From Microscillaceae bacterium (GTDB lineage Bacteria > Bacteroidota > Bacteroidia > Cytophagales > Microscillaceae), in the NCBI GenBank assembly GCA_011390205.1, contig JAABSX010000014.1:1-64000 (forward strand): a DNA stretch of 64,000 nucleotides. The letters are read 5' to 3'. The notes under the pieces are model-generated. The model ran no database searches and was not told the DNA's origin. It saw only the letters and a list, made by a program, of their open reading frames with translations. This document shows, one piece after another, positions 1 to 64,000 of this stretch. Within the stretch, counting starts at the first letter, position 1. Each line of letters begins with the position of its first letter. The position numbers were made by a program, and so were the translations under genes.

Positions 1-157
1 CCCTAACTAATATCTAAAAAAACGACTATATGATGCAAAAGCCTTTGCTCAGAGCGAGACGCATCTGACCAGTTTGCAGTTGTGGGTTACGCTTAACGAC
101 ATAGCCTTAGACCAGACGGGGTCTTCAAAGCCTACCACATAGCCCTGCTTGATGGGG
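1..157. other. Left edge, no intact gene
   Basis: No complete gene is visible. Both strands have open stretches of about 35-45 codons, on the minus strand ending in a TGA near 50 and on the plus strand running from about 11 to a stop near 140, but neither has a convincing start. The base composition is richer in GC than the adjacent lipoprotein gene. It may be a coding remnant left by the rearrangements seen in the neighbouring RHS region. That is an inference. Confidence 0.3.
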
Positions 158-796
158 TTATTTTAATAATCTCACTTCTGTATTTGAATAATCAATCACA
201 TCTCTAAGAATATTCCCTTGTGGTGAAATAATATGACTTTCCTCATCTTTATCCTTAAAATAAGAACCAATAAATCCTTTTTTCCGACTTAAGAATATTA
301 CTTGGTCTAACTTGAAATCTCCAAGATGATTATACCCATCTAAAAGAATAAATTTATACACAATATCATCAGATTGGAAATTGTATTTGTTTTCTAGTAA
401 TAATTTAACTTTTTCTTTTGGCTGATCAAAAAATGGGATTGCTACTTCATATGTCTTGCCTTTCTCAACCTTAAAATCAAAAAGTTTGAAAACTGAAGAT
501 TTGGGATTTTGTATTTCAAAAGATAGACCACCAGATTCTTTATAAACAATTGCAGTAGAGGATAAATTTATACTATCTACATAAAACATAAAACTTGCTT
601 CGTACTTACAATTCCCAAGTGATTTCTCGATGAAAAATGTGGGTCTCTCATATTTTGTTAATATTGTATCAAGTTCAAAGTTACAGTTTACAATTTTACT
701 CTTATCACCACATGATGAAAATAGCATCACTAAGAACAAAATTAAGATAGAAGAACTATTTGATGCTAACTTAATCTTTTTTGACATTCTTTTCAT
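158..796 (-). CDS. Lipoprotein, candidate immunity protein for the RHS toxin
   Basis: About 212 residues. The N-terminus is a lipoprotein signal: basic residues, a hydrophobic run and a lipobox ending FSSC, so export and lipidation are likely. I recognise no family. The ATG at 796 is preferred to a TTG at 802, and an internal ATG at 787 also fits. The gene begins inside the last codons of the RHS toxin gene (26-nt overlap), the arrangement expected for a cognate immunity gene that must be co-expressed with its toxin. Like the toxin tip it is clearly AT-rich compared with the RHS core, which suggests the tip and this gene arrived as one cassette. The immunity role is inferred from position only. 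An ordinary envelope lipoprotein is the alternative. Confidence 0.6.
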   Translation of the reverse strand: MKRMSKKIKLASNSSSILILFLVMLFSSCGDKSKIVNCNFELDTILTKYERPTFFIEKSLGNCKYEASFMFYVDSINLSSTAIVYKESGGLSFEIQNPKSSVFKLFDFKVEKGKTYEVAIPFFDQPKEKVKLLLENKYNFQSDDIVYKFILLDGYNHLGDFKLDQVIFLSRKKGFIGSYFKDKDEESHIISPQGNILRDVIDYSNTEVRLLK

Positions 797-2240
797 TCTC
801 AATTATTTTATCTATTTCCTTATACTGTTTATTTGCTTTTGACTTAGAATATTTAGAGTCTGACTTTACTTCTTTATCATTTGGCGAGGTTTTACTTTTT
901 TCATCATAATATTTACCATGGTCTTCTGCTTCTTTCTCTACGCCTTTGTTGCCATCAATTGTACTTTCAGCGTGAAATTCCTCATGATTTAATGTATATG
1001 TAGCTTCGTTTAGTTCTTCTTTATCTGTTAGTTTGTAGGCAACACCAACCAAAATCAACTTTTTGTCTTTTTCTAAAGACAATGAGACTGCTTCTTCTGT
1101 TACACCAACAAATGTACTACTATTATTCTTTTTTAACTTTTTAAAGTCATCGATTTTTGAAATTGAAGTACTTACACCCTCTCCTAATCCACTTTGAAAA
1201 TAAAGTACATTGTATTCTGATTGACTTTTTAATTTGGAGAAAAACCTTTGTCCACCAGAAGTTTGTCTTTGGATTTTGTAAACTTTATCAAAATTTTTAG
1301 ATCTTGCTTTCATAAAAAATACTTTTTCTAGTCCTTCAAGTTCTATGTGAGCAGTTACGTTATTCTCACTAAAAGCATAAACGCTATTGTATAGATAGTC
1401 TTCTGCAAGAGGGTCAACCGAAAAGAACCTACCTAACTGCACATCTGCATTACGCCATTTGAAGCTAGACCAGTTTAAGTTAAAGTCTTTGATTTTTTCT
1501 TGTCCTTGGAATTGCCATAAATTATCAGGCATCCCTTGTTTCTCAATCCCCACCAGATTCATACCGAAGGGATAGTAGTGGTTTTCTTGGGCGATGAGGG
1601 CTTTGTCCCAAGTGATTTCCATATCATCATACCATACGGGGGCATCAGACTCATTGGCTACGAAGATTTGCAATGTACCTTCTATCTCTGCTTCAAAATC
1701 AAAGGTCATCAACTGCCAAGCACTTCCGCTCGACAAAGGAACAACAGGCACAGCCCTCACAAAGTTGCCTTCTTTGTCAAAAAATTGCCCTCTGAGGTAT
1801 GACTTCGGTACGCTTGGCGAAGTACTGTAACTTACTGGAAAGGCTATCAAGCCCGCACTCAGCCAAGTCGGATTGTTATTGCCCTCGCTGGCGGGCATCG
1901 TAGCTGGCAAGGGATTGATAAAAGGAATGAGGCTGATGTTGTTGTTGGTAGGAGGGCTTACATACTTGCCATAGACCTCTACTGTTACCTTGTCTCCTTT
2001 GGTTACAGGCAGACTTTTCCACATACCGATAGGCTGGGCTTGGGTGAGTTTGGACGAATATAAGTCTGTACGTTTTTGTGTACCGTCTCGGGTTTGGTCT
2101 ATGAAGTCAAAGACCATATTTTCGGGCTGTCCGTTGGTAGTGGCATTGCTTTCTATGGTGGCATTGAATACCTCGTCTTCTTGGTCACGGAAGGATACTC
2201 TAAGATTACCTAGATGGTCTTTGTATTGGTATTCTGGCAC
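771..2240 (-). CDS. 5'-truncated RHS-family polymorphic toxin with HExxH tip
   Basis: The conventional start is a GTG at 2240, but RHS-like coding continues upstream in the same frame to a TAA at 2373-2375, with residues matching the IGGFIYEDDELAFFPHAEGR block of Bacteroidota RHS proteins. The gene is therefore a 3' fragment without its signal peptide and most YD repeats. Recognisable RHS-core motifs are the DHLGNLRVSF block near the start and HYYPFGMNLVG around residue 220, then the RFFSVDPLA-type core boundary. The variable tip (about residues 305-489) contains NHEEFH, with an HExxH zincin motif at His419-His423 (bases 972-986). The terminus is Lys-rich. In the RHS family such tips are toxins delivered into neighbouring cells. 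A metallopeptidase activity is inferred from the motif alone. Without an N-terminus this may be an unexpressed orphan tip kept as a recombination donor. Confidence 0.7.
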   Translation of the reverse strand: MPEYQYKDHLGNLRVSFRDQEDEVFNATIESNATTNGQPENMVFDFIDQTRDGTQKRTDLYSSKLTQAQPIGMWKSLPVTKGDKVTVEVYGKYVSPPTNNNISLIPFINPLPATMPASEGNNNPTWLSAGLIAFPVSYSTSPSVPKSYLRGQFFDKEGNFVRAVPVVPLSSGSAWQLMTFDFEAEIEGTLQIFVANESDAPVWYDDMEITWDKALIAQENHYYPFGMNLVGIEKQGMPDNLWQFQGQEKIKDFNLNWSSFKWRNADVQLGRFFSVDPLAEDYLYNSVYAFSENNVTAHIELEGLEKVFFMKARSKNFDKVYKIQRQTSGGQRFFSKLKSQSEYNVLYFQSGLGEGVSTSISKIDDFKKLKKNNSSTFVGVTEEAVSLSLEKDKKLILVGVAYKLTDKEELNEATYTLNHEEFHAESTIDGNKGVEKEAEDHGKYYDEKSKTSPNDKEVKSDSKYSKSKANKQYKEIDKIIENEKNVKKD

Positions 2241-2339
2241 GAAAGCCCCATCTATGGGTAGCCATCTACCTTCTGCGTGTGGGAAAAAGGCGAGTTCGTC
2301 ATCTTCATAGATAAAGCCTCCGATGTAGAAGTGTATTGG

Positions 2340-2891
2340 ACGCTGTCTATTGTAGGTATAGCAGGTGTTGTTTTATTTGGAAGATTGGCTTTCAAAACTT
2401 CTAGCATTTATTTCAATTACAGAGACATCACAAAGGATATCGAGAAAATAAGTCAGGTATTGCTCAAATAGCTGATTTATGCAAATATTATCAAAACGCC
2501 TCTTTCCAAGCTGAGGTTAGAAGCTTCAGTAGATAAAAAAGGGGCAATATACTGCCATATTGAGGGAGTAACTACTTTTGAAAAATCGACCTTTATCAAT
2601 GCTTTGCAAGAGATTCTCTTGCCTATTCAGAATCCTTGTTATGTCATTATCCGCAAAAGCAAAAGTCTATTATTTTCTAAACAAGAAGACTACCACGCAG
2701 TGCCCGAGGCAATAGGGCGAAATAAGTATTTGGCTGCTTATTTTACTGATCAATGGAGGAAATATGTGGGAGAATGTGAGATAGTCTTCACAAGAAATAT
2801 AGAAGGGCGAAAACTGCTTCTCACTTCGAGGTTAGCGGCACTTTCTGCCCAGTTTGAAGAGCGTTTAGAACATATACACAAGTGGACATAA
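2340..2891 (+). pseudogene. C-terminal remnant of a DEAD/DEAH-helicase-family protein
   Basis: One continuous plus-strand frame runs from about 2340 to the TAA at 2889-2891, interrupted only by an amber TAG at 2469-2471. Reading through the TAG gives a coherent protein end of about 180 residues (for example IIKTPLSKLRLEASVD, DYHAVPEAIG and EGRKLLLTSRLAALSAQFE). I associate these with the C-terminus of large Bacteroidota DEAD/DEAH helicase-family proteins, recalled rather than searched. No helicase motifs remain, and the 5' side meets RHS coding on the opposite strand near 2335-2350. The parts called separately, 2277-2471 and 2604-2891, belong to this one broken gene. A terminator follows directly. 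Confidence 0.6.
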
Positions 2892-2893
2892 TT

Positions 2894-2942
2894 TTTCCAA
2901 CTTCCTATTTATGTAACACAAATAGAAAGTTGGAAATTTTTT
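2894..2942 (+). terminator. Rho-independent terminator after the helicase remnant
   Basis: A 17-bp stem with one mismatch (TTTCCAACTT arm at 2894-2910, partner 2920-2936) and a 9-base loop, followed by TTTTTT at 2937-2942. It lies between convergent genes, so it may also limit transcription of the fasciclin gene arriving from the right. Confidence 0.8.
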
Positions 2943-2956
2943 ACTTCAATGCTTAA

Positions 2957-3526
2957 TTATTTTCCGTCTGGAGGCAGAATTACAGCATCAATGATATGCA
3001 CTACACCGTTGCTTGCAGCTACGTCGGCTGCTGTTACGGTAGCTTTGTCATTTAATTTTACGCCATCTTTAGTGCTGATAGTAATTTCTGCACCGTTAAG
3101 GGTAGCTGCTTTCTGACCATCGGTTAAGTCAGTGGACATTACTTTGCCAGACACCACATGGTACTTCAAGATACCAGCTAATTTTTCTTTGTTTTCAGGC
3201 TTGAGTAAGTCATCAAGCGTAGTGCCTAAGGCTGCAAATGCTTCATTGGTAGGAGCAAACACTGTGAAAGGACCTTCACCACTAAGTGCTTCTACTAGCC
3301 CAGCTGCTTGTAATGCTTTTACCAAAGTAGCCAGATTTTCAGTTTCCTGTGCCAATGTTACGATGCTTTTAGCTTCTACGGCTTCGGCTTCGGTTGGCTC
3401 AACCATTTCTTCAGTTGAATCTGTGGCAGTTGTATCAGTTTCGCCTTCAGTCTTAGACTCGCCGCCGCAGCTTGCAAGCATTGCACCGATTGCAAGTAGG
3501 ATTGGAAATAACAATAATTTTTTCAT
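2957..3526 (-). CDS. Fasciclin (FAS1) domain lipoprotein
   Basis: 189 residues. A lipoprotein signal (lipobox LASC) is followed by an acidic Thr/Glu-rich linker to about residue 50, then one FAS1 domain to the C-terminus. The H1-like block is FTVFAPTNEAFAAL, followed by LKYHVVSGKV, and the H2 block near the end is NGVVHIIDAVILPP. FAS1 domains mediate adhesion or matrix binding on cell surfaces. In Bacteroidota single-domain FAS1 lipoproteins are common and their ligands unknown. The gene stands alone: nothing is co-directional within 190 bases upstream, and its 3' end faces the helicase remnant. Family assignment is secure; role and inner or outer membrane location are not shown by the sequence. 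Confidence 0.92.
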   Translation of the reverse strand: MKKLLLFPILLAIGAMLASCGGESKTEGETDTTATDSTEEMVEPTEAEAVEAKSIVTLAQETENLATLVKALQAAGLVEALSGEGPFTVFAPTNEAFAALGTTLDDLLKPENKEKLAGILKYHVVSGKVMSTDLTDGQKAATLNGAEITISTKDGVKLNDKATVTAADVAASNGVVHIIDAVILPPDGK

Positions 3527-3725
3527 GTTCTTTAAGTAATTTAAGATTTTGTTAAAATAATACTCGGTTAACTCTATGGTATATCAGAATGTTATGAGAA
3601 AACTAGATTTAACACATTGATAATGATACACAAGAAAAATTTTCTTTGGGCAGCCTCGCAAGAAGCAGCAATTAAGACCTTCTTAAAATACTTTTTTCAA
3701 AGACAAAGCGTGTGATTCATCAGCA

Positions 3726-5426
3726 TCAAGGCATTTTTTTGGCTTTTTCTCCTGTGCTTTCCTCCCATTTTTCTAAAATTTCTTTGCAAAGAGCAGGGTC
3801 TTTTTCGGCACCATAGCAGATGCGGTGCTGTGCCTCAGCTATCATAAACAAAGCCCCTAGCCCTGCATACGCATCCACGACTACCTCCTGTGTGCGAGAA
3901 AAAGACTCCACCAGATGCTCTAGCAGGTCTTGGGTGCGGTTTCCTTGCAGGTCAGAGGCATCTATTTTCCAAGTATCTTTGGTCTGTGTATGGATGCTTT
4001 TTGGGGAGAATACCGCAGCATAAACCCAAGAACCTAGCCCGCCTTCGCCTTTTTTGAGGTTAAGATGGGCAGAGAGAGACCACTGATAGGGCATCTGGCT
4101 GAGCCTGAAGAAATACTGCAATGCCTCAAGTGGAGGAGTAGCCACCACGATTTCAGATTTTTGGATAAAATAATCAAGCAGCCAAGCTTTTTGACCCGTT
4201 GCAGTATTGGTTTCTACAAGGCTAGGAGGATTGAGGTAAGCGAATGCCACTTGAGAAGGGATTTTCTCAAAAAAAGCAGCCTCTCCACCATCTCCACAAT
4301 AGAGACGATGCTGCCCCAGCATCCACCATTCACCAGGTTTTACTTGCCGCATTTCACGCTCTAAGCGTTCTTGTTCTTCACGCTCTTTGGCATTTTTTTT
4401 ATCTTGAAAATAGGCGGCAGTGCGTTCGGCTTCTTCCTTGCTGCTGTTGCGTTTGAGCTGTAGGGCATCTTTGTATATCTCCAGCACGCTCTGCTTGGTG
4501 AGGGCTTTGAGCTCTTTGAGATTGTCTATAAACCAATTTTTAAGATAGACATCTTCAGTCTGGATTTCGTCATTGAGCACATTGTATTCATAGGCAGTAA
4601 TCTGGCTATCAAGGCTTTCATGGCTATTCTCGATGGTCTGGATGAGTTCTTTATAAACATTGCCCATTTGTCTGTTGCCTGAGAGGATGTTCTGGGCAAT
4701 CTCTTGGCGGAGCTTCATAAAATCAAACAAGGCATAGACTTCGGGCTTGTCAGTTTTTATTTCACGGATTGCCTGCGAGATTTCTATGACTTGGTTTTTA
4801 GAGAGTGATTTTTTGATGACGAGGTCATGCAGCCAAAGCCAGTCAGACTGTGGGCATCTGTGGATTTCTTCTAGTTTATAGACTTCATCTAAGAGAGCTG
4901 TGCCTTCGGGCAGTTGATTTTTGATAAATTGATACGCCTCACTGGCATTCATATACCTTCTGACTGTAGTTTCACCTGCTCCCAGTCTTTTGGCATATTC
5001 ACTTACAGAGTATGTACCTTCACGTTGCACCACTTTGAGGGCATTGAGTCCTATCTCTAGGGGCTTGCTTTCACTTTGGATATTGCCGAGCACGAGCTGA
5101 ATCAGTGCTTCGGTATCAGTCAACTCTCTTACTACACAGGGCAGGTCTAGGTAGCCTAAGGTTTTGGCTGCCTTGAATCGGTGTTCGCCTTCTATGATTT
5201 GGTAGCCTTGGCTGTAGGGGCGTATCACTAGAGGGTGAGAGCTATCAAAGCCCATGTTAGAAATAATGACCTTGAGCTGCTCTATTTTCTCTTCACTTGT
5301 ACCTAAGGGGCGGTTATCGGGGTGAGGGTTGAGCTTGCTAATAGGAATCATCACAACCTTAGATTCACGAATCTTTAGCTGTGATGAGTTAATATCCCAT
5401 TGGAGGGCTGCATCTTCTTTTTCCAT
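3726..5426 (-). CDS. ParB-like domain protein fused to a degenerate DNA methylase domain
   Basis: 566 residues from the ATG at 5426; a TTG two codons upstream is less likely. Residues 24-110 form a ParB/sulfiredoxin-type fold with the GEHRF nucleotide-binding motif at 80-84. An HTH region follows (about 135-165, AKRLGAGETTVRRYM), then a long helical middle with a charged coiled coil near 330-360. From about 365 the protein resembles N4/N6 DNA methylases (LGQHRLYCGD; C-terminal EKDPALCKEILEKWEESTG). The catalytic DPPY tetrad appears as NPPS and the SAM loop DPFxGSG as DAYAGLG. Known ParB-methylase fusions occur in phages and integrative elements. Here the methylase half is probably inactive and may only bind DNA. 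There is no parA next to it, so chromosome partitioning is not implied. Confidence 0.8.
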   Translation of the reverse strand: MEKEDAALQWDINSSQLKIRESKVVMIPISKLNPHPDNRPLGTSEEKIEQLKVIISNMGFDSSHPLVIRPYSQGYQIIEGEHRFKAAKTLGYLDLPCVVRELTDTEALIQLVLGNIQSESKPLEIGLNALKVVQREGTYSVSEYAKRLGAGETTVRRYMNASEAYQFIKNQLPEGTALLDEVYKLEEIHRCPQSDWLWLHDLVIKKSLSKNQVIEISQAIREIKTDKPEVYALFDFMKLRQEIAQNILSGNRQMGNVYKELIQTIENSHESLDSQITAYEYNVLNDEIQTEDVYLKNWFIDNLKELKALTKQSVLEIYKDALQLKRNSSKEEAERTAAYFQDKKNAKEREEQERLEREMRQVKPGEWWMLGQHRLYCGDGGEAAFFEKIPSQVAFAYLNPPSLVETNTATGQKAWLLDYFIQKSEIVVATPPLEALQYFFRLSQMPYQWSLSAHLNLKKGEGGLGSWVYAAVFSPKSIHTQTKDTWKIDASDLQGNRTQDLLEHLVESFSRTQEVVVDAYAGLGALFMIAEAQHRICYGAEKDPALCKEILEKWEESTGEKAKKMP

Positions 5427-5503
5427 TGTCAAAAGCGTATTAAGATAAATAATTGATTCAGATTGCTAAATTTAATAACGCAATTTACAAAAAATTATAA
5501 AAA

Positions 5504-6271
5504 TTAAGCAGGATATGATTTAGCAATGTCAATAAAATCTCTTGCTATCAGTGAAGCCCCCCCAATCAAGCCTCCATCTACATCTGCTTCGGCGAGTAGC
5601 TCGCTGGCATTGTTGGGCTTCATGCTGCCTCCATAGAGGATAGAGATTTTATCTGCGACTGTTTGGGTATATTGATGAGCGATGTGTTTTCGGAGGGTTT
5701 GATGCATCTCTTGTGCTTGTGCAGAAGTGGCCGTCTCGCCCGTCCCGATAGCCCAGATAGGTTCGTAAGCAATGACAATTTTCTCAAAATCTTGTGCCGA
5801 AAGGTGAAATAGACTTTCTGTTAGCTGATTTTTAACAAAATCCAAATGATTACCAGCCTTGCGTATCTCTAGGGATTCTCCACAGCAAAACAAGGGGGTC
5901 ATGCCATAGCCAATCAACAAATCTACTTTTTTGGCAAGTTGTGCATTGTCTTCTTTGAAATATTCTCTGCGCTCACTATGCCCCACGATGACATACTCAA
6001 TGCCTACAGACCGCAACATAGGCACAGAAACCTCTCCTGTGAATGCACCTGATACTTCGCTGTGGCAGTTTTGAGCACCCACAAAGATATGCCCACCTGC
6101 CGGAATAAGTTTTTTGACTGCCTGTAGGTATATAAAAGGAGTACCCATCACCAAGATTACAGAGCTATCTACTTCGTCCTGTGCCATGTGAATCACTTCA
6201 GAAGCCAGCACCATCGCTTCTTCTTGCGTTTTGTTCATTTTCCAGTTACCTGCTATGATTTTTTTTCTCAT
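5504..6271 (-). CDS. tpiA: Triosephosphate isomerase
   Basis: 255 residues, the usual family length. It interconverts glyceraldehyde-3-phosphate and dihydroxyacetone phosphate in glycolysis/gluconeogenesis in the cytosol. The catalytic set is complete: Asn9 and Lys11 in GNWKMNK, His98 in VGHSERRE, Glu170 in AYEPIWAIGTG, and the phosphate-gripping GGS loop near the C-terminus. The ATG at 6271 gives the canonical N-terminus. It is transcribed alone, with a possible -7 box at 6304-6311, and is followed by the ParB-like gene on the same strand after about 77 bases. Confidence 0.97.
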   Translation of the reverse strand: MRKKIIAGNWKMNKTQEEAMVLASEVIHMAQDEVDSSVILVMGTPFIYLQAVKKLIPAGGHIFVGAQNCHSEVSGAFTGEVSVPMLRSVGIEYVIVGHSERREYFKEDNAQLAKKVDLLIGYGMTPLFCCGESLEIRKAGNHLDFVKNQLTESLFHLSAQDFEKIVIAYEPIWAIGTGETATSAQAQEMHQTLRKHIAHQYTQTVADKISILYGGSMKPNNASELLAEADVDGGLIGGASLIARDFIDIAKSYPA

Positions 6272-6806
6272 GTTGTTATTTTTTTAGGATTGATATATTT
6301 TTTCAAATTTACGAAAATATACTTTGCTTTCATTGTCCTTGACAAAATTAGCTGAATACCCATTAATAAGAATTTTATTTGTATTTCTTATACTTTGCAT
6401 AGCCTAGTCAGAATAAAAAAAATCGAACAACGGTTTCCCTAAGAAAATGTTGTACGCAAGTTCTCCCATGAGATGTACCAAAACACCAGCAAATGACTCT
6501 AAATATTAGACTAATCATAGAATTAATTGAATTAATCAATAATATATTATTCTGCTTACAACTTATTTGTGGTTTAAAACTTCTGACTAAAAGCTTTTTG
6601 ATTTCCTTTTAGTTGGATTTCTTGTTTTTTTTGCTTTTTTATTGTATTTGTCTTGTAGAATCAATAATTACATTTTAACTTGCTTCCCGAAGTAAGTTAA
6701 GTTTGTGTTAAGTTTTATTTGCCTCATTTAATAAGGTTCATACAAACCAACCACACAACAGAAATGAACTTAGTAAATTTTAAATTCACCCTAAACAATT
6801 ATCAAC
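6272..6806. other. 535-bp intergenic region between divergent tpiA and the adhesin operon
   Basis: AT-rich and non-coding. It holds a candidate tpiA -7 box on the minus strand (TAAATTTG, 6304-6311) and a better plus-strand -7 box at 6698-6705. I see no small gene, repeat or tRNA here. T-rich runs at 6600-6655 are not preceded by a clear hairpin. Confidence 0.5.
6698..6705 (+). promoter_or_regulatory. Bacteroidota -7 box for the adhesin operon
   Basis: TAAGTTTG matches TAnnTTTG. A T-run at 6673-6676 sits 21 bases upstream as a weak -33 element. It would start transcription near 6712, about 95 bases before the first gene. Confidence 0.5.
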
Positions 6807-7622
6807 ATGAAAAGACACATCGCCATTGTAATCACCTTGGCTCTGCTCACCTGCTCATTTGCTCTTCAGGCACAAGTCAGCCCCGAACAGCGGAAAGCGG
6901 CCAAAGCAGAAAAAGCAAAGAAAATTAGTGAGCTCAAACAAGAAGAAGCTGATAAACCCGCAGACAAGACAAACTTGAGGGCAGAAAAAGTAAAAATAAT
7001 AGAAACCCTCAAAAACACGCCCCAAGAGGAGAAGACTACCCTTAGCACCTCGCCAAAATCTACTCACAATACTGAGAAGAAGCAAGCCACCAAACAAGAG
7101 GAAGAAAAAGCAGCACCTACCAAGGAGGTGAAAGTAGAGAAAAAAGCAACAAGCTCACAGGCTCAGCAAGAGAAAAAGGCTTTCATAGAAGCACAAAAAG
7201 AAGCCTATCAGCAAGCTGCTCCCGAAGAACAAAAGGATATCTTGATGAAAAAAATGGAAAGTGCTGAACTCAGCGATGAGCAAAAACTAGCCATAAAACT
7301 CAAAATAGCTGCCTTAGAGGGTGGAAATGCAGAAGAACTGAAAAAAGAAATTGCCGCAGACTCAAAATACGGTGAATTCGAAAACCTCAGCGAAGAGGAA
7401 AAGAAAGCTGCTAAAATGAAAATGGACGGACCTGAAAGTGAGTTAGACAGGTGGGGGAATAATAAGGCTTTTCCTCAAAAAACACTAAACCTGGAAGAGA
7501 AGATTGAGATGAAAATCACTTACCAGATTGAGCAAATAAAGAAAACCGAAAATCTCTCTACACAAGATGAGGAAAAACTTCGCACTCAACTTCGTGAGCA
7601 ATACATCAAAGAAAATCGCTAA
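6807..7622 (+). CDS. Exported Lys/Glu/Ala-rich coiled protein of unknown function
   Basis: 271 residues. A Sec signal peptide ends near LQAQ (about residue 22). The rest is highly charged (Lys, Glu, Gln, Ala) and predicted helical or disordered, with no conserved domain that I recognise. The last 40 residues are more structured-looking and contain LSTQDEEKLRTQLREQY. It lies 22 bases upstream of the giant T9SS adhesin and behind the operon's best promoter, so the two are very probably co-transcribed. A periplasmic accessory role (chaperone, spacer or peptidoglycan-interacting helper for the adhesin) is an inference from context. The biased composition means weak homology hits to other low-complexity proteins would be uninformative. 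Confidence 0.75.
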   Translation: MKRHIAIVITLALLTCSFALQAQVSPEQRKAAKAEKAKKISELKQEEADKPADKTNLRAEKVKIIETLKNTPQEEKTTLSTSPKSTHNTEKKQATKQEEEKAAPTKEVKVEKKATSSQAQQEKKAFIEAQKEAYQQAAPEEQKDILMKKMESAELSDEQKLAIKLKIAALEGGNAEELKKEIAADSKYGEFENLSEEEKKAAKMKMDGPESELDRWGNNKAFPQKTLNLEEKIEMKITYQIEQIKKTENLSTQDEEKLRTQLREQYIKENR

Positions 7623-7644
7623 TTAAATTTAAATTATAGAAAGA

Positions 7645-10600
7645 ATGAATAAAAATTACAATTTTGGACTTTGGAGGTGGTGCCTAATGCTAATGCTTAC
7701 TTTAAGCACTTGGCTTGGAATGCCTCAAATTAGTCAAGCCCAAATTACCATAGGAACAGGTACATCCGTACAGCGACAGCCTTTTAACTATTGGTTTGGC
7801 TTTGGACGAAGCTCTATGATTTACACAGCAACAGAAATGGGAACTACCACTGATGGTATTACTATAGATAAGCTGGCGTTTTTTAGTAATTTGACATCTG
7901 GTTTTGTAACTGGACCTACTGTGATTTATATTAAAACAGTAGGAACAACAGACACTCAGGTTGTCTCTACATGGGCAGATAAAATAGCAGGTGCTACAAC
8001 TATATACACAGGTACTCCTACTTGGGCAAATGGTTGGAATGAGTTTGACATTACAGATTTTGTGTTAGCCGCAGGCGAAAACATAGAAGTAATGGTAGAA
8101 TGTAATGTTACTGGATTTGGTACAGGAGGTAGTGGTGGAAATGCAATTAGATATACTTCTATTACTGGAACACACCAAACTTGGCAAGCAGATAGTAACC
8201 CTCCCACAGGAAATGGAACAATTAATGGTAACCGTGCAAATATCCAGATATTTGAGCCTTTGGTAGCTTGTACTGGTACTCCAAATGGAGGAACAGCTCA
8301 GGCAAGCCCAAATACCTTATGTACAGCACCATTCACTTCTAACTTATCAGTAACTGGTGCTACTTTCGGACTCAATATAGAGTATCAATGGCAGTCTTCA
8401 CCCGATGGTACTACTTGGGCGGATATACCTGGAGCAACAGATGCAAACTATACTACTCCTGCTCTTACTGAGACTACATATTATCGTAGAGTCATTACTT
8501 GTACCAACAGTAATGAGTCTGCTAACTCTGTAGAAGTGATAGTAAGTGTACCAGTACCCACTTTCGCCACACTCCCTTATACACAAACCTTTGAGTCTTG
8601 GGAGTCTCAGTGTGCAAATAGCGACGTTCCTGACCAAAATTGGAAACAGACTCCATCTACGACTGATGTTGATGCATCTTGGCGAAGACAAGACCAAGGA
8701 AGCACTGTTCCTTGGACATTTGCGACAACCTCAACAACAGGGCTAGTAACGCCATTTGAAGGTATTGGAGCAGCAAACTTCCGAACTTATTGGTCGAGTA
8801 TAGGTACGAATGCAAGTTTAGATTTATACATCAACTTAGAAGGCACAAATGTAACCAATCCTAAAAAATTAACTTTTAGGTATCAAAATGCAAGTGGTAC
8901 AGATGTGCTACAAGTTCTACTTTCTACTGATGGAGGAGCTACTTTCTCTGCACCCTTGGCTACTTATTCTGCACCTTCAACTTGGGCTTTGCAGACCTTA
9001 GACATAACAGGTGGCACAGCCAACTCTATTATTAGATTTAGAGCTGTAAGTGATTTTGGAAATGATGATATAGGCATAGATTTACTGAATGTAGTAGAGA
9101 CTTTCCCTTGTGCAGGCACTCCTACAGCAGGTACTACAGTAGCTTCTTCTGAGTCTTTCTGTGGCACAGGCACTATAGATTTAAGCGTAACAGGCTCATC
9201 AGCTGATAGTTTTGAAGGACTTACCTTTTTATGGGAGGTATCCACAGATGCTGGTGCTACTTGGGCACCTGCTGCAGGCACCAATGATGAAGCTACTTAT
9301 ACAGCTACAGTAACTGTAAATAGCTCTTTCCGCCGTCAGATTACTTGTACGGCAAGTGCAGAAACAGCATTTTCTACTCCTGTAGCCATTGCAGAGTATT
9401 CACCTACTTACTTCTCACTTTCTCCTGCTACTCCGCTTGATGAGCGTTTTGAGGCTTGGGAAAATGGCTGTGATAACAGTGATGTACCTAGCAATCACTG
9501 GTTTAACACTCCTTCCTCAGGCGACCGTTCTTGGCGTAGAAATGACCAAGGTGTAAGTACTGGAGCTTGGTCGAATAATTTTGGTGCAGTCACCTTAGTT
9601 CCTGAAAATGAAGGCTTTATTGCTCGTTTTCACGATTATGAAGTTCCCTCAGGGCAAGACGGTACATTGGATTTTTATGTAGATTTGAGTGGCGCAGGCC
9701 CAAAAACGCTTTCCTTCTTTTACAGAAATACTAGTGGTTCTGATAGATTACAAGTGCTTCTTTCTGAAGACGGAGGAACTACTTTTTCTGCACCTTTAGT
9801 CGATATTGGTAACAGTAGTGCTTGGACAACTTATAGTGAAGCTATTAACTCGACTTCTGCTACTTCGGTCATTCGTTTCCGAGCAGTAGGTGCATTTAGT
9901 TTCTCAGACATAGGCTTAGACAATGTAAGCTTGGTAGAGTTAGCACCTTGTGCTGGTCTTCCTGAGGGAGGTACATTGAGTGCAAGTGTTACGGATGCTT
10001 GTTTGGGTACACCTGCACTTACAGTTGCGGGAGCTTCTGATGAAACAAGCTTTGGCTTTAGCTATCAGTGGCAAGCATCTACAGATGCTGGGGCTACTTG
10101 GGCAGATGTGGCAGGAGCTACAGATGCTGATTTTACAGCCAATCCTAGCGTTACTACAAGCTATCGCCGTCAGATTACTTGTGATGCTACAGGAGATGCA
10201 GCATTCTCTACAGAGGTAGAAATCGTAGTGAGTTTTGCTCCTACTCCTTTTGTGTTTAGTGCAGCTACTCCATTCTTAGAAGATTTCGAAGCCTGGGAAG
10301 ATGGCTGTGATGATAGCGATGTGCCAAGTTCTAACTGGAAAACTACACCTTCTACAGGCAATGCTTCTTGGCGAAGACAAGACCAAGGTGCTACAGCAGG
10401 TTGGTCATTTTTACCTACTGGATTAGTAAGTCCGACTAGTGGTACTGGTGCAGCAAACTTCCACTCTTATGGTGCAGGTAATGGCCTACAAGGTGCATTG
10501 GACCTTTACCTAGACATGAGTGCTGCCACAGGCTCAATAGCGCTTAAGTTTTTATATCAGAATGCTTCGGGTACTGACAACTTACAGGTGCAACTTTCTA

Positions 10601-13600
10601 CGGATGGAGGAGCTACCTTCACTACTCTAGGCACACTCACTACGGCTACTTGGGAAGAGCAGTTGTTTGTTTTCAGCTCTACCTCAGCCAATACGATACT
10701 TCGCTTCTTAGCGACCAGTGATTTTGGTGCTAATGACATAGGCGTAGATGATGTATCTTTAGAAGAAGTAGAACCTTGCTCAGGCACACCAGTGGCAGGG
10801 ATAGCAGTAGCTACACCTAACAATGCATGTGCGAGCCCTACGGCAGTCATTTCTATTATAGATGATGAGAATACAGATTTGCGAGAGTTTCAGTGGCAGT
10901 CTTCTCTTGATGATGCTACTTGGGCAAATATCTCTGGTGAAACAGGTGAAGAGCTCAATATCAGTGGTGTAACTGTAACTACTTGGTATCGCCGAGTAAC
11001 TACTTGTGCTGCCAGTGGAGAATCGGCTGCTTCTTCTTCTGTAAGTTATGAAGTATCGTCAGCCATCGTACCTGCTACACTTCCTTACACGCAAAACTTT
11101 GAGGCAACTTGGGAGAATGGTTGCGCTGTGCAAGACTTGCCAGACAATGCTTGGTTCAATACTCCTAATACAGGCAATAACTCTTGGAGAAGACAAGATG
11201 CAGGTGCTACTGCAGGTTGGGCATTTTTACCAGGTGGCTTAGTAACTCCAGTAAGTGGCTCAGGGGCTGCTAGTTTTCACTCTTTCGGAGCAGGTAATGC
11301 CCAACAAGGTAGATTAGATTTTTACTTTGATGCAAGTGCGCCAGAGCCTAAGCGTTTGAGCTTCTTATATGCAAACCCTCCAGCGGCTGCTCCATTCTTT
11401 GGCAATACTGATAACCTACAAGTATTGGAGTCTAATGATGGAGGAGTTACTTTTACCTCATTAGGCACTTTGAATGCGACAACCCTTGCCACCCCTTGGG
11501 TATTACAAACATTTGATTTGACAGTAACATCGCCTAATTCAGTGATTCGCTTATTGGCGACCAGTGATTTTGGAGATACAGACATTGGTGTTGATGATTT
11601 TGCAGTAAGTATCATTACGCCATGTGCAGGTACTCCAGATGCTGGGGTTACTACGGCTTCTATCACTACACTTTGTCCTCCTAGTATATCACAGACTAAT
11701 TTGGGCGTAGCAGGCTCATCTGCTGATACTCAAAGTGGACTGACTTATCAGTGGCAGGAATCTACAGATGGTGAAGTTACTTATACAGATATTATTGGTG
11801 CTACAGACATTACTTATACTGCTAGTCCAGGCATCTCTACTTTCTATCGGTTAGTGATGACTTGTACAGCATCTGGCCTGAGTGATAATTCTACTCCGAT
11901 TCAAGTGATTGTTCCTGTTATCAATGTAGCTACACTGCCTTTTGAAGAAGGCTTCAATGCTACCTGGCTAGATCGCTGTGCCACCAGAGACATACCGAAT
12001 ACTTTCTGGACCAATACGCCTATCACTGGCAATAATTCTTGGAGACGCAATGGTGATGGTGCTGCTGCTAACTGGGCATTCTTGGGAGATGCAGCTTTAT
12101 TTACGCCTTCGTTGTTTGAAGGAAGTGGTTTTGCTCAGTTTCACTCTTATGGAGCAGGAGGCGGGCAACAAGGCAGCCTAGATGTATATGTAGATGCAAG
12201 CCCCGTAGGTGATAAACGATTGGTTTTCCAATACAATAACTCTCCTGCTGCTGCACCATTCTTTGGCAATACAGATAACTTGACAGTGCTACTTTCTACC
12301 GATGGTGGAGCTACTTTTACTCAAATCGGTAATTATGTAGCAACAAATGGCTGGGAAGAAAGAATTATTAATTTTACTTCTACCTCTGCCAATACAGTGA
12401 TTCGCTTCCGTGCTACGAGTGATTTTGGAGATACAGACATAGCCGTTGATTTGGTACAGATAGGCATCGTAACAGCTTGTGCAGGCACACCTGTAGCAGG
12501 CACAGCAGTAGCAAGCCCAACTGACTTATGTAATCAGCCCACTTCTACGATTACAGTAACAGGTTCTGATGAAACTTTTACGACTGGATTTAGCTATCAG
12601 TGGCAAGAATCAACGGATGGTGGAGCTACTTGGGCAGACATAGTAGGGGCGACAGGTACTGAATATACGGCCAGTCCTACAGTTACTACACAGTATCGTA
12701 GAGTAATGACTTGTGATGCTACAGGTGATGATGCACCGTCTGCGGCTGCAACAGTTTCTGTAATTACACCTGTCTATGCAGCCATTCCTTATTTGGCTAC
12801 CTTTGAGTCTAGCTGGTCTAATGGTTGTGCTACGGATGACCTCCCAGATTTATCTTGGAAAAATACGCCTGCCACAGGCAATAACTCTTGGAGAAGACAA
12901 GACGAAGGTGTTTCTGCAGATTGGGATGCATTAGGTAATTTTGGGGTAGTACCTGAAATCAATGTACAGCCTATCAGTGGCACTGGAGCGGCGACCTTCC
13001 ACTCACATGGTACTTTCTCAGGTGGTGGTGTAGGCGAAACAGGTACACTTGATTTATATTTAGATTTAAGCCCTGCGGGCACTAAGGCACTGTCATTCTT
13101 ATATTCTAACAAAGTGGTTGATTTGACAGCCTTCGGATTCCCGACCATTAATGATGATGTATTAAATGTATATGAATCTACAGATGGTGGAGCTACTTTC
13201 ACACTCTTAGATACATTTGGCGAAGCCAATAACTGGGAAGAGAAAGTCGTTATTCTAACTTCTAACTCTGCCACTACAGTGATTCGCTTTGAGGGAGTAA
13301 GAGATGGAGGAAACTCTAACTTAGGCATAGACAATGTAGAAGTAAAAGTAATACCTCCTTGCGAAAACTTAGCAAGCCTGAATGGTGGCAATGCCATAGC
13401 AAACCCGAATGATTTCTGTATTAGTTTAGAAAATGAAATATCTGTTTCGGGTTCTTCTGCCACAGATGCCATAGGCTTTACTTATCAATGGCAAGCCTCT
13501 ACAGATGCTGGTGCTACTTGGGCAGACATCATAGGTGAAACGAACCTTACACTCACAGTTGCACCTGCGGTTACGACCTCTTACCGCCGTAATATTATCT

Positions 13601-16209
13601 GTGTAGCAGGGGGCACATCGGCTTTTTCTGCAGCAGTAGAAATTTTAGCAGCACCCGTAGTATATGCTACTCTGCCCTTAGAAGAAGGTTTTGAAACTTG
13701 GGATGATTTATGTGCCAACAACGATGTGCCTAGAATAGGAGCACAAACAAGTTGGAAAAACACCCCTGCCACAGGTAACCAATCTTGGCGAAGACAAGAC
13801 CAAGGGGCTACAGCAGGATGGGCATTTAACTTTGCTCCTGCAAGACCCAATGCTTTTGAAGGACAAGGACTTGCTAATTTTCACTCTTATGGTGCAGGAA
13901 ACGGAACACAAGGCTTCCTTGATATTTACATTGATGCTTCAAGCCCCAATGATAAAGTGCTTACTTTCCAATACAACAATGCACCTAGTTATAATGGTGA
14001 AGCACCATTCTTTGGAAATAATGACCGACTTGCAGTGCTTGTTTCTACTGATGGTGGAGCTACTTTTGGAACACCTATCCTAGACCTTGGTGCTACTGAA
14101 GGAGATGAAATTACAGGTTGGACAGCACAACAGGTAATTATCCCATCTAATAGTCCAAATACAATCGTTCGTTTGAGAGCTACCAGTGATTTTGGTGATA
14201 CGGATATAGGCGTAGATCAACTAAAAATCATCGCTCCATTCCCGAATGATGTAGGGATTACGGACATTGGTCTGGATGTATGCTCTCCTGCTTTTGCCAA
14301 TCTTGAAGTAGAGATTACCAATTTTGGTTCAGAAGTAGCCAGTAATTTCCCTGTAACTTACATCACCGCAGGTGGTACATTGGTTACAGAGCAATTTACC
14401 GCTTCTATTGAGCCTTTTGCTACGGCAATGTATGTGTTTGAGACCCCTGTCAGTGTATTGGGCATCAATAGCATAGATGTAACTGCAGCCACTGTCTGGG
14501 CGCTTGACCAAGACAATAGCAATGATTCATTCAATGAGGTCATCAATGTAGGCAGTGGACAAACACTTCCATATTTCACGGACTTCAATACTGGTCTCCC
14601 AGGTGAATGGCTTACTCAAACTACAGGCGAAGGTTGGTTCTTAGGTACACCTAACAATAATGGTACACTCACAGGTACATTCCCTAATAATCCAGCCATT
14701 TTTGATTTTAACATAGATGCAGGGCCTGCTTATGATGGTGATAATTCATTCATGGCAGTAGATGATGATGCCGACGGACTTGGTGAGACAGGTCGTGATT
14801 ATCTGATTATGCCTACTTTTGATTTATCAAACTATGCAGATGTAACGCTGAGTTTTGATGTATTCTTTAGTAATTTCTTTGGTGGTATATTCACTGTTGA
14901 GGTAAGCACAGATGGCGGAGTAACGTATGACACCCCAGTTTATACACTTGATGCAAGCACAAGCTGGGTAAATGTAAACGTAGATATGGTAGATTACGAA
15001 GGTGAATCTAGTGTAACTGTTCGCTTCCAATACAATGATGAAAATCAATGGGCAGAAGGTGTAGCCATAGACAATGTAGGCTTAGACGGAATGTTACTTG
15101 CTAATCCAAGTATCACAGTATCTACTCCAGCAGTAGAAGATGCCTTTGTATTACAGGGTACACAAAACCACGTGCTTTATAAAATGGACTTGACTGTATT
15201 AGATGCCAATGCTACTTTTAGTGATTTGGTATTCACTACCTCAGGTACTTATGATGATGATGATTTGGTAGCCAATAGTTTTAAACTATGGTACTCTACC
15301 GATGATATCTTAGGGGTAGGTGATACACAACTAGGTACATCTGGCACAGTAGTTTCTGGTGAGCAAGTGATTTTCCATTGCTTGTCTCAGCCAATCAATG
15401 CAGGCACAGTAGGATATGTATTCTTGACAGTAGATATAGATGCAGCAGGCACAGTAGGCAATACTGTATTTGTAACTGCACCAGATATTAATACTGGCGT
15501 GATATTCCTTTCTGGTGATGTAACTGGAACCACAGTAGCGGGTGGTGTGCAGACCATTGCTCTGCCAAACACAGCTCCGACTTCTGCCGATAAGCGAGTA
15601 GAGACTGTTAAGAATGTGGCTTATACATTTGCAGCGACAGACTTTGTGTTTGCAGATGTAGATGCTACCGATGTCTTGACACAGGTAAGCATTGCTTCTA
15701 TTAACTTGCCAGCAGGTGCTACACTCACATTAGGAGGCACAGCAGTAACGCAAGGCACTGTGATAGATGCAGCTCAGATTGCTAGTTTAGTGTTTACGCC
15801 TGCCACTGATGGCATTGGTGATAACTACGCAAGCTTTACTTTCAGAGTATCTGATGGAAGAGATTTCAGTGATTTACAATACAATATGATTGTAGATGTA
15901 GTTTCTGATGAAATCTTTGTGCCTAGCTTATTCTCTCCTAATAATGACGGAGCAAACGAAACCTTCGTGGTATTGGGAGCTAACGGAAATATCGGAAGAA
16001 TTACTTTGAAAATCTTTGACCGTAACAACAACCTTGTATTTGAGACATCAGACATAGCCCAGGCTACTCAAATAGGATGGAACGGAACAAAAGATGGCAA
16101 AGAACAGCCTGCCGGTGCGTATATCTGGCTCATAGAGGGTACTTATAGTAATGGAGACCCACTAGAGTTTGAAGGCAAAACCACAGGTGTCATCCGAATG
16201 ATTCGCTAA
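7645..16209 (+). CDS. Giant modular T9SS type B surface adhesin
   Basis: 2854 residues. A signal peptide (about 1-32, ending ISQAQ) is followed by a beta-rich N-terminal domain to about 207. Seven tandem modules of 276-294 residues begin near residues 209, 489, 769, 1045, 1327, 1612 and 1906 (bases 8269, 9109, 9949, 10777, 11623, 12478, 13360). Each pairs an Ig-like half (CAGTP...YQWQxSTDGGATW...YRRxxTC) with a MAM/jelly-roll-like half (SWRRQDxGATAGWAF, LSTDGGATF, SDFGDTDIGVD). Then come one variant jelly roll (about 2290-2480), cadherin-like sequence, and a C-terminal type B sorting domain from about 2760 (VPSLFSPNNDGANE...GWNGTKDGKEQPAGAYIW). Type B domains direct T9SS secretion, usually with a PorP/SprF partner, which lies next door. 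The ligand is unknown; a role in adhesion or gliding is inferred. Confidence 0.9.
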   Translation: MNKNYNFGLWRWCLMLMLTLSTWLGMPQISQAQITIGTGTSVQRQPFNYWFGFGRSSMIYTATEMGTTTDGITIDKLAFFSNLTSGFVTGPTVIYIKTVGTTDTQVVSTWADKIAGATTIYTGTPTWANGWNEFDITDFVLAAGENIEVMVECNVTGFGTGGSGGNAIRYTSITGTHQTWQADSNPPTGNGTINGNRANIQIFEPLVACTGTPNGGTAQASPNTLCTAPFTSNLSVTGATFGLNIEYQWQSSPDGTTWADIPGATDANYTTPALTETTYYRRVITCTNSNESANSVEVIVSVPVPTFATLPYTQTFESWESQCANSDVPDQNWKQTPSTTDVDASWRRQDQGSTVPWTFATTSTTGLVTPFEGIGAANFRTYWSSIGTNASLDLYINLEGTNVTNPKKLTFRYQNASGTDVLQVLLSTDGGATFSAPLATYSAPSTWALQTLDITGGTANSIIRFRAVSDFGNDDIGIDLLNVVETFPCAGTPTAGTTVASSESFCGTGTIDLSVTGSSADSFEGLTFLWEVSTDAGATWAPAAGTNDEATYTATVTVNSSFRRQITCTASAETAFSTPVAIAEYSPTYFSLSPATPLDERFEAWENGCDNSDVPSNHWFNTPSSGDRSWRRNDQGVSTGAWSNNFGAVTLVPENEGFIARFHDYEVPSGQDGTLDFYVDLSGAGPKTLSFFYRNTSGSDRLQVLLSEDGGTTFSAPLVDIGNSSAWTTYSEAINSTSATSVIRFRAVGAFSFSDIGLDNVSLVELAPCAGLPEGGTLSASVTDACLGTPALTVAGASDETSFGFSYQWQASTDAGATWADVAGATDADFTANPSVTTSYRRQITCDATGDAAFSTEVEIVVSFAPTPFVFSAATPFLEDFEAWEDGCDDSDVPSSNWKTTPSTGNASWRRQDQGATAGWSFLPTGLVSPTSGTGAANFHSYGAGNGLQGALDLYLDMSAATGSIALKFLYQNASGTDNLQVQLSTDGGATFTTLGTLTTATWEEQLFVFSSTSANTILRFLATSDFGANDIGVDDVSLEEVEPCSGTPVAGIAVATPNNACASPTAVISIIDDENTDLREFQWQSSLDDATWANISGETGEELNISGVTVTTWYRRVTTCAASGESAASSSVSYEVSSAIVPATLPYTQNFEATWENGCAVQDLPDNAWFNTPNTGNNSWRRQDAGATAGWAFLPGGLVTPVSGSGAASFHSFGAGNAQQGRLDFYFDASAPEPKRLSFLYANPPAAAPFFGNTDNLQVLESNDGGVTFTSLGTLNATTLATPWVLQTFDLTVTSPNSVIRLLATSDFGDTDIGVDDFAVSIITPCAGTPDAGVTTASITTLCPPSISQTNLGVAGSSADTQSGLTYQWQESTDGEVTYTDIIGATDITYTASPGISTFYRLVMTCTASGLSDNSTPIQVIVPVINVATLPFEEGFNATWLDRCATRDIPNTFWTNTPITGNNSWRRNGDGAAANWAFLGDAALFTPSLFEGSGFAQFHSYGAGGGQQGSLDVYVDASPVGDKRLVFQYNNSPAAAPFFGNTDNLTVLLSTDGGATFTQIGNYVATNGWEERIINFTSTSANTVIRFRATSDFGDTDIAVDLVQIGIVTACAGTPVAGTAVASPTDLCNQPTSTITVTGSDETFTTGFSYQWQESTDGGATWADIVGATGTEYTASPTVTTQYRRVMTCDATGDDAPSAAATVSVITPVYAAIPYLATFESSWSNGCATDDLPDLSWKNTPATGNNSWRRQDEGVSADWDALGNFGVVPEINVQPISGTGAATFHSHGTFSGGGVGETGTLDLYLDLSPAGTKALSFLYSNKVVDLTAFGFPTINDDVLNVYESTDGGATFTLLDTFGEANNWEEKVVILTSNSATTVIRFEGVRDGGNSNLGIDNVEVKVIPPCENLASLNGGNAIANPNDFCISLENEISVSGSSATDAIGFTYQWQASTDAGATWADIIGETNLTLTVAPAVTTSYRRNIICVAGGTSAFSAAVEILAAPVVYATLPLEEGFETWDDLCANNDVPRIGAQTSWKNTPATGNQSWRRQDQGATAGWAFNFAPARPNAFEGQGLANFHSYGAGNGTQGFLDIYIDASSPNDKVLTFQYNNAPSYNGEAPFFGNNDRLAVLVSTDGGATFGTPILDLGATEGDEITGWTAQQVIIPSNSPNTIVRLRATSDFGDTDIGVDQLKIIAPFPNDVGITDIGLDVCSPAFANLEVEITNFGSEVASNFPVTYITAGGTLVTEQFTASIEPFATAMYVFETPVSVLGINSIDVTAATVWALDQDNSNDSFNEVINVGSGQTLPYFTDFNTGLPGEWLTQTTGEGWFLGTPNNNGTLTGTFPNNPAIFDFNIDAGPAYDGDNSFMAVDDDADGLGETGRDYLIMPTFDLSNYADVTLSFDVFFSNFFGGIFTVEVSTDGGVTYDTPVYTLDASTSWVNVNVDMVDYEGESSVTVRFQYNDENQWAEGVAIDNVGLDGMLLANPSITVSTPAVEDAFVLQGTQNHVLYKMDLTVLDANATFSDLVFTTSGTYDDDDLVANSFKLWYSTDDILGVGDTQLGTSGTVVSGEQVIFHCLSQPINAGTVGYVFLTVDIDAAGTVGNTVFVTAPDINTGVIFLSGDVTGTTVAGGVQTIALPNTAPTSADKRVETVKNVAYTFAATDFVFADVDATDVLTQVSIASINLPAGATLTLGGTAVTQGTVIDAAQIASLVFTPATDGIGDNYASFTFRVSDGRDFSDLQYNMIVDVVSDEIFVPSLFSPNNDGANETFVVLGANGNIGRITLKIFDRNNNLVFETSDIAQATQIGWNGTKDGKEQPAGAYIWLIEGTYSNGDPLEFEGKTTGVIRMIR
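8269..14238 (+). repeat. Seven tandem ~840-880-bp coding repeats inside the adhesin gene
   Basis: Seven imperfect repeats start at about 8269, 9109, 9949, 10777, 11623, 12478 and 13360. They are similar at DNA level around the codons for SWRRQD, STDGGATF, TWAD and SDFGDTDIG, where near-identical 15-25-base stretches recur. Such arrays can expand or contract by recombination and are prone to mis-assembly, so copy number should be taken as provisional. Confidence 0.85.
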
Positions 16210-16226
16210 AACCTACAATCAAAAAC

Positions 16227-16255
16227 GGGAGTGAGCTTCGGCTTGCTCCCTTTTT
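16227..16255 (+). terminator. UUCG-loop terminator between adhesin and PorP-OmpA genes
   Basis: A 10-bp stem with two G-U pairs (GGGAGTGAGC, 16227-16236; partner 16241-16250) is capped by TTCG and followed by TTTTT. It sits 17 bases after the adhesin stop and 24 bases before the next start, leaving little room for a new promoter. It probably attenuates rather than fully stops transcription, setting different levels for adhesin and membrane partner. Confidence 0.85.
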
Positions 16256-16278
16256 ATAAAAAACTAATTTTGAAAAGC

Positions 16279-17934
16279 ATGAAAAAATTAATACCCCTCA
16301 TTCTCGGAGTAGGATATGCCCTTTGGAGCTTTCTGCTTCCCTCTGTGCAAGGGCAGGATTTAAGTAATCCTACTTTCTCACAATTTCACTACACGCCTTT
16401 TCTGACTAATCCAGGAATGATTGCTAGTAGTTCGGATGTTCAATTAATGTTTAATTATCGTCGCAAGCAAGTAGAGGCTGGGCAAAGCTTTGATACACCG
16501 ATGGCCTCTTTTTTATACCCACTCACAAGCAAAAACACAGGCAAGCACTGGGGCGGTGTAGGTTTATCGGTGATTAGTGACAATGCTGCTGGATTTCTCA
16601 AAACCAATGGTGTCTTGGCAGGATACGCACAGCGATTCAGCCTAGGAAATGGCAGTAGCTACTTAAACTTGGGCTTGCAAGCAGGTTTCTTTCAAAAAAC
16701 CGTAGATCTTGGAGGGCAGACCACCACCACTCAATTCAATGGATTTGGTTTTGACCCCACAAGTGGCAGCGGTGAAGTCATAGACGGTGCCAATAAAAGC
16801 TATGCTACTTTTGGTGGTGGTGCATTCTGGGGAATGAACGATGAAATGGGTCGTCAAAAAGCCTTTCTAGGAATCTCTTATCTTAACTTTACAGAGCCTG
16901 ATATTGCATTTGTGGATGGAATGGGTGCAAATCTCCCCGCTTCTTTCATAGCCACAGGGGGTGTAAAGATACTTCAGACAGATAGATTCTCTGTGATGCC
17001 TAGTGCAAGGTTTATCAACACGGCTGGCAATAGTCAAGTAAATGCTGGCTCATGGTTCAATTATCATTTCTTAGGAGCTGATGAAGGATTTATGAGGGAA
17101 GGCACTCTAGGCTTAGGTGCTTGGTATAACACAACCAGTGCCCTGATTATGTCCTTGGAGTTTAACCAACCCAATTACCTCATTGCGGCAAGTTACGATA
17201 TTCCTACTTCTAGTGATGTTTCTAATATTCAAAGAAATGGAGTATTTGAACTGACCGTAGCACTTAAACTCAAAAAAGGCAAAGAAAAAGCCGCTCCCGC
17301 AGAAGCAAAAGACCGTGACGGGGATGGCGTGCCAGATGATGTAGATGCTTGCCCTGATACCCCAGGAAGCAAAGAAATGCTTGGTTGCCCTGATACAGAC
17401 GGCGATGGACTGCCTGATAAGTATGATAACTGCCCCAACGAAGCTGGCTCTCGTGACTTGGGCGGATGCCCCGACAAAGATGGGGATGGCGTAGCAGACA
17501 AGGATGACCAATGCCCCGACAAAGCAGGGCCTAAGTCTAACAACGGATGCCCTGTAGAAGAAGTCAAACTTACTCCACTGGAGCTAAACATCTTAGAAAC
17601 AGCAAAGTATGTACACTTTGAAAGTGGTACAGCCATTATCGAGAGCACTTCTTATTCTAACTTAGACCTCGTAGTGGAGGTAATGAAAGTACACCCTGAT
17701 GATGTTCTGAATCTGGTAGGACACACTGATGATGTCGGAGATGCAGATGCCAACTTGAAGCTAGGGCAAGAGCGTGCAGATGCCGTCAAAACCTATTTAT
17801 CTAGTAAGGGAGTGCCTGCTACAAGTATTAACACAGACTCCAAAGGTGAAATTGAACCCATCGCAGACAATAGCACAGACAGGGGGCGTGCACTCAATAG
17901 ACGTGTAGATATGAAAATTATTAAGAAAAAATAA
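16279..17934 (+). CDS. PorP/SprF-family outer-membrane protein fused to TSP3 repeats and an OmpA domain
   Basis: 551 residues from the ATG at 16279; a longer reading from 16231 would start inside the terminator stem. After a signal peptide, residues about 25-335 match PorP/SprF (LSNPTFSQFHYTPFLTNPGM, NYRRKQVEAGQSFDTPMASF), a beta-barrel family that helps type B T9SS cargo reach the surface. Residues about 345-427 are calcium-binding thrombospondin type 3 repeats (DRDGDGVPDDVDACPDTPGS and two more copies). Residues about 440-551 form an OmpA peptidoglycan-binding domain (GHTDDVGD, GRALNRRVDM). The fusion would tie the outer-membrane barrel to the cell wall. It follows the adhesin, its probable client. 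Many SprF proteins end at about 320 residues without the OmpA part. Confidence 0.88.
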   Translation: MKKLIPLILGVGYALWSFLLPSVQGQDLSNPTFSQFHYTPFLTNPGMIASSSDVQLMFNYRRKQVEAGQSFDTPMASFLYPLTSKNTGKHWGGVGLSVISDNAAGFLKTNGVLAGYAQRFSLGNGSSYLNLGLQAGFFQKTVDLGGQTTTTQFNGFGFDPTSGSGEVIDGANKSYATFGGGAFWGMNDEMGRQKAFLGISYLNFTEPDIAFVDGMGANLPASFIATGGVKILQTDRFSVMPSARFINTAGNSQVNAGSWFNYHFLGADEGFMREGTLGLGAWYNTTSALIMSLEFNQPNYLIAASYDIPTSSDVSNIQRNGVFELTVALKLKKGKEKAAPAEAKDRDGDGVPDDVDACPDTPGSKEMLGCPDTDGDGLPDKYDNCPNEAGSRDLGGCPDKDGDGVADKDDQCPDKAGPKSNNGCPVEEVKLTPLELNILETAKYVHFESGTAIIESTSYSNLDLVVEVMKVHPDDVLNLVGHTDDVGDADANLKLGQERADAVKTYLSSKGVPATSINTDSKGEIEPIADNSTDRGRALNRRVDMKIIKKK

Positions 17935-17964
17935 TCCCTTCCTTGATAATACTGAATTATTAAA

Positions 17965-18001
17965 AATGACTTCTTCTGAAAATGAAGAGGTCATTTTTTT
18001 T
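17965..18001 (+). terminator. Terminator after the PorP-OmpA gene
   Basis: A 12-bp stem with one G-U pair (AATGACTTCTTC, 17965-17976; partner 17984-17995), a 7-base loop, and a following T-run. It ends the adhesin/PorP-OmpA unit. Confidence 0.85.
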
Positions 18002-18155
18002 ATACGCATATCTCACCCAAATTTTACGAGCAACCATGTACAGTGCACCTCTATAAAAACGTTAAAACAAAGTAAACACACACAGATTTAGCGCAAATCC
18101 TGTGTTTTATTGAGATTTTTTAGTATATTGTGCCACACATAATTTTTACTCGGAT

Positions 18156-18746
18156 ATGCATTACTACTTACTTATTTTTACACTCCTAAGTATGTGCCTC
18201 TGTGTCAGTAAGACCTCAGCACAAGACCTTAACCGCCAAGAGAAGAAAGCCCTTGAGAAAGAACTCAAATCACTCAGCAGAGATTTAGACAGGTTTAAAG
18301 AAATCAAAGACGAAGACAAAACTCTCCAGCAGATGATAGCACGAAAAAGAACAACATTGGCACAAGAGTTTTCAGTACTTAACCAAAAGCAAGACAGCCT
18401 CAATCAGTTAGAAAAAAGATTGATGATGCAGCGTGACAATGCTTGGCAACTTAGCAACAGACTGACAAGCAGTTTTACACAAGATGCAGAAGTACTTTTC
18501 AGGGTACAAATAGGGGCTTACCGAAATCCTAAATTGGCAAAAATGCTCTCTGAGCAAGGTAGTTTTTTTATGGATGATTCTCCACAAGGAATTAAAAGAT
18601 ATATGATAGGCACTTTTAACTCTTATGGAGAAGCAAAAAGCTTTGCCAATGAGCTAAGCGGCTCAGGTGCTCAAGCATTCGTAGTGGGATATTTGCAAGG
18701 AAATAGAATAGAAAATCTCAAACAAATGCCCGAAAAGTATTTTTAG
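18156..18746 (+). CDS. Exported coiled-coil protein with SPOR domain
   Basis: 196 residues. A signal peptide (about 1-22) is followed by a charged coiled coil with heptad-like Leu spacing (about 25-105, RQEKKALEKELKSLSRDL). From about 112 to 185 is a SPOR-like domain (FRVQIGAYRNPKLAKML, GIKRYMIGTFNSYGEAKSFA). SPOR domains bind peptidoglycan denuded of stem peptides at division sites. Bacteroidota carry many such proteins with varied envelope roles. It is monocistronic, with about 220 bases upstream and no close partner. The SPOR call is fairly confident from the IGAY and RYMIGTF blocks; the specific function is not known. Confidence 0.75.
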   Translation: MHYYLLIFTLLSMCLCVSKTSAQDLNRQEKKALEKELKSLSRDLDRFKEIKDEDKTLQQMIARKRTTLAQEFSVLNQKQDSLNQLEKRLMMQRDNAWQLSNRLTSSFTQDAEVLFRVQIGAYRNPKLAKMLSEQGSFFMDDSPQGIKRYMIGTFNSYGEAKSFANELSGSGAQAFVVGYLQGNRIENLKQMPEKYF

Positions 18747-18878
18747 AATCACACCCTAAGAGATGAAAAACGATTTCTATCCCTGTCTTTTAGCCCACCA
18801 CAAGCCTTCAAAAACTTTTTTAACAAGGGCTTAACAGTCATTCTATTTCTCTTAACGTTATCCCATTGCTAGATTACT

Positions 18879-18886
18879 TATTTTTG
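18879..18886 (+). promoter_or_regulatory. -7 box for the DUF1573 gene
   Basis: TATTTTTG matches TAnnTTTG and lies 30 bases before the ATG at 18917; a degenerate GTTA about 18 bases upstream could be the -33. Its position argues against an upstream start at 18866. Confidence 0.5.
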
Positions 18887-18916
18887 AATATTATTGATTT
18901 ATTAAATTTTACTACG

Positions 18917-19318
18917 ATGAAAAAAGCAATTATTTTCTCTTTTCTTTCTATGATAATCCTTGCAATGTATGGCATTTCTCAAAATGCTGCCAACGCAAGT
19001 AGCTTCTTTGGGGCAGCTTTTAGCTGGGAAAAAACCACCCATAATTTTAACCAAATTCCACAAGGCACACCCGTAACGGCTGAGTTTGAATTTACCAATA
19101 CAGGAGATGCACCCCTTATCATCACACACGCAAAGGGCTCATGCGGATGCACTGTCCCTTCTTATCCTAAAGAACCCATCGCACCAGGGCAGACAGGCAA
19201 AATCAAAGCACAGTTTAATGCAGCCGCAATGGGTGTATTTAATAAAACTGTAACGCTCACGGCCAATACAGGGCAGCCCGCAGTATTGACCATCAAAGGT
19301 GAAGTGATTGCAAAATAA
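18917..19318 (+). CDS. DUF1573 domain exported protein
   Basis: 133 residues from the ATG at 18917, which begins a normal signal peptide; the longer frame from 18866 covers the promoter. The mature part is one immunoglobulin-like DUF1573 domain (about 35-133) with the family marks: HNFNQIPQGTPVTAEFEFTN, SCGCTVPSYPKEPIAPG and a final strand pair. DUF1573 proteins are abundant, small periplasmic or secreted ASH-like folds in Bacteroidota. No biochemical role is established. It is a single-gene unit ending at a strong terminator. Confidence 0.88.
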   Translation: MKKAIIFSFLSMIILAMYGISQNAANASSFFGAAFSWEKTTHNFNQIPQGTPVTAEFEFTNTGDAPLIITHAKGSCGCTVPSYPKEPIAPGQTGKIKAQFNAAAMGVFNKTVTLTANTGQPAVLTIKGEVIAK

Positions 19319-19338
19319 GCACACATACATTATTTTAG

Positions 19339-19378
19339 AATGCCTGTCTTATGTATCATTAAGGCAGGCATTTTTTTT
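19339..19378 (+). terminator. Terminator after the DUF1573 gene
   Basis: A 13-bp stem with one G-U pair (AATGCCTGTCTTA, 19339-19351; partner 19360-19372) and an 8-base loop, followed by eight T residues. Confidence 0.88.
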
Positions 19379-19455
19379 GGCTACAAACTTCATTTTTTAA
19401 TGTGGGCAATATTGACTTAATTTGCCCCAGTTTTTAATCTCTTGAAGATTTTACC

Positions 19456-20574
19456 TTGAAAAAAAATATTACCTACATTATCTCTGATATAGACAAAGCC
19501 CTTGCTTTCGAGTGGATAGCAGAAGCACTGCAGCACGAAAAAGGATTGGCACTGAGTTTTATTTTGCTCAACAAGGGCGACAGTGCCTTAGAAAGATTCT
19601 TGGAAAAGAAAAATATTCCAGTACAGCGGGTAAACTACTCAGGTAAAAAAGATTTGATGCCCGCCCTATGGAAAGTAAGAACGATTCTCCGAAAATATAA
19701 AACGCAGGCAGTGCACTGTCATCTCTTTGATGCCTGTGTGGTAGGTTTGGCTGCTGCAAAAAGTCTGGGAATTAAAAAACGAATCTTCACAAGACATCAC
19801 TCAGACTACCACCACGTGTATTTTCCGAGGGCAGTTTATTATGACAAGATTATCAGCTCTCTAGCCACTGATATTATGGCTATCTCGGAGAATGTCCGAA
19901 AGATTTTGGTAGAAAAAGAGCGTGTCAGGCCTGAAAAAGTACATCTGTTGCACCACGGTTTTCACTTAGATTTGTTTGAAAATGTACCCGATGAGCGTAT
20001 AAATACCTTGAAAGAGAAGTATAAAATCCGTCAAGGGCAGCACCCTGTGATAGGCATCATCGCTCGGCAAACAGCTTGGAAAGGCATTCAATACATCATT
20101 CCTGCATTTCAAAAGCTATTAGAAGAATATCCAAAAGCTCACCTCCTACTTGCCAATGCAAAAGGAGATTACAAACAGCAAATTACGCAGCTCCTGCGTC
20201 AGCTCCCCGAAGGGTCTTATACAGAAATCACCTTTGAGCACGATTTGCCCGCCTTGTATCAGCTTTTTGATGTCTATGTGCACACTCCCATAGACCCATA
20301 CAAGGAGGCTTTCGGGCAGACCTATGTAGAAGCACTAGCTGCAGGGATTCCCTCTGTATTTACACTCTCTGGCGTAGCTGCCGAGTTTATTGAGCATCAG
20401 AAGAATGCCTTGGTAGTGCCTTTTGAAGATTCAGAAGCCATTCTTAAATCAATGTTGGTTTTATTAGAAAATGAAGCACTTCGCAATCTGCTTAAAGAGA
20501 ATGGATACAAAGATGTCAGAAAATTATTTGGATTTGATAAGTTTATCCATAGAATGATAAAGTACTATACATAA
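19456..20574 (+). CDS. GT4-family glycosyltransferase with TTG start
   Basis: 372 residues. A GT-B fold glycosyltransferase: an N-terminal acceptor domain, a linker, and a C-terminal nucleotide-sugar domain with IIARQTAWKGIQYIIPAF and the EX7E-type motif EAFGQTYVEALAAGIPSVF near residue 285. GT4 enzymes retain sugar configuration and build lipopolysaccharide, exopolysaccharide or glycolipids at the cytoplasmic face of the membrane. The only reasonable start is a TTG at 19456: an in-frame TAA at 19435 lies upstream and the next Met is about 60 residues in. The following gene is another glycosyltransferase about 80 bases on. The sugar and acceptor are not predictable. Confidence 0.88.
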   Translation: MKKNITYIISDIDKALAFEWIAEALQHEKGLALSFILLNKGDSALERFLEKKNIPVQRVNYSGKKDLMPALWKVRTILRKYKTQAVHCHLFDACVVGLAAAKSLGIKKRIFTRHHSDYHHVYFPRAVYYDKIISSLATDIMAISENVRKILVEKERVRPEKVHLLHHGFHLDLFENVPDERINTLKEKYKIRQGQHPVIGIIARQTAWKGIQYIIPAFQKLLEEYPKAHLLLANAKGDYKQQITQLLRQLPEGSYTEITFEHDLPALYQLFDVYVHTPIDPYKEAFGQTYVEALAAGIPSVFTLSGVAAEFIEHQKNALVVPFEDSEAILKSMLVLLENEALRNLLKENGYKDVRKLFGFDKFIHRMIKYYT

Positions 20575-20655
20575 ATACCCAAACTATAAGTTAGCTAAAA
20601 AATCTTTGATGTTAAACATAGGATAGAGTATTAGTAACATAACCCACTGGTAAAA

Positions 20656-21537
20656 ATGAATGAGCCTATTATCTCAGTAGTAATCCCCTGTTACAATGCA
20701 GAAAAATATATTAAAGAAACCATAGAGTCAGTCTTAAATCAAGACAATGAAAACTTTGAATTAATTATTGTTGATGATGGCTCTCAAGATGATTCTGAGA
20801 AAATCATTAAGTCTTTCAAAGATAAGCGAATACGATACATTTATCAGAAAAATGCAGGTGTATCAGCAGCAAGAAATAAAGGAATTACAAATGCCTTTGG
20901 TAGATACATTGCTTTTTTGGATTCAGATGATTTATTTTTAGAAGCTAATCTCAGGAAAAAAATTGAGATACTAGAGTCTAATAAGTCCATTAGTCTTATA
21001 CATTCTGCAGAGATAAAATTTGATACCTTTACACAAGAAATAATTGAAATCGTGAAAGGCAAACAAGGTGAAGTACTAGACGATTTACTTTCTCTTTCTA
21101 CAAACGTGATTCATAGTCCCTCTAGCGTAATAGCATCTAAGGCTGTTTTAGACAAATTAGGAGGCTTCGATCCCAATTTATCAACTTCTGCAGATTGGGA
21201 TATGTGGGTCAGATTGGCTTCAATAACTAGCTTTGCGTATCTTGAAGAACCCCTAGTAAAATACAGAGTGCATCCAGCACAAATGCATCTTAACATATCA
21301 CTTATGGAAAAAGATATGTCTTATGCTTTCAAGAAAAACGAAGAACTATTTAAAAGTAAGAATTTTTACAGGGAATGTTTGGCTAATTTATACTTAATAT
21401 TGAGTGCTTGCTATTTGGGGGACGATAAAAAATATTTAAGATTTTTTATTTTCTTTTTCAAATCACTTATTACCAATCCTAAACCTGTTTTATACAAAAT
21501 ATCTAAAACTTTAAAAAAGATAAATGTCACAAAATAG
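20656..21537 (+). CDS. GT2-family glycosyltransferase
   Basis: 293 residues, GT-A fold. The N-terminus has the classic ISVVIPCYNAEKYIKETIES, then LIIVDDGSQDDS, and the metal/nucleotide motif FLDSDD near residue 95; ADWDMWVRL near 180 fits the family's acceptor-side region. GT2 enzymes are inverting and typically extend surface polysaccharides. The gene is distinctly more AT-rich than its GT4 neighbour, with codon choice leaning to AAA/ATT/TTA, which hints at separate acquisition. No wzx/wzy or other polysaccharide genes are nearby, so this pair may decorate an existing glycan such as LPS or T9SS-anchored A-LPS. That last point is speculation. Confidence 0.88.
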   Translation: MNEPIISVVIPCYNAEKYIKETIESVLNQDNENFELIIVDDGSQDDSEKIIKSFKDKRIRYIYQKNAGVSAARNKGITNAFGRYIAFLDSDDLFLEANLRKKIEILESNKSISLIHSAEIKFDTFTQEIIEIVKGKQGEVLDDLLSLSTNVIHSPSSVIASKAVLDKLGGFDPNLSTSADWDMWVRLASITSFAYLEEPLVKYRVHPAQMHLNISLMEKDMSYAFKKNEELFKSKNFYRECLANLYLILSACYLGDDKKYLRFFIFFFKSLITNPKPVLYKISKTLKKINVTK

Positions 21538-21538
21538 C

Positions 21539-21581
21539 AAAGGCTTAACTCTCTTTGAAGATGCATGAGAGCTAAGCCTTT
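21539..21581. terminator. Shared hairpin between convergent GT2 and glutamate dehydrogenase genes
   Basis: An inverted repeat with outer arms AAAGGCTTA (21539-21547) and TAAGCCTTT (21573-21581) and inner CTCTC/GAGAG separated by one A-C mismatch. It lies 2 bases after one gene and 24 bases from the end of the other. U-tracts are weak, but the position fits a bidirectional terminator. Confidence 0.7.
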
Positions 21582-21604
21582 CATATAAGAATCATTATTC
21601 AGCC

Positions 21605-22879
21605 TTAATACCCTCCACGGAAAGTATAAGTCTTGGCTACTTTATCAATCGCTACGATATAAGCCGCAATACGCATCGGTATTTGATACTCTACGGAGGT
21701 ATTATAGACTTTCTCAAAAGCCTCACGCATAATACGGTCACTGCGTCTGTGGATACGCTCCTGAGTCCATTTATATCCTAGCCTGTTTTGTACCCATTCA
21801 AAATAAGATACACTCACACCGCCAGCATTGGCAAGGATGTCAGGCACTGCCAAGATTCCTTTATTATTGAGGATAGCATCTGCTACGGCTGCAGTAGGTC
21901 CATTGGCACCTTCTACAATCATACGAGCCTCTATTTTGTGCATGTTTTCTTCTGTGATTACATCTTCTTTGGCAGCAGGTACCAGAATATCTACCTTAAG
22001 TGTGAGCAAATCACCTGCAGGTATTTTTTCTGCACCCGTGAAGCCTTCCAAGCTACGGTTATTTTGCTCTACATAAGCAGCAGCAGCATCGATGTCTATG
22101 CCTTTTTCATTGTAATAAGCCCCAGACATATCGCTAATCGCCAAGATATTCACACCACGCTCGTGCAGCAAGCGTGCAGCATGTGAGCCCACATTCCCGA
22201 AGCCCTGCACTGCACAAGTAGCTTTGTAGGGGTTGATTCGGAGTTTTTCCATTCCTGCCAATGCACAGACCATCACCCCTCTGCCCGTAGCCTCTACACG
22301 CCCCAGCGAGCCACCCAATACGAGCGGCTTGCCCGTTACTACAGAGTTTACGGTCATGCCCAGTGATTTAGAATATTCATCCATCAGCCAAGCCATTTCT
22401 CGAGGGCCCGTGCCCATGTCAGGAGCAGGAATATCTCTATCAGGGCCAAAGACATCTAACATAGACAGTGTATAAGCACGAGTGAGCCGCTCAAGTTCGC
22501 CTGCCGACATTTCTCGGGGGTTGCAAGTAATGCCTCCCTTTGCACCACCATAAGGGATATCTACTACGGCACACTTCCAGGTCATCCAAGCTGCCAGTGC
22601 CTGCACTTCATTGAGCGTAACACCAGGGTCATACCTGATACCTCCCTTAGAGGGGCCAAGTATATTGGAGTGAATCACTCTGTAGCCCTGAAATACTTCA
22701 ATCTTGCCAGAATCCATAGTAATGGGCAAGCCTACAATGACCTGCTTGGTGGGGGTCTTGAGAATATTATAGATTTCATCACTAATCCCTAGCAGACGTG
22801 CAGCTTCATCAAAGCGGGACATCATAGAGTCAAGTGGGTTCTCTTTATCTTTAATCGGAGCGGGTTCTATGTATGACAT
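21605..22879 (-). CDS. gdhA: Glutamate dehydrogenase (Glu/Leu/Phe/Val dehydrogenase family)
   Basis: 424 residues, the size of the hexameric ~48-kDa class. It oxidatively deaminates glutamate to 2-oxoglutarate and ammonia, or the reverse, with NAD(P). Substrate-pocket motifs are GPSKGGIRYDP (about 76-86) and WKCAVVDIPYGGAKGGI with the catalytic lysine. The Rossmann motif is QGFGNVGSHAA (about 225), followed by an SDMSGAYYN cofactor loop, and GANGPTAAVAD is near 325. A leucine dehydrogenase would usually be about 360 residues, so glutamate is the better substrate guess. A 5' leader of up to about 190 bases is possible if the -7 box at 23078-23085 is used. It is monocistronic. Confidence 0.93.
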   Translation of the reverse strand: MSYIEPAPIKDKENPLDSMMSRFDEAARLLGISDEIYNILKTPTKQVIVGLPITMDSGKIEVFQGYRVIHSNILGPSKGGIRYDPGVTLNEVQALAAWMTWKCAVVDIPYGGAKGGITCNPREMSAGELERLTRAYTLSMLDVFGPDRDIPAPDMGTGPREMAWLMDEYSKSLGMTVNSVVTGKPLVLGGSLGRVEATGRGVMVCALAGMEKLRINPYKATCAVQGFGNVGSHAARLLHERGVNILAISDMSGAYYNEKGIDIDAAAAYVEQNNRSLEGFTGAEKIPAGDLLTLKVDILVPAAKEDVITEENMHKIEARMIVEGANGPTAAVADAILNNKGILAVPDILANAGGVSVSYFEWVQNRLGYKWTQERIHRRSDRIMREAFEKVYNTSVEYQIPMRIAAYIVAIDKVAKTYTFRGGY

Positions 22880-23077
22880 ATAGTTTAAGGTTAGTTTTAA
22901 TTTTTAGGTATAAATAATTATTCGAGATTAACTTGCATGATTGCCTCAATGTAAGTTGTTGATAGTCAAAGCATTCAATCATTTTTAACTATCAATTTTC
23001 AACTGTCTATGTATCTAACGTATCTCATCAAAAAGTGCTTTTACTTTTGAGAATATTGCTTAATATCTTTGACACTC

Positions 23078-23085
23078 CAAAATTA
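23078..23085 (-). promoter_or_regulatory. Possible -7 box upstream of gdhA
   Basis: The minus strand reads TAATTTTG here. No well-spaced -33 element is visible, and a plus-strand TATCTTTG at 23064-23071 overlaps the same stretch without serving any gene. Low confidence. Confidence 0.3.
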
Positions 23086-23115
23086 GCACTTTGTCAAAAA
23101 ATAATAGAACTTTGT

Positions 23116-23967
23116 TTAGAAAATTTTCAAAAATAAAGCAATAAAAGGGGCACTCATGAGCAAATTATCAAAACGGTCTAAAAAACCTCCATGTCCGGGC
23201 AGTGCTTGTGAGGAGTCTTTTATCTGTAGGCTACGCTTGAGCATAGATTCTACCAAGTCGCCGTGAGTGCCTGCTATAGTTACAATCAATGCCAAGATAA
23301 CCCACTGAAAAAGAGACAGATTGGGCAGATAGGTGTGCAGTAGCCCTGCCATCAGCAATGCCATTACCCCTCCTGCAATACTGCCTTCCCAAGATTTTTT
23401 GGGAGATATACGGGGGAATAGCAAGCGTTTGCCATAGCGTCCACCTATGAAGTAAGCACCAATATCGTGAATCCAGATTAAAAAAAATGTACCTAGAATG
23501 ACTTCATATTGATAATCACCCGAAGAAAAAACTCCCCAATGCAAGGCAGAAAAAGGCAAAACTACATAGACCAGCCCAAGCAGTAAATAGCCCAAAGATT
23601 GAAAGGGGTGGGCTTGCTCTTTTTGATACAAAACCAAAATAAATGCCCCAGCAAATATAGGATATGCCCAAAAATAAAAAAGTGAAGACAGCAGCCCAGC
23701 ACTCACCATAAATGAGCCTACATAAAACAAGAAGCCTATCATCAGACCATAGTTTCGTAGGGGTCTTTGCGCTTTGCCAAATACCAAATTAAAGAACTCA
23801 TACTGACAGACCATACAGATTACCAAAAATACAAATCCGTAAGACCATTGATTCCAGACCATTCCGCCCAAAACAAGGAAGAATCCTGAAAAGCCATAAA
23901 TAATACGGTTCCGTAGACTATCCGCTTGGGGTGTTTCTTGTGTTTTCTTATTCAAATTTGATGTCAT
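23116..23967 (-). CDS. cdsA: Phosphatidate cytidylyltransferase
   Basis: 283 residues. An integral membrane enzyme making CDP-diacylglycerol from phosphatidate and CTP, the branch point for phospholipids. Seven or eight membrane segments are evident. The family signature lies near the C-terminus: SPKKSWEGS, then GDLVESMLKRSLQIKDS and LPGHGGFLDRFDN, carrying the metal-binding Asp residues. The start overlaps the upstream DUF2007 gene by 20 bases, implying translational coupling, and the order CPBP protease, DUF2007, cdsA looks like one operon. Confidence 0.95.
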   Translation of the reverse strand: MTSNLNKKTQETPQADSLRNRIIYGFSGFFLVLGGMVWNQWSYGFVFLVICMVCQYEFFNLVFGKAQRPLRNYGLMIGFLFYVGSFMVSAGLLSSLFYFWAYPIFAGAFILVLYQKEQAHPFQSLGYLLLGLVYVVLPFSALHWGVFSSGDYQYEVILGTFFLIWIHDIGAYFIGGRYGKRLLFPRISPKKSWEGSIAGGVMALLMAGLLHTYLPNLSLFQWVILALIVTIAGTHGDLVESMLKRSLQIKDSSQALPGHGGFLDRFDNLLMSAPFIALFLKIF

Positions 23968-24166
23968 TCTCTATGATGTTACGAGCAGAAGAGGCTACTT
24001 CGGGGTGAACATACACCTCAAAGTTACCATTTAAAATACCGCCTGCATGTGCTGAGTCTCTTTTATTAAGGATGACTGCCTGTATCTCTTGGTCTAATAA
24101 AATGGCTTTGACGATTTCGGCTTGGTGTGAAAGCTTAGTGCTAAATATTTTTTCCCAGTTGTCCAT
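23948..24166 (-). CDS. DUF2007 small protein, copy 2
   Basis: 72 residues, cytoplasmic, no signal. It matches the DUF2007 'putative signal transducing protein' family: an ACT-like small fold, with WEKIFSTKLSHQAEIVKAIL at the start, AVILNKRDSA in the middle and EVYVHPEVASSARNIIEND near the end. It overlaps the cdsA start by 20 bases. A paralogue at 24520-24735, roughly half identical by eye, sits 350 bases upstream. The biochemical role of the family is unknown. Coupling to cdsA suggests a link to membrane lipid synthesis, but that is inference. Confidence 0.85.
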   Translation of the reverse strand: MDNWEKIFSTKLSHQAEIVKAILLDQEIQAVILNKRDSAHAGGILNGNFEVYVHPEVASSARNIIENDIKFE

Positions 24167-24519
24167 ACTTTTGTTTTTAGATGTTTTTGAAGAATTTTTG
24201 AAATTTAAGTGTCGTCCAATCTATACTATGCCTCGTGCAATGTACTGATAATTAGCACATTTACTTACTGCTGATGAGTAAATAACTATGTAGTGATAGA
24301 TGCTTTGATACCAATACATAAAAGACATTTTAAGAATAATCGGGAGGATATGTTATGTTTTGAAATGTAAATATCAATCATACTGCCTCAGCTAGAGCAA
24401 AATTAATGAAAATCATACACAAATGTAGCTGTATCTATTGCCAAAATCTGTTTTAACTCAAAATGCCAAAAGTTTATGGATATACAGTGCTTACCAATGG
24501 ATTGCTTTTTGAGGTATTT
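24167..24519. other. 353-bp gap between the DUF2007 paralogues
   Basis: Non-coding and AT-rich. The stretch 24242-24259 (GTACTGATAATTAGCACA) resembles a motif in the gaps at 36908-37186 and 62016-62160 and may belong to a dispersed repeat. A plus-strand open frame at 24463-24669 lies antisense to the first DUF2007 gene and is not considered real. No hairpin terminator was seen. Confidence 0.45.
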
Positions 24520-24735
24520 TTATCCAAAATGAATGTCATTCTTGATGAGCTGATGTGCCAAAAAAGCCTGCTCTTGGTGCACATATACCTCAATATGGTC
24601 TTGAAGGATAAGCTCACGTGTAGGGTCACTTTTATTGAGAATGACCGCAGGAATGCCATTGTCCTCTAAAACAGCCTTGACGATTTCAGATTGGTGTGCC
24701 ATAGTACTTTGAAAAACTTTTACCCAGTTGTCCAT
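24520..24735 (-). CDS. DUF2007 small protein, copy 1
   Basis: 71 residues from the ATG at 24735. A start at 24804 would add 23 residues without family resemblance, while 24735 gives MDNWVKVF, aligned with MDNWEKIF of the downstream paralogue. It has the same motif order (AHQSEIVKAVLEDNGIPAVILNK, EVYVHQEQAFLAHQLIKND). It lies between the CPBP protease and the second copy on the same strand. The pair appears to be a tandem duplication that has diverged; the function is unknown. Confidence 0.82.
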   Translation of the reverse strand: MDNWVKVFQSTMAHQSEIVKAVLEDNGIPAVILNKSDPTRELILQDHIEVYVHQEQAFLAHQLIKNDIHFG

Positions 24736-24853
24736 GAGTGATGTGTGTTTAAGTAAAAAAACGTGCTCCTGTCCTTGTCTATGAGTAACTAAGTAGTCGC
24801 ACAAAATTAGTATATATCACTTTTTAATGTAATGCATTGATTATCAATAATTC

Positions 24854-25798
24854 TCAAGTCTCCATTCTCAATTTATTTTCAGGAGGCAAAGATACATTTC
24901 GCCTCCAAAATAAAAACAGCACACTGCCTGTCAATAAGCCAGAGCATAAGACCAAATACCAAGGCATAGACTGTGTCTGCATTAAATTATACCCTACCAA
25001 ATTTTGCTGATAAAGATAGACCATCAGAAGTGTAAAGCCATTGTTGAAAATATGCCCCCAAATGGCTAAATTCAGATTCCCGCTCCAAAAATATACATAG
25101 CCTAGCAACAAGCCCAAAAACATACGGGGGAAAAAACCATAAAACTGAAGGTGAATCGCACTGAAAAGCATGGCAGTCAAGAAAATAGCCACATGTGGGC
25201 TCATCACCATTCCTAGATTTCGTTGTAAAATTCCTCTAAAAATCAACTCCTCCCCAATTCCTGGCAAAACTGCAATGACCAAAAAGCCCAACAAAAAAGA
25301 TGAAATGTTCTGAAATTTAATCAAGAAAAAAGTCAGCTCAGAGAGTGATTTTTCTTTTTGATCTGCCCATTTTTCAAATTCACTCAAAAAACTCGGAAAA
25401 TCCAATTGTGTATTCCACTCTATCAGCCAAGAGCTAAAAGGCATGACACCCAAAAAAATAATACTGACCAAAGCCACATTCTGAACCCCAAAACTATTGC
25501 GAGGGTTTAGAACACTCAGCGGTGCTTTTTCTGCAAAACGAATAAAAATCCAAGAACTCACTATGAAGCCTCCAAAGGCTGATACACCCTGAAAAACAAG
25601 GTGCATCTGTCGTAACTGTGCTGTACGGGGCAGTTCTTGCATCAATAAGGGGATTTCTTTCAAGGATATTTCATAAAAATAAGCCAGCAATGCCGCCGCC
25701 AAAGTACCCGAAAGTGAAAGCATCATCAAGAAAATACCCATGATAAATAAAACCCTAGAGATGATGATATAAAAAGGAGGTGATGTGTTTACGTTCAT
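24854..25798 (-). CDS. CPBP-family intramembrane metalloprotease
   Basis: 314 residues, about eight membrane segments. The conserved metal motifs of the CPBP (Abi/Rce1-like) family are present: EELIFRGILQRNL near residue 190 (EExxxR), FSAIHLQFYGFFPRM near 220 (HxxxFxxx-type) and WGHIFNNGF near 255. Family members are glutamic-type membrane proteases, some processing peptides or acting in bacteriocin self-immunity; most are uncharacterised. It is first in a minus-strand cluster with two DUF2007 genes and cdsA, so an envelope housekeeping role is more likely than bacteriocin immunity. Confidence 0.9.
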   Translation of the reverse strand: MNVNTSPPFYIIISRVLFIMGIFLMMLSLSGTLAAALLAYFYEISLKEIPLLMQELPRTAQLRQMHLVFQGVSAFGGFIVSSWIFIRFAEKAPLSVLNPRNSFGVQNVALVSIIFLGVMPFSSWLIEWNTQLDFPSFLSEFEKWADQKEKSLSELTFFLIKFQNISSFLLGFLVIAVLPGIGEELIFRGILQRNLGMVMSPHVAIFLTAMLFSAIHLQFYGFFPRMFLGLLLGYVYFWSGNLNLAIWGHIFNNGFTLLMVYLYQQNLVGYNLMQTQSMPWYLVLCSGLLTGSVLFLFWRRNVSLPPENKLRMET

Positions 25799-25957
25799 TT
25801 CTTTGTGCCAAAAAATGCCAATTTTCGCCCAAAAGTAAGCATCTTCAGGGCAGTTTACAAATTCTTAGGCTGAATACCTCATTTTAAGCCAAAAAATCGT
25901 TTTTTTTGCAAGGTATCTAAAAATCCCTCAAAAAGTGATTTATAAAAAAACTAAAAA

Positions 25958-26956
25958 ATGGTAAAAATAGGCAACCTAAACCTGGGTGAATTTCCGCTTT
26001 TATTAGCTCCTATGGAAGATGTCAGTGACCCTCCCTTCAGAGCAGTATGCAAAGAAAATGGCGTAGATATGATGTACACAGAGTTCATCGCTGCAGAAGG
26101 GCTTATCCGAAGTGCCGATAAAAGCGTACAGAAGCTAGACATCTATGACTACGAGCGGCCCATAGGCATACAAATATTTGGCGCTGAAATAGAATCTATG
26201 CGACAGGCTGCCGCCATCGCCGAAGCTGCCAAGCCTGAGCTTATTGATATCAATTATGGCTGCCCCGTCAAAAAAGTGGCTTGCAAAGGAGCTGGAGCAG
26301 GTATCTTACAAGACATCCCCAAGATGCAAAAAATGACCGAAGAGATAGTCAAGCAGGTCAAAATCCCTGTAACTGTCAAAACTCGGCTCGGCTGGGATGA
26401 AAATAGCATCAAAATCATAGAAGTAGCCAAAAGACTGCAAGATGTAGGTATTCAGGCACTGACCATTCACGGGCGAACCCGCAAGCAAATGTATAAGGGA
26501 GAAGCCGACTGGCGCCACATCGCTGAGGTCAAAAACCACCAAGATATTCACATTCCTATTTTTGGAAATGGTGATATAGACTCCCCCGAAAAGGCTTGGG
26601 AATACCGCCATAAATTTGGGGTGGATGGCATCATGATAGGGCGAGCTTCTATCGGTTATCCTTGGATTTTTAGAGAAATTAAGCATTATTTTAAAACCCA
26701 AGAACTCCTCCCCCCTCCTACCCTAGAAGAAAGAGTGGATACTTGCAAAAAACATTTTATCAAATCAATAGAATGGAAAGGCGAAAAGCTCGGCATTTTT
26801 GAGATGAGAAGGCACTACACCAACTATTTTAGGGGCTTCCACCATTTTAAAGATTTTAGAATGCGTCTGGTAGAGGCTGAATCTATGCAAGAGGTCATAG
26901 ATATTCTGGGAGAAGTACAAGATTTTTATCAACAAGATTTGCTCATCAGTTACTAA
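25958..26956 (+). CDS. dusB: tRNA-dihydrouridine synthase
   Basis: 332 residues. An FMN enzyme reducing specific uridines of tRNA to dihydrouridine. Family motifs: LAPMEDVSDPPFR at the start of the TIM barrel, INYGCPVKKVACKGAGAGIL with the catalytic Cys near residue 102, TVKTRLGWDE, GRTRKQMYKGEADW, GNGDID, and GIMIGRASIGYPWIF at the FMN phosphate site. The C-terminal helical tRNA-binding domain is complete. It belongs to the DusB type by sequence. It is followed after 9 bases by lpxB, with which it is probably co-transcribed. Confidence 0.94.
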   Translation: MVKIGNLNLGEFPLLLAPMEDVSDPPFRAVCKENGVDMMYTEFIAAEGLIRSADKSVQKLDIYDYERPIGIQIFGAEIESMRQAAAIAEAAKPELIDINYGCPVKKVACKGAGAGILQDIPKMQKMTEEIVKQVKIPVTVKTRLGWDENSIKIIEVAKRLQDVGIQALTIHGRTRKQMYKGEADWRHIAEVKNHQDIHIPIFGNGDIDSPEKAWEYRHKFGVDGIMIGRASIGYPWIFREIKHYFKTQELLPPPTLEERVDTCKKHFIKSIEWKGEKLGIFEMRRHYTNYFRGFHHFKDFRMRLVEAESMQEVIDILGEVQDFYQQDLLISY

Positions 26957-26965
26957 GCAACATAT

Positions 26966-28099
26966 ATGAAGTATTACCTCGTAGTCGGGGAGCGTTCGGG
27001 TGATTTGCACGCTGCCAACCTTATGAAAGCCCTGCAAAAAAAAGACCCTCAGGCTGAGTTTAGGTTTTGGGGAGGAGATGCCATGCAAGCTGTAGGAGGG
27101 CAGATGGTCAGGCACTACAAAGAAATGGCTTTTATGGGTTTTGTGGAGGTCTTGCAAAATTTGCGAACCATCCGCAAGTTTTTGAAAGCGTGCAAGCTAG
27201 ATATTGAGGCACACCAGCCCGATGTGGTCATTTTGGTAGATTATTCTAGCTTTAATATACGGATAGCCCAATACATCAAAAAGAAAAACATAGCTACCAA
27301 GATATACTATTACATTTCTCCCAAGATATGGGCTTGGGGGGTGAAGCGTGCCTATAAAATCAAAAGACTTATAGACAGAATGTTTGTCATCTTTCCGTTT
27401 GAGGTAGATTTTTATAAGCAGTTTGGCTATGAAGTGGATTTTGTGGGAAACCCTCTCTGGGATGCCATCCAAGACTTTAAACCCAATGCTGATTTTAAGG
27501 CACAAAACCAACTCAATGATGCCAAGCCTATCATTGCTCTTTTGCCAGGAAGCCGCAAACAAGAAGTAAGCAAGATACTGGGCAAAATGCTGGCAATAAG
27601 AACAGCATTTCCTCAATATCAGTGGGTAATCGCGGGAGTTTCTAACCTTCCAGAGGAGTATTACCGAGTGTATGATGCCCTGCCCGATGTGAAGGTAGTA
27701 TTTGACCAAACCTATGATTTGCTCCAAAATGCTGAGGCTGCCATCGTTACCTCAGGCACTGCCACGCTTGAGACAGCCCTCTTGGATGTGCCGCAGGTGG
27801 TCGTCTATCAGACCAGTTTTCTGACTTATCAGATAGTAAAATCACTTATCAAAGTAAAATATATTTCTTTGGTAAATCTAGTAGCAGAAAAAGAAGTAGT
27901 CAGAGAGTTGATTCAGCATGATTTCTCAAAAGATAATTTGACAAATGCCTTACAGAAAATAGTGCTTGGAGGAGAAAAAAGACAGAAAACATACACAGAC
28001 TACCAAGAAATGAGGGGAAGGCTAGGCAAGCAGGGCGCTTCTGAGACCACAGCCACACTCATCAGCCAGTACCTCCAAAAAGACATACCTCTTGGATAA
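26966..28099 (+). CDS. lpxB: Lipid-A-disaccharide synthase
   Basis: 377 residues, normal length. It condenses UDP-2,3-diacylglucosamine with lipid X to form the lipid A disaccharide at the inner membrane. It is a GT19 family GT-B fold: VGERSGDLHAANLMKAL at the N-terminus, GFVEVLQNL, the YYISPKIWAWG block near 125, then LPGSRKQEVSK near 195 and TSGTATLETALLDVPQVVVYQ near 280. It directly follows dusB. Its 3' end lies 3 bases from the convergent small gene at 28103, with no obvious terminator between. Confidence 0.95.
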   Translation: MKYYLVVGERSGDLHAANLMKALQKKDPQAEFRFWGGDAMQAVGGQMVRHYKEMAFMGFVEVLQNLRTIRKFLKACKLDIEAHQPDVVILVDYSSFNIRIAQYIKKKNIATKIYYYISPKIWAWGVKRAYKIKRLIDRMFVIFPFEVDFYKQFGYEVDFVGNPLWDAIQDFKPNADFKAQNQLNDAKPIIALLPGSRKQEVSKILGKMLAIRTAFPQYQWVIAGVSNLPEEYYRVYDALPDVKVVFDQTYDLLQNAEAAIVTSGTATLETALLDVPQVVVYQTSFLTYQIVKSLIKVKYISLVNLVAEKEVVRELIQHDFSKDNLTNALQKIVLGGEKRQKTYTDYQEMRGRLGKQGASETTATLISQYLQKDIPLG

Positions 28100-28102
28100 G
28101 AT

Positions 28103-28318
28103 TTAAGCCATCATCTCTACTTCATCGTGTACATCATCAGGAAGTCTGACTCCAGGCGGAAGGTCTAGCTTAGGAGGGGTCAAGTCAAAACCTGATCCAC
28201 CATCATCATCATCGTCAGATCCAGGGTTGCGGTTGCGTAGCTGTGCAATCCTGTAGCTTACATACATCAAGACGATTAAGTGTGCCAAAACAAGTAAAAA
28301 ATAGTCAAAAGAAAGCAT
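28103..28318 (-). CDS. Small membrane protein with acidic tail
   Basis: 71 residues: one N-terminal membrane helix (about 4-25), then RNRNPGS, a run of Asp (DDDDDGG) and a Pro-rich acidic tail ending EVEMMA. I do not recognise a family. The tail is probably cytoplasmic by the positive-inside rule. Coding is supported by an ATG, clean in-frame length and sense-strand composition, but no motif decides its function. It is convergent with lpxB, nearly touching it. An alternative is that it is the last gene in a transcript from the helicase upstream, more than 230 bases away. Confidence 0.6.
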   Translation of the reverse strand: MLSFDYFLLVLAHLIVLMYVSYRIAQLRNRNPGSDDDDDGGSGFDLTPPKLDLPPGVRLPDDVHDEVEMMA

Positions 28319-28551
28319 GGTATTGTGTTATAAGGTTTTCGATTTTTTTGTGTTCTAGGACTAAAATTACAAAAAAAAATCCAGAAAATCTAGTCCTAAT
28401 AATGAAGATGTCTTTTTAATTTTATCCAACTTTTAATTGGAAAGGCTAAACCATTGATTTATAAATCATTGGAAAGTAATTCATTCACTTATCTTTACCA
28501 GAAATAAAGCAGGATTCAGTTGCTTTGAGTAGTGGCAGCAAAGATATTACA

Positions 28552-29694
28552 CTAAAAACCGTGCAGATTTAGGTGCTCACTGTCTATAATCTCTACTATC
28601 TTCTTCATTTTCTTTTGAATCACCTCAAAGTGCTGTAAATCCTCTTCACTTACAAACGTGATCGCCTTGCCAGGGTTTTCTGCACGCCCTGTCCGCCCGA
28701 TTCGGTGTATAAAATCTTTGGGAGAGCGGGGCAGTTCGTAATTGATGACACAAGGCAAGAACTCAATATCTATGCCTCGAGCCAGTAAATCAGTGGTTAC
28801 CAGCACATTGAGTTTACCATTCTTAAAATCTTTGAGAGATTCTTTTCTATTGCCTTGTGTTTTTTTGCTATGAATGGCTCGGGCATCTATGCCATTTTTG
28901 ATAAGTTTATTGCTCACTTGGTCTGCCTGATAGATAGAAGAAGTAAAGACGAGTACTTGTTTTATTTCGGATTTTTTGATGAGGTAGCGCAGCAGTGGGC
29001 CTCTTTTTTCATTGCTGACCTGATAGGCTTCTTGCTGGATGAGGTCTAGGCTTTGTTTTTCGGGGATAATCTCTATGACAAGTGCCTGCTGCATGATTAC
29101 CTGTTGTATGCGCTGTATATCAGGGCTAAGTGTAGCCGAGAACAATAGATTTTGACGCTTAGGAGGCAGTAAATCCAGTATTTTGTCCATTTCTTCCTGA
29201 AAACCGAGGTGAAGCATTTTGTCTGCCTCATCTAATACAAGGGTATCTAAGTCTGCAAAATGCACAGCATTTGCCCTGTGCAGCTCTAGTAATCTTCCAG
29301 GTGTAGCGATTAGCACATTGCTGTGTTGGATAGACTGCATCTGAGGATTGATAGAAACCCCTCCATGTATGGAGAGTGATTTGAATCTGAAGGGTAAAAT
29401 TTCTCCAAATTTTTTGAATACTTCGCCTACCTGTATGGCGAGCTCTCGGGTAGGCACTAGCACCAGCACCTGAATGTGCCTACTTTTGGGTGCAGGTTTT
29501 CCTTCGAGATTGCTCAGAATAGGCAGCACATAACAGGCAGTCTTGCCTGAGCCTGTCTGTGCAATGCCAAGTATATCTTTTTTTGCAAGAATGGCAGGGA
29601 TGGCCCTCTCTTGAATCGGGTAAGGTTTTGTATAGTTTTGGCTTTTGAGGGCGGCTACTAGATAAGGGGAAAGCCCCAAGGTATCAAAAGGCAT
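28552..29694 (-). CDS. rhlE: DEAD-box RNA helicase, RhlE-like
   Basis: 380 residues, a compact helicase core with almost no C-terminal extension. All motifs are present: the Q motif (YTKPYPIQ), Walker A AQTGSGKT, PTRELAIQ, TPGRLLEL, DEAD, SAT, RGIDIEF and HRIGRTGRAE. Such proteins unwind RNA in ribosome assembly or mRNA turnover. RhlE is the nearest named group, but orthology is not proven. It is monocistronic, with a -7 box 27 bases upstream of the ATG. A second DEAD-box gene (53227) of a different subtype is also in the window. Confidence 0.88.
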   Translation of the reverse strand: MPFDTLGLSPYLVAALKSQNYTKPYPIQERAIPAILAKKDILGIAQTGSGKTACYVLPILSNLEGKPAPKSRHIQVLVLVPTRELAIQVGEVFKKFGEILPFRFKSLSIHGGVSINPQMQSIQHSNVLIATPGRLLELHRANAVHFADLDTLVLDEADKMLHLGFQEEMDKILDLLPPKRQNLLFSATLSPDIQRIQQVIMQQALVIEIIPEKQSLDLIQQEAYQVSNEKRGPLLRYLIKKSEIKQVLVFTSSIYQADQVSNKLIKNGIDARAIHSKKTQGNRKESLKDFKNGKLNVLVTTDLLARGIDIEFLPCVINYELPRSPKDFIHRIGRTGRAENPGKAITFVSEEDLQHFEVIQKKMKKIVEIIDSEHLNLHGF

Positions 29695-29720
29695 ATAGAC
29701 TTAAATTTGAGTGATAGATA

Positions 29721-29728
29721 CAAAGTTA
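29721..29728 (-). promoter_or_regulatory. -7 box for the RhlE-like helicase
   Basis: The minus strand reads TAACTTTG, matching TAnnTTTG, 27 bases upstream of the helicase ATG. No convincing -33 element at 19-21 bases. Confidence 0.4.
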
Positions 29729-29782
29729 AAAGGAATATCAGCAAGATGGGGTGCATCAGCCTAAATTTGTTGTGAAATACAG

Positions 29783-29929
29783 ATGAAGAGGTATTTAGAA
29801 GATGGGGGTGTTTTTGGTGATTCTAGCACTCGAAGCTATGCAGACAGCGCTATTTGCACAAGTGATGAATTATTTAAGGACTATGCGGATGGAAATAGAT
29901 TTGTTGTTAAATTTTGGTTTGAGACCTAA
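29783..29929 (+). CDS. Possible 48-residue protein
   Basis: An ATG-to-TAA frame of 48 codons with balanced composition (EDGGVFGDSSTRSYADS in the first half, NRFVVKFWFE near the end). There is no signal peptide or recognised family. It could be a small soluble protein, the relic of a larger gene, or chance. It lies antisense to nothing and between a helicase promoter and tRNA genes. Conservation in relatives would decide; evidence here is weak. Confidence 0.25.
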   Translation: MKRYLEDGGVFGDSSTRSYADSAICTSDELFKDYADGNRFVVKFWFET

Positions 29930-29997
29930 TATTGGAGAGTATGTTTTCTTGGGTGAGGAGAAATTTTGATTGATTGAGCTGTGGAGCATAAATAAAG

Positions 29998-30080
29998 TAC
30001 CAGAAGTGGGACTTGAACCCACACGACCCGAAGGTCACAAGATTTTAAGTCTTGCGTGTCTACCATTCCACCATTCCGGC
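29998..30080 (-). tRNA. tRNA-Leu (UAA)
   Basis: Cloverleaf on the minus strand: acceptor GCCGGAA pairs with TTCTGGT (two G-U pairs), anticodon loop CTTAAAA with anticodon UAA, a class II variable arm (TGACCTTCGGGTCG) and T loop GTTCAAGTC. The CCA end is not encoded. It decodes UUA, and UUG by wobble. It lies 33 bases downstream of tRNA-Gly, so the two are probably co-transcribed. Confidence 0.95.
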
Positions 30081-30113
30081 TTTTTATTAGATAGTGCGTA
30101 TCGAATAAAAAAG

Positions 30114-30186
30114 AGCGAAAGACGGGGTTCGAACCCGCGACCTCGACCTTGGCAAGGTCGCGCTCTACCAACTGAGCTACTTTCGC
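30114..30186 (-). tRNA. tRNA-Gly (GCC)
   Basis: Cloverleaf on the minus strand: acceptor GCGAAAG/CTTTCGC perfectly paired, D arm AGCTCAGTTGGTAGAGC, anticodon loop TTGCCAA with anticodon GCC, T loop GGTTCGAACCC. CCA is not encoded. It is first of the two-gene tRNA unit and decodes GGC/GGU. Confidence 0.96.
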
Positions 30187-30260
30187 TTATATACTGTCGC
30201 TATCGGAGTACAAAAGTAGTAGGGTAATTTTTAAATTCCAAATTTTTTCGTGAAAAAAAA

Positions 30261-31931
30261 TCAATTTTCATTTTTCTCCTGTTTTTCCTTTCTTTTTTTC
30301 TTGTTTTTAGGCTCTTTGCCAGTGTCAGCATCGGCGAGTTTTTCCTCTTCTAGTATTTGGTAGCTAAGTTTGGTGAGGTGAAATACTTTTTTGCCCAGTA
30401 TCCCATCTTGGCTAGCACCTCCTTTGAGTCGTTGCTCACCGAAGAGTAAGTAATGATTGTCGTACCAGTGAATATACTCATTCCAAGTATTGTCATTGAC
30501 GGCATAGTCTGCCAAGATGACTTTAATCTCTTGTTTGGTTTCTTTTTTGACCTCTCTGTATCTGTGGATTGATTTAGAGTAGATATCTGCATCTTTGATA
30601 TAAGAAAGGATAAGGCTATCACCAAGATACCCTAGTGCTGTGATTTGCTTTCGTTCGGAGGCTTCTACTTTATCTATTGCCATGGAGTTATCCCAGAGTA
30701 ATCTTCCTTTGGTATCAAAGCCACAAATGATGACATAATTGTACTGCAGGCTGAGGTTTGAGTTGTTTTGATAAGGATAAAAATTTCTGCCATAGCTATA
30801 AGGTGAGTTATAAAAAGTATTGTTGGCAGTGCCGTATCTTCCGAGCCCATAGCGCTGTATGTCATTGGTATTGGCATTAGAATTATAGTAGCCTTCCATA
30901 AGCATGATGAGCTGCCCATTGTATTCTATGAGTTCTTCTTGGAGGTCTATTTTCCTATTGAGGTTAAAATCTTTTCCTTTTTTTCGTTTTTTTTCTATTC
31001 TTTTTTGCCATCTGTCGGCGGTTTTTTCTCCATAATAATTGAAGAAATTACCAAAATCTGTAAACTGATGATATTGAATGCTTTTTTGCTCTCCTTTTTC
31101 AAATTTAGCGACATAGACCCCCTGTGGTGTTTTTGCACAGTTGATGGAGTAAGTGCCGATGAGCATTTTTTGGAGATTGTCTTGGGTATAGACCAAACCC
31201 TCTCTGACTGTGCGTGTGCCCTTGTCTTTGATGAGCATTTGGTTGCCTATACCGATGAGCTGCGAATAAGGCTTGACCACTATCTCACAGCGGCGTGTAT
31301 TGCTGGTGCTAATCACGAAATAAATCTGCTTATGCGCTACATCGGTCTGCACGAGTCTTACCTCTTCTTTGTTTTCATAAAATGCAGGAAGGACTTTGCT
31401 AAACTGATTTAAGAAATTAAAACTCATCACTACAGGTTTAGCACTAAACTCCCCGATTACATAGGCATAGTCATCTATGGCATAGTAGAGGTTCACTTTA
31501 ATCTTGACAGGGGGTGTAAACTGAAATACCTGCCCCTCACCTGTATATACCTGTAGCTGAAAGATAGAAATCTCTAGGCTTGATTGGTCTTGCACAAAAA
31601 AATACAAATACTTATCCTTGTCAAAATAAGTGTATCTATTTTGAGTAAAAATATAGGGGATGACATAGCTCTGCTCTTTGAATATTTGGAGATTTTTATC
31701 AAAAAAAGACATTTTAAATTCCTTATCCTTGGCGTATCTCCAAGGCTCTGTCAGGTTGATAAGGATAAGCCCTTCTTTTCCGAGGGAAATTACCTCAAAA
31801 TCATCTTCGTCTTGGCGTTTGGTAGGGATTTCATACCGTTGGCTGACCAGCATCTGGGCGAGTAATTCGCACAGCCCTGCGGAAAACAAAGACATCATAC
31901 AGACAAGAGTGAATTTTAAGAATATACGCAT
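30261..31931 (-). CDS. Exported protein of unknown function, probable beta-propeller
   Basis: 556 residues. A signal peptide (about 1-25) is followed by a long beta-rich body with recurring Tyr/Phe-rich strands (YAIDDYAYVIGEF, DKDKYLYFFVQDQSS, YVIICGFDTKGRLLWD) that looks like a propeller or similar repeat fold. A Lys-rich stretch is at about 330-345, and the last 20 residues are almost entirely Lys, Glu and Asn. I do not recognise the family. The FDTKGRLLWDNSMAI block resembles blades in PQQ/Kelch-like exported proteins. It ends about 75 bases after the tRNA pair and has its own 5' region. The localisation call is firm; the role is unknown. Confidence 0.7.
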   Translation of the reverse strand: MRIFLKFTLVCMMSLFSAGLCELLAQMLVSQRYEIPTKRQDEDDFEVISLGKEGLILINLTEPWRYAKDKEFKMSFFDKNLQIFKEQSYVIPYIFTQNRYTYFDKDKYLYFFVQDQSSLEISIFQLQVYTGEGQVFQFTPPVKIKVNLYYAIDDYAYVIGEFSAKPVVMSFNFLNQFSKVLPAFYENKEEVRLVQTDVAHKQIYFVISTSNTRRCEIVVKPYSQLIGIGNQMLIKDKGTRTVREGLVYTQDNLQKMLIGTYSINCAKTPQGVYVAKFEKGEQKSIQYHQFTDFGNFFNYYGEKTADRWQKRIEKKRKKGKDFNLNRKIDLQEELIEYNGQLIMLMEGYYNSNANTNDIQRYGLGRYGTANNTFYNSPYSYGRNFYPYQNNSNLSLQYNYVIICGFDTKGRLLWDNSMAIDKVEASERKQITALGYLGDSLILSYIKDADIYSKSIHRYREVKKETKQEIKVILADYAVNDNTWNEYIHWYDNHYLLFGEQRLKGGASQDGILGKKVFHLTKLSYQILEEEKLADADTGKEPKNKKKRKEKQEKNEN

Positions 31932-32031
31932 TTTTTTATTTTTAAAACAGATTAAGTGATGGTTTGTTTTGTGACTGCCCTCTTCGCTGAGGAAAGCAAA
32001 GCCTAAGATGTAATTAATGAAGATTCTTAGT

Positions 32032-32039
32032 TATCTTTG
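32032..32039 (+). promoter_or_regulatory. -7 box upstream of the GNAT gene
   Basis: TATCTTTG, a good TAnnTTTG match, 42 bases before the ATG at 32082. No TTG at the usual -33 distance. Confidence 0.4.
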
Positions 32040-32081
32040 AGTTTAAGTTAGTTATTCTCAACATAAAAAGCAATTTTTTTG

Positions 32082-32516
32082 ATGCTAGAAGTCAGATTAG
32101 TCCAAGATGAGTCACAAAAAAAGGTGGCCTTTCAAATTAGAGAAGAAGTATTTGTGAAAGAGCAAAATGTACCTCAAGATTTAGAGTACGATGAGTTTGA
32201 GGATGCTTCACGTCATTTTTTGGCTTATGCCGATGGCAAACCCTGCGGCACAGCACGCTGGAGAGAAACCAGCAAGGGCATCAAACTTGAGCGTTTTGCG
32301 GTGCTAGAAGATTTTAGAAGCGCACAGGTAGGCTCTGCACTCGTAAAAACCGTCTTAGAAGACATTCTTGCCCATTCAGGCTACACAGGGCAGATACTTT
32401 ACCTGCATGCACAGCTCAATGCCATGCCCTTATACAAAAAATTTAACTTTGAAATAGAAGGAGATGAGTTTATAGAAGCAGACATTCGCCACGTAAAAAT
32501 GGTCTGGAATGGATAA
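32082..32516 (+). CDS. GNAT-family N-acetyltransferase
   Basis: 144 residues from the ATG at 32082; the codon before it, TTG, could also be read as a start. One GNAT fold: a beta1 strand with VFVKEQNVPQDLEYDEFED, the FLAYADGKPCGTARW strand, the acetyl-CoA binding loop FRSAQVGSALVKTVLED, and YLHAQLNAMPLYKKFNFE at the end. It resembles the ElaA/YitI-like subgroup (EVFVxEQxVP). The substrate cannot be predicted. It is 46 bases upstream of plsC on the same strand, so co-transcription is likely. Confidence 0.87.
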   Translation: MLEVRLVQDESQKKVAFQIREEVFVKEQNVPQDLEYDEFEDASRHFLAYADGKPCGTARWRETSKGIKLERFAVLEDFRSAQVGSALVKTVLEDILAHSGYTGQILYLHAQLNAMPLYKKFNFEIEGDEFIEADIRHVKMVWNG

Positions 32517-32562
32517 TCAACCTTATGATGAAAAACCTCTTAACCCACCTCAATCAATCTAA

Positions 32563-33309
32563 ATGATGAAGAAAATCTTACAAAGGCTGTATTTTATCTG
32601 GATGGCGTGGTGGTTTGTCTTTGGATTTTTGCTGATATTGCCTTTTATTTTGCTGATTTTACAAAGAGAAAAGTGGCATAAATACTACTATCCCCTCACA
32701 TGGTTTTGGGCAAAAATGTTTTATACATTTAATCTGATACCTGTCCGAAAGGTTTGGCACTTCACCCCTTCCAAAAAACAGCAGTATGTCTATTGCCCCA
32801 ATCACTTTGCTTTTTTGGATATTCCTATTCTGACACTTACCATGCCTGCTTTCTTTGCCTTTGTGGGCTTGCACGACCTCAAAAAGATTCCTGTCTTCGG
32901 CTATATGTATCGCAAAATCCACATCACCGTAGATAGGGCCAGTGCAAGAGATAGGTATGCTACCTTTCAAAAATCTAAGGAAGCTCTCACAAATGGCAAA
33001 AATTTGGTGATATTCCCCGAAGGAGGCATCTGGACAGAAGATTTTCCGAAACTCTCAGCCTTTAAAGAGGGGCCTTTCAGGATAGCCATAGAGACACAAG
33101 TGCCTATAGTGCCTGTTACGATTCCTTTTAACTGGAAAATGATGCCCGTATTTGATTACAAAAAATTGGCTTGGCACAGGCAAGAAGTGATTTTTCACGA
33201 GCCTATCCCCACAAAAGGAATGACTCTAAAAGATACCAAAGCCCTACAGCAGCAAACCTATGAGGTAATCAATCAACAATTACGAGCCTCTCATCAAAGT
33301 AAAAAATAA
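32563..33309 (+). CDS. plsC: 1-acyl-sn-glycerol-3-phosphate acyltransferase
   Basis: 248 residues. It transfers an acyl group to lysophosphatidate to give phosphatidate at the inner membrane, feeding cdsA. Family motifs: one N-terminal membrane helix (about 12-33), the catalytic HX4D box as HFAFLD (His81, Asp86), the second block FGYMYRKIHITVDRAS, FPEGGIW near 150, and VPIVPVTIPFNW near 185. The length is typical. It sits downstream of the GNAT gene; a gap of about 260 bases then separates it from pdhA. Confidence 0.9.
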   Translation: MMKKILQRLYFIWMAWWFVFGFLLILPFILLILQREKWHKYYYPLTWFWAKMFYTFNLIPVRKVWHFTPSKKQQYVYCPNHFAFLDIPILTLTMPAFFAFVGLHDLKKIPVFGYMYRKIHITVDRASARDRYATFQKSKEALTNGKNLVIFPEGGIWTEDFPKLSAFKEGPFRIAIETQVPIVPVTIPFNWKMMPVFDYKKLAWHRQEVIFHEPIPTKGMTLKDTKALQQQTYEVINQQLRASHQSKK

Positions 33310-33571
33310 ACACTTAGAAGCTAAATAATTACTTGATAATCAGATATTTAGCCTTAAATAAAAAATTATTTTGATAAACATCTAAGCCAAAATAATTGGG
33401 ATTATTCATTGGCTTACTCTAAAAATCTTATTTTTTTTGTAATTTGGTACGCTCAGTGTAAGCAATCTAACATAAAAGAGATAGCAGAAAATCTTGAAAA
33501 ACAAGTAATTGACCTCATACAAAGACTCCAATATCTCACAATATTCATCATTTATAAACAATAAAATTCAC

Positions 33572-34603
33572 ATGGCAAGTACAGAAACCAAATCTAAAGC
33601 AAAAAGCAAAGCAAAAACAGCATACCCCAAAGATACCTACATGTATTGGTACCGTAGTATGCTTCTACAGCGCCGCTTTGAAGAAAAAGCAGGGCAACTC
33701 TACCTCAAACAAAAAATTAGAGGCTTTTGTCATTTATACATCGGGCAAGAAGCCAGTACCTCAGGTGCAGCAAGTGCACTCCAAAAAGGCGATAAATGGA
33801 TTACTGCGTACCGTGACCATGGGCATCCGCTCGCACTCGGCACTTCTCCCAACAAAATCATGGCAGAACTTTTTGCAAAAAATACAGGTGTATCAAGAGG
33901 GAAAGGCGGCTCTATGCACCTTTTTGACAAAGAAGTAAACTTTATGGGTGGCCATGGCATCGTAGGAGGGCAAATCCCACTAGGAGCTGGAATAGCTTTT
34001 GCCGAAAAATACAACAAAACCGATAACCTCTGTATCTGCTATATGGGTGATGGGGCTGTCAGGCAAGGTGCTTTTCACGAAGCTCTTAACATCGCAATGA
34101 CTTGGAAACTCCCTGTTATTTATGTCATCGAAAACAACGGATACGCCATGGGTACTTCCGTCAAACGGACTTCTAATGTTACAGAATTACACCAGCTCGG
34201 CGAAGCCTATGACATGCCCTCCGAAGGGGTAGATGCAATGAGCGTAGAAAATGTACATGAAGCCGTGGCACGTGCCGCCGAAAGAGCCAGAAAGGGAGAT
34301 GGCCCTACTTTGCTGGAGTTTAAAACATACCGATTCAAAGGACACTCTATGTCTGACCCTGCCAAGTATCGCACCAAAGAAGAGCTAGAACATTACAAAT
34401 CTCTGGACTCCATAGAGCAGGTGAAGCAGACCATCCTAAGTAAAAAAATGTCCACAGAAGAAGAACTCAAAGCTATAGATGACGAAATCAAAGCACAGGT
34501 GCAAGAGTCGGTAGATTTTGCCGAAGACTCTCCCTACCCTGATGCAAGTGAAGCATTCGAGGATGTCTATGTGCAGACAGACTACCCCTTTATCAAAGAG
34601 TAA
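33572..34603 (+). CDS. pdhA: Pyruvate dehydrogenase E1 component, alpha subunit
   Basis: 343 residues from the ATG at 33572; the frame is open upstream to 33509 but that part is unlike the family. The TPP-binding motif runs from GDG (159-161) to NN (188-189). HRDHGHPLALG-type and YRFKGHSMSDPAKYR phospho-loops surround the active site. The Lys/Ala-rich N-terminal tail is unusual but harmless. Together with a beta subunit it decarboxylates pyruvate for the PDH complex. No pdhB or E2 gene follows here, so the beta subunit must be encoded elsewhere, which is common in Bacteroidota. Strong terminator downstream. Confidence 0.94.
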   Translation: MASTETKSKAKSKAKTAYPKDTYMYWYRSMLLQRRFEEKAGQLYLKQKIRGFCHLYIGQEASTSGAASALQKGDKWITAYRDHGHPLALGTSPNKIMAELFAKNTGVSRGKGGSMHLFDKEVNFMGGHGIVGGQIPLGAGIAFAEKYNKTDNLCICYMGDGAVRQGAFHEALNIAMTWKLPVIYVIENNGYAMGTSVKRTSNVTELHQLGEAYDMPSEGVDAMSVENVHEAVARAAERARKGDGPTLLEFKTYRFKGHSMSDPAKYRTKEELEHYKSLDSIEQVKQTILSKKMSTEEELKAIDDEIKAQVQESVDFAEDSPYPDASEAFEDVYVQTDYPFIKE

Positions 34604-34633
34604 AAAAGAAGTGTCTTCTCATTCAAAAATATC

Positions 34634-34670
34634 AAAAGGTGCATTTACAGGATTGTAACTGCGCCTTTTT
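34634..34670 (+). terminator. Terminator after pdhA
   Basis: A long hairpin: AAAAGGTGCA (34634-34643) pairs with TGCGCCTTTT (34660-34669, one G-U), with an inner TTACA/TGTAA stem and a small loop. The 3' arm runs into T residues. Confidence 0.85.
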
Positions 34671-34722
34671 GCTTTGATAATTGCCCTCACTGATACCCCA
34701 CCTAACCCATAAACATCAAAAT

Positions 34723-35604
34723 ATGCACTATCAGAATTTAGGAAAATCAGACTTAAAAGTAAGTCAAATCAGCCTAGGCTGTATGTCATTAGGTACTGAA
34801 CATGCCTCTAATGCCAAAATTATCCAGCAAGCCTATGACCAAGGAATCAATTTCTTCGATACCGCAGATTTGTATCATCAAGGGCAAAATGAAGAAAGCC
34901 TAGGAAAAGCGCTCAAACCCATACGCCAAAAGACCATCATAGCCACTAAAGTAGGCAACCAAATACGCAAAGATGGCACAGGCTGGGACTGGAATCCGAG
35001 CAAGGCTTATATCTTAGAATCTGTAAATCACAGCTTACGCCGCCTACAGACTGACTATATAGACCTCTATCAGCTACATGGAGGCACTATAGATGACCCC
35101 ATAGAAGAGAGCATAGAGGCTTTTGAGCAGCTCAAGAAAGAAGGCAAAATTCGATATTATGGTATCTCATCTATCCGCCCCAATGTAATCCGTGAATACA
35201 TCCAAAAATCTAACATTACCAGCGTGATGATGCAATACAGTTTGCTAGACCGCCGCCCCGAAGAAACTTGCCTGGATTTACTCCAAGAGGCAGGCATCTC
35301 GATCATCAGCAGAGGCGCACTCGCCAAAGGATTACTCCTAGATAAAAAACCCATAGAATACTTAGATTATACCCAAGAGGAAGTAGCAAAAATACAACAG
35401 CGCAGCCAAGCACTGGGCAAGCCCTTGGCACAAGCCATCACATTTGTGCTGCAGCAGCCTGCCATCACATCAGCGGTGATAGGCATACGCACAATGGCAC
35501 AGCTCAAAGATGTCTTAAATGCAGCTTATGATGAGATAAAAGAAGAAGCCCTAACACAACTAAGAAAGGTACTAAAGCCCAAGCAATATGATGAACACCG
35601 ATGA
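34723..35604 (+). CDS. Aldo/keto reductase
   Basis: 293 residues from the ATG at 34723, which gives the standard MHYQNLGKSDLKVSQISLG opening; an upstream reading from 34681 adds 14 unsupported residues. It is an NADPH-dependent TIM-barrel oxidoreductase. The catalytic tetrad is visible: Asp46, Tyr51, Lys76 and His119 (DTADLYHQG, IIATKVGN, LYQLHG). The C-terminal NADP site IGIRTMAQLKDVL is near 265. The substrate is unknown; closest in style to YghZ/perakine-type reductases. It stands alone. Confidence 0.92.
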   Translation: MHYQNLGKSDLKVSQISLGCMSLGTEHASNAKIIQQAYDQGINFFDTADLYHQGQNEESLGKALKPIRQKTIIATKVGNQIRKDGTGWDWNPSKAYILESVNHSLRRLQTDYIDLYQLHGGTIDDPIEESIEAFEQLKKEGKIRYYGISSIRPNVIREYIQKSNITSVMMQYSLLDRRPEETCLDLLQEAGISIISRGALAKGLLLDKKPIEYLDYTQEEVAKIQQRSQALGKPLAQAITFVLQQPAITSAVIGIRTMAQLKDVLNAAYDEIKEEALTQLRKVLKPKQYDEHR

Positions 35605-35649
35605 AATTAGATAGAATGTTTTTTAGGAAAGGGGACTGAAATTAACTAC

Positions 35650-35682
35650 AAAAAAAAAGCCTTCAAACAATTTTGAAGACTT
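35650..35682 (-). terminator. Terminator for the small exported protein gene
   Basis: An inverted repeat CTTCAAA (35661-35667)/TTTGAAG (35672-35678), extended by AAAG/CTTT with a mismatch. On the minus strand the stem is followed by a run of about eight U. It may also stop the aldo/keto reductase transcript. Confidence 0.7.
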
Positions 35683-35709
35683 TAAATTACAGATTTTCGC
35701 TAGGTCAAA

Positions 35710-36066
35710 TCATTCATAGCAGTCTAGCATCATATCAGTAGTGATGTGAACTATCTCATCATCACTGATATACATTTGTGTTACTTTGCATTCATCTCCA
35801 TCTTCATCTACGATTTTCAAATCCCAATACCCTTCTTTGGGTACAGTAATCGTGATGGCCTGTCCATTTATCAAAACAGATTGCCCGCTCATCTCAAGCA
35901 AATCTTCACCCCAAGACTCATAATCTGAAGCTGTCATATACATTTCATAAAATGTCCATTCAGAATCATTTTGCAATGTAATAGTAATTTGCGCATCTGC
36001 TCTATTAAAAGCACTAAATAAGAAACAGATAGATACGAATCCAAATAACAAGAGGTTTTTTTTCAT
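35710..36066 (-). CDS. Small exported beta-rich protein
   Basis: 118 residues from the ATG at 36066; the frame continues to 36207 but 36066 begins a clean signal peptide (MKKNLLLFGFVSI, cleavage near RADAQ at about 26). The mature part contains FYEMYMTASDYESWGEDLLEMSGQ, QAITITVPKEGYWDLKIVDEDGDEC, and a final pair of Cys. The pattern 'Y-x-S/T-x-S/D-xx-W-GEDLL ... W-D-hydrophobic-D-x-x-G' recurs in small periplasmic proteins I have seen in diverse bacteria, but I know no defined role. It is a single-gene unit. Confidence 0.7.
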   Translation of the reverse strand: MKKNLLLFGFVSICFLFSAFNRADAQITITLQNDSEWTFYEMYMTASDYESWGEDLLEMSGQSVLINGQAITITVPKEGYWDLKIVDEDGDECKVTQMYISDDEIVHITTDMMLDCYE

Positions 36067-36207
36067 AATTACAATATTTAATTTAGAACAGTTTGTATAA
36101 TAGCAAGATAAACGACTCGAAAAATAATAAGTTACAAAAAAATAAAAAAAAACATGTCCATAAAAATTTAAAGAATTGCTCTGTAGAATGTACCTAAAAC
36201 TCGCCAA

Positions 36208-36502
36208 AAATTTCTCAACCTCATCCCATCTGTTTTAAAACAACCGAGGACCTAGAGTAATCTTCTCAGCCAAGTCAAACCAAACAAAGACCCTCCTATC
36301 TGATACACTCAGCCTGAGCACTGGACTTACATACCCCTCTAAGTACGGCTACCACCTAACATCTGAAGCATTCTCCTCTCTTTCACACACCTTGCGGCAG
36401 TAGAGAGTTGGGCTGCAGCCACACCTGAAACGGATTTTGAAACCAGCCTTCAGGCTATACGCATTATGAAAAAAAGAGATGATGAAAAAAATAATTTTAA
36501 GA
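36208..36502. other. 295-bp intergenic block, locally GC-richer
   Basis: Bases about 36240-36450 are closer to 50% GC than the usual 35-38% of gaps here. On the minus strand this stretch can be read as RFRCGCSPTLYCRKV followed by LRLSVSDRRVFVWFDLAEKITLGPRLF in one frame with one stop, which looks like degraded coding sequence rather than random DNA. I recognise no family. A structured RNA is another option. Confidence 0.3.
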
Positions 36503-36907
36503 CTAACCCAAACGGCTGGTATATTCTAAAATGATTAGAAAGGACAAAAGGGACATCCCCCAAAGAGCAAGATAGCTGATAAAGAAAACTTTGAACAGGC
36601 TCGAGACCTCATATTTAGAAAAAAATTGATGAATCTTCACAAAGCGATTCTCGTGAATAAAGCATTGATAGATGAGTAGCTGCACTACTACTCCCACAAA
36701 CAAAATCGTGAAGTCATGAGATGAGCTTACAAATAAACTCACAAAACGCACCCAGCCGAAGCTTGCCATCAGGGCATACAAGTTAAATAAATAGATGTAA
36801 ATAGATATAGAAAAAAGAAGCATAGCCATAAAAGCCGCTCGCCCTGCAGGCTGCACAGGATAAAAAAACATAAAAAATCTATAAAAGATATATTCTAGCA
36901 GCTTCAT
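36503..36907 (-). CDS. Hypothetical membrane protein, 4 helices
   Basis: 134 residues with four hydrophobic segments (about 20-45, 50-60, 65-85, 105-130) and short polar links. There is no signal-cleavage site and no family that I recognise. The N-terminus MKLLEYIFYRFFMFFYP is a plausible start; no overlap with neighbours. Composition and hydrophobic periodicity support coding. Confidence 0.6.
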   Translation of the reverse strand: MKLLEYIFYRFFMFFYPVQPAGRAAFMAMLLFSISIYIYLFNLYALMASFGWVRFVSLFVSSSHDFTILFVGVVVQLLIYQCFIHENRFVKIHQFFSKYEVSSLFKVFFISYLALWGMSLLSFLIILEYTSRLG

Positions 36908-37186
36908 AATGTATTCAAAACCTATCTATTCGTGTGTTTTTTATCCCTGTTATGTGAAACCTGAAAATCAACCCACATCAAAATTACACTAAAAAATGGC
37001 TTCTGAAAACTTTTTTTGCTATATTTCGTATTACCCTCGCTTTTTTAAGAAAAAACCACCCATCCAAATCTATGTGCCAAGAGGTGGCACCGCTCTCTTT
37101 TTTGTGTAAACACAGACTTGTGAGTGCTTCAACGTACTTAGTATATATGCTATCTCTTGCGTAACATACTGATAATTGGCATCGTT
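36908..37186. other. 279-bp gap with possible dispersed repeat
   Basis: Contains GAGTGCTT (37122) through GATAATTGGCAT (ending near 37182), a ~60-base pattern that recurs with similar spacing at 62049-62106 and in part at 24242. No promoter box or terminator is clear. Confidence 0.4.
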
Positions 37187-38062
37187 TTACCTCCGCCTTC
37201 TAAATGGATACACGCGCCTAAACTGTCCATCTTCTAGCTTGTATGTGGCATCACCCAGTATGATTTCTTGTCCTTCTTTCCAAGTGCTTATCCCTTCCCA
37301 ATCTTTCTCTGAGACATGCAGCGAGGCATCGCAAACTTGTGCAAGCAGCAGATAATCATACGAAACGCCCTGTGCTGCCCCACAAAGAATAATGTGAAGG
37401 CGTATGCCTTTTTGTTTTAAAGCCTTTTTGAGTGCTTCGAGCAGCAGCATATCTCGTATCTCTGAATGTGCATCAGCTATCAAAATCAAATCTTTGCAAG
37501 ATGGAAAAAATGCCTGCGCATACAAAAGTGCTTCTAAATCATTCTCAGGAGCATCATCTCCACGCCCTGCCTGTTTTACTTTCTGCATCAATTCCAGAAT
37601 GGCTTCCAAATCATCCCCTTCATAATGATAAATACCTTGTGTCTGTCCTATGACTTTCTCACCCAAAACCTTGTCATCGCCATCATTAAAAAAAACCCAA
37701 GACCGAACCTGATGAGAGGACTTTTGCCCAAAATAAGTAATCCAAGACAATGCCTGCAGACCATAAGGATACATACTCTCTGTCCAGTCACAAACCAAAA
37801 CGCTTGATTGCCACAAAGATATTTTGCGCCTAAAGACATTCAAGACAGTAGAATCTGATGGCATATTTTCTTGCTCAGCAATCTGTAGCATCAAAGCCTG
37901 AGGGTCAAGCGATTTTCTAAACAAAGGTACTCCTCTAGCATCCTCAGGAAGCAGAGATAAATCGGAAGCATTCGAGGCAGCAATCTGCTGCCCCGACACA
38001 AATGCAGGACGCACACAAAGCATCCCGATACATATAAAAAAAGAAAGAATCAGACGAAGCAT
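37187..38062 (-). CDS. Exported protein with von Willebrand A-like fold
   Basis: 291 residues. A signal peptide (about 1-25) is followed by a linker to about 85 and then an alpha/beta Rossmann-like domain. The strand SSVLVCDWTESMYPYGLQ carries a MIDAS-like DWTES (DxTxS) metal motif. RSWVFFNDGDD and DLILIADAHSEIRDM supply the later strands and second Asp positions. VWA domains bind metal ions and protein partners. The C-terminus is strongly basic (RRVYPFRRRR). It is divergent from the 38240 lipoprotein gene. Function unknown; a surface or periplasmic binding role is inferred. Confidence 0.72.
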   Translation of the reverse strand: MLRLILSFFICIGMLCVRPAFVSGQQIAASNASDLSLLPEDARGVPLFRKSLDPQALMLQIAEQENMPSDSTVLNVFRRKISLWQSSVLVCDWTESMYPYGLQALSWITYFGQKSSHQVRSWVFFNDGDDKVLGEKVIGQTQGIYHYEGDDLEAILELMQKVKQAGRGDDAPENDLEALLYAQAFFPSCKDLILIADAHSEIRDMLLLEALKKALKQKGIRLHIILCGAAQGVSYDYLLLAQVCDASLHVSEKDWEGISTWKEGQEIILGDATYKLEDGQFRRVYPFRRRR

Positions 38063-38239
38063 ACAATTATATTCAAAGAAATAGTACGAATAGAATCTAT
38101 CATAAAACCAGCAACTCAGGTAAAAAAGATATTTTTTTTATAGAAAGTATAAATAATTAGAAAACTCTTCTTGACTTTCACCCAAAAAAATATAAATTTA
38201 TATCCAAGATTTAATCCCTTAACAAAATATATACACACA

Positions 38240-39511
38240 ATGTATAAGATAGCCTCCATTTTTGTCGCCTGCACACTCTCATTTTGCATGCCATCTTGCC
38301 AGAGTACACTCAATCCTGATGTATCAGGGCAATTCATTAAATTTTTAGGTGGTGCCTTAGATGAAACTGCCTTTGCCCTCAAACAAAGCCCAGAAGGAGA
38401 AATACTGCTGGTGGGGAGTAGCCAATCTTTTGGAGAAAATGAACAAATGTTTGTAGCAAAAACAGACAAGAACGGAAACAAAATATGGCAAAAAACTTTT
38501 ACGAATGCAGAGATTATTGGCACTTTTAGCACAAACCCCGATACCTTGGCACAGAGTGGAAGAGATTTAGAAATCCTACCCAATGGCAATATCCTCGTCT
38601 TGGGCAATATCAGAAGCATCCGCCCTGAATATGCCAATGAAGCACTGCTCATCCTGCTAGAGCTCAGCCCAAACGGAAGCCTAGTGGAAAGTAAATTATT
38701 TGAAGACAGGCGAATCCGCAATAACAACGGCGTTTATCTTCAACAACTGGCAGATGGAGGGTTTATGATGCTTGCAAACACCTTTATAGAACGAGATGCC
38801 CCTACCTCAGATATGTATATGCACCGCCTAGATGCTACCAAAAACACGGTCTATGAGCGAATATATGGGATTCTGAACCGTGATGACCAAGTGGGATCTC
38901 TTGCCGAAAGTGCCACAGCAGATATCGTATGGGTCGGTACTTCTAACAGAAAAAGAAACCCCACAGGAGGCTTCTTCTCAGATATGCGCATCATCAAATC
39001 TGACCAAGTCGGCAACTTACAATGGGATTTTGCCATCGGCGAAAATGATGAATTTTCTCAAACAGGAAGGGACATTATTACGCTCGCCAATGATGAAGGA
39101 TTCTTGTTGGTCGGCAATACCAATCAAAATGGCACAGAGGATATTCTGCTGGTCAAAACCAATACAGCAGGGCAAGTGCAATGGCAAAAAATCATAGGTG
39201 CACCCTCAGGACAAATTGGAGGAGATGGCGACCAAATAGGGATTTCTGGATTTCAGACACAAGATGGAGGCTTTGCCATCACAGGCTCTACTACACAAGG
39301 CACTAACCAAGATGTTTACTTGATAAAAACCAACGCAACAGGTGATGTAGAATGGCAAAAAAGGTATGGAAGCCAAGACCGAAATGACACAGGGCAGATG
39401 CTCATTCAGTCTAACATAGATGGTGGGTACTTAATCATTGCAAAAATTCGTTTTGAAAACAATGATGTCATCGGACTTATCAAAACAGATGCACAAGGAA
39501 ATGTATTTTAA
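38240..39511 (+). CDS. Lipoprotein with beta-propeller repeats
   Basis: 423 residues from the ATG at 38240. It has a lipoprotein signal with lipobox MPSC at about residue 21. The mature protein has six or seven repeats of about 55 residues of the type 'LVGxTxSxG...DxxLxKTDxxGNxxWxKxxG' (QMFVAKTDKNGNKIWQKTF, DILLVKTNTAGQVQWQKIIG, DVYLIKTNATGDVEWQKRYG), a propeller of the SBBP/delta-60-like kind often found on Bacteroidota surfaces. The ligand is unknown. The next gene follows after 17 bases and is probably co-transcribed. Confidence 0.82.
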   Translation: MYKIASIFVACTLSFCMPSCQSTLNPDVSGQFIKFLGGALDETAFALKQSPEGEILLVGSSQSFGENEQMFVAKTDKNGNKIWQKTFTNAEIIGTFSTNPDTLAQSGRDLEILPNGNILVLGNIRSIRPEYANEALLILLELSPNGSLVESKLFEDRRIRNNNGVYLQQLADGGFMMLANTFIERDAPTSDMYMHRLDATKNTVYERIYGILNRDDQVGSLAESATADIVWVGTSNRKRNPTGGFFSDMRIIKSDQVGNLQWDFAIGENDEFSQTGRDIITLANDEGFLLVGNTNQNGTEDILLVKTNTAGQVQWQKIIGAPSGQIGGDGDQIGISGFQTQDGGFAITGSTTQGTNQDVYLIKTNATGDVEWQKRYGSQDRNDTGQMLIQSNIDGGYLIIAKIRFENNDVIGLIKTDAQGNVF

Positions 39512-39528
39512 AGACCATACTACACACA

Positions 39529-40092
39529 ATGATGCATAAAATATTTCTCTCAAAAAACATACAACTATTGCTCAAAATACATCCTCTTGGGCTTGTCTTG
39601 CTCAGTCTGCTCCTCACCAGCACAGCCTCACTGAGCCAAGCCCAAGAAAACATCCATATGGATGCGTTTTTGCAAGAGGCAATCTATCAAGGACTCATAA
39701 GAGATGCCTTTCCTGTGGCACTTGCAGAAAAAATTACCGAAAGTGAACAACGCTTTTTTGTGGTCAAATGCCCCATCTGTATGCCCGTAGAGCGTGGCTT
39801 TAAGCAGTATATCCGTGCAGGAAAAATAACTGGTAAAAGAAGCAAAACACCCAAAATAATCCTAATGGGACTCAAGTCTGAAGACAGAAATATCAAACTC
39901 AATGCTTTTGCTGCTCTCACCAAACAATATACTAAAAGACACCTCAAAAAATTAAAACTCAAAAAAACAGCAAAAGAAGCCCTACAAGAAGCACTCTTAG
40001 ATGCCCGAAAACAAGGAATGGAGCGAAAATCAGATAGCTTCGGTACATTCTGCCCATCTTGTGATGGAGTCTGTGATATGCCCAAAAAATAG
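39529..40092 (+). CDS. Exported protein with paired CxxC motifs
   Basis: 187 residues. An N-terminal hydrophobic signal (about 18-38, ending SQAQ) is followed by a mostly helical mature part. It has CPIC at about 83-86, a basic central region (KRHLKKLKLKKTAKEAL), and a C-terminal CPSCDGVC. The cysteines could bind a metal or heme-like cofactor, or form disulfides. No family was recognised. Two consecutive ATG codons precede the signal; the first is at 39529. It follows the propeller lipoprotein closely. Confidence 0.65.
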   Translation: MMHKIFLSKNIQLLLKIHPLGLVLLSLLLTSTASLSQAQENIHMDAFLQEAIYQGLIRDAFPVALAEKITESEQRFFVVKCPICMPVERGFKQYIRAGKITGKRSKTPKIILMGLKSEDRNIKLNAFAALTKQYTKRHLKKLKLKKTAKEALQEALLDARKQGMERKSDSFGTFCPSCDGVCDMPKK

Positions 40093-40191
40093 TTGTATTA
40101 TAAACAAATACACCAATCAATTAATTTGACAATGTGCTGACTATCGGTATGTTTCTCGTGTATCAATGGTTCCTAAAAAACATTATTTCTT

Positions 40192-40593
40192 ATGGATGTT
40201 CTATTTTTGATTGTATTCTTAGTGGCGCATCTCTTGCCCAACCACATACAAACTGCACAGCTTAACAAGCTAGAAGGTGGGCGGGTATTGTCTTCCATCA
40301 CGATTGAGCAGGTCAAACCCAATATGTATGAAATTTATCAAAAAAAAGGAGAAGTCCGAAAATTTAAAGTGGAGAAAGAAGCCATCCTAGACCATAGCGC
40401 AGGAGGAAAAACTGACATGAAACTTTTTTTAGATATCCCTTCCTCAGCAACGAAATGGCAAAAAATAAAAAGTATCAAAGCAGTAGATGAACCCTCCGAC
40501 ATCTACATCCGAAGGAAAAAAAATAAAATATACCTCAGCCAGAAAGAAGGCTCATACAGTGAGATTTTTCCTTTTGAAATTACTTGGAAATAA
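40192..40593 (+). CDS. Hypothetical exported or membrane-anchored protein
   Basis: 133 residues. A short hydrophobic N-terminus (about 1-18) is followed by a basic, beta-rich mature part ([43 protein letters not shown]). No family was recognised. The last 10 bases overlap the longest reading of queG. It may be a small periplasmic protein of the same transcript as the two genes upstream. Confidence 0.55.
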
Positions 40594-41549
40594 AAAGTAA
40601 ACCTAACAAGATTATCTTGAAAAATGCACCTCAATACACTGCCCGCATCAAGCAAATGGCAAAAGAACTTGGTTTTGAATTTTGTGGCATCTCCCAAGCT
40701 ACTTTTTTAGAAGAAGAAGCCCCTCGACTAGAACGCTGGCTTAACCAAAACCAACATGGGCAAATGGGCTACATGGCCAATCACTTTGACAAACGCCTTG
40801 ACCCCCGAAAACTCGTGGAAGGAGCAAAATCGGTTATTTCTTTGCTCTTAAATTACTTCCCCGAGCAAGAAATACCTTCCAAAAATAACTATAAAATCTC
40901 CAAATATGCCTACGGAGAGGATTATCATTTTGTGTTTAAAGACAAACTCAAAACACTCTTACAAGCCATCAGAAAAGAAGTAGGAGATGTCAATGGAAGG
41001 GCTTTTGTAGATTCGGCTCCTGTCATGGACAAAGTCTGGGCAGCCAAAAGCGGGCTAGGCTGGATAGGCAAACACTCTAACTTGCTGAATAGAAAAATGG
41101 GGAGTTTCTTTTTTATAGGAGAGCTTATCCTAGATTTAGAGCTGGTCTATGATAGCCCCGTAGGAGATTACTGTGGCACTTGCACCCGCTGCATAGATGC
41201 TTGCCCTACAGATGCCATCGAGTCACCTCATGTAGTCAATGGAAGCAAGTGCATTTCTTATTTTACCATTGAGCTCAAAGAATCTATCCCACAGGAAGTC
41301 AAAGGAAAATTTGAAGACTGGATATTTGGCTGCGATATCTGCCAAGATGTATGCCCCTGGAATAGGTTCTCTAGCCCTCATCATACCCCTGACTTTAGGC
41401 CACACGAAGCCCTCAAAACATTTACAAAAAATGACTGGCAAGAAATAACAGAGGATGTCTTTAAAGAGATATTCAGAAAATCACCTCTGAAGAGGACAAA
41501 ATTTAAGGGCTTACAACGAAATATACAATTTATCGCCGAAAGCCCTTGA
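40584..41549 (+). CDS. queG: Epoxyqueuosine reductase
   Basis: 321 residues in the longest reading, from a TTG at 40584. A TTG at 40617 (giving [19 protein letters not shown]) also fits and avoids the overlap; no ATG lies near. The cobalamin-dependent enzyme reduces epoxyqueuosine to queuosine in the wobble base of tRNA. The catalytic Asp143 is in [10 protein letters not shown]. The two ferredoxin-like 4Fe-4S motifs are [16 protein letters not shown] (Cys197, 200, 203, 207) and [11 protein letters not shown] near 252. The family's extra C-terminal HEAT-like part is short here, as is usual for the QueG type. Confidence 0.93.
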
Positions 41550-41574
41550 AGATGAATGAAGACTCAAAAAGCCC

Positions 41575-41775
41575 TTACTCTAGCACCACAGTAAAGCAGT
41601 TTTGAATGATAAGTGTATGATTCTTAGAATGTTCAAACTGCTCATAACACCATCTCTGTAGTGATTCTATTTCGGTAGGTTTTAAATAGTGAATAATAGA
41701 CTTTCGCAGTTCTTTCTCAAATAGACCTAAGTCAAAACTGACTTTTTGCAAAATTACTTTCACATATTCTAGCAT
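41575..41775 (-). CDS. Small hypothetical protein, 66 residues
   Basis: A compact, likely helical protein (EYVKVILQKVSFDLGLFEKELRK, LKPTEIESLQRWCYEQFEH) without a signal or membrane segment. No family was recognised. The ATG at 41775, lack of overlap and amphipathic periodicity favour a real gene, perhaps a small regulator or structural partner. It is convergent with queG, 25 bases away. Confidence 0.55.
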   Translation of the reverse strand: MLEYVKVILQKVSFDLGLFEKELRKSIIHYLKPTEIESLQRWCYEQFEHSKNHTLIIQNCFTVVLE

Positions 41776-42229
41776 AATCGTAAAAATTAAAAGTGAACTA
41801 AAAAAAATGGTGTAAATGTTAATTCAATAGGCATTTATTTATAAATTTTAATGTAATTAAAGTTATTTTATAGAATATAATTTTAAGTTGAGCATAAATA
41901 CATTTCTTTAAGTAACTTGTAGCCGTAGTGACAAAATAATAAAAAAATTGTTTACTTTCAAAATCATGTACGCTTTAATTGTGCTTTTTTTCTTTTGCCT
42001 TGTGCCAAGCAGCAAGTAACCTTATGTATATAAAAAAAACATCCCTAAAAAGTTTTAAGAATATCTACCAAGGTCAAGCAAAAAATAACCCTAGTGCCAA
42101 GCCACCAAAGACCAAAGCTTTACTAACTCATCTTTGGAATAAATTTTCTATCTTTGATGCCTTATTAATGGCAATCAACATTCATTGATGAAGTATATTT
42201 GTAACAAATCTAATATTTTTTTGTATTAT
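41776..42229. other. 454-bp AT-rich gap upstream of batD
   Basis: It holds the batD -7 box (42194-42201). A plus-strand GTG-started frame at 41979-42188 (69 codons, Lys/Asn-rich) is possible but unsupported. No hairpin terminator or repeat was seen. Confidence 0.4.
42194..42201 (+). promoter_or_regulatory. -7 box for batD
   Basis: TATATTTG, a strong TAnnTTTG match, 28 bases before the ATG at 42230. It lies inside the longer possible reading of batD from 42188, which argues for the later start. Confidence 0.5.
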
Positions 42230-43693
42230 ATGAAAGAAATGTTCAAAAAAAATGCCTTTTATTTTATGGGTGTTGCTCTTTTTTTATGCCATGCTAACCC
42301 CCTGCTGTCTCAAGAGATAAAAATAGAGTTTAGCAGTAGAAGGGTTTCACTTAACGAAGCTTTCACGATTTCTATCGAGTCAGAAGGTGCACCCATCGAA
42401 GAAATATCCGCATTCCCCAACATAGATGGTCTAAAAAAAATACAGGGCTTTATCTCTACTACTTCTTCTAGCAATTTTGAGGGTGAAACTAAAAAATATT
42501 ATATAAAGAGCAAAGTCTATCACCCTATCCGTGAAGGGCTTATCCGAATCCCTGATTTTCAGGTGCGTGTCAATGGCAAAAATCAGAACTTCACTGGCAC
42601 TACCCTCCAAGTAGGCCCCTATGATGAAAAAAGAAGTGAACTGACCGAATGGACTTACCAAGACCTGTTTTTAAAAGAAGAGGTCAAAGAATTGATAGAA
42701 CTGAAAGATGAGGCTTTCTTAGGTTTATCCATTGATAAAACACAGGTCTATGCTGGAGAGGGTTTCAATGTAATCTTATCGCTTTATGTGGCCGAAACCA
42801 ACCAAGCCATCATGAATTTTTGGGAGCTCGGCAGACAAGTAGAGGAAATCACACAGAGGCTGAAACCTAAAAACTGCTGGGAAGAAAATTTTGAAATCAA
42901 TGAACTCGGTGAACCCGCAAAAATTAACATCAACGGAAAATATTATTATCAATACATCTTCTATCAGGCATCTTTTTTTCCTCTTAATACAGAGCCTGTC
43001 ATTTTTCCGAAGGTAGGGCTCAAAATGAAAGTCCAAAACCAACTCAGGTCAGAGTCCGCAGATACTCCTGACAAAGCCATAGACTCGCTGAGTATTTTTA
43101 AGACGTTTTACACCAATCCTAAGCGAGTAGAAGTCAAAGAATTGCCCAAGCACCCACTCAGAGATAAAGTAGCCGTAGGAAAATACTACCTCTCAGAAAA
43201 CAAACCTAACCCCAAACAAAATACAGGAGATGATTTTGTGTATGAACTCAGAATCATCGGTGAAGGCAATATCTCTGCCATCCAAGAGCCTAACCTCTAC
43301 AAAAAACCCGATTTTGAAATTTACTCACCTTATGTGCAGCAATTCATCAACAGAGGGCAAAATCAAGTAACAGGCAGTAAATTATTCAGGTACCAAGTCA
43401 TCCCAAAAGAAGCAGGGAAATATCCGCTAAAAACCTATTTTGAATGGATTTATTTTAACCTCAATACCCAAAGCTATGACACCCTACGCCCCAGCGAAAT
43501 AGTAGAAGTAGTGGGCGAAAATATGCGAAATGCTGAAATATCTAGCACTCAACTCAATGGCTTTTATGCACGAATCAAAGCAGAAGAGAACCAACTTATC
43601 TCACTAGACCAAGAAAAAAACTCAAAGATGTGGATTGAGATTTGTGTCTTTTTACTCATCACTGCTACTTTATTTTTAATCTACCGCAACTAA
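42230..43693 (+). CDS. batD: BatD-family protein (aerotolerance)
   Basis: 487 residues from the ATG at 42230, chosen because it starts a normal signal peptide (ending NPLLSQ) just after a promoter box; the frame opens earlier at 42188. It is a BatD/oxygen-tolerance family protein: two or three Ig-like beta domains opening IKIEFSSRRVSLNEAFTISIES, then LFLKEEVKELIELKDEAFLGLSIDKTQVYAGE, and a single C-terminal membrane helix (MWIEICVFLLITATLFLIY). BatD normally acts with BatA, BatB and the MoxR ATPase in Bacteroidota operons. Here none of these is adjacent, so this is either a separate paralogue or a relocated copy. The downstream neighbour rsmH is 5 bases away. Confidence 0.85.
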   Translation: MKEMFKKNAFYFMGVALFLCHANPLLSQEIKIEFSSRRVSLNEAFTISIESEGAPIEEISAFPNIDGLKKIQGFISTTSSSNFEGETKKYYIKSKVYHPIREGLIRIPDFQVRVNGKNQNFTGTTLQVGPYDEKRSELTEWTYQDLFLKEEVKELIELKDEAFLGLSIDKTQVYAGEGFNVILSLYVAETNQAIMNFWELGRQVEEITQRLKPKNCWEENFEINELGEPAKININGKYYYQYIFYQASFFPLNTEPVIFPKVGLKMKVQNQLRSESADTPDKAIDSLSIFKTFYTNPKRVEVKELPKHPLRDKVAVGKYYLSENKPNPKQNTGDDFVYELRIIGEGNISAIQEPNLYKKPDFEIYSPYVQQFINRGQNQVTGSKLFRYQVIPKEAGKYPLKTYFEWIYFNLNTQSYDTLRPSEIVEVVGENMRNAEISSTQLNGFYARIKAEENQLISLDQEKNSKMWIEICVFLLITATLFLIYRN

Positions 43694-43698
43694 AAAAT

Positions 43699-44631
43699 AT
43701 GCAAAACCCCTACCACCGCCCCGTGATGCTCCAAGAATGTATAGATGCCCTAGACATCAAGCCTGAGGGCATCTACCTAGACCTTACCTTCGGAGGAGGT
43801 GGGCATACTCGCATGATTGCAGAAAAATTGGCAGGCAATGGAAAGGTTTTTGGCTTTGACCAAGACCCTGAGGCTGCCGCACAGGCACAAAGCATCCCGA
43901 GCCAACACTTTCAGTTTGTAGCTGCTAATTTTAGGTATTTTAGCAGGTATCTTCGCCTTTATGGCATCTCCAAAGTAGATGGAATCTTGGCGGATTTGGG
44001 TATCTCTTCACACCAAATAGATACTGCCGAAAGGGGCTTCTCTTTGAGATTTGAAGGTACTCTAGATATGAGAATGAACCCACAACAAAGCAATACCGCC
44101 CAAAAAATTCTCAACGAATATACAGAGGCCGCCCTCCACAAAATCTTGGGCATGTACGGAGAGGTACGCAATGCCCGTACACTTGCACAGGCGATTATCA
44201 GGCATAGAAGTATGCAAAACATAGAAAGCACACAAGATTTTAAAAGTTTTTTGCAGCAATATGCCCCCAAAGGCAGAGAAAATAAATACTTTGCCCAAGT
44301 ATTTCAAGCACTCCGCATAGAGGTCAATGAAGAAATAAAAGCCCTAGAAGAAATGCTCATACAATGTCCAGATGCACTTAAACCCAAAGGCAGGCTGGTC
44401 ATTATGTCGTATCACTCCCTCGAAGACCGCCCCGTGAAGCGATTTATCCAGACAGGAAATTTTGAGGGAAATGCCAAAAAAGACTTGTATGGCAACCCTA
44501 TCAAACCCCTAGAGGCTGTCAATCGGAAGCCTATCCTCCCTAGTGCCACCGAAATAGACCAAAACCCACGTGCACGCAGTGCTAAGTTGCGCATCGCTCA
44601 GTGCTTGGTGCATACAAACCAACATCCTTAA
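43699..44631 (+). CDS. rsmH: 16S rRNA (cytosine(1402)-N4)-methyltransferase
   Basis: 310 residues from the ATG at 43699; the frame upstream overlaps batD and lacks resemblance. It is a SAM-dependent methyltransferase (formerly MraW) that N4-methylates C1402 in the P-site region of 16S rRNA. Motifs: YHRPVMLQECIDAL, the SAM loop DLTFGGGGHTRMI, ADLGISSHQIDTAERGFS, and RLVIMSYHSLEDRPVKRF. In many bacteria rsmH opens the division/cell-wall cluster, but here no mra/fts genes follow, so it lies outside that cluster. It is probably co-transcribed with batD. Confidence 0.95.
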   Translation: MQNPYHRPVMLQECIDALDIKPEGIYLDLTFGGGGHTRMIAEKLAGNGKVFGFDQDPEAAAQAQSIPSQHFQFVAANFRYFSRYLRLYGISKVDGILADLGISSHQIDTAERGFSLRFEGTLDMRMNPQQSNTAQKILNEYTEAALHKILGMYGEVRNARTLAQAIIRHRSMQNIESTQDFKSFLQQYAPKGRENKYFAQVFQALRIEVNEEIKALEEMLIQCPDALKPKGRLVIMSYHSLEDRPVKRFIQTGNFEGNAKKDLYGNPIKPLEAVNRKPILPSATEIDQNPRARSAKLRIAQCLVHTNQHP

Positions 44632-44667
44632 CCAAAGCAGCTTTTTTAACTCAGAATCAAAGAAACC

Positions 44668-46299
44668 ATGAAAGTCTATTTATTTCACCTAAAATATCTT
44701 CTCTTTTGGGGCTGCCTTATGACAAGCTGCAAGGAGAAAGCTCTGGGACAAATGCAGATAAACAACAGCCAAACAAGTGCTTTTTTAGAAGAGGTAACAC
44801 GCATCGGAAGCAGCTTGGCTGTGCCTGGTATGACGCTGGGCATCATGCAAGGGGATTCTTTGGTGTGGGAAGCGGCAATAGGGCAGGCAGACAGAGCACG
44901 TTCGGTGGCGATGAATACCTCTCACCTTTTTCCACTGGCATCTATCAGCAAGACGATGGCGGCTGTCTTGGTGCTTCAGCTTGTGGAGCAGGGCAGATTG
45001 CGGCTTGACGATGCCGTGCTTGAGTATCTTCCTCAAGAAAAAATCCCAGAATCGGTCAAGATTCATCACCTATTATCTCATACTTCGGAGGGGCTGCCCC
45101 AGACTTTCTTTGAATACAGCAGCCGCTACGGACTTCTGGCAGATGTGCTCGAGAAAATCACCCAAAAGAAATACTATCAAGTGATGGAGTCAAATATTCT
45201 CAAACCTCTAAAAATGCAGCGCAGCATTCCTGGGGTAGGTGCTAAAGGCTATGAAAGACTTTCTGCACAGATAGCCAAACCCTACCGCTTAGGAGATAAT
45301 GGAAAAATACTTCTGGGCTACTTGCCTTCGGAAGGGCTAAAAAGCAGCACGGGCATGGTCTCTTGCATAGAAGATTTGGCGAAATATGCTAAAGGACTGT
45401 ATCAGGGGGAATTACTCCAAGCTGACACACGGCAAAAAATGTGGACAAATACCCAAAGCCTCGCCAGAGATACACTGCCTTATGGCTTAGGCTGGTTTAT
45501 TGGGAATACAGAAGGAAAAAAAATTATATGGCATTATGGGCAGGAGGCTTGCTTCTCTACTGTGCTGATGTATATCCCCGAAAAAGACCTTACCTTTATC
45601 ATGCTCGCCAATAGTGCAGCACTCTCTGAACACGGGCAGATGCTCAGTGGCAACCCTAACCGCTCGGCATTGTTTACTGCATTTTTTAAACATTTTGTCT
45701 GGGATAAATCTACACAAAACATGGAGCTACCTGCTTGGGATGCTCCCTTAGCCCAATGGAAAACCGGACTAGACGTTTATCCAGATGCACTTAAAAGCCA
45801 AGCCAAAGAAGTACTATTGAGTCGATTTATGTTGCAGAGCTATATGTCGAAGTATCAGCCAAGCTATCAGCAGGCCAGTATGCAAACTTGGATGCTACTT
45901 GCGAAATACTTCTCAGCCGATTTAGAGCAACTCGCCGATGCTCAGTTACTATTTCCTCTCATAGAGCTTATCCAACAAGAAGAGTATTCATTGATTCCTA
46001 TCACAGAGATTATCATAGAAAATACCAAAGAAGGCATGCGAAGTCCTTATATACAGTATTTAGTTGGTAAGTTTTATTATCTCCTTCACGAAGAAAATCG
46101 TGCCTTGCCTTACTTTAAAGCAGCAGCAGACATGCCTAATTTTAAACTTAGGTGGTACCAGCCTTTGGCTACTTATTACACTGGTGAGATTTTAGACAAT
46201 CAGCACTCTCCAAAGGCAGCCATTTATCTCAGACGAGTCATTAACTGGGGTTGGAATGAAGATGATGTGGTAGTCAAGGCAAGACAAAGACTTAAGTGA
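44668..46299 (+). CDS. Beta-lactamase/transpeptidase-fold lipoprotein serine hydrolase
   Basis: 543 residues. The lipoprotein signal has lipobox MTSC (Cys21). The serine hydrolase core carries the catalytic SxxK as Ser92-Ile-Ser-Lys95 (PLASISKT), a YxS-type second motif (YSSRYGLLADVL) and HYG as the third motif, typical of class C-like esterases/D-aminopeptidases (Pfam Beta-lactamase). Residues about 390-543 form a helical, TPR-like tail. It probably acts on peptidoglycan or small esters in the periplasm. A resistance role is not implied. It is 36 bases downstream of rsmH. Confidence 0.87.
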   Translation: MKVYLFHLKYLLFWGCLMTSCKEKALGQMQINNSQTSAFLEEVTRIGSSLAVPGMTLGIMQGDSLVWEAAIGQADRARSVAMNTSHLFPLASISKTMAAVLVLQLVEQGRLRLDDAVLEYLPQEKIPESVKIHHLLSHTSEGLPQTFFEYSSRYGLLADVLEKITQKKYYQVMESNILKPLKMQRSIPGVGAKGYERLSAQIAKPYRLGDNGKILLGYLPSEGLKSSTGMVSCIEDLAKYAKGLYQGELLQADTRQKMWTNTQSLARDTLPYGLGWFIGNTEGKKIIWHYGQEACFSTVLMYIPEKDLTFIMLANSAALSEHGQMLSGNPNRSALFTAFFKHFVWDKSTQNMELPAWDAPLAQWKTGLDVYPDALKSQAKEVLLSRFMLQSYMSKYQPSYQQASMQTWMLLAKYFSADLEQLADAQLLFPLIELIQQEEYSLIPITEIIIENTKEGMRSPYIQYLVGKFYYLLHEENRALPYFKAAADMPNFKLRWYQPLATYYTGEILDNQHSPKAAIYLRRVINWGWNEDDVVVKARQRLK

Positions 46300-46510
46300 G
46301 TTTTTTGCTTTTCAGTGAATGTCTATATCTAATTTACACTATTTGGTAGTAGAACATTGAAGGGGGTATGATTTTTCATAGCATACATACTTCAGTCATA
46401 AACTACTGAAACTAGCAACACTTTAAAATAATCTTAAAAATTTGGATTTTCCATTTTTTTTTTTTGATTTGAAAATATTTTATATTTTTAACTTTTAAAA
46501 TTTTATTTTT

Positions 46511-46741
46511 ATGAAAAATTTATTTAAAAAAACCCTACTTACTCTGCTGCTTACTTTGTCTTGTCTTGCTTTTATGATAATTATTCCTTCTCAAAAAGCT
46601 GAGGCAAAGACCTGTGCAAAATCTACAGACCTTGAGTCAGGTTGCAGATACATGGGAGATGACTGTATTGTCTGGGAACATGTAGATGATGACCAAGATT
46701 GTCCAAGTGGGAGTATTTCAGAGTTTGAAAATTTTCAATAA
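46511..46741 (+). CDS. Small exported four-cysteine peptide
   Basis: 76 residues. A signal peptide ends at AEA (residue 32), leaving an acidic mature peptide of about 44 residues with exactly four cysteines (Cys35, 45, 52, 64), one Trp and a DDDQD run. The even, well-spaced cysteines suggest two disulfides, as in secreted bacterial peptides. I recognise no family; it resembles in layout, not in sequence, the small peptides that sit beside propeller lipoproteins in Bacteroides. It heads a three-gene cassette with a DUF4221 lipoprotein and a CIHC thioredoxin-fold lipoprotein. Its own weak terminator follows, which would make it the most abundant product. Role unknown. Confidence 0.72.
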   Translation: MKNLFKKTLLTLLLTLSCLAFMIIIPSQKAEAKTCAKSTDLESGCRYMGDDCIVWEHVDDDQDCPSGSISEFENFQ

Positions 46742-46756
46742 TATTTCCATTAAAAT

Positions 46757-46796
46757 AAAGGCTTATCTGGGTTTTGAATACTTAGAAAGCCTTTTA
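46757..46796 (+). terminator. Possible attenuating hairpin after the four-Cys peptide gene
   Basis: AAAGGCTT (46757-46764) pairs with AAGCCTTT (46787-46794) around a 22-base loop, ending in TTTT broken by A. The short U-tract suggests partial termination with read-through into the lipoprotein gene 23 bases on. Confidence 0.5.
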
Positions 46797-46818
46797 CTCA
46801 CTTTATTAAACATAAAAA

Positions 46819-47979
46819 ATGACACATTATAGACCTTACTTACTGGTTATATTATTGACTGTTTTGCTATGTTATGGATGCGTAGAGTCAAAGAGGGAAG
46901 AAGCAAGAAGTAATGCTGCTGAGCATAAAAGTGATTTTACTTTGAGACCTGCTACATCACTCATTATAGATATAGATACACTTACAAGTTTTACAAGTAA
47001 CTACCTAGCCTACTATGAGGATAAAACAAGCCAAAAACAACTATTGGCTTACCTCAATAATACCAATAATGAAATTCAATTTTATGATATAAAAGCCAAA
47101 AAACTAGAGTTTAGAGTTGCCTTTGATGAAAAATCTAATATCAGTCAGCTTGATGGATTTCATATCATTAGTCTTGATTCTATCTTAGTAGCTTCTGAGG
47201 CTAAAATTTATTTTCATCTGAGTAATCGGAAAGGACAAAGTCTAAAAACTTATAAAGCTGAACCTAAAGATGGTTTGTATTCCTTTTCTACTATTGAGAA
47301 CTTTACCAGACTGGGCTTGCTGTCAGATAAGCGTTTTGTATATCATCGAGCACCTTATTATCCTCCAAGAAAGAAGGGCTTCTGGAGTTTTCCTATCACA
47401 TTTGCTAAACATCTAGAAACAGGAAAACTAGATACTTTATTCAAGTATGAAGGTACAAGAGCAGATGATGAATTTACAGGTGGTTTTTTACCCTATTCTT
47501 TTGAGCAAAATGAAAAAGAGGAGTTTGTGTATTCTTTTTTTATGGATAATTATATTTATCTTACTAACTTTCAGCAGAAGTCTAAGGCTTATTATGCAGG
47601 ATCTAAATATTTTGAAAATATACCTTCTATGGCTTCTGTTCCTAATGATACAAAAAAAGAAAAAATATTTTTCAGAGAAAACTTCTCTTATCGCCAAATT
47701 ATCTATGATAAATTCAGAAAAGTATATTATCGTTTTGTGCTGCACCCTACCAAGCCTGATGAGCCAGACTATCTACATGGTAAGCCTTTTTCTGTTATTA
47801 TATTAGATGAAAAACTAGCAATAATAGGTGAAACAAAGGTATTCAAAGAAAAGATGTATTACAGCAATTACTTTGTAGCACCCGAAGGCTTATATATTTC
47901 TCAGAATCATATCGAGAACCCCGAAGTAAATGAAGATAAGCTAAATTTTAGACTGTTTGAATTGATCAAAAATGAGTAA
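46819..47979 (+). CDS. DUF4221-like lipoprotein
   Basis: 386 residues. The lipoprotein signal has a lipobox near LCYGC (Cys21). The mature protein is rich in beta strands of propeller type (ASEAKIYFHLSNRKGQSL, PFSVIILDEKLAIIGETK) and its overall layout fits the DUF4221 family of Bacteroidota lipoproteins, recognised by eye only. These are predicted six-bladed propellers, with no known function, typically exposed at the outer membrane or periplasm. It is translated in overlap with the next gene (8 bases), so the products are probably needed together. Codon use is AT-rich relative to the rsmH region. Confidence 0.72.
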   Translation: MTHYRPYLLVILLTVLLCYGCVESKREEARSNAAEHKSDFTLRPATSLIIDIDTLTSFTSNYLAYYEDKTSQKQLLAYLNNTNNEIQFYDIKAKKLEFRVAFDEKSNISQLDGFHIISLDSILVASEAKIYFHLSNRKGQSLKTYKAEPKDGLYSFSTIENFTRLGLLSDKRFVYHRAPYYPPRKKGFWSFPITFAKHLETGKLDTLFKYEGTRADDEFTGGFLPYSFEQNEKEEFVYSFFMDNYIYLTNFQQKSKAYYAGSKYFENIPSMASVPNDTKKEKIFFRENFSYRQIIYDKFRKVYYRFVLHPTKPDEPDYLHGKPFSVIILDEKLAIIGETKVFKEKMYYSNYFVAPEGLYISQNHIENPEVNEDKLNFRLFELIKNE

Positions 47980-48418
47980 ATTCACTTTCTTCATATTGTT
48001 ATTCCTGCTATCTTGCCAAGGAGCAGAGCATCAAGATAGTTACCTCAAAAAACTTATCAGCAGCCATAATAAATCGCTCAAAGATGTAGAAGTATGTTAT
48101 TTGATAGCTCAAGATAGATGCATACATTGCCTAGACATCTCTGCTCAGTTTATCCGAAAACACAGCAACAATCCTAAGATTCTATTCATCATTACTAATG
48201 TAATTGGTAGTAAAGAGCTTCGTCTAAAATATGGGCAAGATTTTGTAATAGGTGAGAACATTATCATAGATACTAAAAATATAGCCATTCATCATAAAAT
48301 GATTGAATCAAATCCAGTGGTGTTTTTCTTAGATAATCATGCAAAAATCACAAAACAAATAAGTGTCTCTCCATCCAAACTTAAAAATATGCTTGCAGAG
48401 ATTGAAAAAGCTATATGA
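47972..48418 (+). CDS. Thioredoxin-fold lipoprotein with CIHC motif
   Basis: 148 residues. A short lipoprotein signal (lipobox LLSC, Cys15). The remainder reads as a thioredoxin-like fold: first strand VEVCYLIAQDRCIHCLD with the redox-type motif Cys50-Ile-His-Cys53, and the usual cis-Pro loop as SNPVVFFLD (Pro114). The His in the second CxxC variable position recalls DsbA's CPHC and favours an oxidising potential, a family-based inference. The gene overlaps DUF4221 by 8 bases. A role in forming or checking disulfides in the four-Cys peptide is an attractive but untested hypothesis. Confidence 0.72.
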   Translation: MSKFTFFILLFLLSCQGAEHQDSYLKKLISSHNKSLKDVEVCYLIAQDRCIHCLDISAQFIRKHSNNPKILFIITNVIGSKELRLKYGQDFVIGENIIIDTKNIAIHHKMIESNPVVFFLDNHAKITKQISVSPSKLKNMLAEIEKAI

Positions 48419-48440
48419 GGCTTATTCTACCAAACTTGAT

Positions 48441-48697
48441 TCAAACCCACTTTCCGCACCCTCTTTTTGGCAATGAATGATTTACATCAAAAAGCTATAA
48501 TATGTCACGCCTACGGCGTTTCTCTTTCTTGGCTTGGTATTTTCTACAAAGATGACAAGCCTACGGCTTTTTTAAGTCCGTTAGGGCTGAAATCTTTGTA
48601 GCAAAAGCGATTAAAAAGCGTAACCAACACCTTTAGGTGTGGCATCTTTGACGTAAATCAAAGAATACCTGAGAAAGGGTGCGAAAAGAGAGTTCAA
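48441..48697. repeat. MITE-like palindromic element
   Basis: About 257 bp bounded by imperfect ~50-bp inverted repeats. The left arm is 48441-48491, including CGCACCC and GATTTACATCAAA; the right arm is 48647-48697, including TTTGACGTAAATC and GGGTGCG. Inside is a second inverted pair CTACAAAGAT (48544-48553)/ATCTTTGTAG (48592-48601). There are also four short palindromes: ACGCCTACGGCGT (48507), AAGCCTACGGCTT (48557), AGTCCGTTAGGGCT (48575) and ACACCTTTAGGTGT (48627). There is no ORF. Similar hairpin-rich intergenic elements exist in Bacteroidota genomes. I know no defined function. Confidence 0.75.
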
Positions 48698-48797
48698 AAA
48701 TTGAAACACCATCCACTAACTGCACAGGCTTCTGTATTGCTCTAAAGCTAACAGATACTTTTTACACTTAACTGTCAGTGATGAGCATAGATCATAA

Positions 48798-48830
48798 AAA
48801 AAGCCCCAAAAGTCTATTTTGGGGCTTTTT
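48798..48830. terminator. Bidirectional terminator between the peptide cassette and ppiD-like gene
   Basis: A perfect 14-bp inverted repeat AAAAAGCCCCAAAA (48798-48811)/TTTTGGGGCTTTTT (48817-48830) around a 5-base loop, with U-tracts in both directions. It lies 24 bases from the end of the minus-strand gene. Confidence 0.92.
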
Positions 48831-48853
48831 AAACATAAAATCAGTCTTTCTGA

Positions 48854-50980
48854 TTAATAAAATTTGTATCGTTCATCTTCAATATCAGAGGCTTTCTTAA
48901 TAGCTTCTGAAATTAAGAATTGAACCCTTTGATTGTTACGGGTTTCTATATCACTTTTATACTTAGCATAATCTGCAATTTTGGCAGCAGGTGTAAGGCT
49001 TACTAGCTCTAAGACAAATACCCCACTTTCATCTGTAAAAGCATCTGTACGCTTGCCTTTTTTAAGACCGAACGCCTTGCCAATGGCAACAGGGTTAAAG
49101 CCCGTGTTAGAGAGTACATTGCTGCTCAATGAAAGGTCATTGGCAGTGCTTACGAGGGCCTCGGTGCCGTAGGCTTTAGCAATTTGGTCAAGGCTTTTGC
49201 CCTTGCTTTCGTCAAGTTTTTTAGCTATTTGTGCTGCTTTGAGCTTTTTGATGACCTCTTTGGTGAGTTCTTCACGGAAGATTTCAATGGTAGAAGCGCC
49301 TTTTGCGGTCTTGTCTGTCAGGGTAGCGATGACGAATTTATTTTGCTCTTGAATATTAAATACCTCGGATACGTCTCCTTTACTTGCCTCATTAAAAGCC
49401 CATCTGATGACATCTCTTGCTCCTTGCATTGCTCCTAAGTTGGTAGATGTAGTTGCTAATTTATTGGCACTTAGCAGTACTACTTGTGGGTTACTTTCTA
49501 CTTGCTTTCGGAAAGCTTCTCCGTTCTCACTGGCTAGTTTAAACTCTTCAGCTTTGTAAAGCACTGAGTCAAGGGTTTCTTGAGAAGGCTCTAGTGTGAG
49601 AGAAACAGTAGCCACTTTATACGCTGTATTATTTCGAGGCTGTGTAACTTCTACGATATGGTACCCGAAATCAGTTTCTACTAGATTAGGAATAAGACCA
49701 GGATTGGCCATCCCGAAAGTAGCCTGTTCAAAAGGGCTTACCATCTGCCCACGCCCATACCAGCCTAAGTCTCCGCCACGCTGTGCTGTGCCATCTTGTC
49801 CGTATTGTGCAGCGAGTGCGGCAAAGTCTGTCCCGTCTTTGACCTGCTGCAGCACTTCACTGGCTTGTTTGCGAACTTCAGCTTTTTGCTCTGTACTTGA
49901 TTCTTTATCAGCCTTAAACAAGATATGCCTGGCTTTTACATACTCTACGGTATCTTCTTTTACGTCTGATACTTTAAAGATTTTGTACTCTTTTCCGTCC
50001 ACATAAGGGCCGTAGATTCCACCTTTTAGAATGACAGGATTTTTGTCAAACAAAATACCTGGAAGCTGCCCTACGGGCTGAAAAGCAAAAGTAGAAGGAG
50101 AATCTGAATTAATCATAGCGAAGGCAGAGTCATTGGGTGCTTTTGCAAAATCTTTTGCAAGCTGCTGGATTTCCTTGCGGAATGTGCTGCTATCACTCGG
50201 AGAAGGGTTCACATCAAAAGCCACATAATCAAGGCTGCGTGTTTCTTGTGCCTCGTATTTCTCTGGATTTTTATTGAGTTCTTCTTTGAGCATCTCATCG
50301 GTTACTTGTGCAGCAAGGGTAGAATCTGCAATAGAAGTGAAGGGCACATACACATATTTTACTTCGGCTTTGGTGCTTTGGTTGGTATATTCACGTGCTG
50401 CTTCGGCTTTGGTTACGTAAGAAGACATACGAATAAGTCCTTCATATTTTGTCTGCATGCGGCTTTTTCTCAATCCATCTTCAAAATCGGCCCATTGCAT
50501 TCTCTGCTCGGCTGGACGCTGGGAGAGGCTCTGCAAAAACCCAACTACGGCTTGCTTGTCAAAAGCACCTGTTTCGGGATTGGTGAATTGTTGGCGAATC
50601 TGAGGGTGAATAAAGACAGAATCCCCTTGCACCATTTGCACAAGTTCTTTGTCACTTACTTTGATTCCCAATTTATCGAACTGCTTGGTATAAGCATATT
50701 CAAATATGAAACTATTCCAGACTTGGTCACGAATGCCGTTGAGCTGTGCATCGGCGGGTGTTTGTCCTGTCTGCATTCTGTAATTATTAAGTGTTTGTTT
50801 GAGCTGTGCATCATAGGCAGCATACTCCACACTCTCTCCGTTTATCTCACCCACATATTGTTTTTGACCTCCAAAAAGGCCACCGCCCAAGAAGTCAGTT
50901 AATACGAAAGCAATAATCGAGATAGCAATAAAAAAGATTGCTACTCCTGAATATTCTCTAATTTTACTAATGATTGCCAT
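48854..50980 (-). CDS. ppiD: PpiD-like membrane-anchored peptidyl-prolyl isomerase
   Basis: 708 residues. One N-terminal membrane anchor (about 12-32), a SurA_N/PpiD-type chaperone region (about 38-240), a parvulin rotamase domain near 345-445 (YVKARHILFK, QYGQDGTAQRGGDLGWYGRGQM, FGYHIVEV), then a helical C-terminal part ending DIEDERYKFY. It assists folding of exported and outer-membrane proteins in the periplasm. The family is SurA/PpiD-like rotamases; PpiD is chosen because of the anchor and length. It has an excellent promoter. It is monocistronic. Confidence 0.88.
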   Translation of the reverse strand: MAIISKIREYSGVAIFFIAISIIAFVLTDFLGGGLFGGQKQYVGEINGESVEYAAYDAQLKQTLNNYRMQTGQTPADAQLNGIRDQVWNSFIFEYAYTKQFDKLGIKVSDKELVQMVQGDSVFIHPQIRQQFTNPETGAFDKQAVVGFLQSLSQRPAEQRMQWADFEDGLRKSRMQTKYEGLIRMSSYVTKAEAAREYTNQSTKAEVKYVYVPFTSIADSTLAAQVTDEMLKEELNKNPEKYEAQETRSLDYVAFDVNPSPSDSSTFRKEIQQLAKDFAKAPNDSAFAMINSDSPSTFAFQPVGQLPGILFDKNPVILKGGIYGPYVDGKEYKIFKVSDVKEDTVEYVKARHILFKADKESSTEQKAEVRKQASEVLQQVKDGTDFAALAAQYGQDGTAQRGGDLGWYGRGQMVSPFEQATFGMANPGLIPNLVETDFGYHIVEVTQPRNNTAYKVATVSLTLEPSQETLDSVLYKAEEFKLASENGEAFRKQVESNPQVVLLSANKLATTSTNLGAMQGARDVIRWAFNEASKGDVSEVFNIQEQNKFVIATLTDKTAKGASTIEIFREELTKEVIKKLKAAQIAKKLDESKGKSLDQIAKAYGTEALVSTANDLSLSSNVLSNTGFNPVAIGKAFGLKKGKRTDAFTDESGVFVLELVSLTPAAKIADYAKYKSDIETRNNQRVQFLISEAIKKASDIEDERYKFY

Positions 50981-51011
50981 ACGTTCTTGTCAAGTTTTTA
51001 AAAAATTCTTG

Positions 51012-51041
51012 CAAATATACGAAGCCTTCCTGAAACCACAA
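51012..51041 (-). promoter_or_regulatory. Best-formed promoter in the window, for ppiD
   Basis: The minus strand reads TATATTTG (51012-51019) with TTG at 51039-51041, a 19-base spacer, matching the Bacteroidota -33/-7 consensus. The ATG is 32 bases downstream. Confidence 0.75.
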
Positions 51042-51089
51042 GCATAAAGAGGAAAGTTTGTAAATCTCCTAAGAAGCACCTGCATTATT

Positions 51090-52673
51090 TTAGAAAAATA
51101 GCCCCATACTGATTACAAGGCGGGTATTGCGTAGGCCAATCTCTGTGAAAGGCTCAAGACCTGCATAAATACTGCTGCCATCAAAGCCATAGGGCTGATA
51201 GGCTTGGTTGCTGCGTGCATGCACCACTGCCAAATCTGCATACCAATCTGACATTCGCACACCTAGCCCCCCTGTGATGCTTGTGATTTTGCGGCTAAAG
51301 TCTGAGTTACTCCCAAAATTATCATAAGGGTCTCCTTCTAAGGCATAACCTCCACGCAATCGGAATATATCATACCTAAATTCGCCTCCTGCCCTGATGT
51401 TCCAGACGGGCTGATAAAGCTGCTCAATGGTCTGATTATCTGCATCAAATATTCCTGGAAACTCACTATTGCGGAGGGTCATGTTGTTATAGGCTACATA
51501 TTCAGCATCTAAAGACAAGAAACCATATTTTTCAAAAAACACGGCTGCCCCCACATTGGCACGCCAAGGAGTACGCAAGCGGTAATTAAAATTACCTGGC
51601 AAGGTAGATTCTTCATAGGAGTCTATCACATTGGGGTCATCAAATGAATATACATTGGATTGAAAAGTAGTGTTAAACTCTTCGTTGAGTGCATATATAG
51701 TAGGTGTACTAAAGCTTGCCCCTATTCTGAATGCATTGATAGGTCTGAAAATCATCCCTACAGTGGCATTGATGCCTGTGCCTGTTACGTTGGTGCGGTT
51801 GGTTTCTGTGAATGAATCCAAGAAAGAGCTAGTTCCAGTAAAATCTTCTGAGTAGAGGCGGTCTTCTCTGTAATTGATAAACATCACACCGAGTGTAGCC
51901 CCAAAATAAAACCTGTCATCATAATTGCCCGCTGCCGAGAGGGAGAATTGATATTGAGCGCCTGTGGTTTCTATGATTTCTTGCTGCTGAGGTGCAAAAA
52001 GCACTTCATCTTCATCTCTGGCATAAGTAAAATACGCATCGCTGCCTGCTGAGAAAGGATTGGTGAGAAAAGCAAAATAGGCAGCCCGCTGATACTCATA
52101 CTGTAGGAGGTCTAGATTTTGTAAACTTCCTTCGGAAATGCCATTGCTTCTGTCCACATAAAAATCTGTTTTCGAAGAATTTTGATTTGGGGCATTGTAG
52201 CTAAATTGATTCTGAAAATTATTGACCCTAGTGAGTGAAACCCCAAATGCCCCACCTCGCCATGCACCAGGCAAAAAATCTTCTTTAGCTTCTGAAAAAA
52301 CAGCCCCGACATTTGCCATGTTAAAGTTGCCTTTGCTATCCTCTTTAGTGTTGATGCGCTCGTTCAGGTCAAAATAATCCGTAGAAGTCTGAGCAGACAA
52401 GATGCTCGGACTAAAACTCATCTCCGAACGACGAAAAAATGCCAGCCCTGCAGGGTTTCCATTCAAATTGCTAATATCTCCTCCTACTGCAGTATGAGCG
52501 CCTGCAATGCCCTGAAACCTTGCCGAACCTCCAAAGGTCGTTCTTGAGAAGCGCAGTGCATCATTATAATAGCCTAGTGAGCCAGGGCTGATTTGCTGTG
52601 CCAGCCCTTTAAAAGGCATGCTTAAAAAAATGGTACTTATTATTACAGCTATTTTCAAAAATTTATCAATCAT
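51090..52673 (-). CDS. OMPP1/FadL/TodX-family outer-membrane porin
   Basis: 527 residues. A signal peptide (about 1-26, ending GLAQQ) is followed by the FadL-type hatch and start of the barrel (SRTTFGGSARFQGIAGAHTAVGGDISNLNGNPAGLAFFRRSEMSF). Alternating aromatic strands continue to a terminal strand ending SMGLFF. The family includes transporters for fatty acids and hydrophobic compounds. The substrate here is unknown. It is not coupled to neighbours; ppiD lies downstream on the same strand. Confidence 0.9.
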   Translation of the reverse strand: MIDKFLKIAVIISTIFLSMPFKGLAQQISPGSLGYYNDALRFSRTTFGGSARFQGIAGAHTAVGGDISNLNGNPAGLAFFRRSEMSFSPSILSAQTSTDYFDLNERINTKEDSKGNFNMANVGAVFSEAKEDFLPGAWRGGAFGVSLTRVNNFQNQFSYNAPNQNSSKTDFYVDRSNGISEGSLQNLDLLQYEYQRAAYFAFLTNPFSAGSDAYFTYARDEDEVLFAPQQQEIIETTGAQYQFSLSAAGNYDDRFYFGATLGVMFINYREDRLYSEDFTGTSSFLDSFTETNRTNVTGTGINATVGMIFRPINAFRIGASFSTPTIYALNEEFNTTFQSNVYSFDDPNVIDSYEESTLPGNFNYRLRTPWRANVGAAVFFEKYGFLSLDAEYVAYNNMTLRNSEFPGIFDADNQTIEQLYQPVWNIRAGGEFRYDIFRLRGGYALEGDPYDNFGSNSDFSRKITSITGGLGVRMSDWYADLAVVHARSNQAYQPYGFDGSSIYAGLEPFTEIGLRNTRLVISMGLFF

Positions 52674-53041
52674 AAAATTAGGGTGGTTAGTATGGTAAAA
52701 TTAGGTCTTATAATTCATTAAATAGCAAAATACAATATTTGGTTGTCTTTTGTACTATTTTTAACCCCAATTTAACGAATAAAAGCACTTAGACCTATTT
52801 TTGTTGGCTATTTTTGGGGTCTAAGAGAGTACTTCTATATTTTTATATCCGCAATTTGGGTGCTGCTTTAAAATTTATTTTGTATTCTAAATACCTACTG
52901 CACACAATATTTTGCCTTAAAAAAGCTTCCAAACACGAATTAATCCTATTTAATAAAAATAAAATTCGGTTTCTACGCTTTATCTTACTTAAATTAAAAG
53001 GAAACAAGACTAGTTTTAGAGATAATCCAAAAATTATTTCT

Positions 53042-53049
53042 TATCTTTG
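53042..53049 (+). promoter_or_regulatory. -7 box for the DeaD-like helicase
   Basis: TATCTTTG; a T-run at 53014-53017 lies 24 bases upstream, slightly far for a -33. It gives an untranslated leader of about 170 bases. Confidence 0.5.
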
Positions 53050-53055
53050 CAACAT

Positions 53056-53226
53056 CGAATCAAATCTATATGTCATTTGAGCGTAACCAAACAAAGGTTC
53101 GGTTATTATTTTAATTTATTATTTTTAAGGGTACTTTTGGAGATAGGCGTTTGGGTCTATGCGTTGTTTTGTATAGTGGATAGCTTAGTTTTCACACGTG
53201 CCTTTTTATCGTTTTAAACAAAGTAC
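53056..53226 (+). promoter_or_regulatory. Long 5' leader of the DeaD-like helicase gene
   Basis: About 170 bases between the inferred start of transcription and the ATG at 53227. It holds a small inverted repeat (TAACC/GGTTA near 53083-53105) and no ORF. Long structured leaders are common on cold-induced helicase genes in other bacteria, where they control translation by temperature. Regulation here is inferred from length and partner gene only. Confidence 0.4.
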
Positions 53227-54972
53227 ATGTCCACAACAATTGTATCCAACTCCATGTCAAAGTACTCAGAATCAGAAGTAGAGGAAAAGAAAGGTCTGTT
53301 ATTTTCTGACTTACCGCTCATCCCCGAAATCCAACAAGCCCTAGATGATATGGGCTTTAGTGAGCCTACGCCTATTCAGGCAGCAGCGCTTCCATTTTTA
53401 TTAGATAACCGTGATGTCATTGGGCAAGCCCAAACTGGCACAGGCAAAACGGGTGCATTCGCCATCCCTGCCCTACAAACCATTGATCTAAGTAACAAAA
53501 GTGTACAGGTCATCACGATTTGCCCTACACGTGAATTGGCAATTCAAGTCTCCAAAGAATTCAGTAAAATTTCTAAGTATCAAAGAGGTGTCAAAGAAGT
53601 AGTCATTTATGGTGGTGATTCTATCACCAAGCAGATGAGTGCCCTTCGTGCCAATCCTCAAATCGTAATAGGTACTCCAGGCCGTATGATAGACCATATC
53701 AAACGCCGCACACTTGATGTAAGCAATGTCAAAACCATCATTTTAGATGAAGCTGACGAAATGCTCAACATGGGCTTTAAAGAAGATATTGAGTTTATCC
53801 TTTCTCAAATGCCCGAAAAACGCCAAACTGTGTTTTTCTCTGCTACTATGCCTAAGCCCATTATGGAGCTTACCAAAAAGTATCAGACCAATCCTGAGAT
53901 TGTACGCATTGCGAGCAAAGAACTGACCAATAAAACCATTGAGCAGACTTATTACCCTGTCAAAGTAAGCCAAAAACTTGAATTGATGCGCCGCCTGATT
54001 GAAAAACATCAGCTCAAATCTATGCTTGTGTTTTGTAATACCAAGATGCGCTGTGATGAGGTCAGCAATGCCCTCCAACAAATGAACTATGCCGCAGACA
54101 CTTTGCACGGTGATTTAAGCCAAGCACAAAGAAACGTGGTTATGAATAAATTTAGAACTGGCAAAGTAGGTGTGCTTGTGGCTACTGATGTGGCTGCTCG
54201 TGGACTAGATGTGCCAGAAGTAGAAGCTGTATTCAATTTTGATACCCCACTTGACCCTGAATATTATGTGCACCGCATCGGGCGTACTGGCAGAGCAGGC
54301 AAAAGTGGTCTTTCGTTTACATTCGTGGTAGGCAAAGATATTCAAAAACTTCGTGATATAGAGCGATACGCCAAGACAAGCATCCCACAGGGTGAAGTAC
54401 CATCTGTTAAAGACATCGTGGCGGTGCGCCAAGAGTCTTTCTTGAATTCTTTTCAAGAAGTAATGGAAGAGAATAAGTTTGTAGATTATGAACCCATCGC
54501 TCAAGAACTCCTTGCAAAAGGCTACGAGCCTCAGTCTATCATTGCTGCACTTATTAAAAAATTTACTGATTTATCTCTGACCGAACACGAGCAGGTAAGA
54601 ATAGAATTGGAAAACCCCAACGAACGCAGAAGAAGCGGCGGAGAGCACGAGCGTGAGCGAAGTGGCAGACGTGGTGAGCGTAGTGAAAGAAGTGGAGAGC
54701 GCAAAGGTGCTAAAAGAAGCTTCGAGAGCCGCAACAGCAATATGAAGCGCTTGGTATTGAACCTTGGCAAAGACCAGAAAATAAGCAAAGGCGACATCGT
54801 CGGAGCCATCGCTGGTGAACTCGGAATCAAAGGAAGTGCCATCGGTGCGATTGACTTACACGATGCACACGCCTTCGTAGATGTTGATTCACGTGATGTT
54901 GAGCGTGTCATCAAAGAAATGAAAAACCGTAAAATCAAAGGAAAGAAAGCACGTTTTGAAATAGCTGACTAA
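53227..54972 (+). CDS. deaD: DEAD-box RNA helicase, DeaD/CsdA-like with DbpA RNA-binding domain
   Basis: 581 residues. Full helicase core: Q motif (FSEPTPIQ), Walker A AQTGTGKT, PTRELAIQ, TPGRMIDH, DEADEML, SAT, ARGLDVPE and HRIGRTGRAGKSG. A charged linker rich in Arg, Ser, Gly and Glu (about 470-505) follows. The C-terminus (about 508-580) is a DbpA-type RNA-recognition fold (RLVLNLGKDQKISKGDIVGA, FVDVDSRDVERVI). This architecture is that of DeaD/CsdA, which assists ribosome assembly and cold adaptation. It is preceded by a long leader and followed by a strong terminator. Confidence 0.92.
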   Translation: MSTTIVSNSMSKYSESEVEEKKGLLFSDLPLIPEIQQALDDMGFSEPTPIQAAALPFLLDNRDVIGQAQTGTGKTGAFAIPALQTIDLSNKSVQVITICPTRELAIQVSKEFSKISKYQRGVKEVVIYGGDSITKQMSALRANPQIVIGTPGRMIDHIKRRTLDVSNVKTIILDEADEMLNMGFKEDIEFILSQMPEKRQTVFFSATMPKPIMELTKKYQTNPEIVRIASKELTNKTIEQTYYPVKVSQKLELMRRLIEKHQLKSMLVFCNTKMRCDEVSNALQQMNYAADTLHGDLSQAQRNVVMNKFRTGKVGVLVATDVAARGLDVPEVEAVFNFDTPLDPEYYVHRIGRTGRAGKSGLSFTFVVGKDIQKLRDIERYAKTSIPQGEVPSVKDIVAVRQESFLNSFQEVMEENKFVDYEPIAQELLAKGYEPQSIIAALIKKFTDLSLTEHEQVRIELENPNERRRSGGEHERERSGRRGERSERSGERKGAKRSFESRNSNMKRLVLNLGKDQKISKGDIVGAIAGELGIKGSAIGAIDLHDAHAFVDVDSRDVERVIKEMKNRKIKGKKARFEIAD

Positions 54973-54994
54973 TCTCTGACGAAATACATCTCAA

Positions 54995-55033
54995 AAAAAC
55001 CTCCATCACTTTTTGAAAGTGGTGGAGGTTTTT
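54995..55033. terminator. Bidirectional terminator between deaD and purF
   Basis: A 14-bp stem with one G-U pair (ACCTCCATCACTTT, 54999-55012; partner 55016-55029) with a 3-base loop. It is flanked by A residues on the left and T residues on the right, serving both convergent genes. Confidence 0.92.
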
Positions 55034-55055
55034 GTTTTTTAGCTTGTTTGGTATT

Positions 55056-56951
55056 TTAGTAAGCCCTTGCCAAACTGCCCGCCATATAATTGATAAATGC
55101 CTTGTTTACCACACGGTTGCCGCCCTGAGTAGGATAATTGCCTGTGAAATACCAATCTCCAGAATGGTTAGGGCAAGCCACATGCAGATTCTCTACGGTC
55201 TGATAAATGACCTGAAAATCAGCCCTAATATGCTCATTAGAGATAATTTCGGCTATTTTTTGAGATACTTCGGCTTGTGTAAAAGGTGCATACAAATCTT
55301 GCACATAATTATACTGTCCGTCTTGCCCTTGCTGAATGGCTTCTGCACACTTGGCAAGTGTACGCTCTAAGAGTTCTTCTTTTCCTGAATCTTCTATGAG
55401 CGCAATCACAGCCCTGAACGCCACAAAATCACGCATTTTAGACATGTCTATCCCGTAGCAATCTGGAAACCGAATCTGAGGGGCGGAAGACACAATGATA
55501 ATCTTTTTGGCTTCTAGCCTATCGAGCATTTTTAAGATACTTTTTTCTAAAGTTGTACCTCTCACGATGGAGTCATCTATTAAGACAATGGTATCTTTCT
55601 TCTTCTGAATGACCTCATAGGTTGTATCATACACATGGGCTACTAGCTCATCTCGGTGCTGGTCATCTGTGATAAAAGTCCGCAACTTCACATCTTTAAT
55701 TGCCAATTTTTCTACACGAGGCCGATACGACAGGATGCGGTCTAGCTGCTCAGGGCTGAGTGGGTCTATGTCTTTGCCTTTTTGTTTTCCCTCCAAAATC
55801 ATTTCCTTTCGGTATTGGATAAGGTAATTTTCTATGCCCTGCATCATGCCCAAGAAGGCAGTTTCAGAAGTATTGGGGATATAAGAAAAGACCGTATTTT
55901 CTAAATCATAATCTATGGCTTTGAGCACTTGCTTGCAGACCAGCTCCCCTAGTTTTTTTCTTTCATTATAAATGACAGGGTCAGAGCCTCTGGAAAAATA
56001 AATTCGCTCAAAGCTACAAGAGGTCTTGGGCTGTGATTCTATAAATTTTTTCTCGGCATACTCTCCTGATTTTTCTATGATGAGTGCGTGTCCGGGCTTT
56101 ACCTCCTTGATTTCGTCATATTCTATATTGAAGGCTGTCTTGAGTGCGGGTTTTTCGGAAGCCACTACGATGATTTCATCATCGGCATAGTAGTAGGCAG
56201 GGCGAATCCCTCCTGGGTCTCTTGCCACAAAAGAAGCACCGTAACCTGTGATACCGACCATGGCATAGCCTCCGTCAAAATCTTTGCAAGAGCGCTCAAG
56301 GACTGTCTGCAGGTCTATTTCGTTTTCGGCAAGTTGGTTAATCTCTTGGCGTGTATATTTGTCTTTGTATTTGTCATGAATGCGGCGGTTTTCTTCATCC
56401 AGAAAATGCCCGATTTTCTCGAGCACGATGACCGTATCTACCTTGTCTTTGGGATGCTGCCCTAGCTCCACGAGGCGGTCAAAGAGCTCATCTACATTGG
56501 TCATATTAAAATTACCTGCCATCACGAGGTTGCGGCTTCGCCAATTACTTTGCCTCAAAAATGGGTGGCACTGCTCTAGGCTATTGCCCCCATGTGTGCC
56601 GTATCGCAAATGCCCTAGCAAGACCTCCCCCATAAAAGGAATATCCTCTTTGGCTCGCTGTGCCTCTGCTATAGTGTGCGAAAAATCTTGCAACTCAGGC
56701 GTAATGCGTTCGTTTATTTTCTTAAAAAGGTCTTCTATGGGCTGCTCAGCTATAGAACGATACCTGCTAATGTAGCGTTTGCCTGCTTCTACATCAATCT
56801 TGACATTGGCTACGCCAGCCCCATCTTGACCACGGTTGTGCTGCTTCTGCATCAAAAGGTAGAGCTTTTTGAGGGCATAACGGTAAGTACCATACTTCTC
56901 TACGTAGTATTCGAAGGGTTTTCTTAATCGAAGGAGAGCGATTCCACACAT
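55056..56951 (-). CDS. purF: Amidophosphoribosyltransferase
   Basis: 631 residues from the ATG at 56951, which places the nucleophile Cys directly after Met (MCGIALL); upstream Met codons at 56978 would bury it. First step of purine synthesis: PRPP and glutamine give phosphoribosylamine. The N-terminal class II glutaminase domain has NRGQDGAG and HLRYGTHG. The C-terminal phosphoribosyltransferase domain has the PRPP loop VLIDDSIVRGTT. It is longer than the usual ~470-510 residues, with an insertion around 350-430 (IENYLIQYRKEMILEG) and a C-terminal tail containing the final VACPNHSGDWYFTG. It is not in a pur operon here. Confidence 0.93.
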   Translation of the reverse strand: MCGIALLRLRKPFEYYVEKYGTYRYALKKLYLLMQKQHNRGQDGAGVANVKIDVEAGKRYISRYRSIAEQPIEDLFKKINERITPELQDFSHTIAEAQRAKEDIPFMGEVLLGHLRYGTHGGNSLEQCHPFLRQSNWRSRNLVMAGNFNMTNVDELFDRLVELGQHPKDKVDTVIVLEKIGHFLDEENRRIHDKYKDKYTRQEINQLAENEIDLQTVLERSCKDFDGGYAMVGITGYGASFVARDPGGIRPAYYYADDEIIVVASEKPALKTAFNIEYDEIKEVKPGHALIIEKSGEYAEKKFIESQPKTSCSFERIYFSRGSDPVIYNERKKLGELVCKQVLKAIDYDLENTVFSYIPNTSETAFLGMMQGIENYLIQYRKEMILEGKQKGKDIDPLSPEQLDRILSYRPRVEKLAIKDVKLRTFITDDQHRDELVAHVYDTTYEVIQKKKDTIVLIDDSIVRGTTLEKSILKMLDRLEAKKIIIVSSAPQIRFPDCYGIDMSKMRDFVAFRAVIALIEDSGKEELLERTLAKCAEAIQQGQDGQYNYVQDLYAPFTQAEVSQKIAEIISNEHIRADFQVIYQTVENLHVACPNHSGDWYFTGNYPTQGGNRVVNKAFINYMAGSLARAY

Positions 56952-57042
56952 AATTATTAGAGGACTTAAGTGATACAATAAATATAACTTACAACAAATA
57001 TTCTAGCAAGATTATTCCAAGCTTGTGCCTCCATGCCAAAGT

Positions 57043-58560
57043 TTAAAGAATGGACTGAAGAAAATCAAGTATCAAATCAGGCCTAAAAAACAAGACCAAT
57101 AATGGCAATACAAGCAGCACAAGCAATACTTGGTCATAGCGATGAAAGCCCAGCAAAGACTCCTTTGCTTTGGGTGATTTTATAAATAAATAGTAAGGTA
57201 TCTTTAGATAATAAAACAATGAAACTGCAGCATTGAGCAAGCCATAGACAAATAGAAATAACATCAAAGGAGATTTTTCAATAGAATAGACCTCCCAAAG
57301 TGCCGAAAATAGCAGCAACTTCGCCGTAAAACCCGCCAAAGGCGGAAGCCCTACCAAAGAGATGGCAAGCAATGTGAAAAGCAGGGCAGGAAGTGGAAAT
57401 AACCGACCCAAACCCTGAATACTCTCTAAATCTTCTCTCTCACCAGAAGCCCTTGCGTACATCTCCAAAAGCAGAAATGCAGCAAAATTTGTGAACAAAT
57501 ACACAATGCTATAAAAAATAAAACTCTGCAGACCCAATGAACTATCTACCACCAGCAGAATCATCATAAAACCTGCCTGTGCTATAGATGAATATGCCAA
57601 CATACGCTTAAGATTCACCTGCCAAAGTGCAGAAAAATTGCCCAAAGTAATCGTGGCAACTGACAGCAGCACAAAAATCTCTGACAGCATAAGGTGTCCA
57701 CCAAATATATCTTTCTTAAAGACAAAACCCAAACGACTCAATTCATACAATAAAAACAAAGCGGCTATCTTTGGAGCTGTAGATAAAAACGCAAGCAAGG
57801 GTGTAGGCGTAGCCTCATATACATCTGGTACCCAAATATGAAAAGGAACAATGGAAACCTTGAAAAATAAACCTCCAAAACTGAGCAGCATCGCAAGCCC
57901 TACAGCATTGCCATTGCTTTGGCTGATTGCTTTTACAAAATCATCCCCCACAAAATCTAATGTACCCGTAAGCCCATACAAAAGAGACATCCCGTAGAGC
58001 ATCACACCCGAAGACAAAGCCCCTATCAAAAGGTATTTAATACTGCCCTCTGCACTCTGCCGTGTAAGCCCAAAAGCGGTCAAAAGATATGAACTGATAG
58101 AAATCAACTCCAAAGACATATATACCATCAAAAGATTGGCAGACATCACCAACAAGCACAAGCCCAAAGTAATGGACCAAAGCAGAGCATAAAACTCCCC
58201 CCTCGGAAGCTCCTTTGATTTGAAAAAAATGGTGTTGGGTAATATCAACAAAGTAAGTATTGAAGCACTCAGCACCAGTATCTTTACTAGCCAAACCGAA
58301 GGACTCAGTCTCAGCAGATTCAATAAAAAAACCTTCTCAGACTCAACAGGCATCTGCCAAACGCTCCATAAAGCCACAGAAAAGCCCACTAAGCTAAAAA
58401 AATACAAGAAAGTACTTGATTTTTTTTTGAATAAAATATCTACCAGTAAGACCCCCAAAAAGCCAAAGGCAAGCACGCCCTCAGGAAAAAGCCAAGGCAG
58501 CCCACCCATAAGGTCAGCCAATTTTTGAGGAAGATTTTGGAGTAGTTCCGAAGAAAACAT
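57043..58560 (-). CDS. nuoN: NADH-quinone oxidoreductase subunit N
   Basis: 505 residues, about 14 membrane helices, one of the three antiporter-like proton-pumping subunits of complex I. Characteristic: LLVMSANLLMVYMSLELISISSYLLTAFG with the conserved Glu in TM5, KYLLIGALSSGVMLYGMSLLYG, FHIWVPDVYEATPTPLLAFLS, and KRMLAYSSIAQAGFM. Normally nuoN ends the nuo operon after nuoL and nuoM. Here no other nuo gene is adjacent: radA lies upstream and purF downstream. It is either relocated or split from the main operon, and an inverted repeat separates it from radA. Confidence 0.94.
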   Translation of the reverse strand: MFSSELLQNLPQKLADLMGGLPWLFPEGVLAFGFLGVLLVDILFKKKSSTFLYFFSLVGFSVALWSVWQMPVESEKVFLLNLLRLSPSVWLVKILVLSASILTLLILPNTIFFKSKELPRGEFYALLWSITLGLCLLVMSANLLMVYMSLELISISSYLLTAFGLTRQSAEGSIKYLLIGALSSGVMLYGMSLLYGLTGTLDFVGDDFVKAISQSNGNAVGLAMLLSFGGLFFKVSIVPFHIWVPDVYEATPTPLLAFLSTAPKIAALFLLYELSRLGFVFKKDIFGGHLMLSEIFVLLSVATITLGNFSALWQVNLKRMLAYSSIAQAGFMMILLVVDSSLGLQSFIFYSIVYLFTNFAAFLLLEMYARASGEREDLESIQGLGRLFPLPALLFTLLAISLVGLPPLAGFTAKLLLFSALWEVYSIEKSPLMLFLFVYGLLNAAVSLFYYLKIPYYLFIKSPKAKESLLGFHRYDQVLLVLLVLPLLVLFFRPDLILDFLQSIL

Positions 58561-58611
58561 CGCAATAATAAACAGTGAATAATTTCTTACAATCCTGACA
58601 GTGTGTTTGTT

Positions 58612-58656
58612 CGAGAAAGGTTTTTTCGTTTTTTGAAAACCTTTTTTCCTTTCTCG
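58612..58656. terminator. Nested inverted repeat between radA and nuoN
   Basis: Outer arms CGAGAAAGG (58612-58620)/CCTTTCTCG (58648-58656) enclose an inner GGTTTT/AAAACC pair with T-rich loops. It lies 52 bases before the nuoN start and 132 bases after the radA end, so it can terminate radA transcripts before nuoN. Confidence 0.65.
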
Positions 58657-58788
58657 CTAGATTTTATCTTGGCAAATGCCTTGATGATATTGCAAAATTA
58701 GTCAAGCTTTTAGACTTATGAGTAATTATTTGAGCACAAAAGATTTTTAAATCAAAAAACAGCTGCAAAGCCGACTTTACCTGCTTTT

Positions 58789-60198
58789 TCAATGCCCAAA
58801 CAACTCCTCAAACATCTCGTCTAACTTCCCTACGGCAATGATTCGGATATTAAATTGCTCTACCACGATGCTCTTTAAGGCAAATTTAGATACAAAAATA
58901 CGCTTAAAACCTAGTTTCTCTGCTTCCCCTATGCGTTGCTCTATTTTATTGACAGCCCGCACCTCGCCTCCTAGCCCTACCTCTGCGGCAAAGGCCGTAT
59001 CTGCCGAAATCACCACATCTTCATAAGATGAAACAATAGAAGCACAGACCGCCAAATCTATGGCAGGGTCTTCTATTTTGAGCCCTCCAGTGATGTTCAA
59101 AAAAACATCTTGAGCTCCTAGCCTGAATCCACCTCTTTTTTCTAAAACAGCCAGCAGCATATTGAGGCGTTTGCTATCAAAACCCGTAGAGCTTCGCTGT
59201 GGCGTACCGTAGCTAGAAGGGCTTACCAGCGATTGAATTTCTATCAGCAGCGGGCGGTTTCCCTCCAAGGTAGCCCCGATGGCAATGCCTGTGATATCTT
59301 CTTCACGCTGCGAGATTAAAATTTCGGAAGGGTTGCTTACCTCCCTGAGCCCATCCCCTAGCATTTCGTAAATGCCTAACTCAGAAGTAGAACCAAATCT
59401 ATTTTTATTGGCCCTCAAGATACGATAGACCAGATGCCTATCTCCTTCAAACTGTAGGACAGTATCCACCATGTGCTCTAGCACTTTGGGGCCTGCCAGC
59501 CCGCCTTCTTTGGTAATATGCCCTATCAAAAAAACAGGTGTACCGCTTTCTTTGGCGTATTTCATCAGCTCGGCAGTGCATTCACGCACCTGTGAGACGC
59601 TGCCCGCCCCTGATTCTATGAAAGAAGAGTGCAAGGTCTGTATAGAATCAATGACCAAAAGATGGGGCTGAAAGGTTTCTATTTGCTTAAAAATATTTTG
59701 GGTAGAGGTTTCTGTCAGGATATAGCAGCCTGATGCTACGCCTATGTCTTCGCCCGAAAAAGGCATTTTTTGGTTAAGTCTTTCGGCACGCATTTTAATC
59801 TGCTGCTCACTCTCCTCTCCAGATACATAAAGGATTTTGTGGTTACTTAGCTGCAAGGCTATCTGTAAGAGTAGGGTAGATTTACCAATACCAGGCTCAC
59901 CACCTATCAGCACCAATGAGCCAGGTACGATTCCGCCCCCTAGCACACGGTTTAGCTCTGCATCAGGAGTCAAGATTCGTTCTTGTGAGAGGGGGTCTAT
60001 TTCTTGAATGAGGCGGGGCTTGGTGGCTCGTTTTTGAGAAGAAGAACTGCGCCACTCTCCTTTTTTGGCGGTATCTTCTTTTTCCAAAATTTCTTCTGCA
60101 AAGGTATTCCAGCCATCACAAGAGGGGCATTTGCCCATCCATTTAGGAGATTGGTAGCCACACTGCTGGCAAAAGTATGCCGATTTTATCTTTGCCAT
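58789..60198 (-). CDS. radA: DNA repair protein RadA
   Basis: 469 residues, normal length. A RecA-like motor that drives branch migration in recombination. The N-terminal C4 zinc finger is CQQCGYQSPKWMGKCPSC. Walker A is GGEPGIGKST near residue 98 and the RadA-specific motif is KNRFG (about 265). The C-terminal Lon-protease-like domain (about 290-469) lacks protease residues. The Ser/Arg-rich linker after the zinc finger is usual. It is monocistronic on the minus strand. Confidence 0.96.
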   Translation of the reverse strand: MAKIKSAYFCQQCGYQSPKWMGKCPSCDGWNTFAEEILEKEDTAKKGEWRSSSSQKRATKPRLIQEIDPLSQERILTPDAELNRVLGGGIVPGSLVLIGGEPGIGKSTLLLQIALQLSNHKILYVSGEESEQQIKMRAERLNQKMPFSGEDIGVASGCYILTETSTQNIFKQIETFQPHLLVIDSIQTLHSSFIESGAGSVSQVRECTAELMKYAKESGTPVFLIGHITKEGGLAGPKVLEHMVDTVLQFEGDRHLVYRILRANKNRFGSTSELGIYEMLGDGLREVSNPSEILISQREEDITGIAIGATLEGNRPLLIEIQSLVSPSSYGTPQRSSTGFDSKRLNMLLAVLEKRGGFRLGAQDVFLNITGGLKIEDPAIDLAVCASIVSSYEDVVISADTAFAAEVGLGGEVRAVNKIEQRIGEAEKLGFKRIFVSKFALKSIVVEQFNIRIIAVGKLDEMFEELFGH

Positions 60199-60451
60199 TT
60201 TTTATGGTAGTTTTATCAATTTTTAGGGGTAAATGATACTTTATTATTTTAAAACCTCCTAAGAGCCCTCTTGGCTTGCAATAAAAAGAGAAATCATCAA
60301 ACAATGTTTTGTTTCAAAGTTTGAGCGAAGATACTTAAACTAGAATCAATATTCGAGCTTCGGTCAAAAAGTCTGCACACACTTTCACCAGAAAATGTCT
60401 GTATAGATAAGGAAAACACCGCTCGAGTACATCTTAGTGAAAAGCCCAGAT

Positions 60452-60886
60452 TTATATTTCTTGTTTTTGGTTGGCAAATAACCACCGAATGGCTTCCTTT
60501 TCTTCACTAAAATAATAGAACTCATACTTCCTGTCAAGGGCTAAACTGTTAGACTCCTGTATGGTTTGCTCTACAGACAAGGCTGCGATAAACTCATCGG
60601 GCACAATGTAGGCAAAACGCCTTACACCTAGCTTGGCTATAGGAGCAGCGATAAGTTCGGCAGTCCAGAGCTGAAGCTCAGGAGAAATGATGTACTTAAA
60701 TTGCTGAGCATACACCAAAAAATAAGTTGATGGGTATTTGCGCACCTGCTCTACTGCAGAGAGCATCTCTTGCTTATAGGCTGATTCGGTCATGAATTCG
60801 GTGCTGGGCTTCCAGACAGATTTTATCAGATACTTGGTGTCATCATAAAATCGATCTGCAAATTTACTTTTACTTATCAATTTCAT
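60452..60886 (-). CDS. Hypothetical protein, STAS-like fold
   Basis: 144 residues from the ATG at 60886; the upstream part to 60955 is hydrophobic and poorly supported. The layout, with an initial helix, FLVYAQQFKYIISPELQLWTAELI, KLGVRRFAYIVPDEFIAALSVEQT, and FYYFSEEKEAIRWLF at the end, matches a small SpoIIAA/STAS-like alpha/beta fold found in many Cytophagales proteins of unknown function. It has no phosphorylatable Ser motif typical of anti-sigma antagonists. It is divergent from thiL. Confidence 0.65.
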   Translation of the reverse strand: MKLISKSKFADRFYDDTKYLIKSVWKPSTEFMTESAYKQEMLSAVEQVRKYPSTYFLVYAQQFKYIISPELQLWTAELIAAPIAKLGVRRFAYIVPDEFIAALSVEQTIQESNSLALDRKYEFYYFSEEKEAIRWLFANQKQEI

Positions 60887-60989
60887 CCTTATAAGATATT
60901 TTTGTATATTAGATATTATCAAGGTTAAGATAATAAAAAAAAGCGAAAAAATCATTTATTTTGTTACCAAATTAAAAATTAGTGCAATC

Positions 60990-62015
60990 ATGACAAGAAC
61001 AGAATTAAAGGAAGTGGGAGAGTTTGGGCTCATCAAAAGGCTAAATAAGCATGCCAAAACACTACAAGCAAGCACACATTTGGGCATAGGAGATGATGCC
61101 GCCGTGCTAGATTATGGAGGAGATTTCTTTACACTGGTTTCTACAGATTTACTGATAGAAGGCGTACATTTTGACCTGACTTACTTTCCGCTCAAGCATT
61201 TGGGCTATAAGGCTGTGGCAGTTAATGTATCTGATATTGCAGCCATGAACGGCACACCCTCACAGATTACGGTTTCTATTGCGGTCAGCAATCGATTCTC
61301 GGTAGAAGCCCTCGAGGAGCTGTATCAAGGGATTTACCTTGCTTGCGAAAACTATGGTATAGACCTCGTGGGTGGAGATACGACTTCTTCTACTTCAGGT
61401 CTGATGATTTCGGTTACTGCCCTCGGGCAAGTCAAAAAAGAACAAGTAGCCTACCGCAAGGGAGCTAAAAAAGGAGATATTCTTTGTGTAACAGGTGATT
61501 TAGGAGCGGCTTACCTTGGCTTGCAGGCACTCACACGTGAGAAAGAAGTTTTTTTGGCAAACCCCGAGATGCAGCCACAGCTTGAAGGGCTGGATTACCT
61601 CGTCGCCAAGCAGCTACGCCCTGAGGCTCGGATGGATATTATCCACGAACTGAGAGACCTGGAGCTAGTGCCTAGCAGTATGATTGATATTTCTGACGGG
61701 CTTGCCTCTGAGATTTTGCACCTCTGTGAGCAGTCAGAAGTAGGGGCTTTTGTGTTTGAAGACAAAATCCCTGTGGATAAACTCAGTTATGAAACGGCGA
61801 TTGGTTTTGAGATAGCACCGACTACCTGTGCCATGAACGGGGGAGAAGACTATGAGCTTTTGTTTACCATCCCACAGCCTGCTTATGAGAAAATAAAGAT
61901 GCACCCTGATATCAGCACGATTGGCTACATCGTTGATAAATCAGAGGGTGTTTGGCTCAAGACTCGTGGCGATAATGAAGTCAAAATCACAGCACAGGGT
62001 TGGGTACATTTTTGA
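60990..62015 (+). CDS. thiL: Thiamine-monophosphate kinase
   Basis: 341 residues. It phosphorylates thiamine monophosphate to thiamine diphosphate, the last step of cofactor synthesis, and so supplies PDH among others. It is an AIR-synthase-like fold with GIGDDAAVLDY at the ATP site, DLLIEGVHFD, VNVSDIAAMNG, LVGGDTTSSTSG and SMIDISDGLASE. The length is normal. No other thi genes and no TPP riboswitch were seen around it. It is single. Confidence 0.95.
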   Translation: MTRTELKEVGEFGLIKRLNKHAKTLQASTHLGIGDDAAVLDYGGDFFTLVSTDLLIEGVHFDLTYFPLKHLGYKAVAVNVSDIAAMNGTPSQITVSIAVSNRFSVEALEELYQGIYLACENYGIDLVGGDTTSSTSGLMISVTALGQVKKEQVAYRKGAKKGDILCVTGDLGAAYLGLQALTREKEVFLANPEMQPQLEGLDYLVAKQLRPEARMDIIHELRDLELVPSSMIDISDGLASEILHLCEQSEVGAFVFEDKIPVDKLSYETAIGFEIAPTTCAMNGGEDYELLFTIPQPAYEKIKMHPDISTIGYIVDKSEGVWLKTRGDNEVKITAQGWVHF

Positions 62016-62160
62016 TAACCTAAAGGTGTGCATCACTGATAAGCACATGAGTGCTTGAGTGTACTTGGCTTGCATTACTTCTGGCACAACACCCTGAATA
62101 TTGGCACATCGGCATATGTATAAATGGGTTCATTCACTTAATTCATGACTTTACTTGGCA
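62016..62160. other. 145-bp gap with a second copy of the ~60-base pattern
   Basis: Bases 62049-62106 (GAGTGCTT ... ATTGGCA) mirror the pattern at 37122-37182 with almost the same spacing. No promoter or terminator is clear. Confidence 0.35.
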
Positions 62161-62643
62161 ATGATACAAACAGACACACACCTATTATACTGGATAACTT
62201 TATGCTGTTTTTTACTCTTAGGGGGCTTACAACCCTTGGCAGCACAGCAAAAAAAAATCAAGGAGAAATCTATGATGACAGGCAAAGAAATCACCATCAC
62301 TGTAGATGGTGCTAGCAAAGAATCTCTCAAAACTCCTGAGCGATACAGCCCCACACTGCTTTTTACTCGAGATGGAGATGGGCTACTGCTAGGCAACCCT
62401 TGTGCAGAAGAGGTTATGCGTTATTATGAATTTCATTACGAAATCGTGCCTCGGCAGCAGGGCATCAGTGGCTCTCGTTATTTTTTTCATAATACTTGGG
62501 CTAATATCAAATTATTCTTCAAAAATGGCCCTGGCTGGAAGAGGAAAATGCGTAAAATGATAGAAAGGTGCAGAATAAAAACGGGTGATTTTGTGGGTTT
62601 TAAAGTAAACATAGGTACTTTTATGTTGCAAGAAACAGCATAA
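62161..62643 (+). CDS. Hypothetical exported protein
   Basis: 160 residues from the ATG at 62161; a TTG at 62155 is less likely. The signal peptide ends near PLAAQ (about 29). The mature part is basic and has RYYEFHYEIVPRQQGISGS and a final KVNIGTFMLQ. No family was recognised. Two or three Cys are present (GNPCAEE, ERCRIK). It lies 83 bases upstream of the LysE-type gene and may share a transcript. Confidence 0.6.
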   Translation: MIQTDTHLLYWITLCCFLLLGGLQPLAAQQKKIKEKSMMTGKEITITVDGASKESLKTPERYSPTLLFTRDGDGLLLGNPCAEEVMRYYEFHYEIVPRQQGISGSRYFFHNTWANIKLFFKNGPGWKRKMRKMIERCRIKTGDFVGFKVNIGTFMLQETA

Positions 62644-62726
62644 CAACACAAGAAATCGGTTTACTTTATTGTCTTTTGTAGATTAAACAAACAAGCAAGG
62701 ATTGCTACCAAAACTTATGACTGCTT

Positions 62727-63359
62727 ATGTCTTTTAGCCTTTCACTCTTTTTTGCAGCTTTATTGGCTGGTTTTGTGGCATCCGTGCCTGTAGGGCCTAT
62801 CAATCTCTGGATTGCACACAGGATGCTACAAGATAAAAAATCCCCTGTGCTTTATTTTGTGTGGGGGGTCATCATGATAGACTTGCTTTATGTGGGTCTT
62901 GGCTTTGCTACTTATTTTTTTGTATCTTCGCAGTGGAGTATCGGTAAGTTTTGGCACATCTTGGGGGGCTTGCTGATGACAGGTATTGGGCTGATTAGCT
63001 TGCTCAAAAATAGCCAAAAGATTCGGCAGCAACACACTGATGTGCCTAGCTCCCGCCAGAAGTTTCATTTTTTTTTGACGGGTGTTTTTCTGTGTGCTTC
63101 CAATGTGGCATTGAGTGTCCTTTGGTTTTTTATAGCAGGTATGTTTGCTTATCACACACTTATTTTGGAAAATTTTTATGCCCTGATTCCTGTATTGTTG
63201 GGGGTAGGTTTGGGTGATTTTGCTTGGTTTTATGTCTATGTATTTGCCATCAGAAGAGGAAGCCATCTACTGCCCTCTGTCTCCACAAAACGCTTACAAA
63301 CCTTGATTGCACTTGCTTTGATTGTATTTGGACTTTTTACGGCGTGTAGGCAATTGTAA
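62727..63359 (+). CDS. LysE-family amino-acid exporter
   Basis: 210 residues, six membrane helices. The family start motif is AGFVASVPVGPINLWIAHRML, and the remainder has VLYFVWGVIMIDLLYVGLGF and SVLWFFIAGMFAYH. LysE/RhtB proteins export amino acids or related solutes across the inner membrane by proton exchange. The substrate is not predictable from sequence. Its 3' end faces a convergent small membrane protein gene with about 40 bases between. Confidence 0.85.
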   Translation: MSFSLSLFFAALLAGFVASVPVGPINLWIAHRMLQDKKSPVLYFVWGVIMIDLLYVGLGFATYFFVSSQWSIGKFWHILGGLLMTGIGLISLLKNSQKIRQQHTDVPSSRQKFHFFLTGVFLCASNVALSVLWFFIAGMFAYHTLILENFYALIPVLLGVGLGDFAWFYVYVFAIRRGSHLLPSVSTKRLQTLIALALIVFGLFTACRQL

Positions 63360-63398
63360 TACTTCGATTGTCAAGCATTTATAAAAAAATATCCCTGC

Positions 63399-63725
63399 CT
63401 AATCCGACTTTCTAAAAAATAAAATCATCTCATACAAAAGATAATTTAGCCCACTGACTGCACCGATATGCACCAAAAGCCAATATACCAAGAGATAATT
63501 TTGGAGATACAACGGATAATAAAAAAATAAAAATAGCACACAGCCCCACACGGAAGCCATGCAATAGACACAGCCTAAGATAGGTTTGTAAAGCCACATA
63601 GGCAAATGCCGCTCCATCCAATCATGAACCCCAGACAAAATACGCCCTGACTCACTTGCCTCATAAAGCCCTATGATAAACAAACTATTGATGATGATAA
63701 GAAATAAGGTAGTACTCAGTTCCAT
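63399..63725 (-). CDS. Small membrane protein with CxxC, DUF1360-like
   Basis: 108 residues, about three membrane helices (5-20, 45-70, 75-95). The loop carries GCVYCMASVWG, a CxxCxSxW arrangement reminiscent of DUF1360-type membrane proteins. The C-terminal basic FFRKSD is cytoplasmic by charge. The function is unknown. It is divergent from the DUF3419 gene at the right edge. Confidence 0.65.
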   Translation of the reverse strand: MELSTTLFLIIINSLFIIGLYEASESGRILSGVHDWMERHLPMWLYKPILGCVYCMASVWGCVLFLFFYYPLYLQNYLLVYWLLVHIGAVSGLNYLLYEMILFFRKSD

Positions 63726-63773
63726 TGATTAGATTATTTTAAGATTTTTAAATCATTATCCATGACTTTACAT

Positions 63774-63781
63774 TAATTTTG
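63774..63781 (+). promoter_or_regulatory. -7 box for the DUF3419/BtaA-like gene
   Basis: TAATTTTG matches TAnnTTTG, 92 bases before the ATG at 63874. The -33 is weak, with a T-run about 24 bases upstream. Confidence 0.4.
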
Positions 63782-63873
63782 CAGTAAATAATTATTCTGT
63801 CATTTGTCTTTTTTGGCTCACAACTCAAAAAAACAAGAAACTGTGCCAAAATAGGGCTAAATCATCAAAACCT

Positions 63874-64000
63874 ATGTCTAAATTAACCCAGACTTTTAAT
63901 AATTTTCGTGATAAAATCTTTACCAATGTCCACAGCAACAACCTCATCTACAATACTTGCTGGGAAGACCCACGCTGTGACCGTCAGATGCTGCACTTCA
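63874..64000 (+). CDS. DUF3419/BtaA-like protein, N-terminal part only
   Basis: Only 42 codons are in the window, with the stop beyond the edge. The sequence opening includes [19 protein letters not shown] and RCDRQML, matching the start of the DUF3419 family (BtaA type), with the I-Y-N-x-x-WEDPxxD motif. BtaA transfers the 3-amino-3-carboxypropyl group of SAM to diacylglycerol in betaine lipid synthesis. Other members have unknown acceptors. The assignment rests on this short motif. Confidence 0.7.

Follow-up and report, generated by a model that had tools for sequence, protein, structure and literature searches.

What joins three consecutive genes on the forward strand of a Microscillaceae genome, encoding a short exported peptide (p), a DUF4221 propeller lipoprotein (D) and a thioredoxin-fold lipoprotein (T), and what might they do together? 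They lie in the window, the 64,000-nucleotide stretch of contig JAABSX010000014.1 that was analysed here (Table 1). The initial annotation, whose positions for the trio, CIHC motif and 8-base overlap of the start of the T ORF with the end of the D ORF are all present in the sequence, had read them as a secreted disulfide peptide provided with its own oxidoreductase. We give about an even chance to the proposal of a Bacteroidota module in which the trio makes, folds and handles a secreted disulfide peptide; the argument for it is built up below from the three proteins, the recurrence of their gene order and the company that they keep.

Table 1. Features of the trio locus in the window, with glycosyltransferase genes of related loci
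Feature	Position	Strand	Length, basis or remark
p, short exported acidic peptide	46511..46741	+	ORF, 76 aa
Intercistronic hairpin, 15 bp	46757..46794 (about)	+	folding z -3.7; equivalent gaps alike
D, DUF4221 beta-propeller lipoprotein	46819..47979	+	386 aa; PF13970, AF2, Foldseek, phmmer
T, thioredoxin-fold lipoprotein, C50-I-H-C53, near-invariant Pro115	47972..48418	+	148 aa; AF2, Foldseek, VIA, alignment A5
MITE-like dispersed palindromic repeat 3' of the trio	48502..48645	+	own-genome matches
Glycosyltransferase	L124 10758-12125, 14340-15713; L141 3314-4681; L145 5331-6695; L153 1930-3282		directly after T

By profile, sequence and predicted fold, D is a member of DUF4221. It matches PF13970 with 102.7 bits (Pfam cut-off 23.4); the sole PDB sequence that phmmer retrieves with it at E<=0.1 is 3S9J (3.8e-26), which is also the best Foldseek match of its AF2 model (20 sequences, pLDDT 81), at TMq 0.77 and 26% identity over 372 columns. 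3S9J is BVU_1028 of Bacteroides vulgatus, a solved DUF4221 fold released in 2011; the openly licensed literature searched yielded no mention of either DUF4221 or BVU_1028, whose names carry no function. One column of D holds a Cys in 55 of the 56 D-T loci, the next richest in only 5 of 56, and this near-invariant Cys is presumed to be the lipid anchor. The nearest relative of the window protein among 20 aligned (53% identity) is encoded on L052, a contig of genome G009. Two regions, L159 and L214, carry tandem arrays of about 13 DUF4221 genes with neither peptide nor T; their genomes lie within the order and share the family and genus code of the Algoriphagus-type G047. The idea that these arrays consist of orphan immunity genes was considered and set aside: 25 D of these arrays group in a single clade (support 1.0), separate from the D that are linked to p or T.

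The identity of T comes from its predicted structure. The window protein (C15 in a lipobox-like place) has no Pfam family at E<=1 and no meaningful NCBIfam match, none of the T proteins scanned scores over the cut-off of a Pfam or NCBIfam profile (the L172 protein reaches 17.3 bits with Redoxin, cut-off 26.6, and 16.1 with Thioredoxin_2, cut-off 27), and no PDB sequence is matched below E 0.01. The AF2 model (15 sequences; pLDDT 90, pTM 0.80) has a thioredoxin fold with the CxxC at the start of the helix after the first strand. Its Foldseek matches are ResA, CcmG, DsbE and StoA (E from 6e-6, TM about 0.47), and VIA gives Z 9.4 for both StoA and ResA; peroxiredoxins, which make up many of the fold neighbours, follow closely. 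In alignment A5, C53 is invariant and C50 and P115 are nearly so. T is confidently predicted to be a ResA/TlpA-like member of the thioredoxin superfamily with a CxxC and a putative cis-Pro. It shares with ResA, StoA, CcmG and TlpA the fold, the CxxC, the near-invariant Pro and the membrane anchor, and differs from them in its only middling TM-score to ResA and in the variants of its motif described below. The label DsbA-like, under which T had first been described, is better exchanged for ResA/TlpA-like: an inserted helical domain in the thioredoxin fold is a feature of DsbA, the 148-residue model has no such domain, and its fold is nearer ResA, StoA and CcmG.

When the motif is read by regular expression within residues 31-110, 51 of the 58 T that adjoin a propeller gene have CxxC, three have CxC and four lack the second Cys, with CxxA, CxxT or CxxY in its place (CHGY in L046, 7653-8093; CQGA in L187, 4882, and L188, 6168; CPGT in L193, 4750). 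Judged by their motifs, these last are unfit to act as ordinary two-Cys oxidases. A joint loss of Cys from peptide and T was tried as a pattern and dropped: L046 fits it, the sole peptide upstream of the CHGY protein being devoid of Cys, but L187 and L188 contradict it, their first genes retaining many Cys.

The peptide is the least familiar of the three. Window p has no Pfam family at E<=1, no meaningful NCBIfam match and no match to PF14055 (NVEALA), whose motif is absent, and a search of its own genome returns, above noise, itself alone. It has a signal-like N-terminus followed, by rule of thumb, by an acidic mature part of about 44 aa (about residues 33-76) with four Cys. The signal peptide rule is our own and crude (a hydrophobic stretch of ten residues that is free of D/E and preceded by K/R); the peptide rule, applied to ORFs from the first ATG, takes 45-110 aa and two or more Cys beyond the hydrophobic stretch, and misses a peptide that is present in L123. 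The 36 peptides that precede D-T pairs have two Cys (3 cases), three (1), four (22), five (2), six (5), seven (1) or eight (2), the number being even in 32 of them. Conservation of the Cys, on which the initial annotation had staked its reading, stands in part: all four are kept in the Algoriphagus-type peptides of L043, L126 and L130, and four are common, in a by-eye comparison, to the C89 peptide of the own genome (L038) and the C278 peptide of G009 (L051), but the pair L136/L139 has two versus six. Just upstream of D on the G009 contig L052 lies a peptide remnant, its frame ending CIQRQMASGNDCLRVVQVPDDQDCPAGTFEQNPNQ, that aligns with the C-terminal half of window p, three Cys included. This contig is short and apparently chimeric; in its positions 1-1500 a D tail is repeated upstream of the remnant, by chimeric assembly or tandem duplication.

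p, D and T recur in this order. Gene order and hairpins were counted in the window together with 60 fetched regions (L038-L057 and L123-L162); for the T-motif, tree, Cys-column, RND and HTH counts L176-L215 were added (L213 and L215 being filler without a match), and L163-L175, partly the same contigs, were excluded from counts. Duplicates and genes with less than 150 bases upstream were left out of the gene-order count, as were D shorter than 250 aa (300 aa for the tree and the Cys columns). For 43 of 48 T the gene directly upstream, in the same orientation, is D; two further T are at contig edges. Read from the first ATG, the two ORFs of 30 of these 43 pairs share 1 to 53 bases. Among the five exceptions are L162, with a six-bladed DUF5128-like propeller upstream, L161, whose upstream gene has an almost identical N-terminus to that one, and L055, where the upstream stretch matches DUF4221 with no intact ORF. 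A Cys peptide precedes 36 of the 43 D-T pairs (at a p-D gap of 60-110 bases in 23 of the 36) and 12 of 40 D without T, so that a p-D pair can exist without T; a Cys peptide also precedes two of 172 control genes (ORFs no shorter than 200 aa whose distance from every system gene exceeds three genes). Once the class-wide regions are included, the loci number 38 p-D-T, 18 D-T and 15 p-D, besides 51 D alone: a Cys peptide is ahead of D in 38 of 56 D-T loci, and in the other 18 the peptide rule finds none. In L183, L188, L190, L194 and L196 the position before D is filled instead by a lipoprotein-like protein with Cys, 166-194 aa long; D-T is present in these five as well as in L185 and L193. The trio is also found in Parapedobacter koreensis (L174), Roseivirga pacifica (L175), Algoriphagus (L170-L172) and Thermoflexibacter ruber (L164), and D-T (L216) in the Phocaeicola massiliensis record OY725998.1; that record is labelled a plasmid, and the stretch is chromosomal-looking by eye (it encodes lipoamide dehydrogenase, for example). 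The same trio thus recurs elsewhere in Bacteroidota; the refuting outcome named in the initial annotation, DUF4221 and T genes never beside Cys peptides, did not occur, and the trio's exported Cys peptide in a conserved operon draws support from that recurrence.

DUF4221 is present in 13 of 57 related genomes. T occurs in five of the 15 genomes of the own GTDB family, the same five that have D, and in 37 of the 390 genomes of the order, all of them within the 82 that have D (lists compared by eye). Class-wide, T (by a wider profile) is matched in 29 of 395 genomes and DUF4221 in 28, with 14 genomes in both; weak T matches in L197, L200, L202 and L204 resemble general thioredoxins and have no D, and in L196, L198 and L199 D is detected by our own profile alone. 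With D in 37 of 37 genomes that have T in the order and in 14 of 29 in the class, the tight T-D link is therefore limited to the order and does not hold in the class-wide sample. D and T distances correlate (Mantel r 0.58 over 56 pairs, none of 2000 permutations being as high). None of 48 pattern matches in viral contigs is a T relative, and none of 34 in a first scan of named genomes with window D was confirmed.

The trio's low GC relative to rsmH, remarked on at the outset, is borne out by GC3 values of 0.26 (p), 0.25 (D) and 0.30 (T) versus 0.46 for rsmH; the mean of the window's 31 ORFs of 250 aa or more is 0.40 (sd 0.05), and the lowest value is that of D. Base composition and patchy distribution are the two features that point to a possible horizontal transfer of the trio. 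The repeat behind T, rightly picked out as MITE-like, is dispersed in the own genome, with 29 matches at about 20 places, the window copy counted (both strands match because the repeat is palindromic); one other copy is near full length, at 90%. The repeat is probably outside the system.

Between p and D of the window lies a hairpin (-15.9 kcal/mol; z -3.1 in a second run) followed by TACTCACT, a poor U-tract, just as the initial annotation had it, and such hairpins recur in relatives. Among p-D gaps of 20-150 bases, to which the analysis was confined, 24 of 29 fold with z<-2 and 23 with z<-3 (mean z -4.0) versus 23 and 14 of 88 control gaps of 28-150 bases between other co-directional genes (mean z -1.0); the Fisher p values, 1e-7 for z<-2 and 8e-10 for z<-3, carry no correction for relatedness and, the loci being related, overstate independence. 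Stem sequences vary by locus, as does the number of T among the eight bases 3' of the stem (one to seven), and what recurs is therefore a type of structure and not a particular sequence. Some p-D hairpins may be ordinary terminators. Excess message of the upstream peptide gene is a usual effect of hairpins of this kind and would be their putative effect here.

The genes around the trio vary. Of 57 D-T pairs, 21 (in 17 regions) have an RND permease gene at most 8 kb away, a count in which pairs were not made unique and several share one pump; the permease gene counted is on the opposite strand in six of the 17 regions (L056, L124, L127, L136, L139, L181), and in nine the centre of an adaptor gene falls no more than 1.3 kb downstream of T. 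ACR_tran is matched 14 times, in about 10 genes, across the 4.5 Mb of the own genome, and we estimate that an RND gene would fall by chance in a 16-kb stretch in about 4% of cases. Near the window trio (40-53 kb) no RND or adaptor gene was recognised. In the Thermoflexibacter family (f4) an MGT/UDPGT-like glycosyltransferase gene follows T in four loci, twice in one of them (Table 1); L125 has a shorter piece of such a gene after T, and in L045, of another family, one is about 4.9 kb away. The peptide of the Thermoflexibacter family might accordingly be named a candidate for glycosylation. A small HTH regulator was considered as a regular partner and rejected, having been met in two loci only, L039 (5521-5850) and L049 (2352-2585), where the two HTH-like genes, related to each other, are near a DUF4221 gene and a small upstream gene.

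How the module would work can be sketched. With its message shielded, or D and T partly cut off, by the hairpin, p would be made in excess over D and T; its signal-like N-terminus suggests Sec export across the inner membrane. Membrane-anchored T, with its predicted fold and conserved CxxC, would then make or shuffle the disulfides of p. D, a predicted propeller, might bind the peptide once folded, serving to carry it, to present it or to confer immunity, and the adaptor and RND pump that lie nearby in many relatives may carry it from the periplasm to the outside; for the window copy, the pump would be encoded elsewhere in the genome. The main argument for this function is one of elimination. 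D has no conserved Cys other than the presumed anchor, and p is therefore the likely disulfide substrate of T; it is, going by the aligned sequences, the most likely one if T acts within its own operon, substrates elsewhere still being compatible with the data. The dedicated oxidoreductase that had been proposed for the operon is supported by this inference. Purifying selection on p in its closest orthologous pair, the mostly even Cys numbers, the conserved gene order, the correlated D and T distances, the recurrent hairpin and the nearby RND genes also favour the module. Against it stand the four T that lack the second Cys, the 18 D-T pairs in which the peptide rule finds none, the loose class-wide link of T and D, the D that have a Cys peptide but no T, the opposite strand of some pump genes, the negative result for pump genes near the window copy and the hairpins in 23 of 88 control gaps.

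An example of such an arrangement is the sublancin operon, sunA-sunT-bdbA-sunS-bdbB, described in PMC6391423 as comprising a peptide, oxidoreductases, a glycosyltransferase and an exporter. By analogy with that description, the trio may function in the manner of an operon that joins a secreted disulfide peptide to an oxidoreductase for it: both have a peptide with its own thiol-disulfide oxidoreductase and an exporter, and some of the present loci have a glycosyltransferase. The trio differs from the operon so described in its Sec-type signal and RND pump and in a glycosyltransferase that is of MGT/UDPGT type and confined to some loci; and nothing in the operon of that description corresponds to the propeller lipoprotein D. 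Eight proteins of the window were scanned with Pfam, the trio and its closest neighbours being among them, and they include neither a SunT-type exporter nor a SunS-type glycosyltransferase.

Likeness to the gene content of sublancin, as far as PMC6391423 sets it out, also suits a reading of the peptide as a bacteriocin-like toxin, folded by T, exported by the RND pump and countered by D as an immunity lipoprotein. The glycosyltransferase genes directly after T (L124, twice, L141, L145 and L153) agree with it, as do peptides that differ greatly among loci and are duplicated in some. The relative conservation of p, D and T cuts both ways: p is the lowest in two of three orthologue groups (0.51, 0.59 and 0.69 in L124-L145; 0.42, 0.47 and 0.64 in L136-L139), but the highest in L043-L130 (0.61 versus 0.46 and 0.49 for D and T), unlike an arms race. 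The mature peptides are, moreover, mostly acidic (mean charge -2.8, with cleavage by the crude rule), and the sampled tandem D arrays, being one separate clade, lend no support as orphan immunity genes; we regard the toxin as a doubtful possibility. Constraint on the peptide would be expected of an extracellular signal or surface ligand with D as its binding lipoprotein and T as its folding factor, and in the closest orthologous pair, L043/L126, pS is 0.32 and pN 0.03 with all four Cys kept, which is the mark of purifying selection on p in the aligned sequences of that pair. The own genome, too, has four D loci, with a Cys peptide directly before D in three and, in the fourth (C59), 336 bases before D's first ATG. 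The one regulator looked for, the small HTH gene, stands beside peptide-DUF4221 in just the two loci given above, and a signal is unlikely.

Were the three proteins an envelope thiol-redox or metal-handling complex, the peptide being a substrate or metal-binding partner that is not secreted, the CxxC and CxC motifs of T, its one-Cys variants, the Cys-rich peptides and the peroxiredoxins among the many fold neighbours of T would all find a place. The L038 permease beside the own-genome C89, however, the sole one scanned, scores better as multidrug type (458 versus 267 bits for CusA/CzcA, both below the curated NCBIfam cut-offs), and D offers no conserved Cys apart from its presumed anchor; we consider such a complex quite unlikely. 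That p is a stray small ORF with no connection to the two lipoprotein genes next to it might be argued from its want of a known family and of relatives above noise in its own genome. The repeated order (36 of 43 versus 2 of 172 controls), the T-D phyletic link in the order and the recurrent hairpin make this very improbable.

The preferred reading, a module for a secreted disulfide peptide, would reach further if a second kind of peptide belonged to it. In L176, from a genome of the class, a short exported Cys peptide of the NVEALA family (PF14055; 53 bits, cut-off 27) is encoded 81 bases directly upstream of a DUF4221 gene. It differs from the trio in that window p has no PF14055 match and the L176 D has no T beside it. 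NVEALA is a family that we take to be typical of Bacteroidales, and no mention of it was found in the openly licensed literature searched; nor did that literature yield a description of the p-D-T gene set. Tentatively, and at appreciably less than even chance, we extend the module to a Bacteroidota-wide class of Sec-exported disulfide peptides, glycosylated in certain lineages, with their own lipid-anchored T, a propeller carrier and RND export, of which NVEALA would be another branch. The trio ties two uncharacterised families, DUF4221 and NVEALA, and the unnamed T family to one operon logic. If the proposal is true, several Bacteroidota orders carry undescribed secreted disulfide peptides, each kind encoded along with genes that fold it and possibly export it, and a candidate ligand emerges for the DUF4221 structure.

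Some neighbourhoods of these loci deserve mention in their own right. In Phocaeicola (L216, 6521-14732) a Wzy_C ligase gene precedes D, and genes for a signal peptidase I and a transglutaminase-like lipoprotein follow T; in L176, positions 1-3526 hold genes that look similar, by eye, to these L216 neighbours, beside NVEALA peptides and D. Next to the own genome's second trio, L038 (3126-5264) encodes two further six-Cys peptides and then a DUF5128 propeller, with the RND permease beyond.
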